The notes under the pieces are model-generated. The model was not told where the DNA came from. It worked only from the letters and a program-made list of their open reading frames with translations, and did no database searches. From Siphonodentalium dalli (Eukaryota; Mollusca; Scaphopoda; Gadilida; Siphonodentaliidae), in contig CP136064.1 in the NCBI GenBank assembly GCA_032622095.1, positions 249,459,827 to 249,523,826 on the forward strand: DNA of 64,000 nucleotides. The letters are read 5' to 3'. A program made the translations under genes and the position numbers. Each line of letters begins with the position of its first letter. The stretch's first letter is position 1. Of the stretch, positions 1 to 64,000 are shown piece by piece.

Positions 1-920
1 AATAATACATCATACGAAGAAAAAAAATCCACCATTATAGTCTGACAACACATACGAATTGTCAATATGCTATAGTTACGCTAATGTCCTTCCTGTTATC
101 AATGACCAATTGCGGCGTGTATTTCATAAATTGCACCTATATTTTACTATCAGAACGTTAGCTTTTAGTTATCCTGTGCCTGGTCGAATACTATATTGTG
201 TTCTTGGTCATATTTTGTATGTGTGAGTCCTTCCTGTTACTACCAGTCCCTCCTGTTACCAAATGATGGCCTAAAATGCATCAGACTCTCGGTTAATTCA
301 TTTTGTTTCCAGTTGTGGTACGCATTTTGTCCAGTTGGATCTCGTTCACGTATAGAAAGTTACATTTTGTTTTATTGTTATAATAATGTTTCCACAAGTA
401 TGTGCATAATAAAACTGCCCCTTCTGTTACTTCAAGTGTCTCTCTTGTTACTGGCTTGCCACACCTGTTACTGTGGATCTTTTCTGTCGTATCGAGATTA
501 ATTTGAATTAGATTCCCTCATCCCGATAGAATTGTGGAGTATTTACCTTACCCTTCGGAAAAATATATGGCCATAATAAAATAGAAATGCACATCTTTCC
601 AGGCCGAGAACAATCGATCCCTGGATATCGGAAATTTATGCATATCACGTATACATTATCATAACTCGTTATGCGCATCATGTTTTTTGTGTTTATTTTT
701 GCAAATTCTGATGACCACACAATGCACACGTTGCGCATTAATTTTGTTCCACCTCTATATCACACAAAATCATATTTATATTGAAAAAATTAACGGTAAC
801 AGTAGGGACATGTGCACTAGGTGTGGGTGCATCGTCATTGGACCTGATCCGGACAGGAGATAGGGGTGATTAAGGTTGCACTTTACTTTCCTCAACCAGG
901 AAAACAGGTAAGATACGTTT
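1..920. other. Unassigned AT-rich DNA
   Basis: No gene or recognised repeat is supported. The only pattern is a short motif close to CCTGTTAC that recurs several times between about 85 and 475 without a fixed period. The open frames here are short and show no domain or signal peptide. Confidence 0.5.
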
Positions 921-1055
921 AGTCCAGGAGATATTGGTAGACCTCTGCACCCCCCCCCCAGGACTCAACTTCACCCCACTCATTTTCTTCCTTAAGGTCT
1001 CCTCTAATTTTATTCACTTGTTAACAAGAACAAAAAGTGGCCGCAGAGACTCCAG

Positions 1056-2134
1056 ACAAGATGGCGTCCATCATGGCGGCCATTTTTTGTATATGCACCA
1101 GATCTCTTTGATCGCCGTTATAGTAAAGATGATGTCACATGCGGTCTTTTTTCCGTTCGATTCGTTATGGTAATATACAACCCTTACAAATTAGCCAAAA
1201 ATCCGACACAAAAATCCAATATGGCGGCCAAGATGGCCGCCGAAATGTGAAAAATTGCTATTTTTCGGACATTTCACCACCTTTCGTTTGTCTCTGTGGG
1301 AAAATATTGGCACCTTGACGCGATTTTATACATTTATCGTCTAGAAGAGTCATTGGCGAACACACGGGGACCATAATATACATTCCTTGACGGATATTTT
1401 TGTCCGATATCACGTTTTCCCAAATGCCGGTATAATCCGGTCAAAGCCAAAACGACGCTAATAACGCAATGTCTGTTTCGAATCAATGAGTGTTATTGCT
1501 ATTATTACTCCAGCCATGATTATATATGTGCAGGAGATACTCGGTCTAGGATTCCTCTTATACCTGAGTTGAAGAATATTCACCCAAATCCAAGATGGCG
1601 GCCAAAATGGCCACCAGAAATAGAAAAATCGCCGAAAATCGCTGATTTTAACATCAGTGAAAGTTATTGTCACGACAACTCCACACCTGCTTACTATTGT
1701 GAGTTGGGAACACTTAGTCGAATAACTGTCCTTATATTGCATTCAAATAAAAGTCCCCCAAATCCAAAATGGCGCCCACAATGGCGGACAAATTTTGAAA
1801 AATCACCGAAATTCCCTCATGTTCACATCATTGGGCATTATTGTCGACAAAACTCCACACATGCTGACAGTTAAGTTGTAAATACTGAGATGATGTAATT
1901 ACCTTGCATCTGATGAAGGAAATTGTTTTCCAAATCGAAGATGGCGGCCAAAATGGCGTCCGAACTTTGAAAACAAGCTTACATTCATTTACTTTCTTAC
2001 TATGGGCGTTATTGTTACGCGAATTCTACCCATATGGAACATTGATATAAAGTATTCATATGGAACATTGATATGAAGTATTCATTTGAGTTTGGCCAAC
2101 TCTCACAGTCAAGATGACTGCCAAGCTGGCGGCC
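1056..2134 (+). promoter_or_regulatory. Paired YY1-like motifs in left palindrome arm
   Basis: Pairs of ATGGCGGCC-type words, often the two strands back to back, occur near 1058-1084, 1218-1243, 1591-1613, 1766-1788, 1938-1962 and 2111-2134. Several match the established YY1 core AAGATGGCGGC exactly. They may bind a YY1 homologue or a transposase. Only the motifs are seen; binding is inferred. Confidence 0.45.
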
Positions 2135-4782
2135 AGAAATCGAAAAGAAGTCGAAATTGTCACATACTAATTTCAACTTTTTGTCATAATATCAATATGT
2201 ATGGATTGGTCGAAACGGTACATAAGCCATCTGTTAGTTCCAACATAGGTCGTCGCCTTCTGGGAGGATGAAAACCCACAATAATCGCGATGTGGCATTT
2301 CGAAATCCATTCTCCACTAAGCGCCCATAATGGCCGTAACCGTATATGGGTGTGCCGAATAGTCATATTATGACTTCCAATAACCAAAACAACAGTACCT
2401 GAGCTTATTCTGATTTGCCACATTCAGCATTATCTGGATCAGCATCCGTCTCGTCACATTAATCTATCTCGCTCACACCAACACAGTGTTCTACACTCCC
2501 TGGTAGAAGGGTCCCACTAATCGGAATGTTTCAAACAACACATATGCCGGTGTCAAGCTCATGTGTTTGTCTCGAAAGCTGGGAATTCTTATCCTTATTC
2601 TTGGCGAGCTTCATTCGTGGTAGCTTATGGTATAATTCAGATGCTGCATATGGGATCTGAGCGTCATCTTGCGTGATAAACTACAAAGGTATGCGGTCGA
2701 TACGTATACTAGCTTTCAGAAGGACCTCTCTATCTGCGTATTTTTCAGATTTGGTTATCTAATGTGGATAACAAACTGTACATCTGGTGATCTTCCCATC
2801 CAGCCACTTCTCAAGATATGGTTCACCAATTCACATATTCACGTACTGACGTAGCCGGACAACTTCTGTATATGGCTTCGAATGTTGAAAGCCTAACATT
2901 TGACAGATGCCTTTCTGCTAAGGCGTAGAAGACCATAATGCATAATATACCCACACGTCTTGACCATGATCATAAGAACAGTCCTGGTGGCGGCCATCAA
3001 TCGTCTCACCATACAGATCCAATCAGATAATAACAATACATGCGGTGCTAGTTTGTGGGCATGTGTCATGATAGTGGAAATGAAATTGGACCATGGCTGC
3101 CCCACCCCTTCTTTGGGTATGTTTTAGATTCAGACATGATCTCATGTGGCTTTGCTTTCCTTGTATGCTAAGATTGCATCTTTCAATCCGCTTGGGTGCC
3201 GTTCTTAATCAACGAACCAGACGTGTACCATTGGCTACTACTATATAAGCCCCACCAGACTGGGATGTAGTCTTCAGGACGATGCATTTGATAGTTACCG
3301 AGAATATGTCATACTCACGCTTGGTGGTGGTCGGTATTGTTCAAGAAAATACAATGCCATCATAACACAAGGGTGAAATGTTCAACGCGAAGAACATCGA
3401 GAGGAATGTTACTTTGATGAGATCTTGCATTCAGTTTAACATACGTTGGGTACAACAAGTGATTTATTGGTAACACCACCATTCAAAACCATTGTCCTGC
3501 ATGAGACATCTTAACTACTATATTCTAAAGTTATATAATATAAAGCTATATGATCATAAAGGTCACGTTCACCAACGTCCTCATCCATTGCCATCGAGAC
3601 TATAAATTGTTTTTTAAACACACAGTGAAATAAATGCACCACAGTTCCTGACATTTTCTTGAATAATACCGCCCACATACTGACACTAACCCTGAGAGAT
3701 CATAACAACAATGCATACCTTCATTCCATAAAGACATTATCCTTTAGCCCATCCGACTGGCTAGGATAGTATTATCCAGACAAAAGTATACGTCTGGTCA
3801 TGTTGATACAGAACGGCCTTGAAACGGATGTGGAAATACAATCTTACCACACCAAAAAGACCAACACGCATGACATTCTATATTGAAACATGCACCTGGT
3901 GTAGGGTTGTATACCGTGGCCCATTTAATTATTATTGCGCATGTCCACAAACTAGCACCGCGAGTATTGTTCTTCTCTGCTGGGAGCTATTCGACGAGAC
4001 GACTGCGGGACGTCACAGTTTGCTTAGGATCATGGTCAAGAAGTGTGGGTAGTCGGTACATTATGGTATTCTCCTTAGCAGATAGGCATCTGTCCAAGGG
4101 AATGAGACAGCTAGCTACCTCCGAAACACTGCCGAAGTTGTCCACGTATGCCAATACGTTCGCTATGTTTGTGAGTTGAACCATCTATTGAGAAGTGACT
4201 AGTTAACTGGGAAGTTCGCCAGGTATACATGTCATTATCCCCACGGGGTATGAGAAAGACATACATAGAGATGACCTTCTGTAAGCTTGTATACTTATCG
4301 ACCATATGCCTTTCTAGTTCAAGATAACGAACAAATCCCATATTTAGCAAGCATCTAAAATCTTAAGCCAGACACCGGGAAATTAATTGTTTGAAAGGTT
4401 ATGATTAAAGGGACCCTTCTCACAGGAAGTGTTGAATACTTTGTCGGTGTGAGCGACCTAGATTTATCAGGCAAAGAAATGGAAACTGGTCCAGATCATT
4501 AAGGACGTGGCAAATCAGAATCTTTTACCAGGTAATTGTTCTAATATGGCTATTCGGCGCACCTACGGTTACGGCCATTATCGGCGCAAAGTGTAAAATG
4601 GATTTCGAAATGACACATCGCTATATTAAGTGTGGGTTTTCGTACTTCCAGAAGGACACGATCAATGTTATGCGTTTTGATACGTTTTAAGTTGAACTAA
4701 TATATGGTTTCGTCCATACATATCGATACTATGACAAAAAGTTGAAAATTGTATGTGAATATATCGATTTCTTTTCAATTTC

Positions 4783-5834
4783 TGGCCTCCAGTTTAGCTG
4801 CCATCTTGACCTTGAGTATCAATTGCCAAACTCAAATGAATACTTCATACCAATATTCCATATCAACATGTGATGGTGGGTAGAATTCGCGAAACAATAA
4901 CGCCCATCGTAAGAAAGTAAAGGAATGTAGGCGTGTTTTCAAATATCGGTCGCCATTTTGGCCGCCATCTTATATTTGGAAAACCATTTATTGCATGGGA
5001 TGAAAGGTAATTACTTCATCTCAGTATTTACAACTCAACTGTCAGCATGTGTGGAGTTTTCTCGACAATAATGCCCAATGATGTGAACATGAGGGAATTT
5101 CGGTGATTTTTCAAAAATTGTCCGCCATTGTGGGCGCCATTTTGGATTTGGGAAACTTTATTTGGATGCAACATAAGGACAGTTATTCGACTAAGTGTTC
5201 CCAACTCACAATAGTAAGCAGGTGTGGAGTTGTCGTGACAATAACTCTCACTGATGTTAAAAATTTTCTATTTCTGGTGGCCATTTTGGCCGCCATCTTG
5301 GATTTGGGTGAATATTCCTCAACTCAGGTATAAGAGGAATCATAGCCCGAGTATCTCCTGCACATATATAATCATGGCTGGAGTAATAATAGCAATAACA
5401 CTCATTGATTCGAAACAGACATTGCGTTATTAGCGTCGTTTTGGCTTTGACCGGATTATACCGGCAATTGGGAAAACGTGATATCGGACACAAATATCCG
5501 CCAAGGAATGAATATTATGGTCCCTCTGTGTTCGTCAATGACTCTTCTAAACGATAAATGTATAAAATCGCGTCAAGGTGCCAATATTTTCCCACAGAGA
5601 CAAACGAAAGGTGGTGAAATGTCCGAAAAATAGCAAATTTTCACATTTCGGCGGCCATCTTGGCCGCCATATTGGATTTGTGTGTCGGATTTTTGGCTAA
5701 TTTGTAAGGGGTGTATATTACCATAACGAATCGAACGGAAAACAAGACCGCATGTGACATCATCTTTACTATAACGGCGATCAAAGAGACCTGGTGCATA
5801 TACAAAAAATGGCCGCCATGATGGACGCCATCTT
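4783..5834 (-). promoter_or_regulatory. Mirrored YY1-like motifs in right palindrome arm
   Basis: The right arm carries the mirror set near 4783-4812, 4950-4973, 5121-5148, 5277-5303, 5649-5674 and 5799-5834, reading GGCCGCCAT on the plus strand. Conservation of both members of each pair in both arms is the main reason to list them. Confidence 0.4.
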
Positions 5835-5966
5835 GTCTGGAGTCTCTGCGGCCACTTTTTTTTCTTGTTAACAAGTGAATAAAATTAGAGGAGACCTTAA
5901 GGAAGAAAATTAGTGGGGTGAAGTTGAGTCCTGGGGGTGCAGAGGTTTACCAATATCTCCTGGACT

Positions 5967-6369
5967 ATATGTATACATTTTAGAAATGTAACTTGTTGAG
6001 AATGTACAACAAACGCATGACTCTTCCCTGAACTGATATAAACTGTACATCATGTAACATCACACTGTTTCACTCTCAATATTTAGTTTAACTTGTAAAT
6101 ATATCTATAGATATCACTTGCGATTGAGATGGTATACCGTATAAATTAGCCTTTCTAAATCTTACTTCATTTAAACATGCACACCACAAGTATATTGATG
6201 AGAGCTGCTGAACGAAAACAAACTGATGCCTTTAATTTTTTGCCTGGGCGATGATGGGAAGACGGCCATAAGGTCACATTACCGCCCGGATTCTGTGTGT
6301 ACACTGAATTTGTATTTCTATTGTTTACCTTGTATTTTATATGTACATGCTTTATCCAATAAATTATTC
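5967..6369. other. Spacer without a gene
   Basis: AT-rich DNA with no supported coding region. A stretch at about 6226-6365 leads directly into the hairpin that follows and may belong to the same mobile element. Confidence 0.4.
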
Positions 6370-6432
6370 ATTCATTCTTATATATGCGAGGCGACCTATG
6401 GTCGACTCGCATATATAAGAGAATGCATTGGC
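6370..6432. repeat. Family A hairpin, copy 1
   Basis: A near-perfect palindrome of about 63 bp whose arms read CTCTTATATATGCGAG around a GTCGACC/GGTCGAC-like centre and end in GCATTGGC. The same hairpin occurs at 19453-19521, 39097-39165 and 39245-39313. The flanking DNA at 6433-6485 (CACAGGGTAAA, then a match to GGCGGGTCACA) is the reverse complement of 19395-19452, so the mobile unit includes more than the hairpin. Confidence 0.8.
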
Positions 6433-6821
6433 ACAGGGTAAAAAAAATCCCGACTTCCGACTGGATTTGATATGGCGGGTCACATGTTTTCTATCGACTA
6501 ACTGAAAACCGGTTTGTTATATCGATAGTAACACTATCCAAAGAGTCACAACAAGCTGGTTGTTTTAGTCGAATAATTAATGGATTATATTAATGGATAA
6601 TTAATTACTGGTGAGTTTATTCAATGGGATATACCCGTTTATCTTTATGTTCACAGAAGATCCTCCCCAATGTGAGAGCAGAGATTTCTTGTAAGCCTAT
6701 AATCTTCTGACAATCAACAATTGGGCACGTGCGTGTATTTAAAGTTGTATATAGTTGGGTTGACATAATTGTAACTAACTTAATTATAATTAATTATACT
6801 GATAATGACCACGCTGGTAGT
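6433..6821. other. Spacer with family A flank and AT palindromes
   Basis: The first 50 bases are shared with the family A locus at 19.4 kb. The rest is AT-rich, with TAATTA-type palindromic words near 6570-6610 and 6780-6800. No gene is supported. Confidence 0.4.
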
Positions 6822-7258
6822 CAAGTCTGAGTTGAGTGTGCCTGCCATTTGCAGAATGAGGTGACCAGAGGCTGAATTTAGTGACGCTATCCCGCATAAC
6901 TAATTCACCCTCTGGGTACCTCATTCTGCTTAGGTTTCATCTTCTCTGGTAAGTTTCTTTATCATCAAATTTCTATAGAAACCTCTTCACAGTGCTTCTA
7001 TTTTGTTATAGTTGAGATTCTCTATATCCCCAAATTGGCAGACGACATAATCAAGGTTCCCAATGAGTGAACATCACAATATTCTCCATTTGGGAACTTC
7101 AATCTGAGACTATGTCTCCCATAGCAGATGAGGCCGTGTGTAATGACGTCCACAGAGAGTGAATTTGGTGATGCTAGCCCGCTATGCGGGATAGCGTCAC
7201 TAAAATCACTCTCTGTGGACCTCATTCTGCAAATGACAGGCACACTAAACTCAGGCTT
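6822..7258. mobile_element. Family B hairpin-ended MITE, copy 1
   Basis: A 437 bp element with terminal inverted repeats (CAAGTCTGAGTT at the left, matched by AAACTCAGGCTTG at the right). Each end is followed by its own hairpin, built from CAGAATGAGGT and ACCTCATTCTG around a TGAATTTAGTGA-like stem. Copy 2 is at 21812-22257 and a decayed copy lies at 31385-31590. It has no coding capacity, so it is non-autonomous. Confidence 0.75.
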
Positions 7259-7499
7259 GTGGCAGTCTAGGGTTTTGGTTAGGAGACGTGCGTTTTTTCG
7301 TGTATACCTTCAGGTTGGAATATGTGTGTATACGTTTTACAAGTATAAAGGCAACATCTAACATTTTACCATGATTAATTGCTTTACATGTAAATAATAA
7401 TGTCGGGCTAGCTTGGCCGCCCGCATGTGAATATAATGTCTCTTCAGTCCTATCTTCCGTAATGCATGCACTCATTAACATAACCCTCTTATTTTCCCT
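7259..7499. other. Spacer
   Basis: No gene or repeat is recognised. Short open frames on both strands have no features. Confidence 0.35.
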
Positions 7500-7539
7500 T
7501 TGGAACTTTGGTATAAAATCAGGAGACTATTTTTCTCTC

Positions 7540-8632
7540 ATTTAAAGATGCATATTAATTTGCCCGTGCGACGTGACCTTGGCCTTGAAATCGGGTCATT
7601 TCAAGGTCAAACGCCCGAATATCACGGGATTTCGTTGAAACTTGGTATGTGGGGGTACTTTCGTATGGGGAGTCTCATAAGCATATTCATTTGCCCGTGC
7701 GACGTGACCTTGACTTTGAAATCGGGTCAATTCAAGGTCAAATCGCCAATTTTGATGGTATTTCGACGAAATTTTATACATAGGGTTACTTTTGTCCACT
7801 GGGTGTTTTGGACGGGTCAAATCGTGACCCCGACCTGACCTTGACCTTCAAAATGATCAATTCAAGGTCAAATTGGGTAAAACCGGATGGATTTCGACGG
7901 GTACTTATGTCGGGTACTTTTGTTCGGGCAGTGTTTTGGACGGGTCAAATCGTGACCCCACTTGACATTGGCCTTCAAAATAGACAATTCAAGGTCAAAG
8001 CCCGGACGAAGTCGGGTCACCTTCTAGTATATATATATATATCTATTATATATTTTGGAAGATATGTGTGTCTGTGTGTGTGTCTGTCTGTAATCGATGG
8101 ACTCAAAAACGGCCGAGCCGATTTCGATGAAACTTGGTATATGGGGGTATTTACGGCCGCGGAGTGACATGGGCCTATTAATTTGCCCGTGCGACGTAAC
8201 CTTGACCTTTAAATCGGGTAATTTCAAGGTCAAACGCCCGAATATCACGGGATTTCGATGAAATTTGGTATGTGGGGGTACCTTCGGCCGGGGAGTGGCA
8301 TAAACATATTAATTTGCCCGTGCGACGTGACCTTGAAATCGGGTCAATTCAAGGTCAAATCGCGAATTTTGATGGGATTTCGACGAAATTTGATACGTGG
8401 GGTTACTTTTGTCCACTGAGTGTTTTGGACGGGTCGAGTCGTGACCCCGACCTGACCTTGACCTTTAAAATGATCAATTCAAGGTCAAATCGGGTAAACC
8501 CGGATGGATTTCGACGGGTACTTTTGTCCGGGCAGTGTTTTGGACTGGTCAAATCGTGACCCCACTTGACCTTGACCTTCAAAATGGACAATTCAAGGTC
8601 AAAGCCCGGACGAAGTCGGGTCACCTTCTAGT
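7540..8632 (+). repeat. Repeat family rich in AAGGTCA half-sites, two blocks of four
   Basis: Two blocks (about 7550-8030 and 8170-8632) each contain four subunits of about 125-130 bp, with one TTCAAGGTCAAA per subunit at about 7600, 7730, 7862, 7988 and 8224, 8348, 8478, 8593. The blocks align at an offset of about 605-624 bp, so the whole is a duplicated tandem unit. Both blocks end in CACCTTCTAGTATATATAT, an AT microsatellite terminus. TCAAGGTCA is the established ERR / SF-1 / FTZ-F1 extended half-site. At least five more TGACCTTGA sites lie on the opposite strand. No intact protein is present. Confidence 0.85.
8028..8050. repeat. AT microsatellite ending block 1
   Basis: A short (TA)n tract directly after the fourth AAGGTCA subunit, as at the end of the second block. 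Confidence 0.7.
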
Positions 8633-8667
8633 ATATATATATATATATATATATATATCTCATATAT
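8633..8667. repeat. AT microsatellite ending block 2
   Basis: A (TA)n tract at the matching position of the second block. A simple-repeat terminus is common in some retroposons and in bivalve repeats. Confidence 0.75.
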
Positions 8668-8807
8668 ATTGGCACAGGTTCCAACCCCGACATGGACGAA
8701 AATCTGGACATCTCAATGTGTCATTCCGACCGATACGTGGCAATGTCGACAATAAATGAGAAATTGTCTAAGTTCATTGATTTAAGCACATTTGAAACAA
8801 CGAATAC

Positions 8808-9060
8808 TCATACTGAGTCCGTGCCTCCATAAATCTTATATATCTTGAAGTTGGCCACACTGTTTGTGTCCATTTTGCCAGCCCCTTCCCCTGGCTCCAA
8901 CATTTCTGAAAAATACTTCTTTCGGAACTCTTTATACCACATCAAGAGATTACTCGCGTATACATGTATATGAATATCAGAATAGCTGAGAACAAACTGT
9001 TCTATCAATGCCTCTCCCCGATACACATTTCGAATCAAGAACAACACAGACACTTGTAAT
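8808..9060 (-). other. Possible isolated coding exon, unrecognised
   Basis: On the minus strand an 81-codon open frame with an ordinary mixed composition ends at a stop near 8808. Just upstream, at about 9054-9060, the sequence TTACAAG could serve as a 3' splice site. An overlapping frame (8977-9231) starts with a hydrophobic stretch. I recognise no domain and there is no matching exon nearby. A chance open frame is at least as likely. Confidence 0.15.
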
Positions 9061-9233
9061 TATTGTTAGTGGCCTCGTTTTGTGGGCATGCACCGGCAAA
9101 GAGGTAGATGCCGTTATCATAAATCGTCGTTGATTGTTGTCAGCCAGCCACGGAGCACGAGCTAGTTGGCAGCCTGCAAAGATTCCAGCGAACAAAACGG
9201 CCATCGGGTATGTCATTTTTGCAGTTTGCATTG

Positions 9234-9260
9234 CAATTTTGCCAGCGTATGAACGTACCC
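9234..9260. mobile_element. Solitary end of family C (Harbinger-type) MITE
   Basis: GCCAGCGTATGAACGTACCC followed by TAA matches the right terminus of the complete elements at 12945-13377 and 33761-34181. No left end is present within 600 bp, so the copy is truncated or diverged. Confidence 0.6.
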
Positions 9261-9415
9261 TAATTAACTATACAATCATGTAACCATATATTACAGGGGT
9301 GGCAGGAAGACGGCCTGTCTTGCCCATGCCATATATATCTATATACTTCTCCGAGACATGCCGAGCGTTACCCTTTGAACATGTCTGGGACTATATAACA
9401 CACAAGGCCCCGATT

Positions 9416-9500
9416 TTTAGAAGTTATTATATTATTATGGTATTTTTTTAGAAGTTACTGTATTATTATTGTTTTTTTTTTAGAAGTTATTATTTCGGCC
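9416..9500. repeat. Short tandem repeat, about three copies
   Basis: TTTTTAGAAGTTA followed by an ATTATTAT-type tract is repeated about three times, with longer T runs in later copies. Confidence 0.65.
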
Positions 9501-10210
9501 AATTTGGCCGGTTACTTCATGTGACTTTTTCATCTGACGTGTGTGTCGGATAATTGATCTGGAGGATTTATGTAAATGTTAGCCCAAACTACATTTCCAA
9601 GTAACGATGGTTTTGTTGTTTATTTTGAGGAATAATACCGCGTCAGATGAATTCAGCCCAAATATGTTAACAGTTGTCGTGTCAAACATTCGGCAGTAGG
9701 TTAGCGTTATTTAGTATTTGTTGATGTCCTTTAACATGGGGAAAATAGACTACTGCGCTTGAACGAGCATGTGAATTTGTCGTTTTTAATGTACAGCAAC
9801 TTGATAATCAATAACAGAGGCATTCTCTGTCAAATATGGTCGCTCTATTTACGGTATTAATTGCGGAACTTTCTAAAGTAAACTACGCGTAAACGGATAC
9901 ATACGGTAAATTCTAGAATGTGCCGGAATCGGCCTAATCGCCCCAGGGCCAACTCGCCCAGTCGACGTGTGTCAATTCGGTACCTACTATAACATGTACC
10001 GAGTCCGATACGGAATAAAAGATGTATACGGGTGTTATATAGCGTTTGGTCCGTTGTTGCTCAATGAATATTATTGAAATTTGGTGTATATGTCCGGGCT
10101 GGGACATGGAATACAACAACGTTTGAATTGTTTTTAAATTTACAAATTTGTTGATTTTATTCAATTTGTTTTCGTTCTGAAAACACACTATAAAGTGTAT
10201 ATAATATAAT
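9501..10210. other. Spacer without a gene
   Basis: About 700 bp with no supported coding region. A 98-codon minus-strand frame at 9934-10230 is rich in I, Y, N and K as expected of AT-rich noise. Confidence 0.4.
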
Positions 10211-10337
10211 AACGAACACGAGACATACATAATTTATAAACTGTTAACAAAAGATATCAAATTCAATACATGACAAAGATGACTCAGTGGAGTTTATAAA
10301 GTGAACATAAAAACATTGAGGTAAGCATCTTTTTAAG
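10211..10337 (+). repeat. Direct repeat, unit 1
   Basis: 127 bp that match 10381-10507 at an exact offset of 170 bp, differing at about a dozen positions (for example both read GAGACATACAT and ACAAAGATGACTC). A recent local tandem duplication; the 43 bp between the units is not shared. Confidence 0.9.
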
Positions 10338-10380
10338 GAATGCAACTTTATTTAATGATAATAAACACATAAATTAAAAT

Positions 10381-10507
10381 AACAAACATGAGACATACAT
10401 GATTTATAAACTGTTAACAAAAGATATCAAACTCAATACATGACAAAGATGACTCGGTGAAGTTTATAAAGTGAACATAAAAATATTAAGGTAAGAATCT
10501 TTTTAAG
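10381..10507 (+). repeat. Direct repeat, unit 2
   Basis: The second copy of the 127 bp unit described at 10211-10337. Confidence 0.9.
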
Positions 10508-10509
10508 CA

Positions 10510-11945
10510 TTACTAAACCGTTTAGCACAGACCACAGTCCACTTCACTCATCCGATCATCACCAAACTTCATATTTATCTTGATATTGATCTATCAGATG
10601 AGAGCTATCAAATATTTTTTTAATTTCATAGGAAAAAATGGTCGCCAGCGGCCATATTGCATTTACGTTATATTTTATCGCGTCATGTCGATATCTAGTA
10701 TTACTTAGAAATTTCACCTTTCCAGATTCATAATTGCTCCATTGACTGTAACAGATGAAATTATTCCCCTCTTCGGATAGAGTGTCACTGAAACTTTATT
10801 TTGTTAGACTGTCTGTATAATCACTGATTATATATGGCAATAATCTGTAATAAGATCTAGCACTATTTTATTTTATATTTACATGCAGTGCTGTTTTTAT
10901 ACATCAATTCTAATCCCCCTAGATCATCATGTGATCGATCATACATCGCGCGAGGACCTGGTTGAATTAAGGGGGGTTTTATGGATCACTTCTGTCCTCA
11001 AGCTAGATTATACTTATGACATTTAATGGCATTTACTAACGTGGAGGGTTAGATATGCTTGAGAAACCACCACTCTTTAATTCACACCAAGTTCTCAGCT
11101 GTCATGTTCGGATATTAGAACCCATAGCCATGATATATGGTTTATTTTGTGTATACTAGTAATATAGTTATTTTCAGTACCTTTATATACCAGTACTGTG
11201 TATAAAAATGCATATAAATTAATCCATGTATACATGTATATTGATTCAACGGATTCAGTGGTTTTGTCCATCAGTCTATCAAATTTGCGGGGAAAACATG
11301 GCCACAAGCAGTACACCCTGCTAAATTTCGAATTTGAATCAATTGGCGCACCCTGCAGCCAGCTTTTATTGGAGAACTTTTTCTTATGTGGATATTTTGG
11401 GTCACCGCTAGATGTGAGCCATATTTTGTTCTCAAACTGTCCTTGTGAAGACATCACTGCCAGCGGTGATCTTCAATTTTACTATTTTTATGGCTAAATA
11501 ATTTGGTTGATCCTACAGACGACACCCCTTGTCCGATCGTCATCAGATTCCACAATTATCTTCTGGATAACCAGGGTGAGAGTAATCTAATTTTCCCGAA
11601 TTTCGTTAAAAAACATTACCACAGGCAGCAATTTGGTATCTTACTCTTTGATCCTCTTTTGCATGACTGAATTGTTTAGCAACTGTACAGACATATCCCT
11701 CATCTGGTTTTTATATACATGTATATCTCTTCATGCGGATAGCCAGTATTACGTAGGTACTCCAACTTTCTGCATTCCTGTCATCATTTGAAATATAAAT
11801 ATTTACCTGATACATGCACCCTTCAAAATTTGTTTCGTCGTATCTATTTTAATGACCCGTATGGTAATATTGATACAGATATATTTGTCAAACATTTCTT
11901 TGTACAATATACAGGTATTTAGTTTGTAACTAAATCTAGAAATAT
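10510..11945. repeat. Diverged direct duplication, offset about 1.0 kb
   Basis: Segments near 10545-10590 and 10680-10745 resemble 11530-11575 and 11735-11790 (for example CGATCATCACC with CGATCGTCATC, and AGTATTACTTAG with AGTATTACGTAG). This suggests an old tandem duplication. Open frames at 11095-11457 (-) and 11198-11497 (+) overlap on opposite strands and neither shows a domain. Confidence 0.35.
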
Positions 11946-12420
11946 ATAATAGTAGCTCGTGGACCCCACTTCGTCCGGGATGTTCCCCTCTGATTTTCGG
12001 AGAAATGCGCGATTTAACCTTGAATTGACTATTTTAAAGGTGAAGGTCATGTCGGGGTCACGATTTGACCCGTCCAAAACACTCCCCGGACAAAAGTCAC
12101 GACAAAAGTACCCGTCGAAATCCGCCCGGCTTTATACCCGATTTGACCTTGAATTGACAATTTTGAATGTCAAGATCAGGTCATGGTCATGATTTGACCC
12201 ACCCGAAACACTCCTGGGACAAAAGTTGAAATACTTCCGTTTTACCAGATTTGACCTTGAATTGATCTTTTTGAATGTCAAAGTCAGGTCGGGATCAAGA
12301 TTTGACCCGTCCAAAATACTCCCTGGAAATAATTACCCCTAGGTATCAAATTTCGTCAAATCTGTCCGGCAGTTTTCCCGGCCATAGCTAACAGACAAAC
12401 AGACAGACAAATGTCCAAAA
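11946..12420 (-). repeat. AAGGTCA half-site repeat family, reversed copy
   Basis: A reverse-oriented relative of the 7.5-8.6 kb repeat. It has about three subunits containing TTTGACCTTGAATTGA and the shared word GACCCGTCCAAAA, starting after TAATAGTAGCTCG. It ends in CAGACAAACAGACAGACAAA. The copy is more diverged than those at 7.5-8.6 kb. Confidence 0.8.
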
Positions 12421-12429
12421 TATATATTA

Positions 12430-12735
12430 AACTAGCTGATGTACTCGACTTCGTTCGGGCTAGTTAGGGATTTTTTTTGTGATCGCCTCCATCTGGACAG
12501 TACCCAGTATATACAGCGTCTGGCCAAACTATTGTTCAATTGGTCCAGAAACATGCCTATATCAGCACGTTCGAGAACATGGTCCCACGTGAAATTGGAC
12601 CCGTCCATATTGCTCCCGGGATCGAAGTAGTCCTACACACAAATTTTTAGTCGGATCGGTCAAGGTCCAGAAACATGCCTATGAGCGAGGTCAAGTTGAC
12701 ACGTTAAATACCAAATTCGAGCAGTGTTAGAGTCT
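12430..12735. repeat. Degenerate repeat with internal duplication
   Basis: The phrase TCCAGAAACATGCCTAT occurs twice (about 12543 and 12667) with related surroundings. It lies between the half-site repeat and a simple-repeat tail, so it is probably another decayed member of a microsatellite-terminated repeat class. Confidence 0.4.
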
Positions 12736-12738
12736 ATA

Positions 12739-12792
12739 ACACATACACACATGCATTCACGCATACACACATACATACATACATACAGACAG
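12739..12792. repeat. CA / CATA microsatellite
   Basis: An impure CACACATA tract with four CATA units near its end. Confidence 0.8.
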
Positions 12793-12944
12793 GTGTTTCA
12801 AAATGTATAATCGATAGCTACAACAATTCTATGGTAGATAGTTCACGGCCGACCTGATGCATGCATCTTAGTTTTCTTGTATTATTATGGTATAGATAGA
12901 ATTGCGCACTATACGCGATACAATGGTTAGTAAAGAATGAGTTA

Positions 12945-13377
12945 GGGTACGTTCATACACTGGCAAGTTTTCACAGTATGGTTTGCGGGCATTTCGTCGT
13001 AGAAAACGATATGGTGCCAGAATATGAATGGAAACAAGCATATAAAATGCATCTGTACCACACCTATAACTACATGCGAAGTAAAAATCCCCGTAGTTCC
13101 ACCTGCAGCCATGCTACCGGAATTTGCCTGTAAATAGTGTGCAATTATTTCGCAATTATTTCGCAAGAATCAATCTTACAGGTATTTGAAGGCAAATGTC
13201 AGTAGCGCCGTTACAAGTGGAACAACAGAACTTTTACTTCTCATGTGGTTCGCTTTTGGTAAAGATGCATATTATATGCACGTTTATTTTCAACTTATGG
13301 CACCATGTGGATTTCTATGATGAACTGCCTTGCAGAACATATATACCGTGCAAACTTGCCAGCGTATGAACGTACCC
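12945..13377. mobile_element. Family C MITE, PIF/Harbinger type, copy 1
   Basis: A 433 bp element that starts GGGTACGTTCATACACTGG and ends CCAGCGTATGAACGTACCC, flanked on both sides by TTA (12942-12944 and 13378-13380). A 3 bp TTA/TAA duplication is the established signature of PIF/Harbinger. The arms remain complementary for roughly 200 bp, with internal TGGTGCCAGAATATGAA opposite TTATGGCACCATGTGG. It has no transposase. Confidence 0.88.
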
Positions 13378-13380
13378 TTA

Positions 13381-14237
13381 AACCGCTTGATAATGGCAAC
13401 GGGAATATTTCCAAGTAAACGAGGTCGTGATAATTGCTGAGAGGGGAATGAGATGAGAGGCCGGTTGGAGGTCTACTGTTGGGGACTACAGTTATTATTG
13501 TACGTAATCACTAAGGCGCAATTTCGAATAGGACAATATTGATTGCGTTCGTATATTATACACCAAAGCAAAGCTGTGGAGGCTTGTTCTGTAACAATGG
13601 TCGTGTTCCGTGTTTGTTCTGCCGAGCCTCACATATTGTACGTATTACTTTGTGGAGGACCAACACGCGGTTAGAAACATTCGTATAAATCCCATGTCAT
13701 GGGGGAATTGGGATATATTCAACTGAAGTGGGATCTATATAGCTTTATCTAGTATGGATGCACAGCTAGTCAATGTAAGAGGAAACAGAATATAAGGTAT
13801 AGAAATCTTAACTATAAACGAGAAAAACACATTACATGTCAAAGAAATATAAGAAACACAAAACACCGCCACGACGGACCAATATGGGAATTATTTATGC
13901 ATATTAATGGTGAGTAATGAGCGTTGGAATACGTATTCATGGAAAGGGCAATTAGAGGAGCGGTCTTGACCAGATTTTTTTTTATTAATTTTTTTCTTTA
14001 CACACGGAAAAATGATATATCATATGAAAGTAGAAGATGCAGGCTTCATGTTCCGCCCTGCTGTAAAATGTAAAAGTGGTGCCGTTACCATGGAAACAGA
14101 ATGTAAACAATGTAGACATAGTTTGATATTAAACCATTTCCGCAAATGGTCAAAACTAATTTAAGCCCATTCTAGGACAGGAACAAACGTTGAAGATCAT
14201 TTATTGATGATTTGTCCACTATAACTTTGTTCCAACG
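13381..14237. other. Spacer without a gene
   Basis: About 850 bp without a supported gene. A poly-T rich tract lies near 13974-13999. The CCATGGAAAC word near 14088 also occurs in the tandem repeat that follows, so a decayed third copy may begin here. Confidence 0.35.
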
Positions 14238-14785
14238 ATTCCAGTATTAAATAGGATGCACATATAGGTTATACGGGTCTTTATTGCCATTTTGGGGTGA
14301 ACAATGGTGATTTTTGCAAAAAGTGCGATAATTTTGGAATTGGAACATTTATTGAATACTACATTGGTTACAGTAATAATTTATGCATTATTAAGATGGC
14401 ATCATACGTGTACTTAAAATTAATTTGGATAAAACTGCCGAAAAGGCCCAATACCCAGAGAAATACCTGTTACCATGGAAACGATATTTAAAAATACAAA
14501 AAATGCCGTTATTGGAAAGAAATGAAGACCTATAACCCTTGCGACACAATATAACTTTTTGAAATTTGTTTTCTATGACATGCACTTTTAATCCGGACTT
14601 CTGTGTTGGGTAATTGTTGCGGTTTATTCAGCTGTTGTCATGGAAACGGACCAAATTTCGCCAAATAATGATGTTTTTTCCCATAGAGCTGACATTTAAA
14701 GCATGTAATTTTTGGAAGCAAAGCTTATTATGACAACCCGTTATAGATGTCTCAAAACTTTTTTTAACGATTACTATTTTCCAAT
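14238..14785 (+). repeat. 548 bp tandem repeat, unit 1
   Basis: Contains AGGATGCACATATAGG, GCGATAATTTTGGAATTG, TACATTGGTTACAGTAATAA and ACCATGGAAACGATATTTAA. All four recur in unit 2 at an offset of about 548 bp. No coding frame is conserved between the units. Confidence 0.85.
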
Positions 14786-15210
14786 TATCCCAGTAGTAAC
14801 TAGGATGCACATATAGGATATGAAGGTTTTAGTGCCAGTTTGGAGTAAAAACTGTTAGTTTTTGCAAAAAATGCGATAATTTTGGAATTGAAACATTTAT
14901 TAGATACTACATTGGTTACAGTAATAATTTATACATATTATGATGGCTTCTTACGTGTGCTTCAATCTAGTTTTGATAAAACTGCAGAAAAAGCCCAATA
15001 CCCTGAGAAATACCTGTCACCATGGAAACGATATTTAAAAAAATACAAAAAAAATCATTTTTGGAAAGAAATGAAGTTTTATAACCATTGCGTCACAAAT
15101 TAACTTTTTGAATAATGAATAATGATGTTTTCCCCTATAAACCAGACATTTAAATTGTGAATTTTATAAAGCAAAACATATTATAACAACATGTTATAGA
15201 TGTCTCAAAA
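14786..15210 (+). repeat. 548 bp tandem repeat, unit 2 with internal deletion
   Basis: Matches unit 1 throughout but lacks roughly 100 bp that in unit 1 lies at about 14562-14665. Both units end in the shared word GTTATAGATGTCTCAAAA. Confidence 0.83.
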
Positions 15211-15512
15211 TCTTCAACTCATATATGTATAATACAATATAGGGGATAAGAGCACCCCTAAGACGGCATTCCTGCAGGTTTGCCAGACAAATTTACCATT
15301 AAGTGAACGCACCCTGACATATAATACTCATGCGACTCAGAGTCCACGTGTTTTGATCATTTTATTCCCAATTTTCTCAGCTGTTTCTGTGGATCTAGAC
15401 TAAAAATGTGTAAATAGTGATGTGTTTGGCACAATTTTTTATAATTGGAAATTGTGTGAAAAATTACGGGTATGTTTAAAAACCAATACCACGTATCTGG
15501 AAAATGCCATGA
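15211..15512. other. Spacer before the composite element
   Basis: No gene is recognised. Near 15282-15313 there is weak similarity to family C ends (TTTGCCAGAC and GTGAACGCACCC), too diverged to call. Confidence 0.3.
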
Positions 15513-15812
15513 TAGGATTTTAAAAGATTCGCTGTCTGGGAATTATGAAACTGATTTGAAAGCAAATAGTTGATGATTATAAGCTACATCCCTAAATAGT
15601 AATTACCTGTACTTACTCAGAATAACGGCATAACAAGTTCCTGGAATATATCACATCCGAACCCCTTTGGGTCAAATGTGGACCTGCATGATTAAAATGG
15701 GTCAGTCAGTGTGATGATAGTGATGATTGCTATGCAAATGTGGTGATATGGTATACCATAGCTGCCTTATGTCAAGCTCAGGCAATATATCCGGTTAATA
15801 TATCAATATATG
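15513..15812 (+). repeat. Left inverted terminus of element Y
   Basis: Begins near TAAAAGATTCGCTGTCTGGG and runs to AATATATCCGGTTAATATAT. It matches the reverse complement of 18573-18834 and carries an extra segment of about 34 bp (about 15575-15610) absent from the right arm. Confidence 0.88.
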
Positions 15813-17095
15813 TGGTTAGTTAGTCAATAGACGCAGCCTCTTTGCAATTATATTTGGCTACTTTGTCAATATTGGAGGTTAGTTAGTCAATATATGCAGC
15901 TAATTTGTCAATATATGTGGTTAGTTAAGTCAATATATGCCGCTACGTTTCCAATATATGTGGTTAGTTGGTCAATACTTTGTCCATTAATTTGGTTAGT
16001 TAGTCAATATATGTAGCAAATTAGTCAATATATTCGGTTAGTTAGTCATTATATGCAGTTTCTTTGTCAATAAATGTGGTAAGTTAGTCAATATATACAT
16101 CTATTTTGCCAAAATGTGCAATTGCATTGACAATATATCCAGCTACTTTATCAATATATATAGATATGATTAGTTAGTCATTGTGTGCAACTGCTTAGTC
16201 AATATATGTGGTTAGTTAGTCATTATATGCAACTACTTAGTAAATATTTGTGGTCAGATAGTCATTATATGCATCTACATTGTCAATATCTGCGGTTAGT
16301 TAGTCATTATATGCAGCTACTTAGACAAAGTAGATGCATATATTGACTAACTAACCGCATTTATTGACTAAGTATCTACACATAATGACTAACTAACCAC
16401 ACCTATTGACTAAGTAGCTGCATATAATGACCAACTAACCATATATATTGATAAATTAGCTGCATATATTGTCAATGCAATTGCACATTTTGACAAAGTA
16501 GATGTATATATTGACTAACTGACCACATTTATTGACAAAGAAACTGCATATAATGACTAACTAGCCACATATATTGACTAATTATCTACACATAATGACT
16601 AACTAACCACATTTATTGACTAAGTAGCTGCATATAATGACTAAATAACTGCATATATTGACTAAGTAGCTGCATATAATGACTAACTAACCGCATATAT
16701 TGACTAAGTAGCTGCAAATAATGACTAACTGACCACATATATTGACTAAGTAGCTGCATATAATGACTAACTGACACATATATTGACTAAGTAACTGCAT
16801 ATAATGACTAACTAACCACATATATTGACTAACTAACCGCATACATGTATATTGACTAATTTGCTACATATATTGACTAACTAACCAAATTAATGGCCAA
16901 AATATTGACCAACTAACCACATGTATTGGAAACATAGCTGCATATATTTGCAAAGTAGCGGCATATATTGACTTAACTAACCACATATATTGACAAATTA
17001 TCTGCATATATGACTAACTAACCTCCAATATTGACAAAGTAGCCAAATATAATTGCAAAGAGGCTGCATCTATTGACTAACTAACCACATATTAT
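15812..17095. repeat. Mirror-image minisatellite of 21/42 bp units
   Basis: Up to about 16322 the repeats read GTCAATATATGTGGTTAG alternating with GTCATTATATGCAGCTAC. From about 16325 they read the reverse complement, TATTGACTAACTAACC alternating with GACTAAGTAGCTGCATA. Half-units are about 21 bp and a pair is about 42 bp. The left side is about 510 bp and the right about 770 bp. The turning point is TGCAGCTACTTAGACAAAGT. Tandem expansion before or after an inverted duplication explains it. There are no unique spacers, so it is not a CRISPR-like array. Confidence 0.92.
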
Positions 17096-17097
17096 AA

Positions 17098-17241
17098 GTT
17101 ATTGTGGTTGATTGACGGTAACATGGTGTGACATTGACGGCTTGGAGCCTATGTTCAACCGAGTCGCGCTAGCGACGAGGTTGAACATAGGCTCCAAGCC
17201 GTCAATGTCACACCATGTTACCGTCAATCAACCACAATAAC
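17098..17241. repeat. Near-perfect hairpin, 63 bp arms
   Basis: The left arm, 17098-17160 (starting GTTATTGTGGTTGATTGACG), is exactly matched by the right arm, 17179-17241. Between them GTCGCGCTAGCGAC forms a further small stem. The absence of mismatches implies recent origin or active maintenance. It lies between the minisatellite and the 3' end of the recombinase frame. Confidence 0.95.
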
Positions 17242-17478
17242 GTATATGTTCCATTGACAGCCCTTTAATTTTGTGGTGACAGCTAGAATCAGTTTCATAC
17301 TGGAACCGATGCGTCATATTATAGCATTCTCATGTTTACGCTATAAACCCGTTGCGCCCCCCAGTGAATGACGTCACGAAAAAATCAATAATGTAGTTTT
17401 ATAAATAGAACAAGAAAATCACAGGAAGTTTTGAATGATCGTAGCACAATTTGTAAGTGGATTTCTCTTGATTTCTCA

Positions 17479-18160
17479 TCAATTATGTGGAGGACTGCTG
17501 AAGTGAATGTTGTGAATGGTACATCCACTAAACATTGGAGCTCCCATGTAATGTCCAGTGCTGTCGAGGGACATTTGGACGTTTTCAATGGATAGGCCTA
17601 CTTTGTCCAAAACACCACCGCCATTTCCTGCAAATTTTTCAATTTGTTGTGTTGTTGTTGAACATTTTTGCTGTATTTGCCGAGTTATTTGGGTTCCCGA
17701 CATTACTGGTCGAACTTGAGGAATGTTCATGTCATCATGAGGCGGACACGCAGATCTCGGATTTACGGGCGGATTGTATGGCACATGTGAGTCACGTGAA
17801 ACACTACCACCGATGGCCTCACCCATCGCCATTTTCTCCCTGTCAGAAACTCGTTGATACACAGAGAGGGACGAGACTGACTTATGCCCTGTTACAGCCA
17901 TAATTTGTGATGGGCTGAAATTTACCCTGCCCAGAATTGTAACTCCTGTAACACGGATACTGTGATTGGTGTAACGTTTGGATATGAGGATTTTTTCGCT
18001 CAGGTTTGGCATGAAAAGACGGAGTTTATCACGCCCTATACTGGCTTATTTTGGTACCATATTTCACCAGGATAATCCTCGAAACTGTCTTTAGGATACT
18101 GCCAGAGACGTATTTTGTTACTAAATGCAGACGACGTAATTTGTTTACATCACCTATACA
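17479..18160 (-). pseudogene. Crypton-like tyrosine recombinase, C-terminal part, frameshifted
   Basis: On the minus strand a 177-codon frame (18012-17479) begins MPNLSEK and contains TNHSIRVTGVT, then IMAVTGHKSVSSLSVYQRVS. These are the HxxR box (H17, R20), the following histidine (H43) and the nucleophile tyrosine (Y52) of tyrosine recombinases, with spacing typical of animal Crypton / DUF3504 proteins. After Y52 comes a polar tail of about 120 residues ending PMFSGCTIHNIHF, a style common in this family. Homology continues upstream in a shifted frame (about 18040-18160) with YPGEIWYQNKPV, so there is one frameshift near 18045. The first catalytic arginine and the whole N-terminal part are missing. 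It sits wholly inside the inverted termini of element Y. It is not functional as written, and an intron accounting for the upstream break cannot be excluded. Confidence 0.8.
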
Positions 18161-18440
18161 CAGGTGCGAATACTAACACCCCCCCCCCCAAGAGTGAGTA
18201 GAACCACCCAACTTGACAAACGATGAACACTACAATTTGGATTAATCCATTAAAGTTAGGGACCACTTAGTGTAAGAAAAGACGTTCATTTCTATAATCA
18301 ATGATTTTATAGTGAACCTATTACAGTCCACAGATCGATCGCCGTCAATTGTTATCTGAATTGTCAAACAAATTATTTGCAACACGGTCTTACACGTTTA
18401 CGTGCCGGTAACGTTATTCCCCCAGATGGAGCCTCTTGCT
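18161..18440. other. Non-coding interior of element Y
   Basis: A poly-C tract at about 18180-18190, otherwise nothing recognised. No further recombinase coding sequence was found here in any minus-strand frame. Confidence 0.4.
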
Positions 18441-18442
18441 CT

Positions 18443-18462
18443 ATGCAAATTAGATGACGTCA
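18443..18462 (-). promoter_or_regulatory. Octamer plus CRE, promoter-like
   Basis: ATGCAAAT (18443-18450) is followed four bases later by the full CRE palindrome TGACGTCA (18455-18462), in a locally GC-richer stretch upstream of the recombinase frame on the minus strand. The motifs are exact; a promoter role is inferred. Confidence 0.35.
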
Positions 18463-18572
18463 CCCGCCAACATAAGAACCTTTGCACGCGCGAAAGCCGT
18501 AAACATGGGATATGTTGCGCGAGCGTTAACCAATTGAATGCCGAGGATTTAGCTGGAAATGGAACATATTGA

Positions 18573-18834
18573 TATATTAACCGGATATAGTGCCTGAGCT
18601 TGACATAAGGCAGCTATGGCGTACCATATCACCGCATTTGCATAGCAATCCTCACTATTATCACACTGCCTGACCCATTTTAATCATGCAAGTCTACATT
18701 TTACCCAAAGGGGTTCGGATGTGATATATTCCAGGAACTTGTTATGCCGTTATTCTGAGTAAGTACATCAACTATTTGCTTTCAAATCAGTTTCATAATT
18801 CCCAGACAGCGAATCTTTTAAAATCATATTAGGA
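18573..18834 (-). repeat. Right inverted terminus of element Y
   Basis: The reverse complement of 15513-15812, ending in CAGCGAATCTTTTAAAATCA. Confidence 0.88.
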
Positions 18835-19391
18835 CAATTAAAGATATATATAACACAGTCCATCCCAGGAGACGGTAGCGATTGCTCTTGCACTCGTACG
18901 CACTCGTAATTTTCAATTCACGGGTGCTAAAATTAGCACCAGTCCCTCTTTTCAAAATTTATGACTGTAATCGTTATATTGAATTATTTTAAGGTTATCC
19001 AAAACCCTTTCCCGTCTCAGTTCAATTATGGACATATGAAAGTGTAACTGAACATCTGTCTATCGCACAATAACATTTTGTTTGAGAAAAACCCAACGTA
19101 TACGATTATATTATGGGTGCAATATTACACCGTCTTCTGAATTGTGGGAGCGAATAAATTCTCTCGCTGTGTTTTCCTCGTGGGAAGGACTGATAACACC
19201 ACCAGGAGTCGGATGAGTAAAATGTGATGCGTGTACCAATGGGGTTCACCTGCTCCAAGCCCCCCTCCCCGCACACTTGAGCAATCGAGCTTAGCACTGA
19301 TGCTCGCGATGACGATTGCTCAAGTATATATGCGGGGTGATTTTGCTGAGCAATCGGACGCGCCAGCAATCGGACTCGCACATCAAGGATG
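18835..19391. other. Spacer
   Basis: No gene is supported. TTGAGCAATCG (about 19276) faces GATTGCTCAA (about 19313), a small inverted repeat. An open frame across the spacer on either strand has no domain. Confidence 0.35.
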
Positions 19392-19780
19392 TTTGATATT
19401 TGTGACCCGCCATATCAAATCCAGTCGTAAGTCGGGATTTGTTTTACCCTGTGCCAATGCATTCTCTTATATATGCGAGTCGACCATAGGTCGCCTCGCA
19501 TATATAAGAGAATGCATTGGCCTAACAATTTTTTACAATTTTAATAATTTTTTCTTGTGTTCTTTAACAATTTTATAATTTCACCCATACAGAGCCCCAG
19601 ACAAACATGAGCAGACGACACTCTTATATATGCTTCTGTATATGTGTGGGGCTCCCTGCAGGGTAATGGATGTTTTTTATTTTATGTCCTAAAAATTGTA
19701 AGAAACATTTATTTAAAAAAAAAATGATACAAAATTGTTAGGCCAATGCATTCTCTTATATATGCGAGGCGACCTATTAT
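19392..19780. mobile_element. Family A hairpin-ended element, copy 2, right end truncated
   Basis: After a shared flank (19395-19452, reverse complement of 6433-6490), a complete hairpin at 19453-19521 is followed by CCTAACAATTTT. At the far side AAAATTGTTAGG leads into the first half of a second hairpin (19741-19779), where homology stops. Between them is an AT-rich core containing an inverted AGAGCCCCA / TGGGGCTC pair. Confidence 0.72.
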
Positions 19781-19789
19781 GGGCAGCCA

Positions 19790-20130
19790 TTCGGTCGGAA
19801 ATTACACGAAATAAAAGTTAATGGTGGTTTGTAAAAACAACTACAATCTATTTCAAAACAATAGTCTCCATTTTCAAACCAATGGTCGTTCTTTGATTCA
19901 ATAAGAGACAATTACGTGTTAACATATATAGATTCACAATCAACGTTGACCGATGCAAAATTAATGTTCTATTTTAATTTAATAGTATTCATTGTTCAAC
20001 TAATATCTAATAACAAACAATTAATACAGCTTTGCTCATATTCAGTAAACGTACATTCCGTTTCAATAGCCATATTTCAAACCAATAGACGATTTCTCAC
20101 GATCAGTGATTATCGTTATCAAACTAATAG
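19790..20130. other. AT-rich DNA leading into short repeats
   Basis: Contains dispersed AACCAATAG-type words that anticipate the array that follows. No gene is supported. Confidence 0.35.
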
Positions 20131-20420
20131 ACCTTATTGTAAAACTTATAACTCATTGTAAAACTAATAAATAAAACCGTAATTAACTTATTGTAAAACT
20201 AATAACCTATTGTAAAATTAATAGACCTTATTGTAAAACTAATAACTTATAGTAAAACCTATATCTAAAACCGTCATTAACTTATTGTAAAACTAATAAC
20301 TTATTGTAAAATTAATAGACCTTATTGTAAAACTAATAATCAATAGACATATTTTAAACCAATATAATATTTCCCACGATCAATGATTATCGTTATCAAA
20401 CTAATATCTAATAGCGGAAT
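20130..20420 (+). repeat. Short tandem array, TTATTGTAAAACTAATA
   Basis: About ten copies of a 17-23 bp unit, arranged in a higher-order unit of roughly 100 bp (the AAAACCGT word recurs at about 20175 and 20270). The segment CGATCA/GTGATTATCGTTATCAA flanks the array on both sides (about 20102 and 20381). Confidence 0.8.
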
Positions 20421-20691
20421 CAACTATTTCAGGTCAAACCAATGAATGAGCTCATTTGAAATTAATGATTAAAACACAAACCTATAAGCAATTCGTAAAT
20501 TAACGCTAGGGGCGCTGGCCACCAATTTTGTTCGCAAAATCCGTGACGTCAGAAATATAGAAATAAACATGGGAGTTCCCAATGTCATGTCGATGTGACG
20601 ATTTGGAATATGAGTTCACTCGGTGTAAATCAAACGACGATAAATATTCACTATAATATATAGGACATATAGTGGAGTAGATTAAAGGTAC
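20421..20691. other. Spacer
   Basis: No gene or repeat is recognised before the TTAA target site at 20692. Confidence 0.35.
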
Positions 20692-20695
20692 GGTT

Positions 20696-21167
20696 GGCCT
20701 TGGCGGTGGGTATCCTGTGAAAATATATCCACCCGTCAAAAACCGCTACAAACAGAAAGAACATCAAAATGTAGATAGACTTTGTCCGTATACAAATACG
20801 AATTATCGCATAAACAGTATGTTATTGTCATATGTTTGACCATTGTTATGTAAACAAAAGCATAAAAAGTTACTTTTCTGGCGTTTGTTTATATTATGAT
20901 GGTAAACATAAAGAGCGTTCTTTGTTGGTGAATTCCTGATATGGAGCGTTTATGCCATTTGTGTGTGATTAGCCAGTAGCATTGTGCTGTCTTCTGTAAC
21001 ACAATCAGGCTCTTGCTTAGGTAAAATATAGTAGGTCTTTATGATAACATGCTGTTTACGCGTGGTCATGGTATATATGAACGAAACTGTATGTGTTTTA
21101 ATGTTTTTCTGTTTACAGTGTTTGGATCAAATATGAATATTTTCGACAATTAAGGCCTCACGTGCCT
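20696..21167 (+). mobile_element. Family D MITE with TTAA target duplication, copy 1
   Basis: A 472 bp element starting AGGTACGG and ending CACGTGCCT, flanked by TTAA on both sides (20692-20695 and 21168-21171). TTAA duplication is the established signature of piggyBac and Kolobok. It contains ATAAAGAGCGTTC and a GGCGGTGGGTATCC segment shared, inverted, with 29210-29727. The 77-codon minus frame at its start is within the repeat and is not a gene. Confidence 0.82.
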
Positions 21168-21171
21168 TTAA

Positions 21172-21811
21172 GTCAAATTTTCAAGGCAGTTGTTCAAATT
21201 GTTACTAAAGCATGAAACTTTGCACATATGTACATCTTCTTTAATATTAGATATGGAGCCACGCTGAAATTTCACTTTAACCCCTCTTTTTAAGGGGTTT
21301 TCCAAATTTATAGAGCGTTTCGTGATTATATTATTTAATAAATGTCGCAATTAATCTCACCATGAAATATATGATTTAAAATTAGGCATATTCAGTTCGT
21401 ATGACTCTGAGAGATATAATGCCACATTTTAAGGGTAAAATTGGAACTCCCCGCCCAAGATGGTCGTTAAAATGACAGCTGAAAGAAGGAATTTGACGTT
21501 TTTTTCGCTAATATCTTCTAGATCAGGTTCTGCTGTATGGAACTGGTTCGGAAATGTGACTTCATTTTGTATTGCTCATGTTAAGAGATAATTGGAGCAA
21601 TGAATATATGTCATTTGTATGATCCAAGTCCCTCCCGCGATCCCTCAATAATTCGATTATACATAACTCGGTATGAAATTTAACCAAATATCACCGTTAT
21701 GAATCTAGTCATATTTTAACAAGAATTGGACAGAACTTTGCAAATTATGACATACAATTACTTATGAATTTTTGCAAATAGTTTACGTTTAATCACAAAT
21801 CATTTGCGCTT
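21172..21811. other. Spacer
   Basis: No gene. A degenerate AAGATGGTCGTTAAAATGAC near 21459 resembles the paired motif of the 5 kb palindrome. ATTTGCGCTTAAG at about 21801 belongs to the palindromic motif seen again at 22750-22915. Confidence 0.35.
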
Positions 21812-22257
21812 AAGCCTGCAAATAGCGTGTCTGTCATTTGCAGAATGAGGTCCACAGAGGGTGAATTTAGTGATGATACCCTGCATAGCGGGCTAGCATA
21901 ACTAAATTCATCCTCTGGGGACCTCATTCTGCTTAGGCCTCATTTTCTGGGAAGTAACTATGGTATCAAATTAACATTGTTTTTAGTTACGTTTTCCCAT
22001 CTGGGAAGTTTCTATATTCCCTAATTTGCAGAAGATAAAATCCATAATCGAGGCTCCAAATGGGTGAACATCACCAACTTCAACTGGGGAACTTCAATCT
22101 TATCCTTGGACTGCCATAGCAGTTGAGGGCCCTAAGCAGAATGAGGCCCCCAGAGGGTAAATATAGTGATGCTAGCCCACTATGCAGTGTAGCGTCACTA
22201 AATTCACCCTCTGGGGACCTCATTCTACAAATGACAGACACGCTATTTGCAGGCTTG
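21812..22257. mobile_element. Family B hairpin-ended MITE, copy 2
   Basis: 446 bp with terminal inverted repeats AAGCCTGCAAATAGCGTGTC and its reverse complement at the right. Each end holds its own hairpin of about 80 bp (CATTTGCAGAATGAGG to CCTCATTCTGC). The interior matches copy 1 (6822-7258), including AATGGGTGAACATCAC and GGAACTTCAATCT. Confidence 0.85.
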
Positions 22258-22281
22258 CACTCAAGTCTATATACCTGTAGG

Positions 22282-22450
22282 CCCATCATACAAGGGAAGC
22301 AATCCCCAGTGATCCCTAGATACCAGTACCTTTTATGACCATGGAAATGGTATATATCTGTACAGGATATGTCTCTTTTATAAAATGTAATAGATCTCTG
22401 GGATGGAGGCACAAATTCTTAAGGACAGGGATGCTGATAATATGAAAATA
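22282..22450 (+). repeat. 202 bp-offset direct repeat, unit 1
   Basis: Contains GAGGGAAGC-like, TATGACCATGGAAAT and ATGGAGGCAC words that recur 202 bp later. Likely a local tandem duplication. Confidence 0.8.
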
Positions 22451-22483
22451 TGTTTTCCCCCTATTTCTATTCAATAAGTACAT

Positions 22484-22652
22484 GTACACCACGAGGGAAG
22501 CAAGCCACCAGTAACCCCTAATTCCCCTTCTATGACCATGGAAATTGTATATATTTGTGCAGGAGATGTCCCTTTAATAAAATATACTAGAGCTTTGGGA
22601 ATGAGGCACCAATTTTTGGGACACCAGAGACAGAGATGCTTTTGACTTTTCA
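22484..22652 (+). repeat. 202 bp-offset direct repeat, unit 2
   Basis: The second copy of the unit at 22282-22450, about 75-80 percent alike by eye. Confidence 0.8.
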
Positions 22653-22749
22653 ACTTTCGAGTCTGTATGGGCTACTACCATGGGCCCATAATAATATACT
22701 ATGAGATGAACTCCATCATTCACAATCAGAGGGAAGTAAAGGAGTGTTA

Positions 22750-22915
22750 GGTATTTGCGCTTAAGCGCAAATCATTTACACTTAAGTGCAAATGATTTTC
22801 ACTTAAGCGCAAACAAATTGATAGACACATATTTGTGCTCAAGCGCAAATGACATTCGCTTAAGCCTAAATTATTTATGTTTAAGCTTAATATTTGTGCT
22901 TGAGCGCAAATAAAT
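22750..22915. repeat. Cluster of palindromic GCGCTTAAGCGC motifs
   Basis: Six related palindromes, ATTTGCGCTTAAGCGCAAAT and variants, occur in 165 bp. Each is self-complementary, and variation in one half is often matched in the other. Half of the same motif occurs near 21801 at the edge of family B copy 2. Confidence 0.8.
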
Positions 22916-22919
22916 AATA

Positions 22920-23459
22920 AATGTGAAAAGGGCCTCCCATAAGTAAGAGGGGACTCTAAATTTCTTGAACATTGAAATTCCCTTTGTTTGAGAATTTGTA
23001 TATGTTTATATTGAATATTCTCAGTAAATAATTATTCTGTGTGTTTCAAAAGAAATCAGAATAAATTGTTATTGTTTTTAAGTATCGGTTATAGATAACA
23101 GTTAATTAGATTGACTCCCCTCTTCCAAGATGCATCCTTACTGTGGAAAACCGATCGCCCAAGCGATTCACCCAGGTCTGTTGGATGGCTCAAACGACTT
23201 TTCCTACTATGGCCAGTTTGTACCCTTGATTTGAATGACACATTTAATTGTTTCGTACCATGTTTTTTGTCATTTCACACCATATATTGGTATGTTTCAT
23301 TGATTCCCAAAAATGATGAATGGTCATTCGTACATGTGAAAAATTATATTAATCGTGTTAACTTAATGAGAGTGAACATGATCATGATTTAACGTTCGTG
23401 ATGATGACAACCCAACATTTACATGTTAACATATTTCCTTGGCTTCGGGTAAAACATAT
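22920..23459. other. Spacer
   Basis: No supported gene. The 93-codon plus frame at 23111-23392 lacks domains. TTTCGTACCATGTTTTT near 23254 resembles the short repeats at 24707-24835. Confidence 0.35.
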
Positions 23460-23830
23460 GTGATTTGAGTTGAGGAACCCACCCATCAAAGCTGAGAATG
23501 ATCAGATATTGATTTATGAAATCTATTATTTTTTACCATCGATAATTTTTAGTGGCCCAATAAAAAGTCGAAAGAGGACGGATGAAGATGGATAACTCAA
23601 AAAGCAAGTGGCTTTTGTTGTGTCAGATATTTGACAAACCCGCAAAATTTCATTGAACAAAATATTGATAAATAACAGGTTTTGGGCAATTGTATACTAT
23701 ATTTGACTGGTTAGCATTATTTTTGGGGCATTAATCGATTCTGGTAAACGAAGTGGCATTTAAAAAAATGGTGTTGTTGTTGTTGTTGAAATATGATGAT
23801 ATGGGAACCATCAAATCGGACTGAGTACCT
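23460..23830 (-). mobile_element. Family E element, truncated copy
   Basis: Homologous to 29732-30200 and 34296-34623: GAGGAACCCACCCATCAA, then TTTTTAGTGGCC, then CAAATCGGACTGAGTACCT followed by TTAA (23831-23834). The other TTAA end is not present. It includes a (TTG)n run near 23771-23790. Confidence 0.7.
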
Positions 23831-23834
23831 TTAA

Positions 23835-24485
23835 TGTCATTTTTTTTAAAAATAATACCGGTATACTCAAAGGTGCGAATTGTCGAAATGATTATACAGG
23901 AACTGGTATGAAATGTCCAGAACCCTGGTGCGAAACATCTCCATGTCAAACTTCCATGGTATGAAATGCCAGCAACCTATTCATCCATTGCACATTATCA
24001 TTTATTTCCAATGGGCATGGATACGAGTCTCCCATTGGGGAGGGGGTCCACCTTGATACATGTATGTTCCGACAGCACCCCCTTGGAAGGAAGTTTCCTA
24101 CAGATGGCTACTAGTACAGGGTAAATGTATATCGGTCCAAAATTTGTTCGAAAATTATTAATTAGATATGACATTTTTGCACGATATGGCTTGTTATCAA
24201 ACTCCATTTGTTCTTAGCTGAATATCACTTCAATTTGCCCTAAATCGAGTAATATCATTTTACGACATCACTATTAAATTAAGAGTAATACATGTATGAT
24301 TTTATGACATCACGATCTGAGTAATACACGGTATGGCTTTGACATGGTGTAATTCTATTTCACTATTAGAATAGGCATAGATACCAATTTTTTGTGATGT
24401 CACTCATTAGAAAAAAGTTGTCAATATTACACTGTTACTAAGAGGCGAACTACCGTAATTAATAGATACATGTAGGGTATTACTT
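23835..24485. other. Spacer
   Basis: No gene or repeat is recognised. Confidence 0.35.
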
Positions 24486-24606
24486 GGTTGGTTTGATATT
24501 ATAGGCCTGATTTCAGTCCTCAGTAGCCTCATATCAGCCTTCGTCGTCAGGCTGATTGTGATATGAGGTTACCCCAGGGTGATATAGGGCCTAATATCAA
24601 ACCAAC
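24486..24606. repeat. Imperfect 121 bp hairpin
   Basis: GGTTGGTTTGATATTATAGG at the left is answered by CCTAATATCAAACCAAC at the right. The inner stem CCTCATATCAGCCT pairs with AGGCTGATTGTGATATGAGG across a TCGTCG tip. Confidence 0.8.
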
Positions 24607-24706
24607 GATGTTGGCGCTGCTAGTCTACAGGGTCACTGTCTCGTTGTTCCCCTTGCCGAGGAGATATAAATGGGTACAGGACGTTTTGTATCATCTTAAG
24701 TCATTT

Positions 24707-24835
24707 CGTACCATATTTTTGGTAGTTTCGTACCATATTTTTGGTAGTTTCATACCTTATTGTTTGGTCGTTTCGTACCATGTAGGAAATCAATTGGTCA
24801 TTTCGTACCATGTTACTACATGTATGTCACACCAT
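24707..24835 (+). repeat. Short tandem repeat, TTTCGTACCAT
   Basis: About six copies of a 20-25 bp unit around TTTCGTACCATATTTTTGG, with progressive divergence. Confidence 0.75.
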
Positions 24836-24839
24836 ATGG

Positions 24840-26689
24840 AAACAAATAAATGATTTTCTACAAAGTACGAAATAAAAAAAGTAACCAAACAATCTACCCT
24901 ACCGTTATGTAAAACCAAAAATTATGGCATGGATTACTATGGAACGACCATGGTTATGGTATCAAATACTGAAATAATGAAGAAGTCACTGCAGTTGTAT
25001 ATATCATTTATGTGGTCACAATATATGCATGTATAATGCAACCTGTAAGTTGACATGACCTCTGTTCTAGTTGGCTTATGATTGAGTTCTGAAGTGCTCT
25101 TCGCACTGTCATGTTTACTTGATCAATACTCCAGCAATGTTCAGAATCCGATTCCACGACGCTCGTATGAAACGTCTAGAAAATAGAATCCATATTTAAT
25201 AAATCCTTCAGACATTCAATATTACCGATCGCCTGAATCAACATCTGACTGTTTGAAGCGGTTCCACTCAATGGTTGTTTTCAGAAGAAGTCGTCGCAAT
25301 GTACAGTGCTAGTACGCACTACACAGTAGATCGAACGATTATCTTACGGTGTTAGAGATGTTGTTGTTGATATTGTTGACATAATCATAGTCATACATGT
25401 ACTGCTGTTGTTAGTACTTGTCGAACACATCCTAAGTTCTCCACCTGATTTTGACAGACAATCCCTGCATCTGAATCTGGATGGTGTACGGCGTATGATC
25501 CTCGCGGATGTGTAGAACGCCGGGAGAGAGAATTATGTTCTTTGCGGGACTGTTGAGTTGTCCGCTGCTGTTCTATTTTTAATTTCGCATTCGTCCATCT
25601 CGTTTAGAGTGTTCCACTGAATAATTGTCCGTGTGAAGAATGAATTTGAGTATTTCCGCGGAAATAACGGTTAAATGTTTTATGTTCATCGAAAATATGT
25701 ACAGCCGAGTCAAATCCGTGGTTAAAATCAATGGGTATACACACATATACGTGTACTTCTGGTGTGTTGGACGGAGCACATATGTCTGCTTTCCTATTGA
25801 AACAAATGAAACGAAATTTTGTAATATTTTTCAGATTATTGTTCATTTTGGAACTTACTGCTAATATAACAAAAACGAAAATGATGGTACTTGGCTCTGG
25901 GCGCAAACCCAAAACTCGCCTCTGGTAACTCCATTGAGGCATGAATATGAATGAATATACGTATCTGGAAATACTTTAACGAAAGCGAACATTTTTAGTA
26001 AAGCTCGAAAACACATATACATGCTGAAGCAACTGGTGCCATGTATAGCTTGATTTATAAATCACGGGAAATGAATATCCCAATTGCACAATAGATTGAA
26101 CTTTTTGGGGAAGTTTTGTTAAAACTATTATTTATCACACAGGGTTAGAATGAAAGACAAACACTGGAATGCGCTTTTAGCTTCCTGTTTAGAAAAATAT
26201 AATATTTACAGGAATTATATTACTGTAGTTTATCTATTTTTCAATGTTCTTCATGGCGATGATTTTGCAAATGTACCCTTTGCAAAGGCCTATTCTTCCT
26301 GTAAAGTTACTCATAAGCCTCAAATATTGGTATATTGATTTGGGATCTCCCCCACATAGAATATCAATCAGCTGTCCCAACACTTGATTTCTGTCTGTTG
26401 TCCATTAGCAAGATGTCTTTAAAATTATTACACATTATATAAGTAGTACACTGATCTAAATATAGTAACTGAATATATATATATATATCTTCTCGATTAA
26501 TGTACTTTTTGAAGAAACAGTATACACACAAATGGATCTTTTTCTCTTAAACATATTTCTCAACTTAATCTGCCATGGACTATACAGCGCATGCGGAATA
26601 ATTTATTGAACGGACTAAGACCCGCGTTCAATCTATTATGGAATATTTACACTCACAGTTGCATTGGCGCTGTGGAACTGTGGAATTTG
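24840..26689. other. Unassigned, 1.85 kb
   Basis: No supported gene. Open frames at 25604-25942 (-) and 25731-25928 (+) overlap. The plus one ends with NITKTKMMVLGSGRKPKT, faintly like a LINE reverse-transcriptase segment but too short to call. A (TA)n tract lies at about 26474-26490. Confidence 0.35.
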
Positions 26690-26834
26690 GCTCTGAAATG
26701 GCAATCAGTTGGAAAATTTCCAACCTTAGGTTGGTGTCAGAAAGTTGAACGTACCAATTGGAAAATTACAACCCAAGTGTGCAAAGGGATTGGTCTGGTT
26801 CAATGGGGTTCAGTTAGATGGTCTGGTTCAAGTT
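26690..26834 (-). repeat. Left remainder of a reversed family F copy
   Basis: GGAAAATTTCCAACCTTAGG and GGTCTGGTTCAATGGG match the reverse complement of family F (compare 32640-32800). This segment borders the minisatellite, and the other side of the same repeat resumes at about 28085. Confidence 0.6.
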
Positions 26835-28084
26835 AATTGCGGGGGGGGGGGGGGTCGTTATGATGCAGTTGGATGGTCTGGTTCAAATTCATTGGTAGGG
26901 TGGCGTTACGATGCAGTTTGATGGTCTGGTTCAAATTCATTGGTGGGGGGGGGGGGGGGGGCGTTACGATGCAGTATCATGGTCTGGTTCAAATTCATTG
27001 GTGGTGGGGGGTGTTACGATGCAGTTTGATGGTCTGTTTCAAATTCATTGGTAGGGGTGGCGTTACGATGCAGTATCATGGTCTGGTTCAAATTCATTGG
27101 TGGTGGGGGGGGGCGTTACGATGCAGTTTGATGGTCTGGTTCAAATTCATTGGTGGGGGGGGGGGGTACGATGCAATTGGATGGTCTGTTCAAGTTCAAT
27201 GGGGGGGGGGGGCGTTACGAAGTAGTTGGATGGTCTGGTTCATTGGCGGGGGTGGGGGGGGGGGCGTTACGATGCAGTTGGATGGTCTGGTTCAAGTTCA
27301 TTGGTAGGGTGGCGTTACGATACAGTATCATGGTCTGGTTCAAATTCATTGGTGGGGGGAGGGGGTTACGATGCAGTTTGATGGTCTGGTTCAAATTCAT
27401 TGGTGGGGGGGGGGGGGGGTTACGATGCAATTGGATGGTCTGTTCAAGTTCAATGGGGGGGGGGCGTTACGATGCAGTTGGATGGTCTGGTTCATTGGCG
27501 GGGGGGGGGGCGTTACGATGCAGTTGGATGGTCTGGTTCAAATTCATTGGCGGGGGGAGGGGGGTTACGATGCAGTTGGATGGTCTGGTTCAAATTCATT
27601 GGCGGGGGGAGGGGGTTACGATGCAGTTTGATGGTCTGGTTCAAATTCATTGGTGGGGGGGGGGGGGCGTTACGATGCAGTTTGCAGTTGGATGGTCTGT
27701 TTCAAGTTCATTGGCGGGGGGGGGGGGGGTTACGATGCAGTTGGTTGGTCTGGTTCAAATTCATGGGGGGTGGCGTTACGAACGATGCAGTTGGGTGGTC
27801 TGGTTCAAATTCATTGGCGGGGGGGGGGGGGCGTTACGATGCAGTTGGATGGTCTGGTTCAAGATCAAAGGGAGCGTTACGATGCAGTTGGATGGTCGGG
27901 TTCAAATTCATTGGCGGGGGGGGGGGGTGTTACAATCCAGTTGGATGGTCTGGTTCATTGGTGGGAGGGCTCTACGATGCAGTTGGATGGTCTGGTTCAA
28001 GTTCATTGGCGGGGCGGGGGCGTTACGATGCAGTTGGATGGTCTGTTTCAAATTATTTGGCGGGGGGGGGGGGGCGTTACGATG
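26835..28084 (+). repeat. G-rich minisatellite, about 25 copies of a 50 bp unit
   Basis: The unit is a G run of 6-18, then CGTTACGATGCAGTTGG, ATGGTCTGGTTCAAATTC and ATTGG. I count about 25 copies of the TACGATGCAG word. Variants include shortened units lacking the CAAATTC part. All three plus frames stay open over hundreds of codons (up to 360) because the unit lacks stops; this is not a gene. The repeated G runs could form G-quadruplexes. Confidence 0.95.
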
Positions 28085-28125
28085 CAGTTGGAAATTTCAA
28101 GGTATACACCCTCCCAACGAGGACT
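28085..28125 (-). repeat. Right remainder of the reversed family F copy
   Basis: GCAGTTGGAAATTTCAAGG continues the family F sequence (reverse complement of CCTTGAAATTTCCAACTTC near 32651), completing the repeat interrupted by the minisatellite. Confidence 0.6.
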
Positions 28126-28546
28126 CTCTAGTCACGTCCCTAACTCTACAATGGCCTGCCAAAGCTTCATTGTATACAGGTATAAATTGCCAATTAAAGG
28201 AGCACTCCAAAAGCGATACAAGATATTATTAATTCATCAAGCGGATTCAGTTATTACAGTATTGGGTATAATTATCCCACAGAAACCACAGACAGGGTGG
28301 CTCATGGATCAATATATAGGGTGTTGATACCCCCGGTCGCGCTAAACCGCTACTCTTGATTAACCGCCTTTAAGTTTGTCAACTGGACCGGTATCTAAAC
28401 CGGTAACTGACCACGCAGATGATTCCTATCAAAGAAGGAGCCAGCGGCAAGGTCCTCGTATGTGCCCATGTTGCCCCAGTGTCCAGAATACTCCCCGACG
28501 ACACAGGAAGGGTTTGTGTAAGTGATTTCCTGACAAAATCACCATT
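28126..28546. other. Spacer
   Basis: No gene. A small inverted ACCGGTATCTAAACCGGT occurs at about 28388-28405. Confidence 0.35.
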
Positions 28547-28880
28547 ATTGATTCAAGTTTATATGCGTCTGACAGGGACGTCGCTCACCTTGAAATTTCC
28601 AACTCAAGCATCTCTCGTTGAACCAGGCCAAACTCCCAGATTCGCAGAATTCCATTTGCACCCACCTTGGGATGGAAGTTTCCAACATTTGGAAATTTCC
28701 ACCATGACACCCCCGCTAAGGTAGGAACATTTTCACATAATTGCCATTTCAGACCAAAGGTAGAAAATATGCTACTGTTCCTGGTGTGACATTTCTGTGT
28801 GACTAATATTGTGTCAGGCATCAAATTTCCAACTTGAAAATGTTGACCAATGTTGGGGGGGGGGGGGCTCTACCCTCTGG
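28547..28880 (+). repeat. Family F repeat, copy 1
   Basis: AGTTTATATG, CTTGAAATTTCCAACTC, GAACCAGGCCAAACTCCCAG, CCACCATGACACCCCCGCTA and a closing poly-G tract, in the same order as 32581-33050. It appears to be a non-coding dispersed repeat. Confidence 0.78.
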
Positions 28881-29205
28881 TTGTCGCGTCCCTGTGGTCT
28901 GAATGCATTAGACACTGGCTCAATATGGTTTCGTTTCTTCTTGTTCTGGGTGAACACAATCTAATTGGTTTGTCGAAATGTCCATGTTGCGATCGGAATG
29001 GCACACTGAAATGTCCCACAAAATCGAGTTATTGTTGTTGTTCTCCTAAAGCCGATTCGTCGCTATCGCTTGTCGTTTCTGAAATATAACGCACACAATG
29101 AAACAAAGGAACTGTAGTTTAACATATAGGAATACCTTAGCATGAGGTGGGTAACAATGGTTTCAACATGCTAACCTTACCTGGGTTATGCTTGGTAGAG
29201 AGCAT
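28881..29205. other. Spacer sharing a segment with 34.2 kb
   Basis: TTGTTCTCC, then GCCGATTCGTCGCTATCGCT, then TTTCTGAAATATAACGCACA resembles 34213-34285. No gene is supported. Confidence 0.4.
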
Positions 29206-29209
29206 TTAA

Positions 29210-29727
29210 AGGCACGGGTGGCGTTCGTTGCAGAAATACTCATAATATTCAAATCGCCATTAACAGAAGGAATATTAAAATATATATAGTTTTGTTCATA
29301 TGCCAAACATAAGCAGCGCTTAAATAGTATACTGTCGTCAAGACGTATGATGGTGTACGTAAACAAGAGCCTGCTCGTGTTACAGAAGTTGTGCTTCTGT
29401 TTACATAACACAGCGCAATTATATTGGTTAATCACACACAAATGATATAAACGCTCTTTATTATTTCCATATCAGGAAAACAGTAACAAATAACGCTCAT
29501 TATGTTTACCATATCCGGATCTAAACAAAAGCCAGGTAACGTAACGTTTTTTGCTTTTGTTTACGTAACAAAGAGGGAAAAATTGACAATAACATACTGT
29601 TCATGCCATATTTCTGATTGGTATAGAACAAAGTATGTCTATAATTTACTATTCTTTCTGTTTATGGCGGTTTTTGACGAAGGTGAATATTTTAACAGAA
29701 TACCCACCGCCAACGCCGCCCGTATCT
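29210..29727 (-). mobile_element. Family D MITE, copy 2, reversed
   Basis: 518 bp starting AGGCACGGGTGGC and ending GCCCGTATCT, flanked by TTAA at 29206-29209 and 29728-29731. The interior is the reverse complement of 20696-21167 (AAACGCTCTTTATTATT, TTTCTGTTTATGGCGG, ATACCCACCGCCA). Confidence 0.85.
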
Positions 29728-29731
29728 TTAA

Positions 29732-30200
29732 AGGTACTCAATCCGATCAGAGGGTCCTATATTACTATTTCTTTGGCTTGGGGGTAAAAAATAATTGATT
29801 CGAGTCGAGGAACCTACAAATCAACGCTCAGGGTGATCAGATGTCGATATTTGAAGTTTCGTTATTTCTAATCTTTCTGTCCCAGAACACAGTCAAAATT
29901 GCGTTATTATTACCACTTGATTTTAGAGTTATCCATCCTTGTCTGTTTGAATAGTGTTTTGGTGTACACATCTCGAGCATATTGCGAAGTTAAGGGCAAT
30001 TATTAGTACTCATCTCGAGAAAATAACAAATTTCAAAAATCAATATCTAATAACTCTGAGCTTTGTTTGATGGGTTCCTCGACTCGAATCAAATAAATTT
30101 TACCCCCAAAGCCAAAGAAATAGTAATATAGGACCCTCTGATCGGATTGTTGTTGTTGGAATCTGTTGAGATGGGGACCCTCTGATCGGATTGAGTACCT
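29732..30200. mobile_element. Family E MITE, complete copy abutting family D
   Basis: 469 bp between AGGTACTCAATCCGATC and GATCGGATTGAGTACCT, flanked by TTAA (29728-29731 and 30201-30204). The left TTAA is the same one that closes family D copy 2. Long arms (29732-29865 and about 30015-30150) are complementary. The terminal segment is duplicated at the right with a TTGTTGTTG insertion at about 30149. Confidence 0.85.
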
Positions 30201-30204
30201 TTAA

Positions 30205-30715
30205 GCACCCTTTGAATAATTATGATAATTCAACTCGTGCACTTGAGTAATTTTACTGTCACAATTCAATGGTTTACTTAACTCGCTGAGAAAAACATTA
30301 TTACACAAAGTTTTAATCAAACATATTATCTGCTTTCATCACGATTTCACCAGAATTATATAGCGTTAATTGCCGGTTTACTCAACAAATGAACAAAGGC
30401 GTGGTTTGTGATAAATCACTGGTTGGTAGCAGGACTAAAGTAGAGTTGCATTATATACATCGTTAAAATCCCCTTCAGCTGCAATGAGTTTCTGATGCTA
30501 TCAGTTCGCAAAATATCCACACTCCTTGTCCGAAAGCACGATATAAGGTGATCAACTTGTTCCAATATCTTACCTACTATAGTACCTAGTTTAGTACATA
30601 TTTATTTTCCGAGAAAAAAGAATTCTTATTTATCATCAGGATATTGTAGTTTACAGATTCGCACCGATCTTTGCGTTCCAAACAGGGGGGGGGGGTCATC
30701 CACTTTTTTTCCATA
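30205..30715. other. Spacer with poly-G tract
   Basis: No gene. A G run lies near 30686-30695. Confidence 0.35.
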
Positions 30716-30717
30716 CA

Positions 30718-31029
30718 CTAGGCCGGGGTGGGTGGGTGGTTCAGCTGCGAAAAAGTCACTTTTTTCCTGAGTGGTCGCAATTTTTTCCTCTTACAACATT
30801 TCTTCAATATAAATGCCTCAAAGTGTTCAGCATCATTGTTAAGGTGTGTATGACACTTAGGGCAGTGCTTAGGGGGGGGGGGGGGGTAGTTAGTGTGGAT
30901 ATGGGCATGATGCTTCTCAGAAATCCAGATTACGAACCAACTCTCAGCAATTCGCCTTTTACATCCGATCACATTGCCATGTACCAATGCTACTGGTTCC
31001 AGATGAAAATGGACAGTTATGTAGCACAT
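30718..31029 (-). other. Open frame of unknown meaning with central poly-C
   Basis: A 103-codon minus frame is split by a proline run encoded by a poly-C tract (about 30872-30885) and contains CPKCHTHLNN, a single C-x2-C-x-H pair, followed by a basic stretch. It has no full zinc-finger pattern and no relative in the window. Poly-G/C tracts of this sort are frequent in non-coding parts of this sequence, so coding status is doubtful. Confidence 0.15.
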
Positions 31030-31384
31030 GAATAAACTTTAATATAAATAAAATGAAAAACGCTATTCATTTATCTCATTAATATTTACTCATTATACCT
31101 GGTCAGACCAGATGACTCAGTCAAAATTGTATCGGAACTTGGCATGGGACTGTAGACTGCAACAACGCATATCACTGAGATAATAATCTTGAGATGGTGG
31201 GACCCAGATAAAATATTGGGCGAGCATACATAGACCTTGAATGTGTAGATATGGAGAAGGCTGCTAAGTGGAATAAACAAAATCAGAACAGATGAGTGAA
31301 AAGAAGGGAAAGAAAATATAATATAACTTAATATAATATGCAAGTCTAAAAATAATGTGCTGGTCATCAGAAAAATGATCGAAG
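31030..31384. other. Spacer
   Basis: AT-rich, without a gene or recognised repeat. Confidence 0.35.
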
Positions 31385-31590
31385 TCTGCAGAGGGCGAAT
31401 TTGGCGATACTACCCGGCATAGCATCAACAAATTCAACCTCTAACGACCTCAGTATATTTTGGTCTCGACCAACCATGGAGAACTAGCTACATATGAGGG
31501 TCACATATGGTGAATTTGGTAATGCTATAGCCCACTCTGCTGGGTAGCATCACAAAACTCACCCTCCTTGGAGCTTATTCTGCAGACTGC
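31385..31590. mobile_element. Family B element, decayed copy
   Basis: GCAGAGGGCGAATTTGGCGA and later CATCACAAAACTCACCCTC with TTATTCTGCAGAC follow the order of the family B end-hairpins. The interior is reduced and both stems have many mismatches. Confidence 0.55.
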
Positions 31591-32580
31591 ATATGACCGT
31601 CTTATTTTCAAGTTTCTATTTACACGCAGTACATGTATTTGTATGAATGCTTGACCTGGGTCTGGCCTTAGCACAGTACCTAGCCCAAGAACTCAGCTCA
31701 TGGAAATGAAAATTAGTTTTGTATACATAGTGGATTTCAGCTGAACACCTGTATTGTTGGAGAGTTAATTGCCAGGTGGTGTTGCCCTAATAATTTTTTC
31801 AAAAATCATAATTGACATAAATTCATGTGATATACTATGGGACACATCTAAAGTTACACTTTCTGTGATGAAAAGAAGGTACACTAATGCTTTTATATTT
31901 GTTTACATGTATAATGAGCATTATGAGCTACCTTAGACAATATTTGGGGAAGAATCAATCAATAATTTACTGATCAGCACATGTATTCTGTGTGTTATTT
32001 TGGGTTTTTTTCCAGGTATTTTTTTAGAACCTGTTTCGTGTTGTTACAAAAGTTGGAATGACTTAGAAGAACCAGAAATGGAAATAGGGTAACTGTAATA
32101 CTGACCATCAAGCTTAAATTGTGTGATATTACAGATTTGGAGGTAAAAAGGGGGTGGGTACCCCGCATGAAATTGGAAAACATATTTTTTCCTTCAAATA
32201 GGGGGGTGGTGGGTACCCAAGAGCCTAATGTCATGTCACTTTTTTCCGACCCCCCCCCCCTGTCCCAAACAGGAATTTAGCTCACAAATATGTACTGTCC
32301 ATAAATCCCGTTTAGTTTGACTACATAATGAGCTGAAAAGCTACTGATCACATTTCTAGTCGTGCAATATCTGCGTCTCAAAATATATTTTGGGAAAATA
32401 AACAGCTTACTATACTATCGTTACTACATATATGTATATATAGGCAAGAATTTATATATATTGCACGTAACATGCACATGGCTATAGCAGGTTGTCCTTT
32501 CATGTTTGGGCCTGTGGGGATTGTCCACATTCAAATTTATTACAAAGACACTCCTTCTTGACCAATACGGATATCACCAT
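31591..32580. other. Spacer, about 1 kb
   Basis: No gene. A segment with GGGGGTGGGTACCC on one side and GGGTGGTGGGTACCC on the other (about 32150-32225), ending in poly-C (about 32251-32261), resembles the low-complexity block at 57720-57915. Confidence 0.35.
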
Positions 32581-33050
32581 TGTTGATTCCAGTTTATATG
32601 ACAGTGACGTGGCTAGAGGGTTCCAGTTGGGGTGGGGGCGGGGGTGCCCACCTTGAAATTTCCAACTTCAGCCGCTCTCATTGAACCAGACCAAACTACC
32701 AAGTTCGCAGAATTTCATTTGCACCCACATTGGGATGGAACTATTCAACTTGTACCTCAAGATTTCTAACTGTTGGACATTTCCACCATGACACCCCCGC
32801 TAATGTTGGAAAACTTCCAAATGATTGCCTTATCAGACCAAAAGGTAGACAAATATGATACTGTTGATTTTAAAACATCAAATTCCCCAATAAAACATTG
32901 AAAACAATTTCAATTTATATGTGGTGTGACATTTCCAACTGATGCTGTTTCAGGCATGACATTTCCAACTGTTGAAAGTGTTGACTAATATGTCTAGGGT
33001 CGGGGTGGGGGTGTCGAAATGACCATGTTTCAATCGGAGTGGCACACTAA
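32581..33050 (+). repeat. Family F repeat, copy 2
   Basis: The fullest copy: TTGATTCCAGTTTATATG, GACGTGGCTAGAGG, CTTGAAATTTCCAACTTC, GAACCAGACCAAACTACCA, CATTTGCACCCAC, ATGACACCCCCGCTAATG, then GGTCGGGGTGGGGG. A related fragment (GACGTGGCTAAAGGA) occurs at 52541. Confidence 0.8.
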
Positions 33051-33109
33051 GATATCTCTCCACTCAGAACAAGCCTGACAATCTGTCCGGATTTTCGTCC
33101 ATTTTGGAG

Positions 33110-33540
33110 CTATAAACCACGGCCGCTCGTATATCCACTCCAACCCCTCCCCGTTGAACCAAAACAAACTACCATGTTGGCGAAATTTCATTTTCATGTC
33201 CTCCTCATTTGGTTGGAACTTACCAGCCTGTACCTCAACCTTTACAATTGTTAGAAATTCCCAACCTGATACCCCATAATGTTGGGAAATGTGCAGCTGA
33301 TTGCTATTTCAGAAATTGGAAATTCCCAACCTGACACCCCATAAGTTTGGGAAAATTGCAGCTGATTGTAATTTCAGACTAAAGGTAGAAATATATGCTA
33401 ATGTTGTTCTAAAAAGATAAATTCCCCATTAATTACTAGTTGGAAAATAAAACAATGAGAACACTTTAAATTTATATGTGGGGTCTAATTTCCAAATAAT
33501 CCCCCCCCCCCACCAACTGCCTGTCGCCACCTCCCTGGCG
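33110..33540 (+). repeat. Family F repeat, copy 3, diverged
   Basis: TTGAACCAAAACAAACTACC, GCGAAATTTCATTTTCATG, then TTCCCAACCTGA(T/C)ACCCCATAA twice (an internal duplication at about 33257-33345), and a poly-C tract at 33500-33510. Confidence 0.72.
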
Positions 33541-33735
33541 TTTGAATGTTCTATTCGCTCCTTTAAATCTATATTTTCTTGTACAAAGATGTTCACACAT
33601 ATATTTCAGCATGTATCCGGGGACATTTGGGTTTCAGTTAAATTATTGCCCTCTATATTTCAGAACTGGCCAGCGATAACGGCGCGTTGACTTCACGATG
33701 ACGATACCTCTGCAATATTCGAACTCTATGTCGAG
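33541..33735. other. Spacer
   Basis: No gene or repeat is recognised before the 22 bp target repeat. Confidence 0.3.
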
Positions 33736-33757
33736 TTATTGTTCTCCGAATGTCGAG
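33736..33757 (+). repeat. 22 bp repeat, left copy
   Basis: TTATTGTTCTCCGAATGTCG plus two bases, identical to 34182-34203. The two copies were a tandem pair before family C inserted between them. Confidence 0.85.
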
Positions 33758-33760
33758 TTA

Positions 33761-34181
33761 GGGTACGTTCATACGCTGGCAAGTTTGCACGGTATGTTTT
33801 GTGAGCATTTCGTCATAGAAAACCACATGGTGCCAGAATATGAACGGACACATGCACATAACATGCATCTTTACCAAAGTGAAAGACCTGAGAAGTAAAA
33901 TATCTGTAGTTCAACTTGTAACGGTGCTACTGTAATTTGCATTCAAATACCTGTATAATTTATTCTTGCGAGATAATTGCATGCTATTTACAGGCAAATT
34001 CCGGTACCATCGCTACAGGTGGAACTACCGTGCAAGAGATTTGACTTCGCACGTAATTAGCTGTGGTACAGATGCATCTTATATGCTATGTTTTCCGTTT
34101 ATATTCTGGAACCATATCGTTTACTACGACAAAATGCGTGCAAACCATACCGTGCAAAATTGCCAGTGTATGAACGCACCC
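33761..34181. mobile_element. Family C MITE, PIF/Harbinger type, copy 2
   Basis: 421 bp from GGGTACGTTCATACGCTGGC to GCCAGTGTATGAACGCACCC, flanked by TTA (33758-33760 and 34182-34184). The interior matches 12945-13377, including CATGGTGCCAGAATATGAA and TTCTTGCGAGATAATT. It has no transposase. Confidence 0.9.
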
Positions 34182-34203
34182 TTATTGTTCTCCGAATGTC
34201 GAG
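34182..34203 (+). repeat. 22 bp repeat, right copy
   Basis: Identical to 33736-33757. Together they show the pre-insertion tandem and fix the TTA target duplication. Confidence 0.85.
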
Positions 34204-34295
34204 TTATAGTTCAATAATACACAGTTTTTGTTCTCCGGAAGCCGACTCGTCTCTATCACTTGTCGGTTCTGAAATAAAACGCACACAAAGAAACA

Positions 34296-34623
34296 GAGTG
34301 ATCACATATTGATTTTTGAAATCAATTATTTTTCACCACCGGTACTTTTTAGTGGCCGGGTAAAAAGTCGACGAGAAGACGTTCTTGGACCAAATTGCGG
34401 ATAAAGATGGATCACTCTAAAATCAAGTGGATTTTGTGCGTCAGATATTTGACAAACCGGCCAAATTTTGTTAAACAAAATGTTGATAAATAACATGTTC
34501 TGGGAAATTTTATACTTTTGTTGACTGGTTAGCATTAGTTTTGGGCAATTAATCGATACTGATAACTGAAGCGGCATTTCAGAAAATGATGATATGGGGA
34601 CCATCGAATCGGATTGAGTAACT
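34296..34623 (-). mobile_element. Family E element, truncated copy 2
   Basis: TTTTTAGTGGCC, GTCAGATATTTGACAAAC, TTGACTGGTTAGCATTA and CGAATCGGATTGAGTAACT before TTAA (34624-34627) match 23520-23830 closely. The opposite TTAA end is missing, as in the 23.5 kb copy. Confidence 0.75.
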
Positions 34624-34848
34624 TTAAGTGGTATATATATATCACTACCTACATCACAAATTATGTCTCTAACCCGTCGCATCATGCAGCCGTTCAAGTA
34701 GCTTCTATCTGGAACCCATGCAGTGGATGAGCTCGATATCTGTTGCATGAGGTATTGTACTTTCGAATGAAAGGGATTACATGTATTTTACATCTATTAA
34801 ATGTTAAACATCAGACTGCTATAGAAATATAACATTGTTTATCTATTG
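34624..34848. other. Upstream region of the GT61 gene
   Basis: Probably intronic or 5' flanking. TATATATATATCAC at 34632 is a weak TATA-like tract. Nothing here decides where transcription begins. Confidence 0.3.
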
Positions 34849-34851
34849 CAG
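34836..34851 (+). promoter_or_regulatory. Likely 3' splice site in the GT61 leader
   Basis: TTGTTTATCTATTGCAG is a good acceptor (pyrimidine-rich tract, CAG) 57 bases before the ATG. It suggests a spliced 5' untranslated exon farther upstream that I cannot locate. Confidence 0.5.
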
Positions 34852-34908
34852 GACCCTTCAGTAATGATGACTTGCTGTGTCACATATAGACGTCGGTGAA
34901 TTGTGACA

Positions 34909-36255
34909 ATGCTGTTCAAATTTCGTCAAGTGAAAAAGTTGCTAAAACGCGGAAAAATTCTGCTAATGATAGCCATCTTGATCGTTGTCACTGTGGTCAA
35001 GATATGGTCTAGTGACGACCAGCAGAATGAAATAAACGACACGATACGTATGACGGAAAGGGAAACACACGAATCACCAGAGCAGGGCACAACGCGTGTG
35101 TTACATCCTTCTTCACAAGAGTTCATCCATGTACCCGAAAGATCGGTTCAGAATTGTACCAGCGCTGTTCAGCAGTATGGTGCTAGTTTTAACGTAATAC
35201 TAAAATTCGCAGGCATATTTACCAGTCGTGTTCATGGTGTGCGACAAGGTGGCGAAAACCTCACAGCCGTCATGAAAAGGCCAGCACAGGAGGAATACTT
35301 CTCGTTTTCTAAAGGGTTTATTGAAGTTGAGTGTCAAGGTAAAATATCACCACAACATCCAGGAATGCAAAGGGATCATTTCAAAAGTTTGTTCTCTTCG
35401 GTCTCAAATTCTCCAAAAGTTAACTGTGATGGTTTCCATGGAAACGCGTTGTTGGTTCATAGAGTTGATTACGCTAACCTGTATTGGGCCATGATCGATC
35501 TCCACAATGCATATTGCGCAGCAGTGTCCAATAAACTTAATCTGCGGGATGTTAGTTTGATAATATTAGATGCACATCCGGCGTCTATGGTGGACCAGTT
35601 TTGGAAAATTATTTTTGGTTCCATGTACAGGATTCCACAACTTCCGACCAGCAACTGTTTCCGTCAAGTGATCTGGTCGGCTCCTGTGTGTTGTGGTCCT
35701 ATTACACGCAAGAAAGCAAACAAGGATTCCCTCACTAAATTCCGTGATGTTATATACAGCAATAGTGGTTTTCACTCCAGTCCTCTCGTTTGTGATTCAC
35801 TAAATATCACGATAATATTAAGACGAGACTATGTTGCACATCCAAGAAATCCAACTGGAAAAATCATGCGGAAAATATCTAACGAAAATTCGTTGATTTC
35901 TGATCTGAGAAAAGACTACCCTCATTATGCAATAAACGGTGTCCAAATGGATTCATTATCGGCCAGTGAACAGATTAAGTTGTTGGGTGAGACAGATATT
36001 CTCGTTGGCGTTCATGGTGCGGGGTTGGCCAGTGTTGTTTTGCTCAAGGACAACGCGACTTTGATTGAGTTGTTCCCAAATTCATACCGGCGGCATAAAA
36101 ATCAACACTTTGAGGAGTTAGCTAGGTATTGTGGAAGGAAATATAGGAGCTGGTACAGCGATGATAAGAATAAGACTGATGAGTATGTCCATGTTCCTCA
36201 CAAGATTCTTACGGGTCTCATCAAAGCTTCGGTGCTTCAGACATGCAAGTCTTGA
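34909..36255 (+). CDS. GT61 family glycosyltransferase, type II membrane protein
   Basis: A 448-codon uninterrupted frame. The first ATG is at 34909; the preceding GTG at 34903 is not a plausible eukaryotic start. A short basic cytosolic tail (residues 1-16) precedes one membrane anchor (about 17-33, ILLMIAILIVVTVV), then a lumenal domain with six NxS/T sites (the first two at N43 and N82). RVDYANLYWAMIDLHNAY (185-202) and DILVGVHGAGLAS (HGAG at 369-372), followed by LIELFPNSY (E387), are the hallmark blocks of GT61 (DUF563). Family members include EOGT, POMGNT2 and plant and mollusc N-glycan core beta-1,2-xylosyltransferase. The DYANLY block with a following D-x-H segment looks nearest the xylosyltransferase side, an inference. 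It should act in ER or Golgi on glycoproteins using a sugar nucleotide. No stop, frameshift or intron within the frame; the length is typical for the family. It is the only convincing host gene here. Confidence 0.9.
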   Translation: MLFKFRQVKKLLKRGKILLMIAILIVVTVVKIWSSDDQQNEINDTIRMTERETHESPEQGTTRVLHPSSQEFIHVPERSVQNCTSAVQQYGASFNVILKFAGIFTSRVHGVRQGGENLTAVMKRPAQEEYFSFSKGFIEVECQGKISPQHPGMQRDHFKSLFSSVSNSPKVNCDGFHGNALLVHRVDYANLYWAMIDLHNAYCAAVSNKLNLRDVSLIILDAHPASMVDQFWKIIFGSMYRIPQLPTSNCFRQVIWSAPVCCGPITRKKANKDSLTKFRDVIYSNSGFHSSPLVCDSLNITIILRRDYVAHPRNPTGKIMRKISNENSLISDLRKDYPHYAINGVQMDSLSASEQIKLLGETDILVGVHGAGLASVVLLKDNATLIELFPNSYRRHKNQHFEELARYCGRKYRSWYSDDKNKTDEYVHVPHKILTGLIKASVLQTCKS

Positions 36256-36662
36256 TTTCATTTTAATATGATTTTAACACCTTTCATTTTAGTCTAATGT
36301 TTAGGTTATACATGCTCAATCTAATCGAAAATAGACAACATGACGAAATAGGCCCAATTATTCTTCCAAATTCAATATTTCTTCAAGAGCTTTCCGATGA
36401 ATGGCAACAAGCCATATTTCCGACTAAATCCTGAAAAATTACCCATAATTATACTGTGGTTAAGAAGTTGATTACTTAGAGCATTACTGTATGGTGCTAT
36501 ACATATTTGACTTAACCCTTCCCTGACGGGAGCTGTTCTCAGCTATACCTCATAAATTGATCGACCTATTTTTATCACGGAAACCTGACAAAAGTGAGAA
36601 TTTGCTTTAATTTGGTCTTTGTTATTATATTGTTTGTTGTTGCCCCCATCTAGTTGCATCGA
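36256..36662 (+). other. Probable 3' untranslated and flanking region of the GT61 gene
   Basis: No AATAAA is seen soon after the stop codon. The segment 36391-36495 (AACAAGCCATATTTCCGACT, TGAAAAATTACCCATAATTA) is repeated in reverse at 58245-58342. TTAACCCTTCCCTGACGGG at 36512 resembles the end of the TTAA element that follows. Confidence 0.4.
36391..36495 (+). repeat. Dispersed repeat, inverted mate at 58.2 kb
   Basis: About 100 bp with roughly 80 percent identity to the reverse complement of 58245-58342. It lies just downstream of the GT61 stop codon, so it may be part of its 3' untranslated region. Confidence 0.65.
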
Positions 36663-36666
36663 TTAA

Positions 36667-36939
36667 CCCTTCCATGCATGATTGGAGTTTCTTGAAGTTT
36701 TTTGAAAACCCTGTGCCAATTCATTCTCTTTTATATTCGAGTTTCCCATAGTGAGCATGCCTATATAAGAGAATACTTTGGCCTAACACGGGTCTAACAC
36801 TATTTGCCTTGACAGTGTGAGCCATTGCATTCTCTTATATATGCGAGTATCGAACCTATGGTAGACTCGCATTATTTAAGATAATGCACTGGCACGGGAT
36901 CTTTAATGCTACACCAGCGAAAATCCTACCACGAAGGGG
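36667..36939. mobile_element. piggyBac-like TTAA MITE carrying decayed family A hairpins, copy 1
   Basis: TTAA (36663-36666) CCCTTCC at the left and GAAGGGG TTAA (36940-36943) at the right. TTAA next to CCCT-type ends is the established piggyBac pattern. Inside are two diverged family A hairpins (CTGTGCCAATTCATTCTCTT at 36711 and ATTGCATTCTCTTATATATG at 36823) facing each other. Confidence 0.65.
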
Positions 36940-36943
36940 TTAA

Positions 36944-37182
36944 AGAGGTAAGTGCATGGGTAGGCCCGGAACGCTTGGCTAAACACATTTTTATTGCACT
37001 TTTAGTATGTAAACTTCTCCTTTTGATTAATATTGTTCCTCGGTTATCGCAGTTTGTCATACATTAGCTCGGTCGGGTACGACCATTGGACGATTGTCAT
37101 ATGCATGCTCAACGTTTCGTCACAATAACACCAGCTGCATATATGGCTATGTTCACAGTTGCCAAAAGTGCCAGACATTCTT
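36944..37182. other. Spacer
   Basis: No gene or repeat is recognised. Confidence 0.35.
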
Positions 37183-37379
37183 TTATATTTACATACACCT
37201 GATATCTCTTCCGATTTCCCCATAGCGTTACGGTAGACACGCCCCCTTATTCAATGCGTTCATAAACCTATGAACGTAACGTGACGTCACTTCCAATGTC
37301 GTTCATAGGTTTATGAACACATTGGTCCCGGAAATGACCGGGGATTGTCGGACATTGCCGACTGCTTGAGTATCTATAG
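37183..37379 (+). repeat. Family N hairpin repeat, left copy
   Basis: About 197 bp matching the reverse complement of 60768-60957. It includes ATATCTCTTCCGATTTCCCC, TACGGTAGACACGCCCCC and CTGCTTGAGTATCTA. Its centre is itself a hairpin, GTTCATAAACCTATGAACG against CGTTCATAGGTTTATGAAC, with TGACGTCA between the stems. Confidence 0.88.
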
Positions 37380-37819
37380 AGTACGTCCGAATTTGGCAAG
37401 AAATTTATTTTGGTCTATAATCAGTGTTGTTGCCCGGTTTTACTGAACGTTGATGTTCAAAAATCCCGTTACTTATCATTTTCCTTACCGCTACAAATAT
37501 TCCCCCAACCTCACAAATATATCATTATGGTAGAACGGCGGGTTGTCGATTTCTTATACACAACCGAAACTTAATTGTTAGTTTCAGTTATCGTTCTTGA
37601 AATCAACACGTCTACATTAGTTACTAGCTAAACAAGACAGTTTGTCATATGTGTATACTAAACTGTGAAATTGCGTTTTTTTTCCGTTCTTCAAGAACGT
37701 ATTCTCAAAATGTTTGGTTTTCCAAAAAACGAGGATTCGCACTTTCTGAACTGAACTCCATGCGTTCATTTAAATAGATGAATAAATAGTGGGAAAGACA
37801 GACAATCCTAGTTCATAAT
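37380..37819. other. Spacer
   Basis: No gene. TATTCCCCCAACCTCAC is the only GC-richer tract. Confidence 0.35.
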
Positions 37820-37846
37820 GAATTTAAGTATATAAATATAAATAAT

Positions 37847-37986
37847 AAACGGCGGATTCAACGTGGTCATGGGTTTTGACCGCGATAAAAAATCAGCAAA
37901 CTCCGCATGAACCCCTTCGGGGTTCATGCAGTTTGCTGATTTTTTCTCGCGGTCAAAATCCCATGACCACATTGAAACCGCCGTTT
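37847..37986. repeat. Family G hairpin 1
   Basis: Arms of about 65-68 bp: GGCGGATTCAACGTGGTCAT pairs with ATGACCACATTGAAACCGCC, with a tip of AACCCCTTCGGGGTT. There are a few mismatches in the mid stem. Confidence 0.93.
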
Positions 37987-38220
37987 ATTTCTTATATGAA
38001 ATACAACGAAAAAGCGAAATATGAAAATACAGCGAAATAGCAAAATAGTACGAAAAATCGAAATAGGAAAATACAGCGAAATATAGAGCGAAATATAGAA
38101 ATTGGAAATTATTTTTATAAACGAAATAACGGAGATATTTGAAAAAGTGTTTTTGAAGAAATAACGGACATATTTGGAGAAGTGTTTTAAAGAGTAAGTA
38201 AGTATATAAATATAAATAAT

Positions 38221-38360
38221 AAACGGCGGATTCAACGTGGTCATGGGTTTTGACCGCGATAAAAAATCAGCAAACTCCGCATGAACCCCTTCGGGGTTCA
38301 TGTAGTTTGCTGAATTTTTCTCGCGGTCAAAATCCCATGACCACATTGAAACCGCCGTTC
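38221..38360. repeat. Family G hairpin 2
   Basis: Nearly identical to hairpin 1 over 140 bp, with the same orientation of the mismatched stem positions. This shows direct duplication and not inversion. Confidence 0.93.
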
Positions 38361-38370
38361 ATTTCTTATG

Positions 38371-38900
38371 TATCCATTTCGGTATGGAAAGCTACAATGT
38401 GTCAGAAATATAAAATAATGCTTATAAAATGCATCTCTATCACGGCCAACTACATGAGAAGTAATGCATATGTAGTTCCACTAGTATAGCCTGTTTTAAC
38501 ATATTTTTGCGGGTCAGGTTACTGTAACTCATGCATGCAGTATTTATGTCTTTGTTACTTGTTTTCTCACCCATACACTTGTTCAATGTAATATTTTGGT
38601 TTTACCTTTCAGTTATTAATAAATAATAATAATAAAAAAGTTAATAATAAATAATTAATAATATATAAATAGCATGCAAATATCTCGCAAGAATCAATCA
38701 TACAGGCATTATATGGCAATGTGTTGGTATCGCCGTTACATATATGGAACGACCGAATTATTACTTCTCATGTCGTTAGCTTTGGTAAATATTCATGTAT
38801 ATATTCATATATCCACGTTGCCCCTCGTGTTTGGGCACCATATGGTTTTCTATGAGAAAATGCTTTCAAAACGTATAGGCTACGTACACAGCGTGATACA
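38371..38900. mobile_element. Degenerate family C MITE with internal insertion
   Basis: Contains, in family C order, TATAAAATGCATCT with CTACATGAGAAGTAA, TCTCGCAAGAATCAATC, GTATCGCCGTTACA, TACTTCTCATG and GGGCACCATATGG. The terminal GGGTACG is not recognisable. An AATAATAAT tract near 38618-38670 interrupts it. Confidence 0.6.
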
Positions 38901-39066
38901 TTTCCTGGCACAGTTCGTGGAATTCTCTATAGATGGTTATCTGGTGCACACTATTGAGTGATCAATTGTGGAATTCCAGAATATGTGCATTTATTATGTG
39001 CTTGCCTATAAAATAGCGGCAAATTACCGAAACCCAGTCGTCGTATGTATCTATTAGAAGCCACAG
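38901..39066. other. Spacer
   Basis: No gene or repeat is recognised. Confidence 0.3.
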
Positions 39067-39096
39067 TTAACCCTTTACCCAACAGAACGGCCCTGT

Positions 39097-39165
39097 GCCA
39101 ATGCATTCTCTTATATATGCGAGTCGACCATAGGTCGCCTCGCATATATAAGAGAATGCATTGGC
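39097..39165. repeat. Family A hairpin in TTAA element, left
   Basis: A 69 bp near-perfect palindrome, GCCAATGCATTCTCTTATAT to its complement, with a GTCGACCATAGGTCGC centre. Confidence 0.95.
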
Positions 39166-39244
39166 TTAACACATTAAAAATTATAAAATTGTTAAAGAAT
39201 GTAAGAAAAAATGGTAAAAAGTGTTAAAAAAAGATTTTTTTTAG

Positions 39245-39313
39245 GCCAATGCATTCTCTTATATATGCGAGGCGACCTATGGTCGACTCGCATATATAAG
39301 AGAATGCATTGGC
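39245..39313. repeat. Family A hairpin in TTAA element, right
   Basis: The same 69 bp palindrome with its asymmetric centre inverted, so the two hairpins are themselves the terminal inverted repeats of the unit. Confidence 0.95.
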
Positions 39314-39466
39314 ACAGGGCATAACTGTAACCATCACAATGTGGTCAATGAGCCGGTTCCAATGAAACCCATATTTGTATGGTTATATTGAGACAGACCG
39401 AAGATAATTTAGGCTGTTGCAGCTTTATTTGGCCGGTTTTGGCCGGTTTGTTGGGTAAAGGGTTAA

Positions 39467-39704
39467 ATACGATTTCGTTTTTTCACTGTAACTTTCGTTA
39501 TTTCACTGTAGCTTGCTGGTGTTTTACGCGACCGCGAATTAATACGTCCAGTACATACCGGACTCTTTCTTACCGGATTAATACGCCCAGTCCATACCGG
39601 ACTCTTTTTTTCGGACTGTATTGTTCAATTTGTTATATTATTAAAAGTGAAAATGCCGCATAATTTAGCAATTTTGAGCATTAATAAGGTGCATATAATA
39701 AATA
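39467..39704. other. Spacer with short repeats
   Basis: CCAGTACATACCGGACTCTT and CCAGTCCATACCGGACTCTT lie about 40 bp apart (near 39547 and 39588). No gene. Confidence 0.4.
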
Positions 39705-39852
39705 GAGGATCTTAAATGAGTTTCTATTTTATACGGAATTTATCAACCGAGTTCACTAAATTCGATTTGAGCCGAGGTTTACCGAGGCTCAAATAGAATT
39801 TAGTGGACGAGGTTGATAAATTACGTATAAAATAGAACGAGTTTGAGATATT
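39705..39852. repeat. Family H hairpin 1
   Basis: Left arm TCTATTTTATACGGAATTTATCAACC and onward, right arm GGACGAGGTTGATAAATTACG and onward, tip near GCCGAGGTTTACCGAGGC. It shares TTTATCAACC(T/G)CGTCCACT with hairpin 2 at 52129-52243. The flank continues as TTTTTTATCACATGATCAT, answered by ATCATGTGATAAAAAGG at about 39990. Confidence 0.85.
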
Positions 39853-40016
39853 TTTTATCACATGATCATATAATCGCTAAAATTTTATCGAAAAGAACAA
39901 CAATTAACTGGATCCAGCGTGACGTCATTGCACGCGACGATATTACACGTGTCTATTACGCTCGAATATTACATCGGAAAATAGTGCTAATCATGTGATA
40001 AAAAGGAATGCCTACA

Positions 40017-40128
40017 TTTTGTTTGTTTGAATACCTGAAACATCTCATTCGTGTCTGGAAAGAATATAGAAATCGATGTTTCTTTCAGACACTCATGCAT
40101 GAGATATTTCTGTATTCAAACAAATACT
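40017..40128. repeat. Imperfect hairpin, 112 bp
   Basis: TTTGTTTGTTTGAATACCTG at the left pairs with ATTCAAACAAATAC at the right, with inner AACATCTCAT(TC)GTGTCTG against CAGACACTCATGCATGAGAT. Confidence 0.75.
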
Positions 40129-40962
40129 GAAGATATTCTCTATATCTTCGATTGTTTTACCGTATATTATTACATTAGACTGTAGTAAATGATGGGGAAT
40201 GTGCATTGTGTACATAGAGTGTCTCTCATATCATATAGCATAATAGAGTCCCCCCTTCCCACAACAACAAAAAATGCAAATTTCTATTTTAAAAATATAA
40301 TCGACAAATCATTTATTTCGCGAATGTCGGAAAGATGGTCTATTTCTTCCTATAATAAGTTTGCTATAGTTTTCTGGGTTTTAAATCATAAAAATGAATC
40401 GAAGACCCCTGTTCGGAAACGCTTCTATCAATTAACGTTTATTTTATTTCGAATTTCTGGCATAAAATACAGTCAATTTGGGACATTTTACGGCTCGCGT
40501 TCGTTAGGAGCATGCGGGATAACTGTATCTGAAAATTCTAAAAATAGTAACGAAAAATGATCCCAATTGATTACCCCATTATATAAGATTGAAGTGTTTC
40601 CGGACAGGTGTCATCGACTCATATTTATTATTTTATACCCCGGAAACTATATAAAACGTATTTAGGAAGAGATAGACAATCTTTAAACAGTCGCCAATGT
40701 GAATCCGATAGGTGACTTGCGGACACTCTGAATCTATGCATATACGTGTATATATGCAATATGTGATACATCTTAACATTGTCATTTTGTTCTGTTTTAA
40801 TTTGTTAAATTGGTCTTCTTCAAATGTCGTTTTATTGTTACTTGCCTTTGCCACAGGGGTATATATATCATTGAATTGTATACATGTGCTTATATGTAGT
40901 TGAGGCGATAATGGTGGTGGTGTTGAAAATTCAAATTGACCAAGAGCGCCTCCAGGTGTTAG
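40129..40962. other. Spacer before the TIR transposon
   Basis: No supported gene. A 123-codon plus frame (40189-40560) is rich in S, N, K and I with no domain, signal or splice context. I treat it as chance. Confidence 0.4.
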
Positions 40963-41095
40963 TATAGTCGTTGTGGTGATTTTGGAGGGTGAACGTAGAA
41001 AAAATTGTTATAAAGCCAGGTTTGGTGTCATTTTGACCGGGAATGTTTGGACAACAATATATCCAAAATCCGCTAAAATCCGCTTTGGGGAAATG
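40963..41095 (+). repeat. Left terminal inverted repeat of the transposon
   Basis: GAAAAAATTGTTATAAAGCC and ATCCAAAATCCGCTAAAATC match the reverse complement of 44886-45013, with two small indels. Confidence 0.85.
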
Positions 41096-41666
41096 TTTTT
41101 ACAGTCATTTGAATACAGGACGTTTCGTCATTATGCCACAAAATTACGTAATGCAGATAAATACAAACAGTTTACTTGTGTTAGCTCGCAAACCATTAAT
41201 GCGTGGCAAGTTCGCATGGATAATTGTCATATGATGATACGACAACATGACCCACCACAGTGTAAGCCATATTTGCCCCCACTAATAAAGAGCGTTCAGT
41301 AAAATACCATACATAAAGAGCGTTTTGTGAGCGTTGGAGGAAAACACCACAATAAGCCATGTGTGCGCTCCAGTGATAAAGCACGTTATCATAGAACGAC
41401 ATAACGCACTTCACTGCAGTTGTGCAAACCACAAGTCGCATTGTTCAGTTGTTTCTAATATATCACTTCGATTTGTATCTCTAATTGTGAAAGTTGTAAA
41501 AGTAGCTTTTATAGGAGTCGGACACATGTTTCCTGTTGAAACCTAACGGTGACAACGTACGCAGGAGATTTGTTTTGGTTAATTTGATTGCTTCATTCGT
41601 TGTTCTCGTGTTCTGTTTTATTATTGCATATTTATTCTCGCTCTATTTCATTTCTCATTGTTGATA
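41096..41666 (+). promoter_or_regulatory. 5' region of the transposon gene
   Basis: Non-coding leader with two ATAAAGAGCGTT words (41286 and 41315). This 11-12 base motif recurs in family D, family J and the 327 bp satellite. No TATA box stands out. Confidence 0.3.
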
Positions 41667-44603
41667 ATGGCCGACAATCGTACCGTCGGCGATGAGCTTA
41701 ACCCAGCTGAAGACCTCTGTGTCATATGTGGTTTTGGTTTTGTTAATGATCCACCGGTAAAGGTGGGGGCAAAAGGTATTGTGACTCTCATAAGCTGTTG
41801 TGGACAACGGGGCCGACCTAATTTGAAACAATACCTCACCGCGCGCAGCCAGGTGACGCCTGTCGACAAAGTGCTGGTGCATGCAGGTTGCCGGAGAGAT
41901 TTTACCGACACAAAAAGAAAGACACAAGATAATTTGGTGGTTTCAGAAGCGAAAAGACTACGATCTGATGCAACGCCAATCAATATAGCAGAAGACTGCT
42001 TAATATGTGGAGTTCATACAAGCACTGATGTTAGACACCCAGATAGGTCCACACCAATGAGCCAAGTAGAGACCATCCCTATCAGGGACAAGCTCTTACA
42101 ATGCTGTGCGCATAGACAGGATGCTTTAGCATATGACGTGGAGAAGCGCATTCAAGGGCGCATTGACTTGGTAGCAGCATAGGCCGTTTACCACCACGGA
42201 TATCTGACTCGATTCTTGCAAGGCAAGGATGTGAGTCAACCCGAGACAGGAAAAGCAGGTCGAAGATCAGATCAGGGTATGAAACATTGGTTCGAAACGA
42301 TTTGTAATTGGTTCGAGACAGAAGCTGGCGCTGAATTAACACTGTTAGTGAGTTACATTCCAGAATGGTTGAATTCGCAGGCGAGTCAGAGGTTTATACT
42401 ATTAAAAGTTTGAAAGGTAACTTAGAGGAATACTATGCAGAATTCATTTTCTTCGCCGAGGTTAAGGGACGGAAGGATGTCGTTTGTTTTCGAAATATGG
42501 CCAAATTCATTATAAATGAAAAGTGGTACACTGATAAAAACAGGATTTAGATGAGGAGGCAGACAGGATTGTCTTGACTGCAGCAAGAATAATAAAAGCA
42601 CAAATAAGGGAGGCCGATTACAGTCGCGAATCTTATCCACCCAGTGACGCTATATCTATTATTAGTCAGGGGCGAAATTCGATCCCGAATCACCTGCAAA
42701 GCCTACTAAAGATTTTAATTCCGTCCGATGTCAAGCAGAATAGCATCGGTCATTCCATTGTACATGGTGCTCGTCCACATTCGGTTATAACACCAACGCT
42801 GTTTGGACTGGGTGTAGAAATGGACGATGTGTTTGGTTCCAAATGGCTAGTGAACGAGTTATCCCGGTTGGGATTCTCTGTTACCCACGATGAAGTTGAG
42901 AGGTACAAGCAATCCGTCATTCAGACCGAAACGCCCAGTCAAATACTAACTGACTATGCCTTCGTTCAGTGGGTGGCAGATAATGTCGACCACAACATAG
43001 CAACTCTAGATGGCAAGGGGACCTTCCATGGAATGGGGATAGTTGCAATATCTGCACCCATGAATCAATCAGCACTGAACATGAAATCGCGTGTAATCAT
43101 GAGACAAAAGCGGTTGAGGGTTGATGAGCTCGTGAAAAACAAAGGAGTGTCCATCTCCCAATATGTTGATGTTATTGGCAAAGGAATTTCCAATATCAAA
43201 CTGAAATCTATTCTTCATTTTGCCACACCATATACCCTCCCATCTGACCTCAGCACAGATCTGCTGTGGCACTCAGCATGCTTTTTCAGTAAGAGTGAAA
43301 AACCTAGCGCGAACTGGTCAGGTTTCATGCAAAGTGCTTACTCGCAGGACGACACTCTGACCGCTGAGAAATCAGATGTTCTGTTCCTTCCCATCATCGA
43401 TCTGAATCCGTCAGATGACGATTGCATTTATTCTACACTCATTTATGTTGAGGAACAGGCACGTAGATTGAACATCCACACGCCATGTATCACTTTCGAC
43501 CAGCCGTTGTGGCTCAAGGCTGTAAACATAATAAGTTCTAAGTCGATGAACATTGTGTGTAGGCTGGGCGGATTTCACACTGTAGTGAGCTTCATGGGGA
43601 GTATCGGTTCGATGATGAAGGGGTCGGGGTTAGAAGAAGCTTTGGAGAAAGTGTACGGTCAGAACACAGTGACCCATATGATATCTGGAAAGGCAGTGTC
43701 GAGGGCATTGCGTGGTTACTACCTAGTTGAGGCTGCGCTTTTCAAAAAGTTGATAGCTGAAGTTGTCCCAGTTGAAAAGGACGGCAGTTCTGCGGACATC
43801 GAATCGGCAATGGAACAAGATGACATAGAAGCCTCACACATGCAACATGGTGATGTACACGTTGTTGGTGAAAACACGATGGGCAAAATGCACCAGAGTG
43901 AAATGGGCAGAATACAAAACTGCGTGAAGAGATTGAAATTGGTGTTGTTCCTATATCCGCGGCTGCGGACTCAACTGAACTGTTGAAGGTCGAGCAATGT
44001 ATCAATTGTTATAAATCACTGCTTGTCAAAGAATCCCTCACAGCAAAATTGTGGGTGCAGTATATGGATTATGTGCAAACCCTAAAGAACTTCATCCGTG
44101 CTGAGCGAACAGGGGATTGGAATCTGCATATTGTAACATTAGGGAAGATGCTGAACCTCTTCGCAGCCACTAGTCATATAAATTACGCAAAGAGCTGCAG
44201 ACTATATCTCCAAATGATGCTAGAATTACCAGTGAAGCATCATTGTGTACATCAGTGTTTGAGGAACATGGCTTCCATGTAGCCCGTAGAAGTAGCAGAT
44301 TCTGGGCGGGGTTATCAACCGATCTTATACACTGAATAATGACGTATTGAATGCTGAGGGGTGGGGTTGGGAACGACGTGGTGAGGATCTTTCCCCAGTC
44401 ACGACTGACCAGAATGCAGCCCAAGACGAATTGCTCAAGTTTGTACGGTGCAAGTGTAAGATGTCACAAAAAAACCATGTGACACCAATGTGTGTACATG
44501 TCGCAAACATGGTCTGAAATGTGTTATCGCTTGTGGAGATTGTCGTGGAGAGGGCTGCGTGAATTCAGAAGAGGTTCTGATAGATGACGAGGGTGAGGTC
44601 TGA
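41667..44603 (+). pseudogene. Zinc-cluster/CXC-type transposon protein, multiply disrupted
   Basis: An ATG at 41667 starts a frame with CVICGFGF (C-x2-C), CCGQRGR and VHAGCRRDFTD, then a second cluster EDCLICG...CCAHRQDALAYDVEKRI and DLVAA. Homology then runs with breaks: a TAG at 42181; frame changes near 42340, 42543, 43910 and 44245; a stop with frame change near 44330; and a frame change near 44475 in an A run. The longest intact part (42574-43986) holds LFGLGVEMDDVFGSKWL, CITFDQPLWLKAVN and RLGGFHTVVSFMGSIGSMM. The end has RCKCKM, then CTCRKHGLKCVIACGDCRGE, a tesmin/CXC-like cluster, with TGA at 44601. I recognise this as a protein type repeated in many marine invertebrate genomes, but do not know a named superfamily for it. 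A DDE-type core around TFDQPLW is a guess. Not functional as written. Confidence 0.75.
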
Positions 44604-44885
44604 GTATAAATGATATATTTGACACACAAGTGTCGAAATCATGAAGTATTTCTCATTCTGGTCATCACTGGCTGATTTCGATCAACAAAATAAACGAAAG
44701 AAATAATTGTCATTTTAGCGGCCATTTTGGTTGCCATCTTTAGACTCTGTGACTGATAGTTGGTCATTGTGACTCCCGTGAAATCCTTTGTCAAACTCAT
44801 TACCCCTACCTCACAATGGACTAATGCTGATTGGGGAATATTTATAATCGTTAGCCGCCATATTGGACGCCATCTTGAATCCTGA

Positions 44886-45013
44886 ATTTTCCCCAAGGCG
44901 GATTTTAGCGGATTTTGGATATGTTATTCCTGATACTTTTGCGCGCAAAATGAGACCAAAACCAGCTTTATAACAATTTTTTCCAGGTTCAACCTCCCGA
45001 CGACCACACTATG
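44886..45013 (-). repeat. Right terminal inverted repeat of the transposon
   Basis: CCCCAAGGCGGATTTTAGCG to CGACCACACTAT, the inverted mate of 40963-41095. Confidence 0.85.
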
Positions 45014-45079
45014 TGGCATAATACGCCTTTTACCTGTTACAAAGTGAATTTCAGAAGGATAACTTGAGTGACAACCGAT

Positions 45080-45415
45080 GTAACTTTTATTTTTATGAAC
45101 TTGTTCGGGTGCATGAAATTGATTAAGTTAGTACTCAGGAATTGTGCTAACATCGCCAACAATTTCAAAGAAATCGATCATACAACTCCATAGAAAACAT
45201 CGTCTGAATTGCTTTACATCTAGATTCGGGACTAAATATCGGCGATAAACTAATACAAATGATTTCGCCACCGAGAGTCATTGCATTTAAGTAATATATA
45301 AGAATGACGGTGTGTGTTGTCAATTTATTCATAATCGATAAAATATAACTACTTTTAGCAAGATTATTCTCAATTTCTATTTGAACACCCTACCGGTGCG
45401 TTTCATATCACTTTA
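45080..45415 (+). repeat. Family I repeat, copy 1
   Basis: ACTTGTTCGGGTGCATGAAA, CATAGAAAACATCGTCTGAA, ATTCGGGACTAAATATCGGC, CAAATGATTTCGCCACCG and TTTCTATTTGAACACCCTAC recur in the same order at 55635-56005. A TATATAAGAATGACGG block looks TATA-like in both. No coding frame is shared. Confidence 0.82.
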
Positions 45416-46700
45416 AAAAAGGCTTAGACGAAATTATCATTGGACAATCCCGGATTCAAACACATTTCGTGTGTTGAGATAATTTAGACACACGCCGAGC
45501 TGGTGATGATCCTAACACTAACTTGAATTATGACACGGATAACAAGAAAACCCGAATTTCAAAGTATTTTCCGCTACAAGACGATTAACTAAATCACCGG
45601 AAACGAAAATTGAGCCCGAATTAAAACAAAATGGCCGTAATGCTGATAAAGATGAGCCGTGACACCTCAAAATCGAATTATGACCTGTATGTTGTGACAG
45701 TGAACCCACATACCGAATTACATTCCATTCAGTTCAGTGGAACTAAAGTCACCATCCGGAAACGAGATATGAACGGACAGACAGATGGCGATACGGACGG
45801 ACAGACCAAAACAATACGTCCCGTTTTTAAAACGTCGCTCAAAATTTGTTTGCTGAAAATTTTAATTTCATAACAATCTCAAATTGTTGGTATACAATCT
45901 GGGGTTTTACTCTTTCTTTACTGAATGGATTCTCCCACCAGTTATGAATGCATACTAGTATAGTATATTGGAATGGTCTATTCTTAATTGAAGGTGTGTT
46001 CAGGAAATATAAGCAGACGACAGATAGACAAACATATAATACAAGTGCTAAATTTCTAAATTCAACAGTTTGTTGAACTTATTATCTGAATATTTCCTAA
46101 AGGAATTACGCGCCATTGATTATTTAGTAAGTGTTTATTTTAGATAAAATTTGAAATTGTCCTCCATCAACATGCAGAGCGATAACGTCCAGCGTCAAAG
46201 ACACGATTTAACCATGTCACCGTGTCACGCTTCCGTGATTGGCCAAATACACATACAATGTGGGGAATCACGTGGTATTGATGTTGGTTAGTACCACGCA
46301 TTCAACATGTGCAAACGCACAAACACATAGTATATGAGGAACTGACACAAAACATAGCATTTTGACTGTTTCGGGGGTTTCGTAAAATACACAAGTTCAT
46401 ACATGTACACCTAGGAGAATCCTTCGACTGCATGACAACTTTGGTCAGAAAGTTACAGCAAACGACTGTGAGTTTGGAGGTATCAGCTTGTTCGAAAAGT
46501 ATAGTATAGCATTTGCTCGTAGCTGCCAAGATACTGTCTAATATATCATCCTATAGTTTATTACCTTTCCTTCGTTTCTTGTCGCGACTGCGATCGCCTC
46601 GGCAATTTTGAATGCGTGATACTCATCAACTCGAAACCAAGTGATTCCCCACCTTGACACAGCAACAACTTATGTATTACTATGTTTCCACACATATTCA
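45416..46700. other. Unassigned, with a repeat tail at 45760-45815
   Basis: GAACGGACAGACAGATGG then CGGACGGACAGACC (45772-45807) resembles tails of invertebrate SINE/LINE-like repeats. No gene is supported in the remainder. The minus frame at 46302-46529 has no features. Confidence 0.35.
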
Positions 46701-46702
46701 TT

Positions 46703-47610
46703 ATAAGTCGGATTCCTTATGTCGAAAAAAGTGGTCGCGCGTTTTCGGAATGTTAAAAGCGATATGAGAACGGTTTCTATACCACCAGTGTGTCTATTTT
46801 CAGAATCTACTTGTTTCCAGCTTGATATTTTAGTGGAAACAGGTTTGTGTGGGGCTTTTGTTTGTGTACCCCTCTATTTTGTTCGCGTCCACCTGGTAAT
46901 AAAAACATGCTATTACGCATAGCAAGTTCGGTAAGTGGCTTTCTTTGTTCCCGGAAATCGAAAAACATGGAGAGATCTTGACACAAATTGCATAATTACA
47001 TATCTTAATGTGAAATTTCATCATAAAATCATCAGATGAATTGTATTTATGACTGCATTTTCAATTTTCTTTCCCAAATATTAAGGTATTGTATATTCTT
47101 AAAATATCAGCTACATCACATATAGACGAAAATGAACAATCTACAAGGATATCTTGATCATATGTCACAAACAAAACTTCGATACATCAATTTTTGATAA
47201 AGATATTACAGAAAAGCTAACCCTACCCCCACCCTCGCTGATTTCACAAATCAGATTCCTTTGGGTGAAAAAATCGGTCGCGCAATTTCGGAATGTCAAA
47301 GACGACATATGAACGGTTTATTTATCAATAGCGTGTCTACTTTCAGAGTTTGCCTGTGTCCAATTGAAATTTTATTGGAAAAAGTGTTTTTGGACTGTTT
47401 TAAGAATTTAAAGAGCGTTTACTTATTATGCAGATATTAATCCTCATAACTAACCTTCGGTGGACTGTGCGAGTTTAAATTAACAAAGTTATCAAATATG
47501 GTGGTCTACTTTCAGAGTTTACTTATTTCCAGTCTGACATTTTAGTGGAAACAAATTGTTTGGACGGTTTTAAGAATTTAAAGAGCGTTCCCTGATTATA
47601 CACATATTAA
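46703..47610 (+). repeat. Family J, three diverged direct copies
   Basis: A block with GTGGTCGCGCGTTTTCGGAA, TCTATTTTCAGAATCTACTT and ATTTTAGTGGAAACA (about 46707-46870) recurs at about 47250-47460 and, shortened, at about 47490-47610. The last two continue into AAGAATTTAAAGAGCGTT and ATATTAATCCT. A reversed fragment, AGAATGGAAACAAGTCAATC to ATAAGGAATCCGACT, lies at 50522-50631. Confidence 0.75.
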
Positions 47611-48984
47611 TCCTGATTATACACACATTAACTAACATGATTAGTCTTATCATGAAGACTCTGAAATGTATTTTTGAGAATATTGGTGCCGTCAGATAAA
47701 TCTCCGCGGGTACAGTACTACAGTTGCGATCAAAAGTTAACGTTAAACCCTATAGAGAGTTTGAGAATTTACTCAAATGTTTACAGTGATGGAACTTAAT
47801 GGCTATCATATATGCATGGCTCTTACATGTAATCTACTGTAACTACATGTGATTTTACAAAAGAAACTTGCAATACAGTCAGGCAACCATATACAGTAGT
47901 TGATACAAATATTGGTTCACATCAATCATATACAACCACGTGCTTCGGTGATAATGTCCACTATTCTATAAATGTAATGTTTATCAAGACTAAAGTTTCA
48001 GGATGTCGTTGTAAATTGATTGATGGTGTTTTTCATCAATTGACAAAATTAATGTTTATTGCCAGGATGAAGTACCGCAAAATACGGAGTTGTGTGCTAA
48101 CACATCTGTGAGTCATATTTATGTAAGTGTCAACCACTGATTGTTAAAATTGTTCGGTCATGTATAGGTTTTTTTTTTATATTTTCATGCCAAGCTATGG
48201 TGTTTATGGATCATTCTGTTTTAGTATTAAATTTGGAGAAAAACGACCAACATCAATGTAACAACTACAACAACTCATCTATGCCAATGATATGTTTAGC
48301 TATGCATGTGAATAGGCTGGTATTGTTTCAAATTTTCATATGTATTGCTAAATATTGCTGGGCATAGATGGTTGTTCTATAACTCCTGATCGGGTTTATC
48401 CAAATTGGGAGTTTAAATTATGTTCATCTGATGATAAAGAAGACACTTTCTCCGTCCACTCGATACATCCCCCGGATACATGTTTCACATACTAAATTAA
48501 CATCTTAGTCAACATAACAATTCACGCCTCAAATCCTTTGCCACAAGAATAAAAATAAATTGTCAGTATAAATAGCAAGAAATCTCTGGACACTTTCTAA
48601 AAGAGAATGTATTTATAAGAAGACATATATGTGCATTATGTAGTAGGCCTTATATATTGTACAACACATTAATACGCACGTGACACAGTGCGGGGACAAT
48701 AATGTGTCGAAGAGCATAGTTGATGGGACCCTTCCATCATCCTTCATAATGTATCATGACTCCATCTGTTGTGAACAAACCATCGACTTAGGCATAATGG
48801 GTCGTTCTGCCCCATATGATAAACTTGGCTTTGAACCGATCACCACTGGGCCGTGGTATTTCCCCAGTAAATTAGATAGTGTTTATAGTCGAATGGTATT
48901 GGTTATGTTCAAATGGTGACACAGATATGAAACTGTACATGTTTGTGCCCTATGGGCCATTGATCATCATAAGATCGAGAAACT
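47611..48984. other. Spacer, about 1.4 kb
   Basis: No gene or repeat is recognised. The 79-codon plus frame at 48680-48919 has no domain. Confidence 0.4.
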
Positions 48985-49180
48985 TAGTCTAGGCGACTAC
49001 CGGGAACTCACTGGAAATTGCAATTATAGCTTATATATAGGGTCGTAATTCAATGCCAGTTCTTACGTTTTTGATGAAGATAATACCAAAATGTGAAATT
49101 TGAGATATACCTGGCCGTCATAGTGAACCAAATGTCTTAATTGAGGTGAGCAACGGTTGCTAATCAAATACCACAATGAT

Positions 49181-49357
49181 GTACTAATCATTCATTGGTA
49201 TTGCCTTAATTTAGCCAGTGTCTAATCACATGGTGCTGGTTTTGTTCAAAGTTGGGCACATGTATGTTAGACATACATGTGCCCAACTTTGAACAAAATC
49301 AGCACCATGTGATTAGACACTGGCTAAATTAAGGCAATACCAATGAATGATTAGTAC
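49181..49357. repeat. Near-perfect 177 bp palindrome with 3 base loop
   Basis: Arms of 87 bp (49181-49267 and 49271-49357) around the loop TAG. I see a single mismatch, in GCTGGTTTTG against CAAAATCAGC. The surroundings are a diverged direct repeat: GACTACCGGGAACTCACTGG at 48990 and CCTACTCGGAATTTTCAGG at 49378, each followed by TGCAA(T/C)TATAG. Confidence 0.96.
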
Positions 49358-49424
49358 ATAGTAACGGTTACTAAGCACCTACTCGGAATTTTCAGGAAAA
49401 TGCAACTATAGTTGATATATATTT

Positions 49425-50115
49425 ACTCATTAAGATCTACTTTAGTTGAAATTCGAATTGACTTGATTTTCACAGCTATACACGAAGCGTGGAGATTAAT
49501 TGTGGTTAGAATATTGATGGTGAATGTTGGGTTTCAGTCGCTTTCTGAAGTTCGCCAAATGTAACCGGCGTGGGGGGGGGGGGGGCTGAAAGCAACGTAC
49601 GCCTATACCGCTACAGTAAAGATCTCAGCTGCACCGATATGTCCATTTATCAGTAGCACAAATCCTGTGAAAACACAGATTTTCCCAGTGTATGTGGGAC
49701 AGACTCCGATTACAACGATTGAGTTAATGACAATGAACAACTACCATATATACCTATGTATTTGTGACACTACATCCCGTTATGATCAACGATGTGGCGT
49801 CAAAAACTAGTCAGTGGACAACAAGACAGACAAGTATCAAATAAAACAATAACTTAATATGTAATCACATCGTGAAACTTCAGTCTTGTTGTGAATATTT
49901 TCGTTTGATTCAATAGACTGATATTATCGAAATTACAAAACCATTCTACGCTTACTTTTGCCAATTACTGTATCTTGAGGCATAACTATATCATATATTG
50001 CATCCATTAAATCACGGATAGTTATAGTGGGTCAAACACGAGTGTTAATCTTCATATATAGTTGCGCACGATTGCCAATAAGTGATATCACAATCAACGT
50101 TTGAGCATAACACGA
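49425..50115. other. Spacer with poly-G
   Basis: No gene. A G run lies at about 49572-49585. Confidence 0.4.
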
Positions 50116-50293
50116 AATTCTCCATTGGGTTCAGTGTTAAATTTTGATCTCAACTGTAGCCAGCAAGAATCATCTGATCACATCCATTCTTTTTTAAACT
50201 ACGTCTATGTTGCATACATAGTATTTTTTAAAGGAATACCAGTACGCGCATATCATCATACGCAAAATGGCGCCATTTATTCAAAGTACTAAA
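50116..50293 (+). repeat. 178 bp tandem repeat, unit 1
   Basis: GGGTTCAGTGTTAAATTTTG, CAACTGTAGCCA and CTGATCACATC recur at an offset of about 178 bp. Confidence 0.8.
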
Positions 50294-50470
50294 ATCTCCA
50301 TAGGGTTCAGTGTTAAATTTTGATCACAACTGTAGCCAACAATAATGAACCGATCACATCAAAATTTTCAAAAATATATAAATGGGTCATATATGGTAGT
50401 TTGGATAAGTTTCAAGTCGCACCGATCACCATACGCCAGGTGGCACCGTCTATCATTTTCTGTAAATACG
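50294..50470 (+). repeat. 178 bp tandem repeat, unit 2
   Basis: The second copy. CATCATACGCAAAATGGCGCC of unit 1 corresponds to CACCATACGCCAGGTGGCACC here. Confidence 0.8.
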
Positions 50471-52114
50471 AAACGCTCTCTAAATTATGTTGACCCCGAT
50501 TTAGGACGACCCGCCAAAATTCAAGAATGGAAACAAGTCAATCCTGAAAACACACCAACTAGGCATACAGAATCCGTTTTCAGATCGCTTTTAACAAACC
50601 AAAAATGCAAAATGACATAAGGAATCCGACTAGTGGGAGGAGCTTACGGTTGCTGGATACAATGCGCCTATAGCAATAGTTTTATTAGTTCCAGAGCGCT
50701 ACCGATTTGCGCGAACTCATTACGCAATCTAATTGTGTTATCTGTTATCGTGTTCTGGCGATGTCAGCGCAGACATGGAGGTTCTACTTATAGAAATGGT
50801 GATTATTGGGACACACTAAAAGTTGTAGTCCGACCCCGAGACCGAGTCCGGTAAAAGGGGCAGTTGGGAATTTCAATTTCGTTTATTGTCATTTACATAA
50901 TTATGTCAATAATGTTGATTTTTGGTTTGTGATAAGCTATGCCATTTACAAATAAAAGAAATGGAAAAGATAATCTGTAAGTGTTATATTTTAACTTTTA
51001 TCAACATTTTTCGTTCCGCAGCCCACTAAATGTTGTAGTCGGAACCAGCCGAGTCAGCCGCCTGTTTGTTAATTAGGTCCTAATTGTTATTGTTCGGATT
51101 ATGTTGGCGGCTCAAATCAATGGGTGTTTTAGTTCCGACGTGAGCATATGAAACAGTTAGTGAATTATACTCAAAGTACTGTTTATACAGTTGTTTTACA
51201 AGTGAAATTATATCATGCACATGATTGTGTTCTGTTAGAGATGTCGCAGCTGATTAAAGCTCCACTATATTTTATACATGCGTAATCATATGATCTAGAT
51301 GGCGTTACCATTTCTGACTATGGTTTTCTTGTAGCTTATGTATGTCCTCAACTGTGAAATATTCGACGACTATCATGCAACAATGAAAACTGTTATAATC
51401 GTTGATGAATTTCCAACATAATTAACAAATCGACATTTCAATACATTATGATCTGACAACAAAAATGGTGTTTGAAAATAGGCAATCTAATAATGAAAGC
51501 ATGCGTGGATATACATATTAGGGTGAACAAAGAATTAGTAAAGCAGCAAGAGACCGGCCCAGTCGCTGATTGGTGGAAAATATATAATAATTATTTGATT
51601 GAACGGTCGAAAGGTCCATTTGTGAGGCAGAACAAATAAATTGATCCAGTATCGACCATAATGCAAAATGAAGCGTGGATTGACAAACAAAACCGTTTCT
51701 TTAGCGCCGATGATATTTGCGACGCATTTTGAACATTATTTTTATTTTAAGCAAATACTTCCCAGAACAAAACAAGACATAATAATGGCATAATTTGCTT
51801 TATCACATACTTAGGCCCTAAACCCGGCACGCGCAGTGGCGTAAGAGCTTAACGCAATGATGTCGATGTCAATGCCGGAACTTTATTATTATTATAATTA
51901 TAATATAATTATAATCTTCGATTTGTGTTGGGTTATTTAATGTTGACTGTGAGATAAACATTGGTGATAAGGGTGGTTGAACAATTTGTCAACATGAAAA
52001 ACACATTTAAAATTAGACCTATATTTTTTCTTGAAGTTGTCTTTATTTCCCTTTGGTTATAAAGAAATCATTATTGTTTTTCCTTGCTAAAATGTGATTA
52101 TGTGATATAATGGA
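50471..52114. other. Spacer, about 1.6 kb
   Basis: A reversed family J fragment at 50522-50631 and a palindromic AT tract (TTATAATTATAATATAATTA near 51893). Nothing else is recognised. Frames at 50345-50854 show no domain. Confidence 0.4.
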
Positions 52115-52128
52115 TCTCAAATTCGTCA

Positions 52129-52243
52129 CAACTCTATACAAAATTTATCAACCTCGTCCACTAAATTCTATTCGAGCATCGCTAAAGCTCGGCTCGAGTC
52201 GAATTTAGTGGACGAGGTTGATAAATTTTGTATAGAATTGCGA
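52129..52243. repeat. Family H hairpin 2
   Basis: AACTCTATACAAAATTTATC to TCCACTAAATTC pairs with GAATTTAGTGGACGAGG to TATAGAATTG, with a tip around TAAAGCTCGG. It shares its stem core with the hairpin at 39705-39852. Confidence 0.9.
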
Positions 52244-52665
52244 CTCATTAGATATCCTCGATAAAACAATTATAATAGAGTTTCTTTGATGTCCATGCAT
52301 GCATGTCATTTCACATGATCCTCTACAAACATTCATCCAACATGTACACGTCGAAACTATTCCAGCCACATCTGTCCAGAAAATCAGTCTAAATTTGAGG
52401 TTCTCACATATATCTTATCTTGTATCGCAGTGTAGCTGTCAGCAAAGCGAATCCCAATCCAGAAGTGTGCGATGAACACCCGCCTGTAATTAAAACAATT
52501 AGAAGCTTTAAAATGTCACCTCAAAACGCATAAGCCAGGGACGTGGCTAAAGGATCTTCGTTGGGGTGGGACCACCTTGGAATAACTGCACCCCTCCCTT
52601 GCACCAAATGCAGGGAATTATATTAGGACCCCGCCCCCTTTAATTGGGTTGGAATTTACCAAATG
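52244..52665. other. Spacer with family F fragment
   Basis: GACGTGGCTAAAGGATCTTC near 52541 and GGGTTGGAATTTACC near 52647 belong to a short family F copy. Its lost middle borders the microsatellite. Confidence 0.45.
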
Positions 52666-52892
52666 CAGAGAGAGAGAGAGAGAGATATATATATATATAT
52701 ATATGTGTGTAGAGAGAGAGAGATATATATATATATGTGTGTAGAGAGAGAGATATATATATGTGTGTAGAGAGAGATATATATATATGTGTGTGTAGAG
52801 AGAGAGAGAGATATATATATGTGTGTGTAGAGATATATATATATATATGTGTGTAGAGAGAGAGAGATATATATATATGTGTGTAGAGAGAG

Positions 52893-52924
<32 letters not shown>

Positions 52925-53088
52925 AGAGAGAGAGAGATATATATGTGTGTAGAGAGAGAGAGAGATATATATATGTGTGTAGAGAGAGATATATATGTGT
53001 GTAGAGAGAGATATATATATATATATATGTGTGTAGAGAGAGATATATATATGTGTGTAGAGAGAGAGAGATATATATGTGTGTAGAG

Positions 53089-53138
<50 letters not shown>

Positions 53139-53255
53139 AGAGAGAGAGATATATATATATATATGTGTGTGTGTAGAGAGAGAGATATATGTGTGTAGAG
53201 ATATATATATATATGTGTGTAGAGAGAGATATATATATATGTGTAGAGATATATG
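52666..53255. repeat. Compound AG/AT/GT microsatellite, about 590 bp
   Basis: About nineteen units of (AG)n(AT)n(GT)n, each roughly 25-40 bp and varying mainly in the AT part (up to about 35 bp near 53095-53130). It opens long frames on both strands encoding only Y, I, S, L, T, H or their complements (up to 227 codons). These are artefacts of composition. Confidence 0.97.
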
Positions 53256-53261
53256 TTCGCG

Positions 53262-53540
53262 GAAGCCACATTAGGGAGACATTTGTGTGTAAATAACCCA
53301 CATTAGGGCGACTTTTACATTAGGGCGACTTTTTGTGTGTCCCCCTAATGTTTAGCGTGTTTTTTAAGTGAATTTAACATGCGAATTTATATATTTTTCG
53401 TGTCATGTGTGATCTCTGTGACACTATTATTCACCAACTGTCGATAGTTTTTGCGCGGAATGAATATTTTAATAGATATATGCAATTAAATTATCGGTAG
53501 TGTATATCTGACAGTGTTACAGACCGACATTAGGGGGACC
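53262..53540. repeat. Short CATTAGGG repeats
   Basis: CACATTAGGGAGAC (53267), CACATTAGGGCGAC (53300), ACATTAGGGCGAC (53317), the inverted CCCCCTAATG (53341) and GACATTAGGGGGACC (53525). They could be ends of a small inverted-repeat element of about 270 bp. Confidence 0.5.
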
Positions 53541-53929
53541 TGGTTTTATTGTGATAAATACTGTTAATTTGGGAATATGTTTGCATGACGAAGACTGATT
53601 ATGGGTTATATCTTATAATTAAAACCGCTTACTCAATATCAACTTTTAAAATTCAAAATCCTGAGATATATTTCGATTTACGTATTTTGCGGTGATATTT
53701 TCTACGACACAGGAGATATAGAATTACATCTGAATAAACCATGCATTAAGTAGACAACCACATTGGTCAGTTACTAATGAGGTTTGATATATGGGTAATT
53801 TGGCCCGGAAAATATTATCAGATAGGTCCCATTGACATTAGATGTCCTAAAGGGACAATAACAACGCATTTAACTAACTAATTGATTATAGACCAAAAAT
53901 GGTTGCAATCTGGTCGGTGTAAGTTTAAA
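53541..53929. other. Spacer
   Basis: No gene or repeat is recognised. Confidence 0.35.
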
Positions 53930-54940
53930 CACTGGGATGACCCATATAGTGCGGTATAGATGCCGTTGACCTCAGACGCCTTTAAGGGTCAAATTTGAGC
54001 AATAAAGAGCGTTCTTTATAAGTTTAAAGTATTTGTAGGAAAATTGGTACAAATGAACCACCCAACTTGATGAATGTCACGCGATAGGCATCTTCGACCC
54101 AAGATGACTTACATGGGTATATAATCAATAAAGAGCGTTTATCATCATTCCAGAAGATATGTGAGAAAATTGGTGACAAAAGTCGAATGACGCAGGGCAT
54201 GTCAAGGGAATGGGTTTGTTGACCTCAAATTATTTAAAGATGCACTAATAATAAGAAATTAAAAGATAAATGTAACTTTATCCGGATGCCGCTGATCTCA
54301 GACGATTTTAATGGACAAATGTGAGCAATAAAGAGCGTTAGTTATAGGCTCAAAGTATAATTTGGGATAACTGGTACAGATGAATCACCCGACCAGGTGG
54401 TTGTCACGCGATAGGCGTCTTTGACCTCAGATGACTTACATGGTCATATAATCAATAAAGAGCGTTTATTTTCATTCCTGAAGATGAGTGGGGGAAATTT
54501 GTGACACAACTGGAATGACGCAGGGCGTGTCAAAGGATTGGGTGTGTTGACCTCACACGATTTAAAGATGCACTAATAATTAGCAATTAAAAGAAAAAAA
54601 TTAACTCTATCCGGATGCCGTTGATCTCAGACGACTTTAATGGGCAAATGCGAGCAATGAAGGCATTCGCTATAGGCTCAAAGTATATGAAGAAAAATTG
54701 GTACAGATGAATCACCCGACCAGGTGATTTCACGTGATAGGCGTCTTTGACCTCAGATGATTTCATTGATATACAATCATTAAAGAGCGTTTATTATTAT
54801 TTCATGGAGATATGTGGAGAAATTGATGCAAAAAAGTGACATGACGCAGGGAATGTCACGGGATTGGTTTTGTTTACCTATAATGGTTTTGAAGAGGCAC
54901 TAATAATCAGCAATTAAGAGATAGTTTAACTTTGGCTTCG
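53930..54940 (+). repeat. 327 bp satellite, three units
   Basis: AATCAATAAAGAGCGTTTAT occurs at about 54125 and 54447, with a variant at 54775. Each unit also contains ATGACGCAGGG, GATGCACTAATAAT, ATCCGGATGCCG and TTGACCTCAGA. Units are about 75-85 percent alike and the last is the most diverged. A second AAAGAGCGTT lies mid-unit at 54003 and 54330, lost in the third. Confidence 0.88.
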
Positions 54941-55610
54941 AACAGCTGGGTTCTGTTAAATTACAAGTACCGGGGAGGGCTAAATTTGCATTCGTTATGG
55001 TGATTGATACATGACGGCACACATGCGTGGTGGGCTACATACTGTGAGCGTATCCATCAAAGCAGTCATGAATGGGGTCGACCGATGACACGTCATAGAC
55101 GGTTACGCATTCCAAAAAACGCTTAGCCTACATTTCGGCTAGATTAGTTAAAACTTCAATGACTGTTCACTATAGCAAATCAACATGATTGGGAGAGGGG
55201 TATTGTTAGAATGGATGCGCCACGGTATATTCTAGAAGTCAAGATGTGTCAACCACAGTATACAAGGCCCGTGGTGTTTTCAAAACCACGCGTGGCCAAC
55301 ATTTTAACACGGAAAAAACACGGAAAAATCGCACGTGGTCTTAGCGTCAATGAATACAGAATTGTCAGATAAAATCTTTTATAATAAAAAACAATTTCAT
55401 ATATTGAATTATATATATATATCATATTTGTTTATCTGTGTCTATGGCCTTTATATCCATGTCATGTTTTGTTGTCGCATTTTATTTTAGTTGGCATTAC
55501 TATTTTCTTGTGTTTGTTCATATTACATGTACGATAATGGTTTCGGTAGTTTGTGCGGCGATATCGTGTTCTAACAAATGGCTGAAAAATTGGATATAAC
55601 ATTACAAAGA
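54941..55610. other. Spacer
   Basis: No gene. A small inverted CGTGGTGTTTTCAAAACCACG lies at 55269-55289. Confidence 0.4.
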
Positions 55611-55619
55611 TTCATAAGT

Positions 55620-56010
55620 TAAAGACATATTATGCACTTGTTCGGACGCGTGAAACTGATTAGTTAGTATGCATGCGCTATGCCATGAGGGGATGTATGA
55701 ATTCTACTAACATTGCCGAAAATCTCAAACAAATCGACCGTACCACTTCATAGAAAACATCGTCTGAACTACTATATTATACGCTCAATTGTAAATATTT
55801 ACTTCCCGATTCGGGACGCATCTATCGGCGGTAAATTAACACAAATGATTTCGCCATCGGGGGGTCACTGTATTTAATGCATATATATAAGAATTACGGT
55901 GTGTTCTGTCAATTTGGATATAATATTTGTAAAAATAACTACTTTCAGCAAGATATTCTCCATTTCTATTTCATCACCCTACTGGAGTGTTTCAGATCAC
56001 TTTAAAATAT
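55620..56010 (+). repeat. Family I repeat, copy 2
   Basis: A direct-orientation mate of 45080-45415, with insertions near 55675-55710 and 55775-55800. It ends in the shared word CACCCTAC(T/C)GG. Confidence 0.82.
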
Positions 56011-57179
56011 CGAATTTAATGTCCAAAACGTAACTAAAGTTTTAAATTTAAATTAATTTGTTTTGAAAACTGGGATCAAAATTTATATAAATAAAATTTA
56101 GTTTTTCCAAATTTAATTTAAAATGCTCATTTTCAACAATTAATAAAAATTTCAAGAATTGTTAGTATCAAAGTAATTTCATATATATGCACATATGCAT
56201 ATTTTATAGCACACACAATATAACATATTTTTATGAGCAATCGCGGTATATTGGTATCTTTACTTTCTTTGGGCCAATTTTTACAATCGACGGGTTGAAT
56301 TTCGATAAAATTTCCGTTAAATAAAATGATGCTGCCAATCGCACAAAGGAATCACCACGAGAATACCACGCAGCCAAGAACGATTATCGACGATTAACAC
56401 GCATTAAGTAAAGTAATTGCCATGAAAATATAGCAGATAGACTGGGATCGACTACAGAATGGTAACTGTAGCAGTCGTGGCCAGTCCAAAATATGTAAGT
56501 AGAATGACTGCTATCTTCTGAGAAGAACCCATCGTACATGTATATCCCTGGAATTTTCTTCCTAATGTATGGACAAATTAATGCCATATCCGGTATCGGT
56601 ATCTCTTTGATTTCACCTCATCACGCAAGAGGTAATAAATCAGCCAGTGCACAGATGCCACGAACTTGTCGATGCGGCCTCGTTTGTTGTAACTCGATAT
56701 AAGGTTATCAATTAGCCTGATAGAAATTTATCCTGTGTGTGTTCCAATATTGATGTCCAGCTTTATATGTATGAATAGTTTCGTAAATTCCAATCTAAAA
56801 TGCAATTGTACTTGAATTGTGCCAATAGAGACCGATGGTGCTTGTATTTAAACAATTATTGTGTAGTTTTGTGTACGGAAGTACACCAGAGCCGGTAGTA
56901 AGATTATATATATGATTGTACTGATTTGTGTAACCAGTCAGATTTGGCTCCCATTACTCCCAAGTGTCAGAAGCTGTTAATGAATAAAATTATCTTGGAA
57001 TTCAGTTTAGTACTACTGGTAAATTCATACATGGTTCACAGCATGAGACGTTTCCGTTGCGCGCGAAGCCACCTCGCGCGATTTAAATGGGACGGACTGG
57101 CCTCATTTCGGTTTAGGGAAGAGTTTAACACACCAGATGGTCTGGGCAATTTGCGAAAAATACTTGAAGATTAAGAAAG
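56011..57179. other. Spacer, about 1.2 kb
   Basis: A very AT-rich tract at 56015-56160. No supported gene. The open frame at 56926-57174 has no domain and ends against the following repeat. Confidence 0.35.
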
Positions 57180-57318
57180 CTCCTCAAAAGTGCAGGTCCG
57201 TGAAGTTGGATCGAAGTTCGAAGTTCGAAATTCGGTGGAGATTCGCGTGAAGTTAGATTGAAGTTCGAAATTCGGTGGAGATTCGACCCCCACTTTTATT
57301 TGCCTCAAATGCATTGTT

Positions 57319-57717
57319 GTGTTCCAATTCGTGTTACTCTGCTCGAATTTTGGGTCAAAAGTTATTTTTTTCACTTTTTCTGAGATATTGCTGGACTTGG
57401 AAAATTTAGCCACGGCGCTGGACTTAGAAAATTTCGCCTTCAATATCAAGGCGCCGAAGGGAAGTGGCATTGTTTATGGCTGGATTGAGCTGAAATTTGG
57501 TATGTTTGATACTTTCCATAAGAGAATCAAGCAAACTAACGCTCAGCTTCGAGAAATTACTCGATCTATAGGTTTGAATTTCAATCCGGGCGAATTTCGA
57601 TCTGGATTGAAGTTCGAAATTCAGATTGAAATTCGACCCCCACTTTTGTTTGCCTTAAATGCATTGTTGTGTTCCAATTCGTGCTCCCCTGCTCGAATTT
57701 TGGGTCTGAGATACTGA
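57319..57717 (+). other. Family M open frame, unit 1
   Basis: A 132-codon frame containing KGSGIVYGWIELKFGMFDTF and KRIKQTNAQLREITRSIGLN. The same peptide is open in five places (here, 58322-58618, 58573-59070, and on the minus strand within 59079-58660 and 59430-59113). Frames survive in every copy, which could reflect recent duplication or a translated repeat. I recognise no domain. Confidence 0.3.
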
Positions 57718-57915
57718 TGGACTCAGGGGGGGGGGGGGGGGTCGGAAATTTTTTCAGGCACGTATGATCATTTTAATTTTTTCCGGCCTCGGGGGACCCA
57801 CCCACCCAATTTCTTCCGTTTCCGGCCTTTTTTTCCAGGCAATTTTGGACACCCACCCTTTTTTTTCCGTTTCAGGAATTTTTTTCCGGTCAGTTTTGGA
57901 TACCCACCCCCCTAA
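57718..57915. repeat. Low-complexity G/T block
   Basis: A G run of about 16 followed by TTTTTTTCC-rich segments with GGACACCCACCC-type words, repeated about three times. It resembles 32150-32261. Confidence 0.6.
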
Positions 57916-58334
57916 ATTTGAGAAAATTATCAACTGAGCAACCAAATAGCTGATTATCCTGCATTATCATAATTTATTGCGCGATATTTGAATAGAACAG
58001 TGCATAATGAGATAACGATACTATTTGAATTTATCATATAAGTGTCATTAATCAAGAAATGTGTCAACATAATCACTTTTCTAGGGATATATAGGCAGAG
58101 TGCCAAAGTTTTTATTAACATTCATTTTCATAATATATAGTCACATGATCTAGTCACATAATCACATTTGAGTATTCTACAGAATACATGGCACCGGTAC
58201 AACAAATTTCAGATTATTTGATATTTTGATATTTGCTATGTGATATACAGTAATGCCCTAATTAATTGACTCCATAACCACAGCAAAATAATGGGTAATT
58301 TTTCAGGATTTAGTTGGAAATATGGCTTGTTGTC
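57916..58334 (+). repeat. Insertion between family M units, ending in the mate of the 36.4 kb repeat
   Basis: 58245-58342 (GGGTAATTTTTCAGGATTTAG, AATATGGCTTGTTG) is the inverted counterpart of 36391-36495. The unit M sequence resumes at ATGCCGAAGGGAAG, so this block probably inserted into, or replaced the start of, the second M unit. Confidence 0.6.
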
Positions 58335-58618
58335 ATTCACTTATGCCGAAGGGAAGTGGCATTGTTTATGGCTGGATTGAGCTGAAATTTGGTATGTTTG
58401 ATACTTTCCATAAGAGAATCAAGCAAACTAACGCTCAGCTTCGAGAAATTACTCGATCTATAGGTTTGAATTTCAATCTGAATTTCAATCTGGGCGAATT
58501 TCGATCTGGATTGAAGTTCGAAATTCAGATTGAAATTCGACCCCCACTTTTTTTTGTCTCAAATGCATTGTTGTGTTCCAATTCGTGCTCCCCTGCTCGA
58601 ATTTTGTGTCAAAAGTGA
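58322..58618 (+). other. Family M open frame, unit 2
   Basis: 98 codons with the same GSGIVYGWIELKFG peptide, here fused at its start to the inserted sequence. Coding status is unproven. Confidence 0.25.
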
Positions 58619-58659
58619 TTTTTTTCACTTTTTCTGAGATACTGCTGGACTTGGAAAAT

Positions 58660-59079
58660 TTAGCCACGACGCTGGACATAGAAAATTTGGCCTTCAATAT
58701 TAAGGTGCCGAAGGGAAGTGGAATTGTTTATGGCTGGATTGAGCTGAAATTTGGCATGTTTGATACTTTCCATAAGAGAATCAAGCAAACTAACGCTCAG
58801 CTTCGAGAAACTACTCGATCTATAGGTTTGAATTTCAATCTGAATTTCGAACTTCAATCCAGATCGAAATTCGCCCAGATTAAAATTCAGATTGAAATTC
58901 AAACCTATAGATCGAGTAATTTCTCGAAGCTGAGCGTTAGTTTGCTTGATTCTCTTATGGAAAGAATCAAACATACCAAATTTCAGCTCAATCCAGCCAT
59001 AAACAATGCCACTTCCCTCCGGCACCATAATATTGAAGGCCAAATTTTCCAAGTCCAGCGCCGTGGCTAAATTTTCCAA
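58660..59079 (-). other. Family M open frame, inverted unit
   Basis: 139 codons on the minus strand, the mirror of the plus-strand frame 58573-59070. It contains LENLAFNIMVPEGSGIVYGW. Both strands stay open across the palindrome because each arm carries the same coding-like segment. Confidence 0.25.
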
Positions 59080-59112
59080 GTCCAGCAGTATCTCAGAAAA
59101 AGTGAAAAAAAA

Positions 59113-59430
59113 TCACTTTTGACCCAAAATTCGAGCAGGGGAGCACGAATTGGAACACAACAATGCACTTGAGGCAAACAAAAGTGGGGGTCGAATTTCA
59201 ATCTGAATTTCGAACTTCAATCCAGATCGAAATTCGCCCAGATTGAAATTCAAACCTATAGATCGAGTAATTTCTCGAAGCTGAGCGTTAGTTTGCTTGA
59301 TTCTCTTATGGAAAGTATCAAACATACCAAATTTCAGCTCAATCCAGCCATAAATAATGCCACTTCCCTTCGGCACCTTAATATTGAAGGCCAAATTTTC
59401 TAAGTCCAGCGCCGTGGCTAAATTTTCCAA
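59113..59430 (-). other. Family M open frame, second inverted unit
   Basis: 105 codons on the minus strand with the same peptide and ending ALLCSNSCSPARILGQK, which also closes units 1 and 2 in near-identical form. Confidence 0.25.
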
Positions 59431-59605
59431 GTCCAGCAGTATCTCAGAAAAAGTGAAAAAAAATCACTTTTGACCCAAAATTCGAGCAGGGGAGCACGAA
59501 TTGGAACACAACAATGCATTTGAGGCAAACAAAAGTGGGGGTCGAATCTCCACCGAATTTCGAACTTCGAACTTCGATCCAACTTCACGGACCCCAAAAG
59601 TGCTC

Positions 59606-60216
59606 GTAACCAAGATCAATGCTACGATGCGTATTATTGCTGCTAGGTCCCTCAAGCGACAACCTAATGAAATTACATGTGGTATATTTGGTTGGGCCGC
59701 AAATGAAACCGACGTGTGCCGCCACATGTGTTGTTTATCTAGCTTAATTGGCTAATCGTAATTTTGTCATTAAATGAACCTGTCAGCACCATATAACACC
59801 AATAAAGACCCCGTTAATCTCGAGATTTGAACGGTAACTCCCAGCTGTAAATCCAAAAAAAAGATCTCGCGCACCCTCCCGGACCCTCCCCCAATTGAAA
59901 TTGATTACATTCAAACCATTGCATATTCCATTATAAATCATGATGTTACTACATGCGATCTTAGCTCATTCAGATTCATGGCACATATAGTGTGAAATTC
60001 TCACCCATAGTTACGTAGAACCACAGATAGGATGAAAGAATTTGAGCGTATTTCAGAAACATGTAATTGTTTTAAATGTAAACAGTGTGTGTATGCTATC
60101 CATATAATTTTATGGAATAAAATTTTACTCAGTGCCATCTGGCCTGGCATCTCGGTGTGGAATAAAACTTGTTTCTATGCATGAAATTTGGAATGGTGCA
60201 CTTTGTTTTATATAAG
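59606..60216. other. Spacer
   Basis: No supported gene. The frame at 59501-59755 begins in the repeat and has no domain. Confidence 0.35.
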
Positions 60217-60610
60217 AAATGAACGGCGGTTTCAATGTGGTCATGGGATTTTGACCGCGAGAAAAATTCAGCAAACTGCATAAACCCCAAAGGGGTTCAT
60301 GCGGAGTTTGCTGATTTTTTATCGCAGTCAAAACCCATGACCACGTTGAGTCCGCCGTTTATTATTCATATTTATATACTTACGCTCTTTAAAACACTTC
60401 TCCAAATATGTCCGTTATTAAGTCAAAAACACTTTTTTCAAATATGTCCGTTATTTCGTTTATAAAAATAATTTCCTATTTCTATATTTTGCTCTATATT
60501 TTGCCCTATTTCGCTATTTCGCTGTATTTTCCTATTTCGATTTTTCGTGCTATTTCGCTGTATTTTCATATTTCGCTTTTTCGTTGTATTTCATATTTCG
60601 ATAATTCGCT
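60217..60610 (-). mobile_element. Family G element, inverted copy with one hairpin
   Basis: A hairpin at 60221-60360 followed by the short-repeat array in reverse (CTATTTCGCTGTATTTTC and related words). The second hairpin expected at the far end is missing. Compare 37823-38370. Confidence 0.85.
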
Positions 60611-60767
60611 ATATTTGACATATTATGGAATTATATGATAACCAACATTCTGATAGTCAACCGAACATCTTGTGCCACCCGTGCTCGCGATCAGATGCCA
60701 CAAGCCATCCAATCGTGAACCTCGATTACATATTGTTTGCTATCAAATCCTTGGCGTATTGGCTGAC
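60611..60767. other. Spacer
   Basis: No gene or repeat is recognised. Confidence 0.3.
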
Positions 60768-60957
60768 TAGATACTCAAGCAGTCGGTAATGTCCGACAAT
60801 CCCCGGTGATTTCCGGGAACAATGTGTTCATAAACCTATGAACGACATTGAACGTGACGTTACGTTCATAGATTTATGAACGCATTGAATAAGGGGGCGT
60901 GTCTACCGTAACGCTATGGGGAAATCGGAAGAGATATCAGGTGTATGTAAATATATA
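60768..60957 (-). repeat. Family N hairpin repeat, right copy
   Basis: The inverted mate of 37183-37379: TAGATACTCAAGCAGTCGG to GAAGAGATATCAGGTGTATG, with the internal GTTCATAAACCTATGAACG hairpin. Confidence 0.88.
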
Positions 60958-61119
60958 AATATAACAGTTATACGTCCTGTGATCTAGTCAGGGTTATCAG
61001 GCCTCATAAATGTTAACAATCAGATTGCATAATATGCTTTGGTTGTATTCTGTTTAGGTATAACATTTATAATTCGCAATCAAAATCACAAGGTCAGCAG
61101 TATTTCTTACCAAAGGAGG

Positions 61120-61400
61120 TGTACACACATAACGGGTGGACTTCGCCATATGCAAGAATATGGTTTGGGACCCGTTCACACGTACACATGGCCTAAAGGG
61201 CGTGGTCGCAATTTGGTTGGACCAACAGTGTGGTGGTCTGTCTTGTGGTTTAACCGTTGTCGATTATAAAATCCCTTTATCTGGCCTAATTGGGACATGT
61301 GGTGTGTAATCGTACAGTCATATTTGAGCTAATGCGATTACCAATACATTTTTTTTGCAAAATCGATCACATGATTGTTGTGGGAAGATCATTGAAAATT
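61120..61400 (+). repeat. Direct repeat of about 370 bp offset, unit 1
   Basis: GGGACCCGTTCACACG, GTGGTCGCAATTTGGT, ATTATAAAATCCCTTTATCTGG and TTGTGGGAAGATCAT correspond to a second unit beginning near 61538. Confidence 0.78.
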
Positions 61401-61537
61401 TACAACTTGTTTTAATTGAAGTGTTCATATCTTCTAAAATTGCAATATGCGACAAAATGATGCGTCAACATTTCACGTTCCGCGTCATTTAGAGTAATTT
61501 GCTACCTCTGACCTTTTCACTCGAAACATAATTGTTT

Positions 61538-61900
61538 GGAACCCGTTCACATGGCCAGATGACTTGGAGGTCGTAGTCGCAATTTTGTCTGTCTGAAGTT
61601 AAAGCTGATTTCACAGACCTGCGGCTGACGCATGCGTGCAGTGTCTGCGGCTATCGGTTTATGCGCAGTGCCAGTGGTCAGCCACAAACCCGATAGCGTT
61701 GGCCTTGTGCGTCCGCCGCAGGTCTGTGAAAGCAGCTTCAACTGTTCTCGAATATAAAATCCCATTAGCTGGCATAATTAGACACGTGCTATGTAAACAT
61801 GCATTCCTGTTTTCGCTACTAATACGATTTTTTTTAAAGATCGCGATCGCCATTTAATAGGTGAAAGGTCATCGATGACATGGTTGTTTTTGGTTATTTT
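61538..61900 (+). repeat. Direct repeat, unit 2, interrupted by a small MITE
   Basis: GGAACCCGTTCACATGG, GTAGTCGCAATTTTGT and ATATAAAATCCCATTAGCTGG follow unit 1 order, but a 137 bp palindromic element separates them. Confidence 0.78.
61602..61738. mobile_element. 137 bp MITE with 31 bp inverted ends
   Basis: AAGCTGATTTCACAGACCTG at the left and CAGGTCTGTGAAAGCAGCTT at the right, with 31 bp complementary ends and a GC-rich interior including CGCATGCG. The uninterrupted unit at 61120-61400 provides an empty-site comparison. No clear target duplication. Confidence 0.8.
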
Positions 61901-62400
61901 TTTATAATAGGCGACCAAATTATGCGTCAACTTTCCAAATTCTAAATCGTTTAAAGATAGTCATGGGTGATCTCTTATCTTTTCAAAATGACATTCCGAC
62001 TTTGATAAAAGGCTTATATACCAGTATGTTACTGTGTGTGTGTGCCTAGTATTTTCATCGTTTTATTTTTTAAATCAGATAAATATAAATGTAGAATGAT
62101 AAAAAACTAACAAGTTACATGGATATTGTGCGCTCGCATTTTATTTGTAGAAACCGTGATGACGAAACACACAGTATGCATGATTTGATTTGGAACAGTA
62201 AACACGACAATAAAAAATACTCAACGCGGAAGTGAAACGTTTGCTAAATCTGTTGTACGCGCATCACAATTTCACCAGTTTATTTCGCAATAGGTAATTC
62301 GTTACGTCACAGAGTCCCAATATAACGTGGCATTGTACACTCGGGAGTCCAATATGACATTTGGGAGTACAATATGACTGTTCCCCCCGTACTATAACGT
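61901..62400. other. Spacer
   Basis: A (TG)n run at 62030-62044. No gene. Confidence 0.35.
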
Positions 62401-62439
62401 GGCGAGTTAATATAATAAATGATAACTGATAGGTAAAAA

Positions 62440-63340
62440 AAACTGTGATTAGGTAGACACGTACACGCTGGTTATATATGTCTCCCCAATAACTGTTTTC
62501 AACGCATTGCATATACACGTTAGGTTATTGTCCCTAATGATGACAACTCAAAGACTTATATTTGACTTTGTATGCCACCCAATTTGTTATTGTATAGGTA
62601 TAAATACGTGTCCATAGAAGCCACATAGTGGACACTGTGGGAATATTAACTTTCTCAAATTAACTGATATGTAATAAACCATGATTAGGGAGACACGTAC
62701 ATGCTGGTTATATGTGTCTCCCTATTGACGGATTTCAACGCATTGCATATGCATGTTAGGTTATTGTCCTTAAAGATTACAACTCAAAAGTGTTATATTT
62801 GTTTTGTATGCCACTCATTTGTTACTGTATTGATATACATACGTGTCTATAGAAGCCACTATATGGGTATTGTGGGAATATTAACTTTCTCAGATTAACT
62901 TATACGTAATAAACCGTTATTAAGGAGACAAAGATAACCAGCATGCATGTATGTTTCTGCAACGTATTGCATATGTACACGTTATGTTATTATCCCCAAT
63001 GATTGCGACTCAAAAGAGTAATATTTGGCTTTGTTTGCCACCAACTTATTTATTGTATATATATAAATACGTGTCCATATATATATATATAGAAGCCACA
63101 CGCGGGTATTGTGGGAATATTAACTTTCTCAAGTTAACTGATAGGTGATAAACCGTGATTATGGAGACACGTACGTGCTCGTTATATATGTCTCCCTAAT
63201 AACTGTTTTCAGCGCATTGCATATACAGGTTAGGCTATTGCCCCTAATGAGTACTACTCAAAAGAGTTATATTTGACTTTGTATGCCACCCATTTTTCAC
63301 TGTATAGGTATTCATACGTGTCAATATAAGCCACATAACT
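62440..63340 (+). repeat. 237 bp satellite, about four units
   Basis: GAGACACGTACATGCTGGTT variants start at about 62453, 62691, 62926 (diverged) and 63163. Each unit then has CGCATTGCATAT, TTAGGTTATTG, CAACTCAAAA, TTTGTATGCCACC, ATACGTGTC, GAAGCCACA and AATATTAACTTTCTCA. The last unit is partial. An AT run expands at about 63055-63090 in the third. Confidence 0.92.
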
Positions 63341-64000
63341 CGTTAGCTCTTCATACTTAGAGGTCAATAAACAATAATTATATAACACATTCATTGCGAA
63401 TGGTTTAATACACCTTCTGATATTGTTGTTGGCACCAATAAAATTATTCTGACTGGTGTCCATGCTATATATATGCAAAGAAATTCATTAATTGTTTAAG
63501 AAAGAATATGTTCATTACAACCAGTTCCACGAACCCACGCAAGACAAAGTTGCATGAAAAGAATCAGGTTCACAAACACTCATGACTTACTGGGTTATTT
63601 TATTATAGCACGAGTGTGGGCTACCTGTATTTTATTATAAAAGTAATATATAAATAAAATCACATAGCCAATTTTCTGTTCAAAACAACTAAACAGAGCT
63701 TGTATATTCAAACTCGATATACTGTATTTCACTATTGCAAATAGCAACTGACTGCTTCGACAATGAGTGTTTTTGTATGGCATTTTATTTACTATTATAT
63801 TAAAGTAACTTATACAATAGTATTTTCTCAACATCATTACAATTTAATACAGCATGAAATAAGCCACATACGTACTGAGGACACAATGCCCCTTTAAATA
63901 ATAAACATATCCCCTTTAAATTTGATTCATTTAGGGCATTGCCTTTCTAGAAAGTAGGACAGAATTTATAGACGATCCTGGACAAGCGATAAGGATCTTC
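63341..64000. other. Unassigned end of window
   Basis: AT-rich DNA without a supported gene. Minus frames at 63254-63478 and 63595-63837 look like compositional noise. Confidence 0.4.

Follow-up and report, generated by a model that had tools for sequence, protein, structure and literature searches.

Animal elements of the CryptonA group carry a lone tyrosine recombinase (YR) gene that resembles DUF3504 and QRICH1 and retains the catalytic residues; they have non-autonomous derivatives and are without the usual terminal inverted repeats (TIRs). The element described here shares these properties and differs from CryptonA in four respects: one terminus is a hairpin, the far end is repeated in inverted orientation further inside, there are mismatch boxes with a strand polarity, and the target is defined. 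Kojima and Jurka 2011 (PMC3212892) report that animal Cryptons have no terminal repeats; the domesticated animal genes ZMYM2-4, QRICH1 and KCTD1 are held to derive from Cryptons, and movement via a circle is a proposal by analogy. Folded attachment sites are known from two bacterial systems. The attP site of CTXphi consists of two opposed att-like sites in a hairpin of about 150 nt, in which the pairing of the stem creates the site. In the integron attC site mispaired features choose the strand, and in both systems one strand pair is exchanged, either by host XerCD or by the integron integrase. A terminal hairpin together with asymmetric TIRs is also described for Helitron2, and it is suggested that their pairing ends replication (PMC3627910). 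A search of open PMC papers for hairpin ends or folded att sites of Cryptons found no description of them among the listed titles and abstract starts.

The window analyzed here is a stretch of 64,000 nucleotides from Siphonodentalium dalli. An earlier note on this DNA had proposed one unit of 3.3 kb, in which TIRs, a mirror-image minisatellite, a hairpin and a Crypton-like recombinase are combined. The analysis separates this unit into two elements, a Crypton nested in a foldback transposon. The outer element is a high-copy foldback transposon with arms of about 1.85 kb, whose genome copies have a length of 5.1-6.7 kb. The unique part of the left arm (13953..15799, plus strand) starts with TAGAGGAG at 13953 and can be aligned with every one of the 18 copies that were fetched from the genome. 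The adjacent minisatellite core has a period of 21/42 bp. The right half is a mirror image (16323..17092, minus strand) that was delimited by repeat analysis. When it is reverse-complemented, the left half (15800..16322, plus strand) aligns with it from end to end, and in the outer part of the left half the alignment revealed unit-level features common to both halves. The remaining right arm (18568..18829, minus strand) is truncated on its outer side near 18829 and contains 34 bp fewer than the left arm.

The inverted ends seen earlier are real: 202 nt at 15608-15809 and 18566-18767 are 95% complementary, and the wider arms (15512-15809 and 18566-18829) reach 84.9% over a length of 298 including a 34-bp gap. 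The proposed flip of the minisatellite at about 16323 was also confirmed, and a single strand switch is present in all six foldback copies in which both arms are complete (common flanks in two of the six). Positions 15513 and 18834, however, are not the outer ends of the element, since all 18 other copies can be matched beyond them, each with one or both arms reaching 13934-13953. None of these 18 copies shows the recombinase (in 14 of them both arms lie inside the fetched 10 kb). Both ends could be located in 11 of the 18 copies examined for target duplications, which amount to 3 bp in nine cases and to 5 bp in two; the examined copies L025 and L026 have common flanks. Very long inverted arms, internal repeats, genome-wide recurrence and target site duplications (TSDs), the features that define a foldback transposon, were thus all found, and the "TIRs" and the mirror-image minisatellite are the inner portion of this transposon. 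FB and TU are foldback transposons. Like these two and like Tetris, the element consists almost completely of inverted repeat with tandem repeats within the arms; here the array forms the core and about 1.85 kb per arm are unique. It is probably non-autonomous itself and would be mobilised by a transposase. The statement that long TIRs and satellite cores are usually missing from Cryptons is uncontradicted, because the TIRs and the array belong to the foldback element.

The right foldback arm harbors an internally deleted, non-autonomous Crypton (17093..18567, minus strand) with the terminal bases TATAAG ... GGAACAT. Its boundaries were derived from 23 copies, and in comparison with longer copies about 0.75 kb are deleted internally. 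The C-terminal fragment of the tyrosine recombinase (17479..18045, minus strand) was confirmed by a profile match and by alignment to a full-length copy: the match to Phage_integrase has an E-value of 0.0004 and 20.6 bits, below the Pfam cut-off of 27.1, and the residues HxxR, H and Y align with the full-length copy, as judged by eye. On its 5' side the fragment shows a 2-bp insertion relative to other copies. Full-length copies, for which the earlier note had recommended a search, exist at other loci (L046, L047); they are 2.2 kb long with an intact YR frame of 510 codons, and R...HxxR...H...Y of the tyrosine recombinases is present in the family (alignment, by eye). Family A matches DUF3504 and Phage_integrase below the curated cut-offs (DUF3504 24.7 of 29.7 bits), and the relatives 644, 551 and 482 have a DUF3504 score above the cut-off. 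The designation "Crypton-like" was correct. A PDB search yielded one XerA match at E 1.3 and a repeat search was without a match.

Twelve YR copies were fetched end to end. They represent 11 insertions (L044 and L045 have common flanks), the surroundings of which are all different, and the hairpin is located at the same end in all 12, although internally deleted in L052. Hairpin and recombinase therefore belong to one element, a Crypton, that is separate from the foldback transposon. The membership of the hairpin in the Crypton had been overlooked before. Its constant position also rejects a separate MITE as the origin of the hairpin. A DIRS-like retrotransposon was rejected as well, because the full-length 2.2-kb Crypton contains no second long frame for RT, RNase H or another transposase (the Pfam search covered the YR frame), the frames of L046 besides the YR frame having just 83-100 codons, and because the inverted repeats are those of the other element. 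A protelomerase reading of hairpin and YR does not apply, since other DNA flanks the element on both ends.

The terminal hairpin (17098..17241) comprises 63-bp arms and an 18-nt loop. As claimed before, the arms (17098-17160 and 17179-17241) pair with 0 mismatches over 63 bp; the predicted DNA fold of 17080-17260 has an energy of -90.9 kcal/mol compared with -19.8 (sd 3.0) for 200 shuffles. A box scan identified CGAG boxes at 17160-17163 and 17176-17179 on the plus strand. The opposed CTCG/CTCG boxes are mismatched and their strand polarity is nearly fixed across families: of 11 YR flanks, which were chosen for this 4-mer test after hairpins and boxes had already been seen, 10 carry them on the gene-sense strand, and L090 has them on the opposite strand. 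Relatives on viral contigs (15 loci, 29-42% identity) served as control in the box test; another search for such relatives gave none. Altogether the boxes occur in 14 of the 27 YR flanks examined and are absent from 13, with 8/10 (C1 and C2 are identical), 4/12 and 2/5 in the unselected flank sets. Within the 659-aa family L076 is without and L077 with boxes. Second copies, for which 261-301 bases were fetched in the negative cases, have boxes in families 644 and 551 (4/4) and are without boxes for L110 (565-aa, 1/1) and for L111 and L112 (659-aa, 2/2). Hairpins without CTCG boxes were found in family 601 (L078/L079) and in L115. Given the 13 flanks and these second copies, the boxes are not universal or have often been lost.

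Where the hairpin ends on its inner side, the far terminus recurs in inverted orientation (ATGTTCCATTGACAGCC; 17246..17262, plus strand). This copy matches the reverse complement of the far terminus (18551..18567, minus strand), which was defined by the copy boundaries, at 14 of 17 positions; with 33 positions scanned, 3 of 20000 shuffles matched as well. When the Crypton ends are joined, the predicted fold energy changes from -95.9 to -104.1 kcal/mol, a value that one of 100 shuffled far ends equaled. Families B, C/F, 551 and 644 likewise have a far-end copy at the boundary of homology; copy D has the hairpin, a far-end copy was not found in it, and its 5' end is non-homologous to that of family C. 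The CTCG-box scan revealed a second, gene-less element with the same type of hairpin in the window (39697..40001, minus strand), which belongs to a separate high-copy family of 0.3 kb. Here the far-end copy matches at 14/14, so that the prediction was borne out for an element found via the boxes alone. The family comprises 955 candidates, 40 of which, including the window copy, were scored at 96-100%; the window copy keeps hairpin, boxes and far-end copy.

The hairpin recurs in several, not all, of the diverged Crypton families of the genome. It is located 3' of the YR gene in eight of ten fetched relatives with 34-69% identity (two of the eight, C1 and C2, are identical). The stems have mostly diverged; in two comparisons, 11 of the 17 and 18 of the 21 stem pairs that differ do so in a compensatory way. 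Among 15 family pairs, stem similarity does not exceed the range of shuffles (over 5%) in 11 and is above chance in the other four (A-B, A-C, E-551 and 551-644), so common ancestry alone may account for some of the hairpin conservation. In another family, a head-to-tail copy junction was observed at L137.

The left foldback arm provides the empty site of the window Crypton and demonstrates a precise insertion into the right arm. A second precise empty site was identified for L052, with two paralogues of it in the window. At both sites zero bases were gained or lost, and a TSD of 2 to 7 bp is absent. The 23 junctions have A in 22, Y in 23, A in 22 and Y in 22 cases on the left side and, past six bases, W, T and R in 22 cases each on the right side. 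Judged from these alignments, the target of the Crypton is AYAT-N6-ATRT, inverted half-sites around a 6-bp spacer. The far end ACAT and the left target AYAT form a 4-bp near-repeat; in addition, one end recurs as an inverted copy in an asymmetric position. The outer spacer at the hairpin end is TATAAG in 23 of 23 cases (22 of 22 independent sites) and the hexamer at the far end varies; that the latter is target DNA is proven at the two empty sites only, and in family C the far-end spacer appears partly constant.

From this end architecture, which is observed directly, we infer a single-strand mechanism: the Crypton that hit the foldback transposon probably used its hairpin end as a folded single-stranded attachment site. 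For many animal Cryptons the chances appear evenly balanced that they integrate in the same way, via a folded single-strand attP with a CTCG/CTCG hairpin, one strand exchange by the YR and resolution by the host. After excision both ends would be joined in a circle. Within one strand of this circle the inner inverted copy would pair with the joined ends (attP), and a single strand would thereby contain the complete att site in double-stranded form. One strand of this folded site would be swapped by the YR with a target AYAT-N6-ATRT that is double-stranded, the CGAG/CGAG boxes (CTCG/CTCG on the opposite strand) would mark the transferred strand, and the junction would then be resolved through replication or repair. 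Deleted and gene-less copies would move in trans. The proposed exchange of one strand would explain why TATAAG is found at the hairpin end of all copies seen and a variable, presumably target-derived hexamer at the other, but the strand asymmetry could also have another cause, e.g. directed mismatch repair.

The layout matches that of CTXphi attP, the CTCG/CTCG boxes are the counterpart of the mispaired features of attC, and the one-sided junctions (22/22) would correspond to the exchange of one strand pair. An attP built from paired inverted sites, as in CTXphi and integrons, is thus present as sequence architecture. In contrast to these bacterial systems the recombinase is eukaryotic and encoded by the element, the targets are AT-rich and relaxed, and the CTCG/CTCG boxes occur as a pair in the stem.

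A classical Crypton, which integrates a double-stranded circle by two reciprocal exchanges and uses hairpin and end copy as accessory binding or regulatory sites, is a possible but rather unlikely alternative. Inverted half-sites around 6 bp are usual for YR sites, and movement via a circle is assumed by analogy (PMC3212892). However, random resolution of a heteroduplex spacer predicts that about half of the junctions are reversed, and this was found at 0 of 22 independent sites. The pairing of the stems and the far-end copy, both kept across families, would also be left unexplained.

Template-switch correction is established for quasipalindromes. It might keep the arms identical independently of any selection for folding, and the inverted hairpin apex that distinguishes B1 from B3 is in line with such events. 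We regard this explanation as improbable, since the mismatched CTCG boxes are nonetheless kept across families and the far-end copy of YR elements lies more than 1 kb from the far end, beyond the reach of correction within a hairpin. The position 3' of the gene, wherever the hairpin is found, and the gene-sense boxes would also fit a function in RNA, where the hairpin at the 3' end of the YR mRNA would serve stability or termination or form double-stranded RNA. This is very improbable, because the gene-less 0.3-kb family retains the hairpin, the far-end copy would have no role, and no Rfam match was obtained in 13900-19000. Replication of a rolling-circle type with a helper HUH enzyme is likewise very improbable. 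The hairpin and the asymmetric inverted ends are similar to those of Helitron2 (PMC3627910), and the Crypton likewise inserts without a TSD, but Helitron2 encodes a different enzyme, RepHel, whereas L046 has the YR frame and otherwise only the short frames given above, and inverted half-sites with a 6-bp spacer are typical of YRs. A single 3.3-kb composite in which TIRs, array, hairpin and recombinase transpose together is practically refuted: the parts are neighbors in the window, but TIRs without recombinase and recombinase copies in other surroundings, the two observations named in the earlier note as evidence against it, were both made, there are two precise empty sites, and of the alternatives "new class" or "nested composite" only nesting stood.

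If the folded single-stranded attachment site is correct, recombination of this kind would be common to bacteria and animals, and the Crypton would be, to our knowledge, the first eukaryotic counterpart of CTXphi and integron recombination. The layout provides Cryptons with a defined end structure, a target site and a testable mechanism of strand exchange, and the signature of boxes and hairpin offers a direct route to the annotation of gene-less Crypton families.

The window was compared by BLAST with itself and with the genome (2.23 Gb in 9 contigs, the window lying on contig 4). The earlier note had placed terminal inverted repeats (TIRs) and a Crypton-like recombinase in one 3.3-kb unit at 15513-18834. 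The proposed TIRs are not the ends of an element, since all 18 copies fetched with 10 kb each match on outward past 15513. For the arm at 15513-15813 the genome gave 311 candidates, and the 40 scored, including the window's own, showed 96-100% identity. In each of the 18 copies the outward match reaches 13934-13953 on at least one arm, and in 14 of them both arms are visible inside the fetched 10 kb. The termini read TAGAGGAGCG or TAGATGAGCG. The 11 copies with both ends located are 5.1-6.7 kb long, with target duplications of 3 bp in nine and 5 bp in two (L025 and L026 have common flanks); the two with 5 bp are L032 and L039. Mean arm identity is 97%, the same within copies as between copies. 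The core array switches strand once in all six copies with both full arms (L025 and L026 among them), and its orientation changes because two foldback arms meet there. In the window the left arm can be aligned with the reverse-complemented right arm over their length, the right arm being truncated at about 18829. Taken together, the comparison identifies the outer element, starting at 13953, as a foldback transposon. A roughly 1-kb palindrome (92.6%) at 58344-59375, overlapping 351-bp tandem units, is perhaps another foldback element.

None of the 18 foldback copies matches 17093-18565 (threshold E 1e-15), and the left arm of the window's own foldback therefore provides an empty site. It reads ...aaccACATAT^ATTGATATATT..., and the insert TATAAG...GGAACAT was gained there with zero bases added or lost. 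The TIRs and the recombinase thus do not belong to one unit. A second empty site, obtained by comparing the copy L052 with two paralogous repeats in the window, is equally exact. These paralogues lie within two inverted 1.6-kb copies (913-2554 and 4371-5974), 86.5% alike and 1.8 kb apart. A genome search with the insert yielded 86 candidates, of which 40 were scored, the window copy included. The longer copies exceed the window copy by about 0.75 kb; a 510-codon frame is intact in two of them (L046 and L047), and seven copies show a stop-free match to the full frame. The encoded protein (family A) matches DUF3504, Phage_integrase and QRICH1, each under the curated cut-off, and can be aligned with families exceeding the DUF3504 cut-off. 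This similarity bears out the Crypton-like nature of the recombinase, and the inner element (17093-18567, minus strand) is classified by it as a Crypton. The window copy is without the middle of the gene, and the same deletion is found in four more copies; two of these four share flanks, so that the deleted copies represent four independent sites including the window. Presumably they moved in trans.

The hairpin at 17098-17241 lies at the same end in twelve Crypton copies (L042-L053; internally deleted in L052). Both of its feet are present in 22 of 23 copies, and the 63-bp arms are free of mismatches in 18 of these 22, which indicates that the hairpin belongs to the Crypton. Its inner foot, ATGTTCCATTGACAGCC (17246-17262), matches the reverse complement of the far terminus (18551-18567) at 14 of 17 positions and is the best-matching place for this terminus in the whole element; with 33 offsets scanned, 3 of 20000 shuffles reached such a match. 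Joining the ends would let the far end pair with the inner-foot copy, and between stretches of equal length the predicted fold energy then changes from -95.9 to -104.1 kcal/mol. With shuffled far ends it is -95.6 kcal/mol (sd 2.1), and 1 of 100 shuffles equals the real one. In the related families B, C/F, 644 and 551 the far-end copy corresponds to the 5' terminus of the respective family, at the limit of inter-copy homology. For the single copy of family E 14 of 16 bases match and the homology boundary cannot be drawn; in family D no match was found.

Junctions were compared in 23 Crypton copies, 22 of them independent (L044 and L045 have common flanks) and one, L068, with an altered far end. 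The four bases preceding the element are A (22), Y (23), A (22) and Y (22), and the far end is followed by six free bases and then by W (22), T (22), R (22) and mostly T (17). These conserved bases define the target as AYAT-N6-ATRT, two inverted half-sites with six bases between them. Sites of tyrosine recombinases (YRs) are described as 11-13 bp inverted repeats with 6-8 bp separation (PMC3212892). The hairpin-side spacer is the element's TATAAG in all 23 copies; the far-side hexamer is variable, never TATAAG, and at the two empty sites (window and L052) it is proven to be target DNA. Two reciprocal exchanges with random resolution of the mismatched spacers should have reversed half of the insertions, and the reversed configuration occurs in 0 of 22 independent ones. 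A single strand exchange with subsequent replication would predict such one-sided spacers, which are indirect evidence for it.

The flanks of 10 diverged YR relatives from the same genome were fetched. Eight show a hairpin with a 57-69-bp stem downstream of the YR (with C1 identical to C2); in B2 one arm has been lost, and in a decayed 69% copy no hairpin was seen. As controls, 5 of 57 window tiles contain such a hairpin, two being the Crypton locus and one (tile 51983) a relative of the element at 39.7 kb, and so do 2 of 10 upstream flanks of the relatives, both from the identical C1/C2. Among the stems of A, B, C, E, 551 and 644, 11 of 15 pairs are no more similar than shuffles (over 5%); some likeness is retained in A-B, A-C, E-551 and 551-644. 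Of 75 stem pairs compared between 644 and 482, 57 are unchanged, 11 differ in both bases, 1 differs in one base, 5 are broken and 1 is a gap; for 551 and 565 the corresponding numbers are 50, 18, 1, 2 and 5 of 76. Changed pairs between alignable families are mostly compensated. At other YR genes (L078, L079, L115) the downstream hairpins lack CTCG boxes and have loops of the CTTCGGG type; they are perhaps a second type. For YR families with frames of about 601-661 codons, PF00589 gave 1445 candidates in the genome, of which 150 were scored, many having frames of equal length; the genome is rich in YR elements.

A feature shared by many hairpins is CTCG in each of the two arms (gene-sense strand) near the apex, and often near the base too, which leaves pairing incomplete there. 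The opposite strand reads CGAG/CGAG, and in this context tandem G.A pairs are stable. In 11 hairpin-bearing flanks picked after inspection, CTCG formed opposed boxes in 10, the runner-up among 240 non-self-complementary 4-mers being CGAG with 2. In the eleventh, L090, the inverted apex of the hairpin places the boxes on the other strand. The apices of the family B copies L086 and L090 lie in opposite orientations, as if inverted. Boxes were found in 14 of 27 YR flanks examined (8/10, 4/12 and 2/5 per fetched set) and in none of 107,628 bases of viral-contig loci. A scan of the whole window found two places, and 20 block shuffles none. At the second place (39748-39811) the expected far-end copy was found at 40003 (14/14; 4.6 kb searched). 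The element there (39697-40001, minus strand) is gene-less and 0.3 kb long, and its CTCG boxes are opposed. It has 955 genome candidates (40 scored, 96-100%), and one copy was seen head-to-tail (L137). In 10 other copies the outer end, ATAAATAG, is constant, and in nine of them the far end is GTGATAA; six free bases separate it from ATAT (4), TTAT (1), ATAA (1) or TTCT (1), two stretches ending too early. A relative of this hairpin (about 81%) lies inverted at 52092-52262, with boxes partly degenerate. Elsewhere in the window, adjoining open frames at 41583-42182 and 42538-43986, one with NWSGFMQ and FDQPLWLKA, gave no confident Pfam match; they are reminiscent of an abundant uncharacterised invertebrate protein and possibly encode an unclassified mobile-element protein. 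A 451-codon open frame at 34900-36255 matches glycosyltransferase family 61 above the Pfam cut-off; together with the DUF3504 Cryptons it would point to an animal genome.

The Crypton layout, a hairpin between att-like sites in inverted orientation, resembles that of CTXphi, in which attP(+) arises when attP1 pairs with attP2, and XerC exchanges one strand pair (PMC3089051). It also resembles the folded single-strand sites of integrons: attC is recognised as a folded single strand, extrahelical bases set the strand choice and replication resolves the product (PMC4792948). Cryptons of the hairpin type would accordingly carry a folded single-strand attachment site. At the sequence level, the architecture, the precise insertion at two sites, the one-sided spacers and the recurrent polarity of the mismatches are evident. 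For the movement itself we infer single-strandedness, a circle and a single exchange. Kojima and Jurka (PMC3212892) report that no terminal repeats were found in animal Cryptons, and in the open PMC literature searched (titles and abstract starts) no description of hairpin or folded Crypton ends was found. The Crypton class itself is known; the structure of its ends and the mechanism it implies look new.
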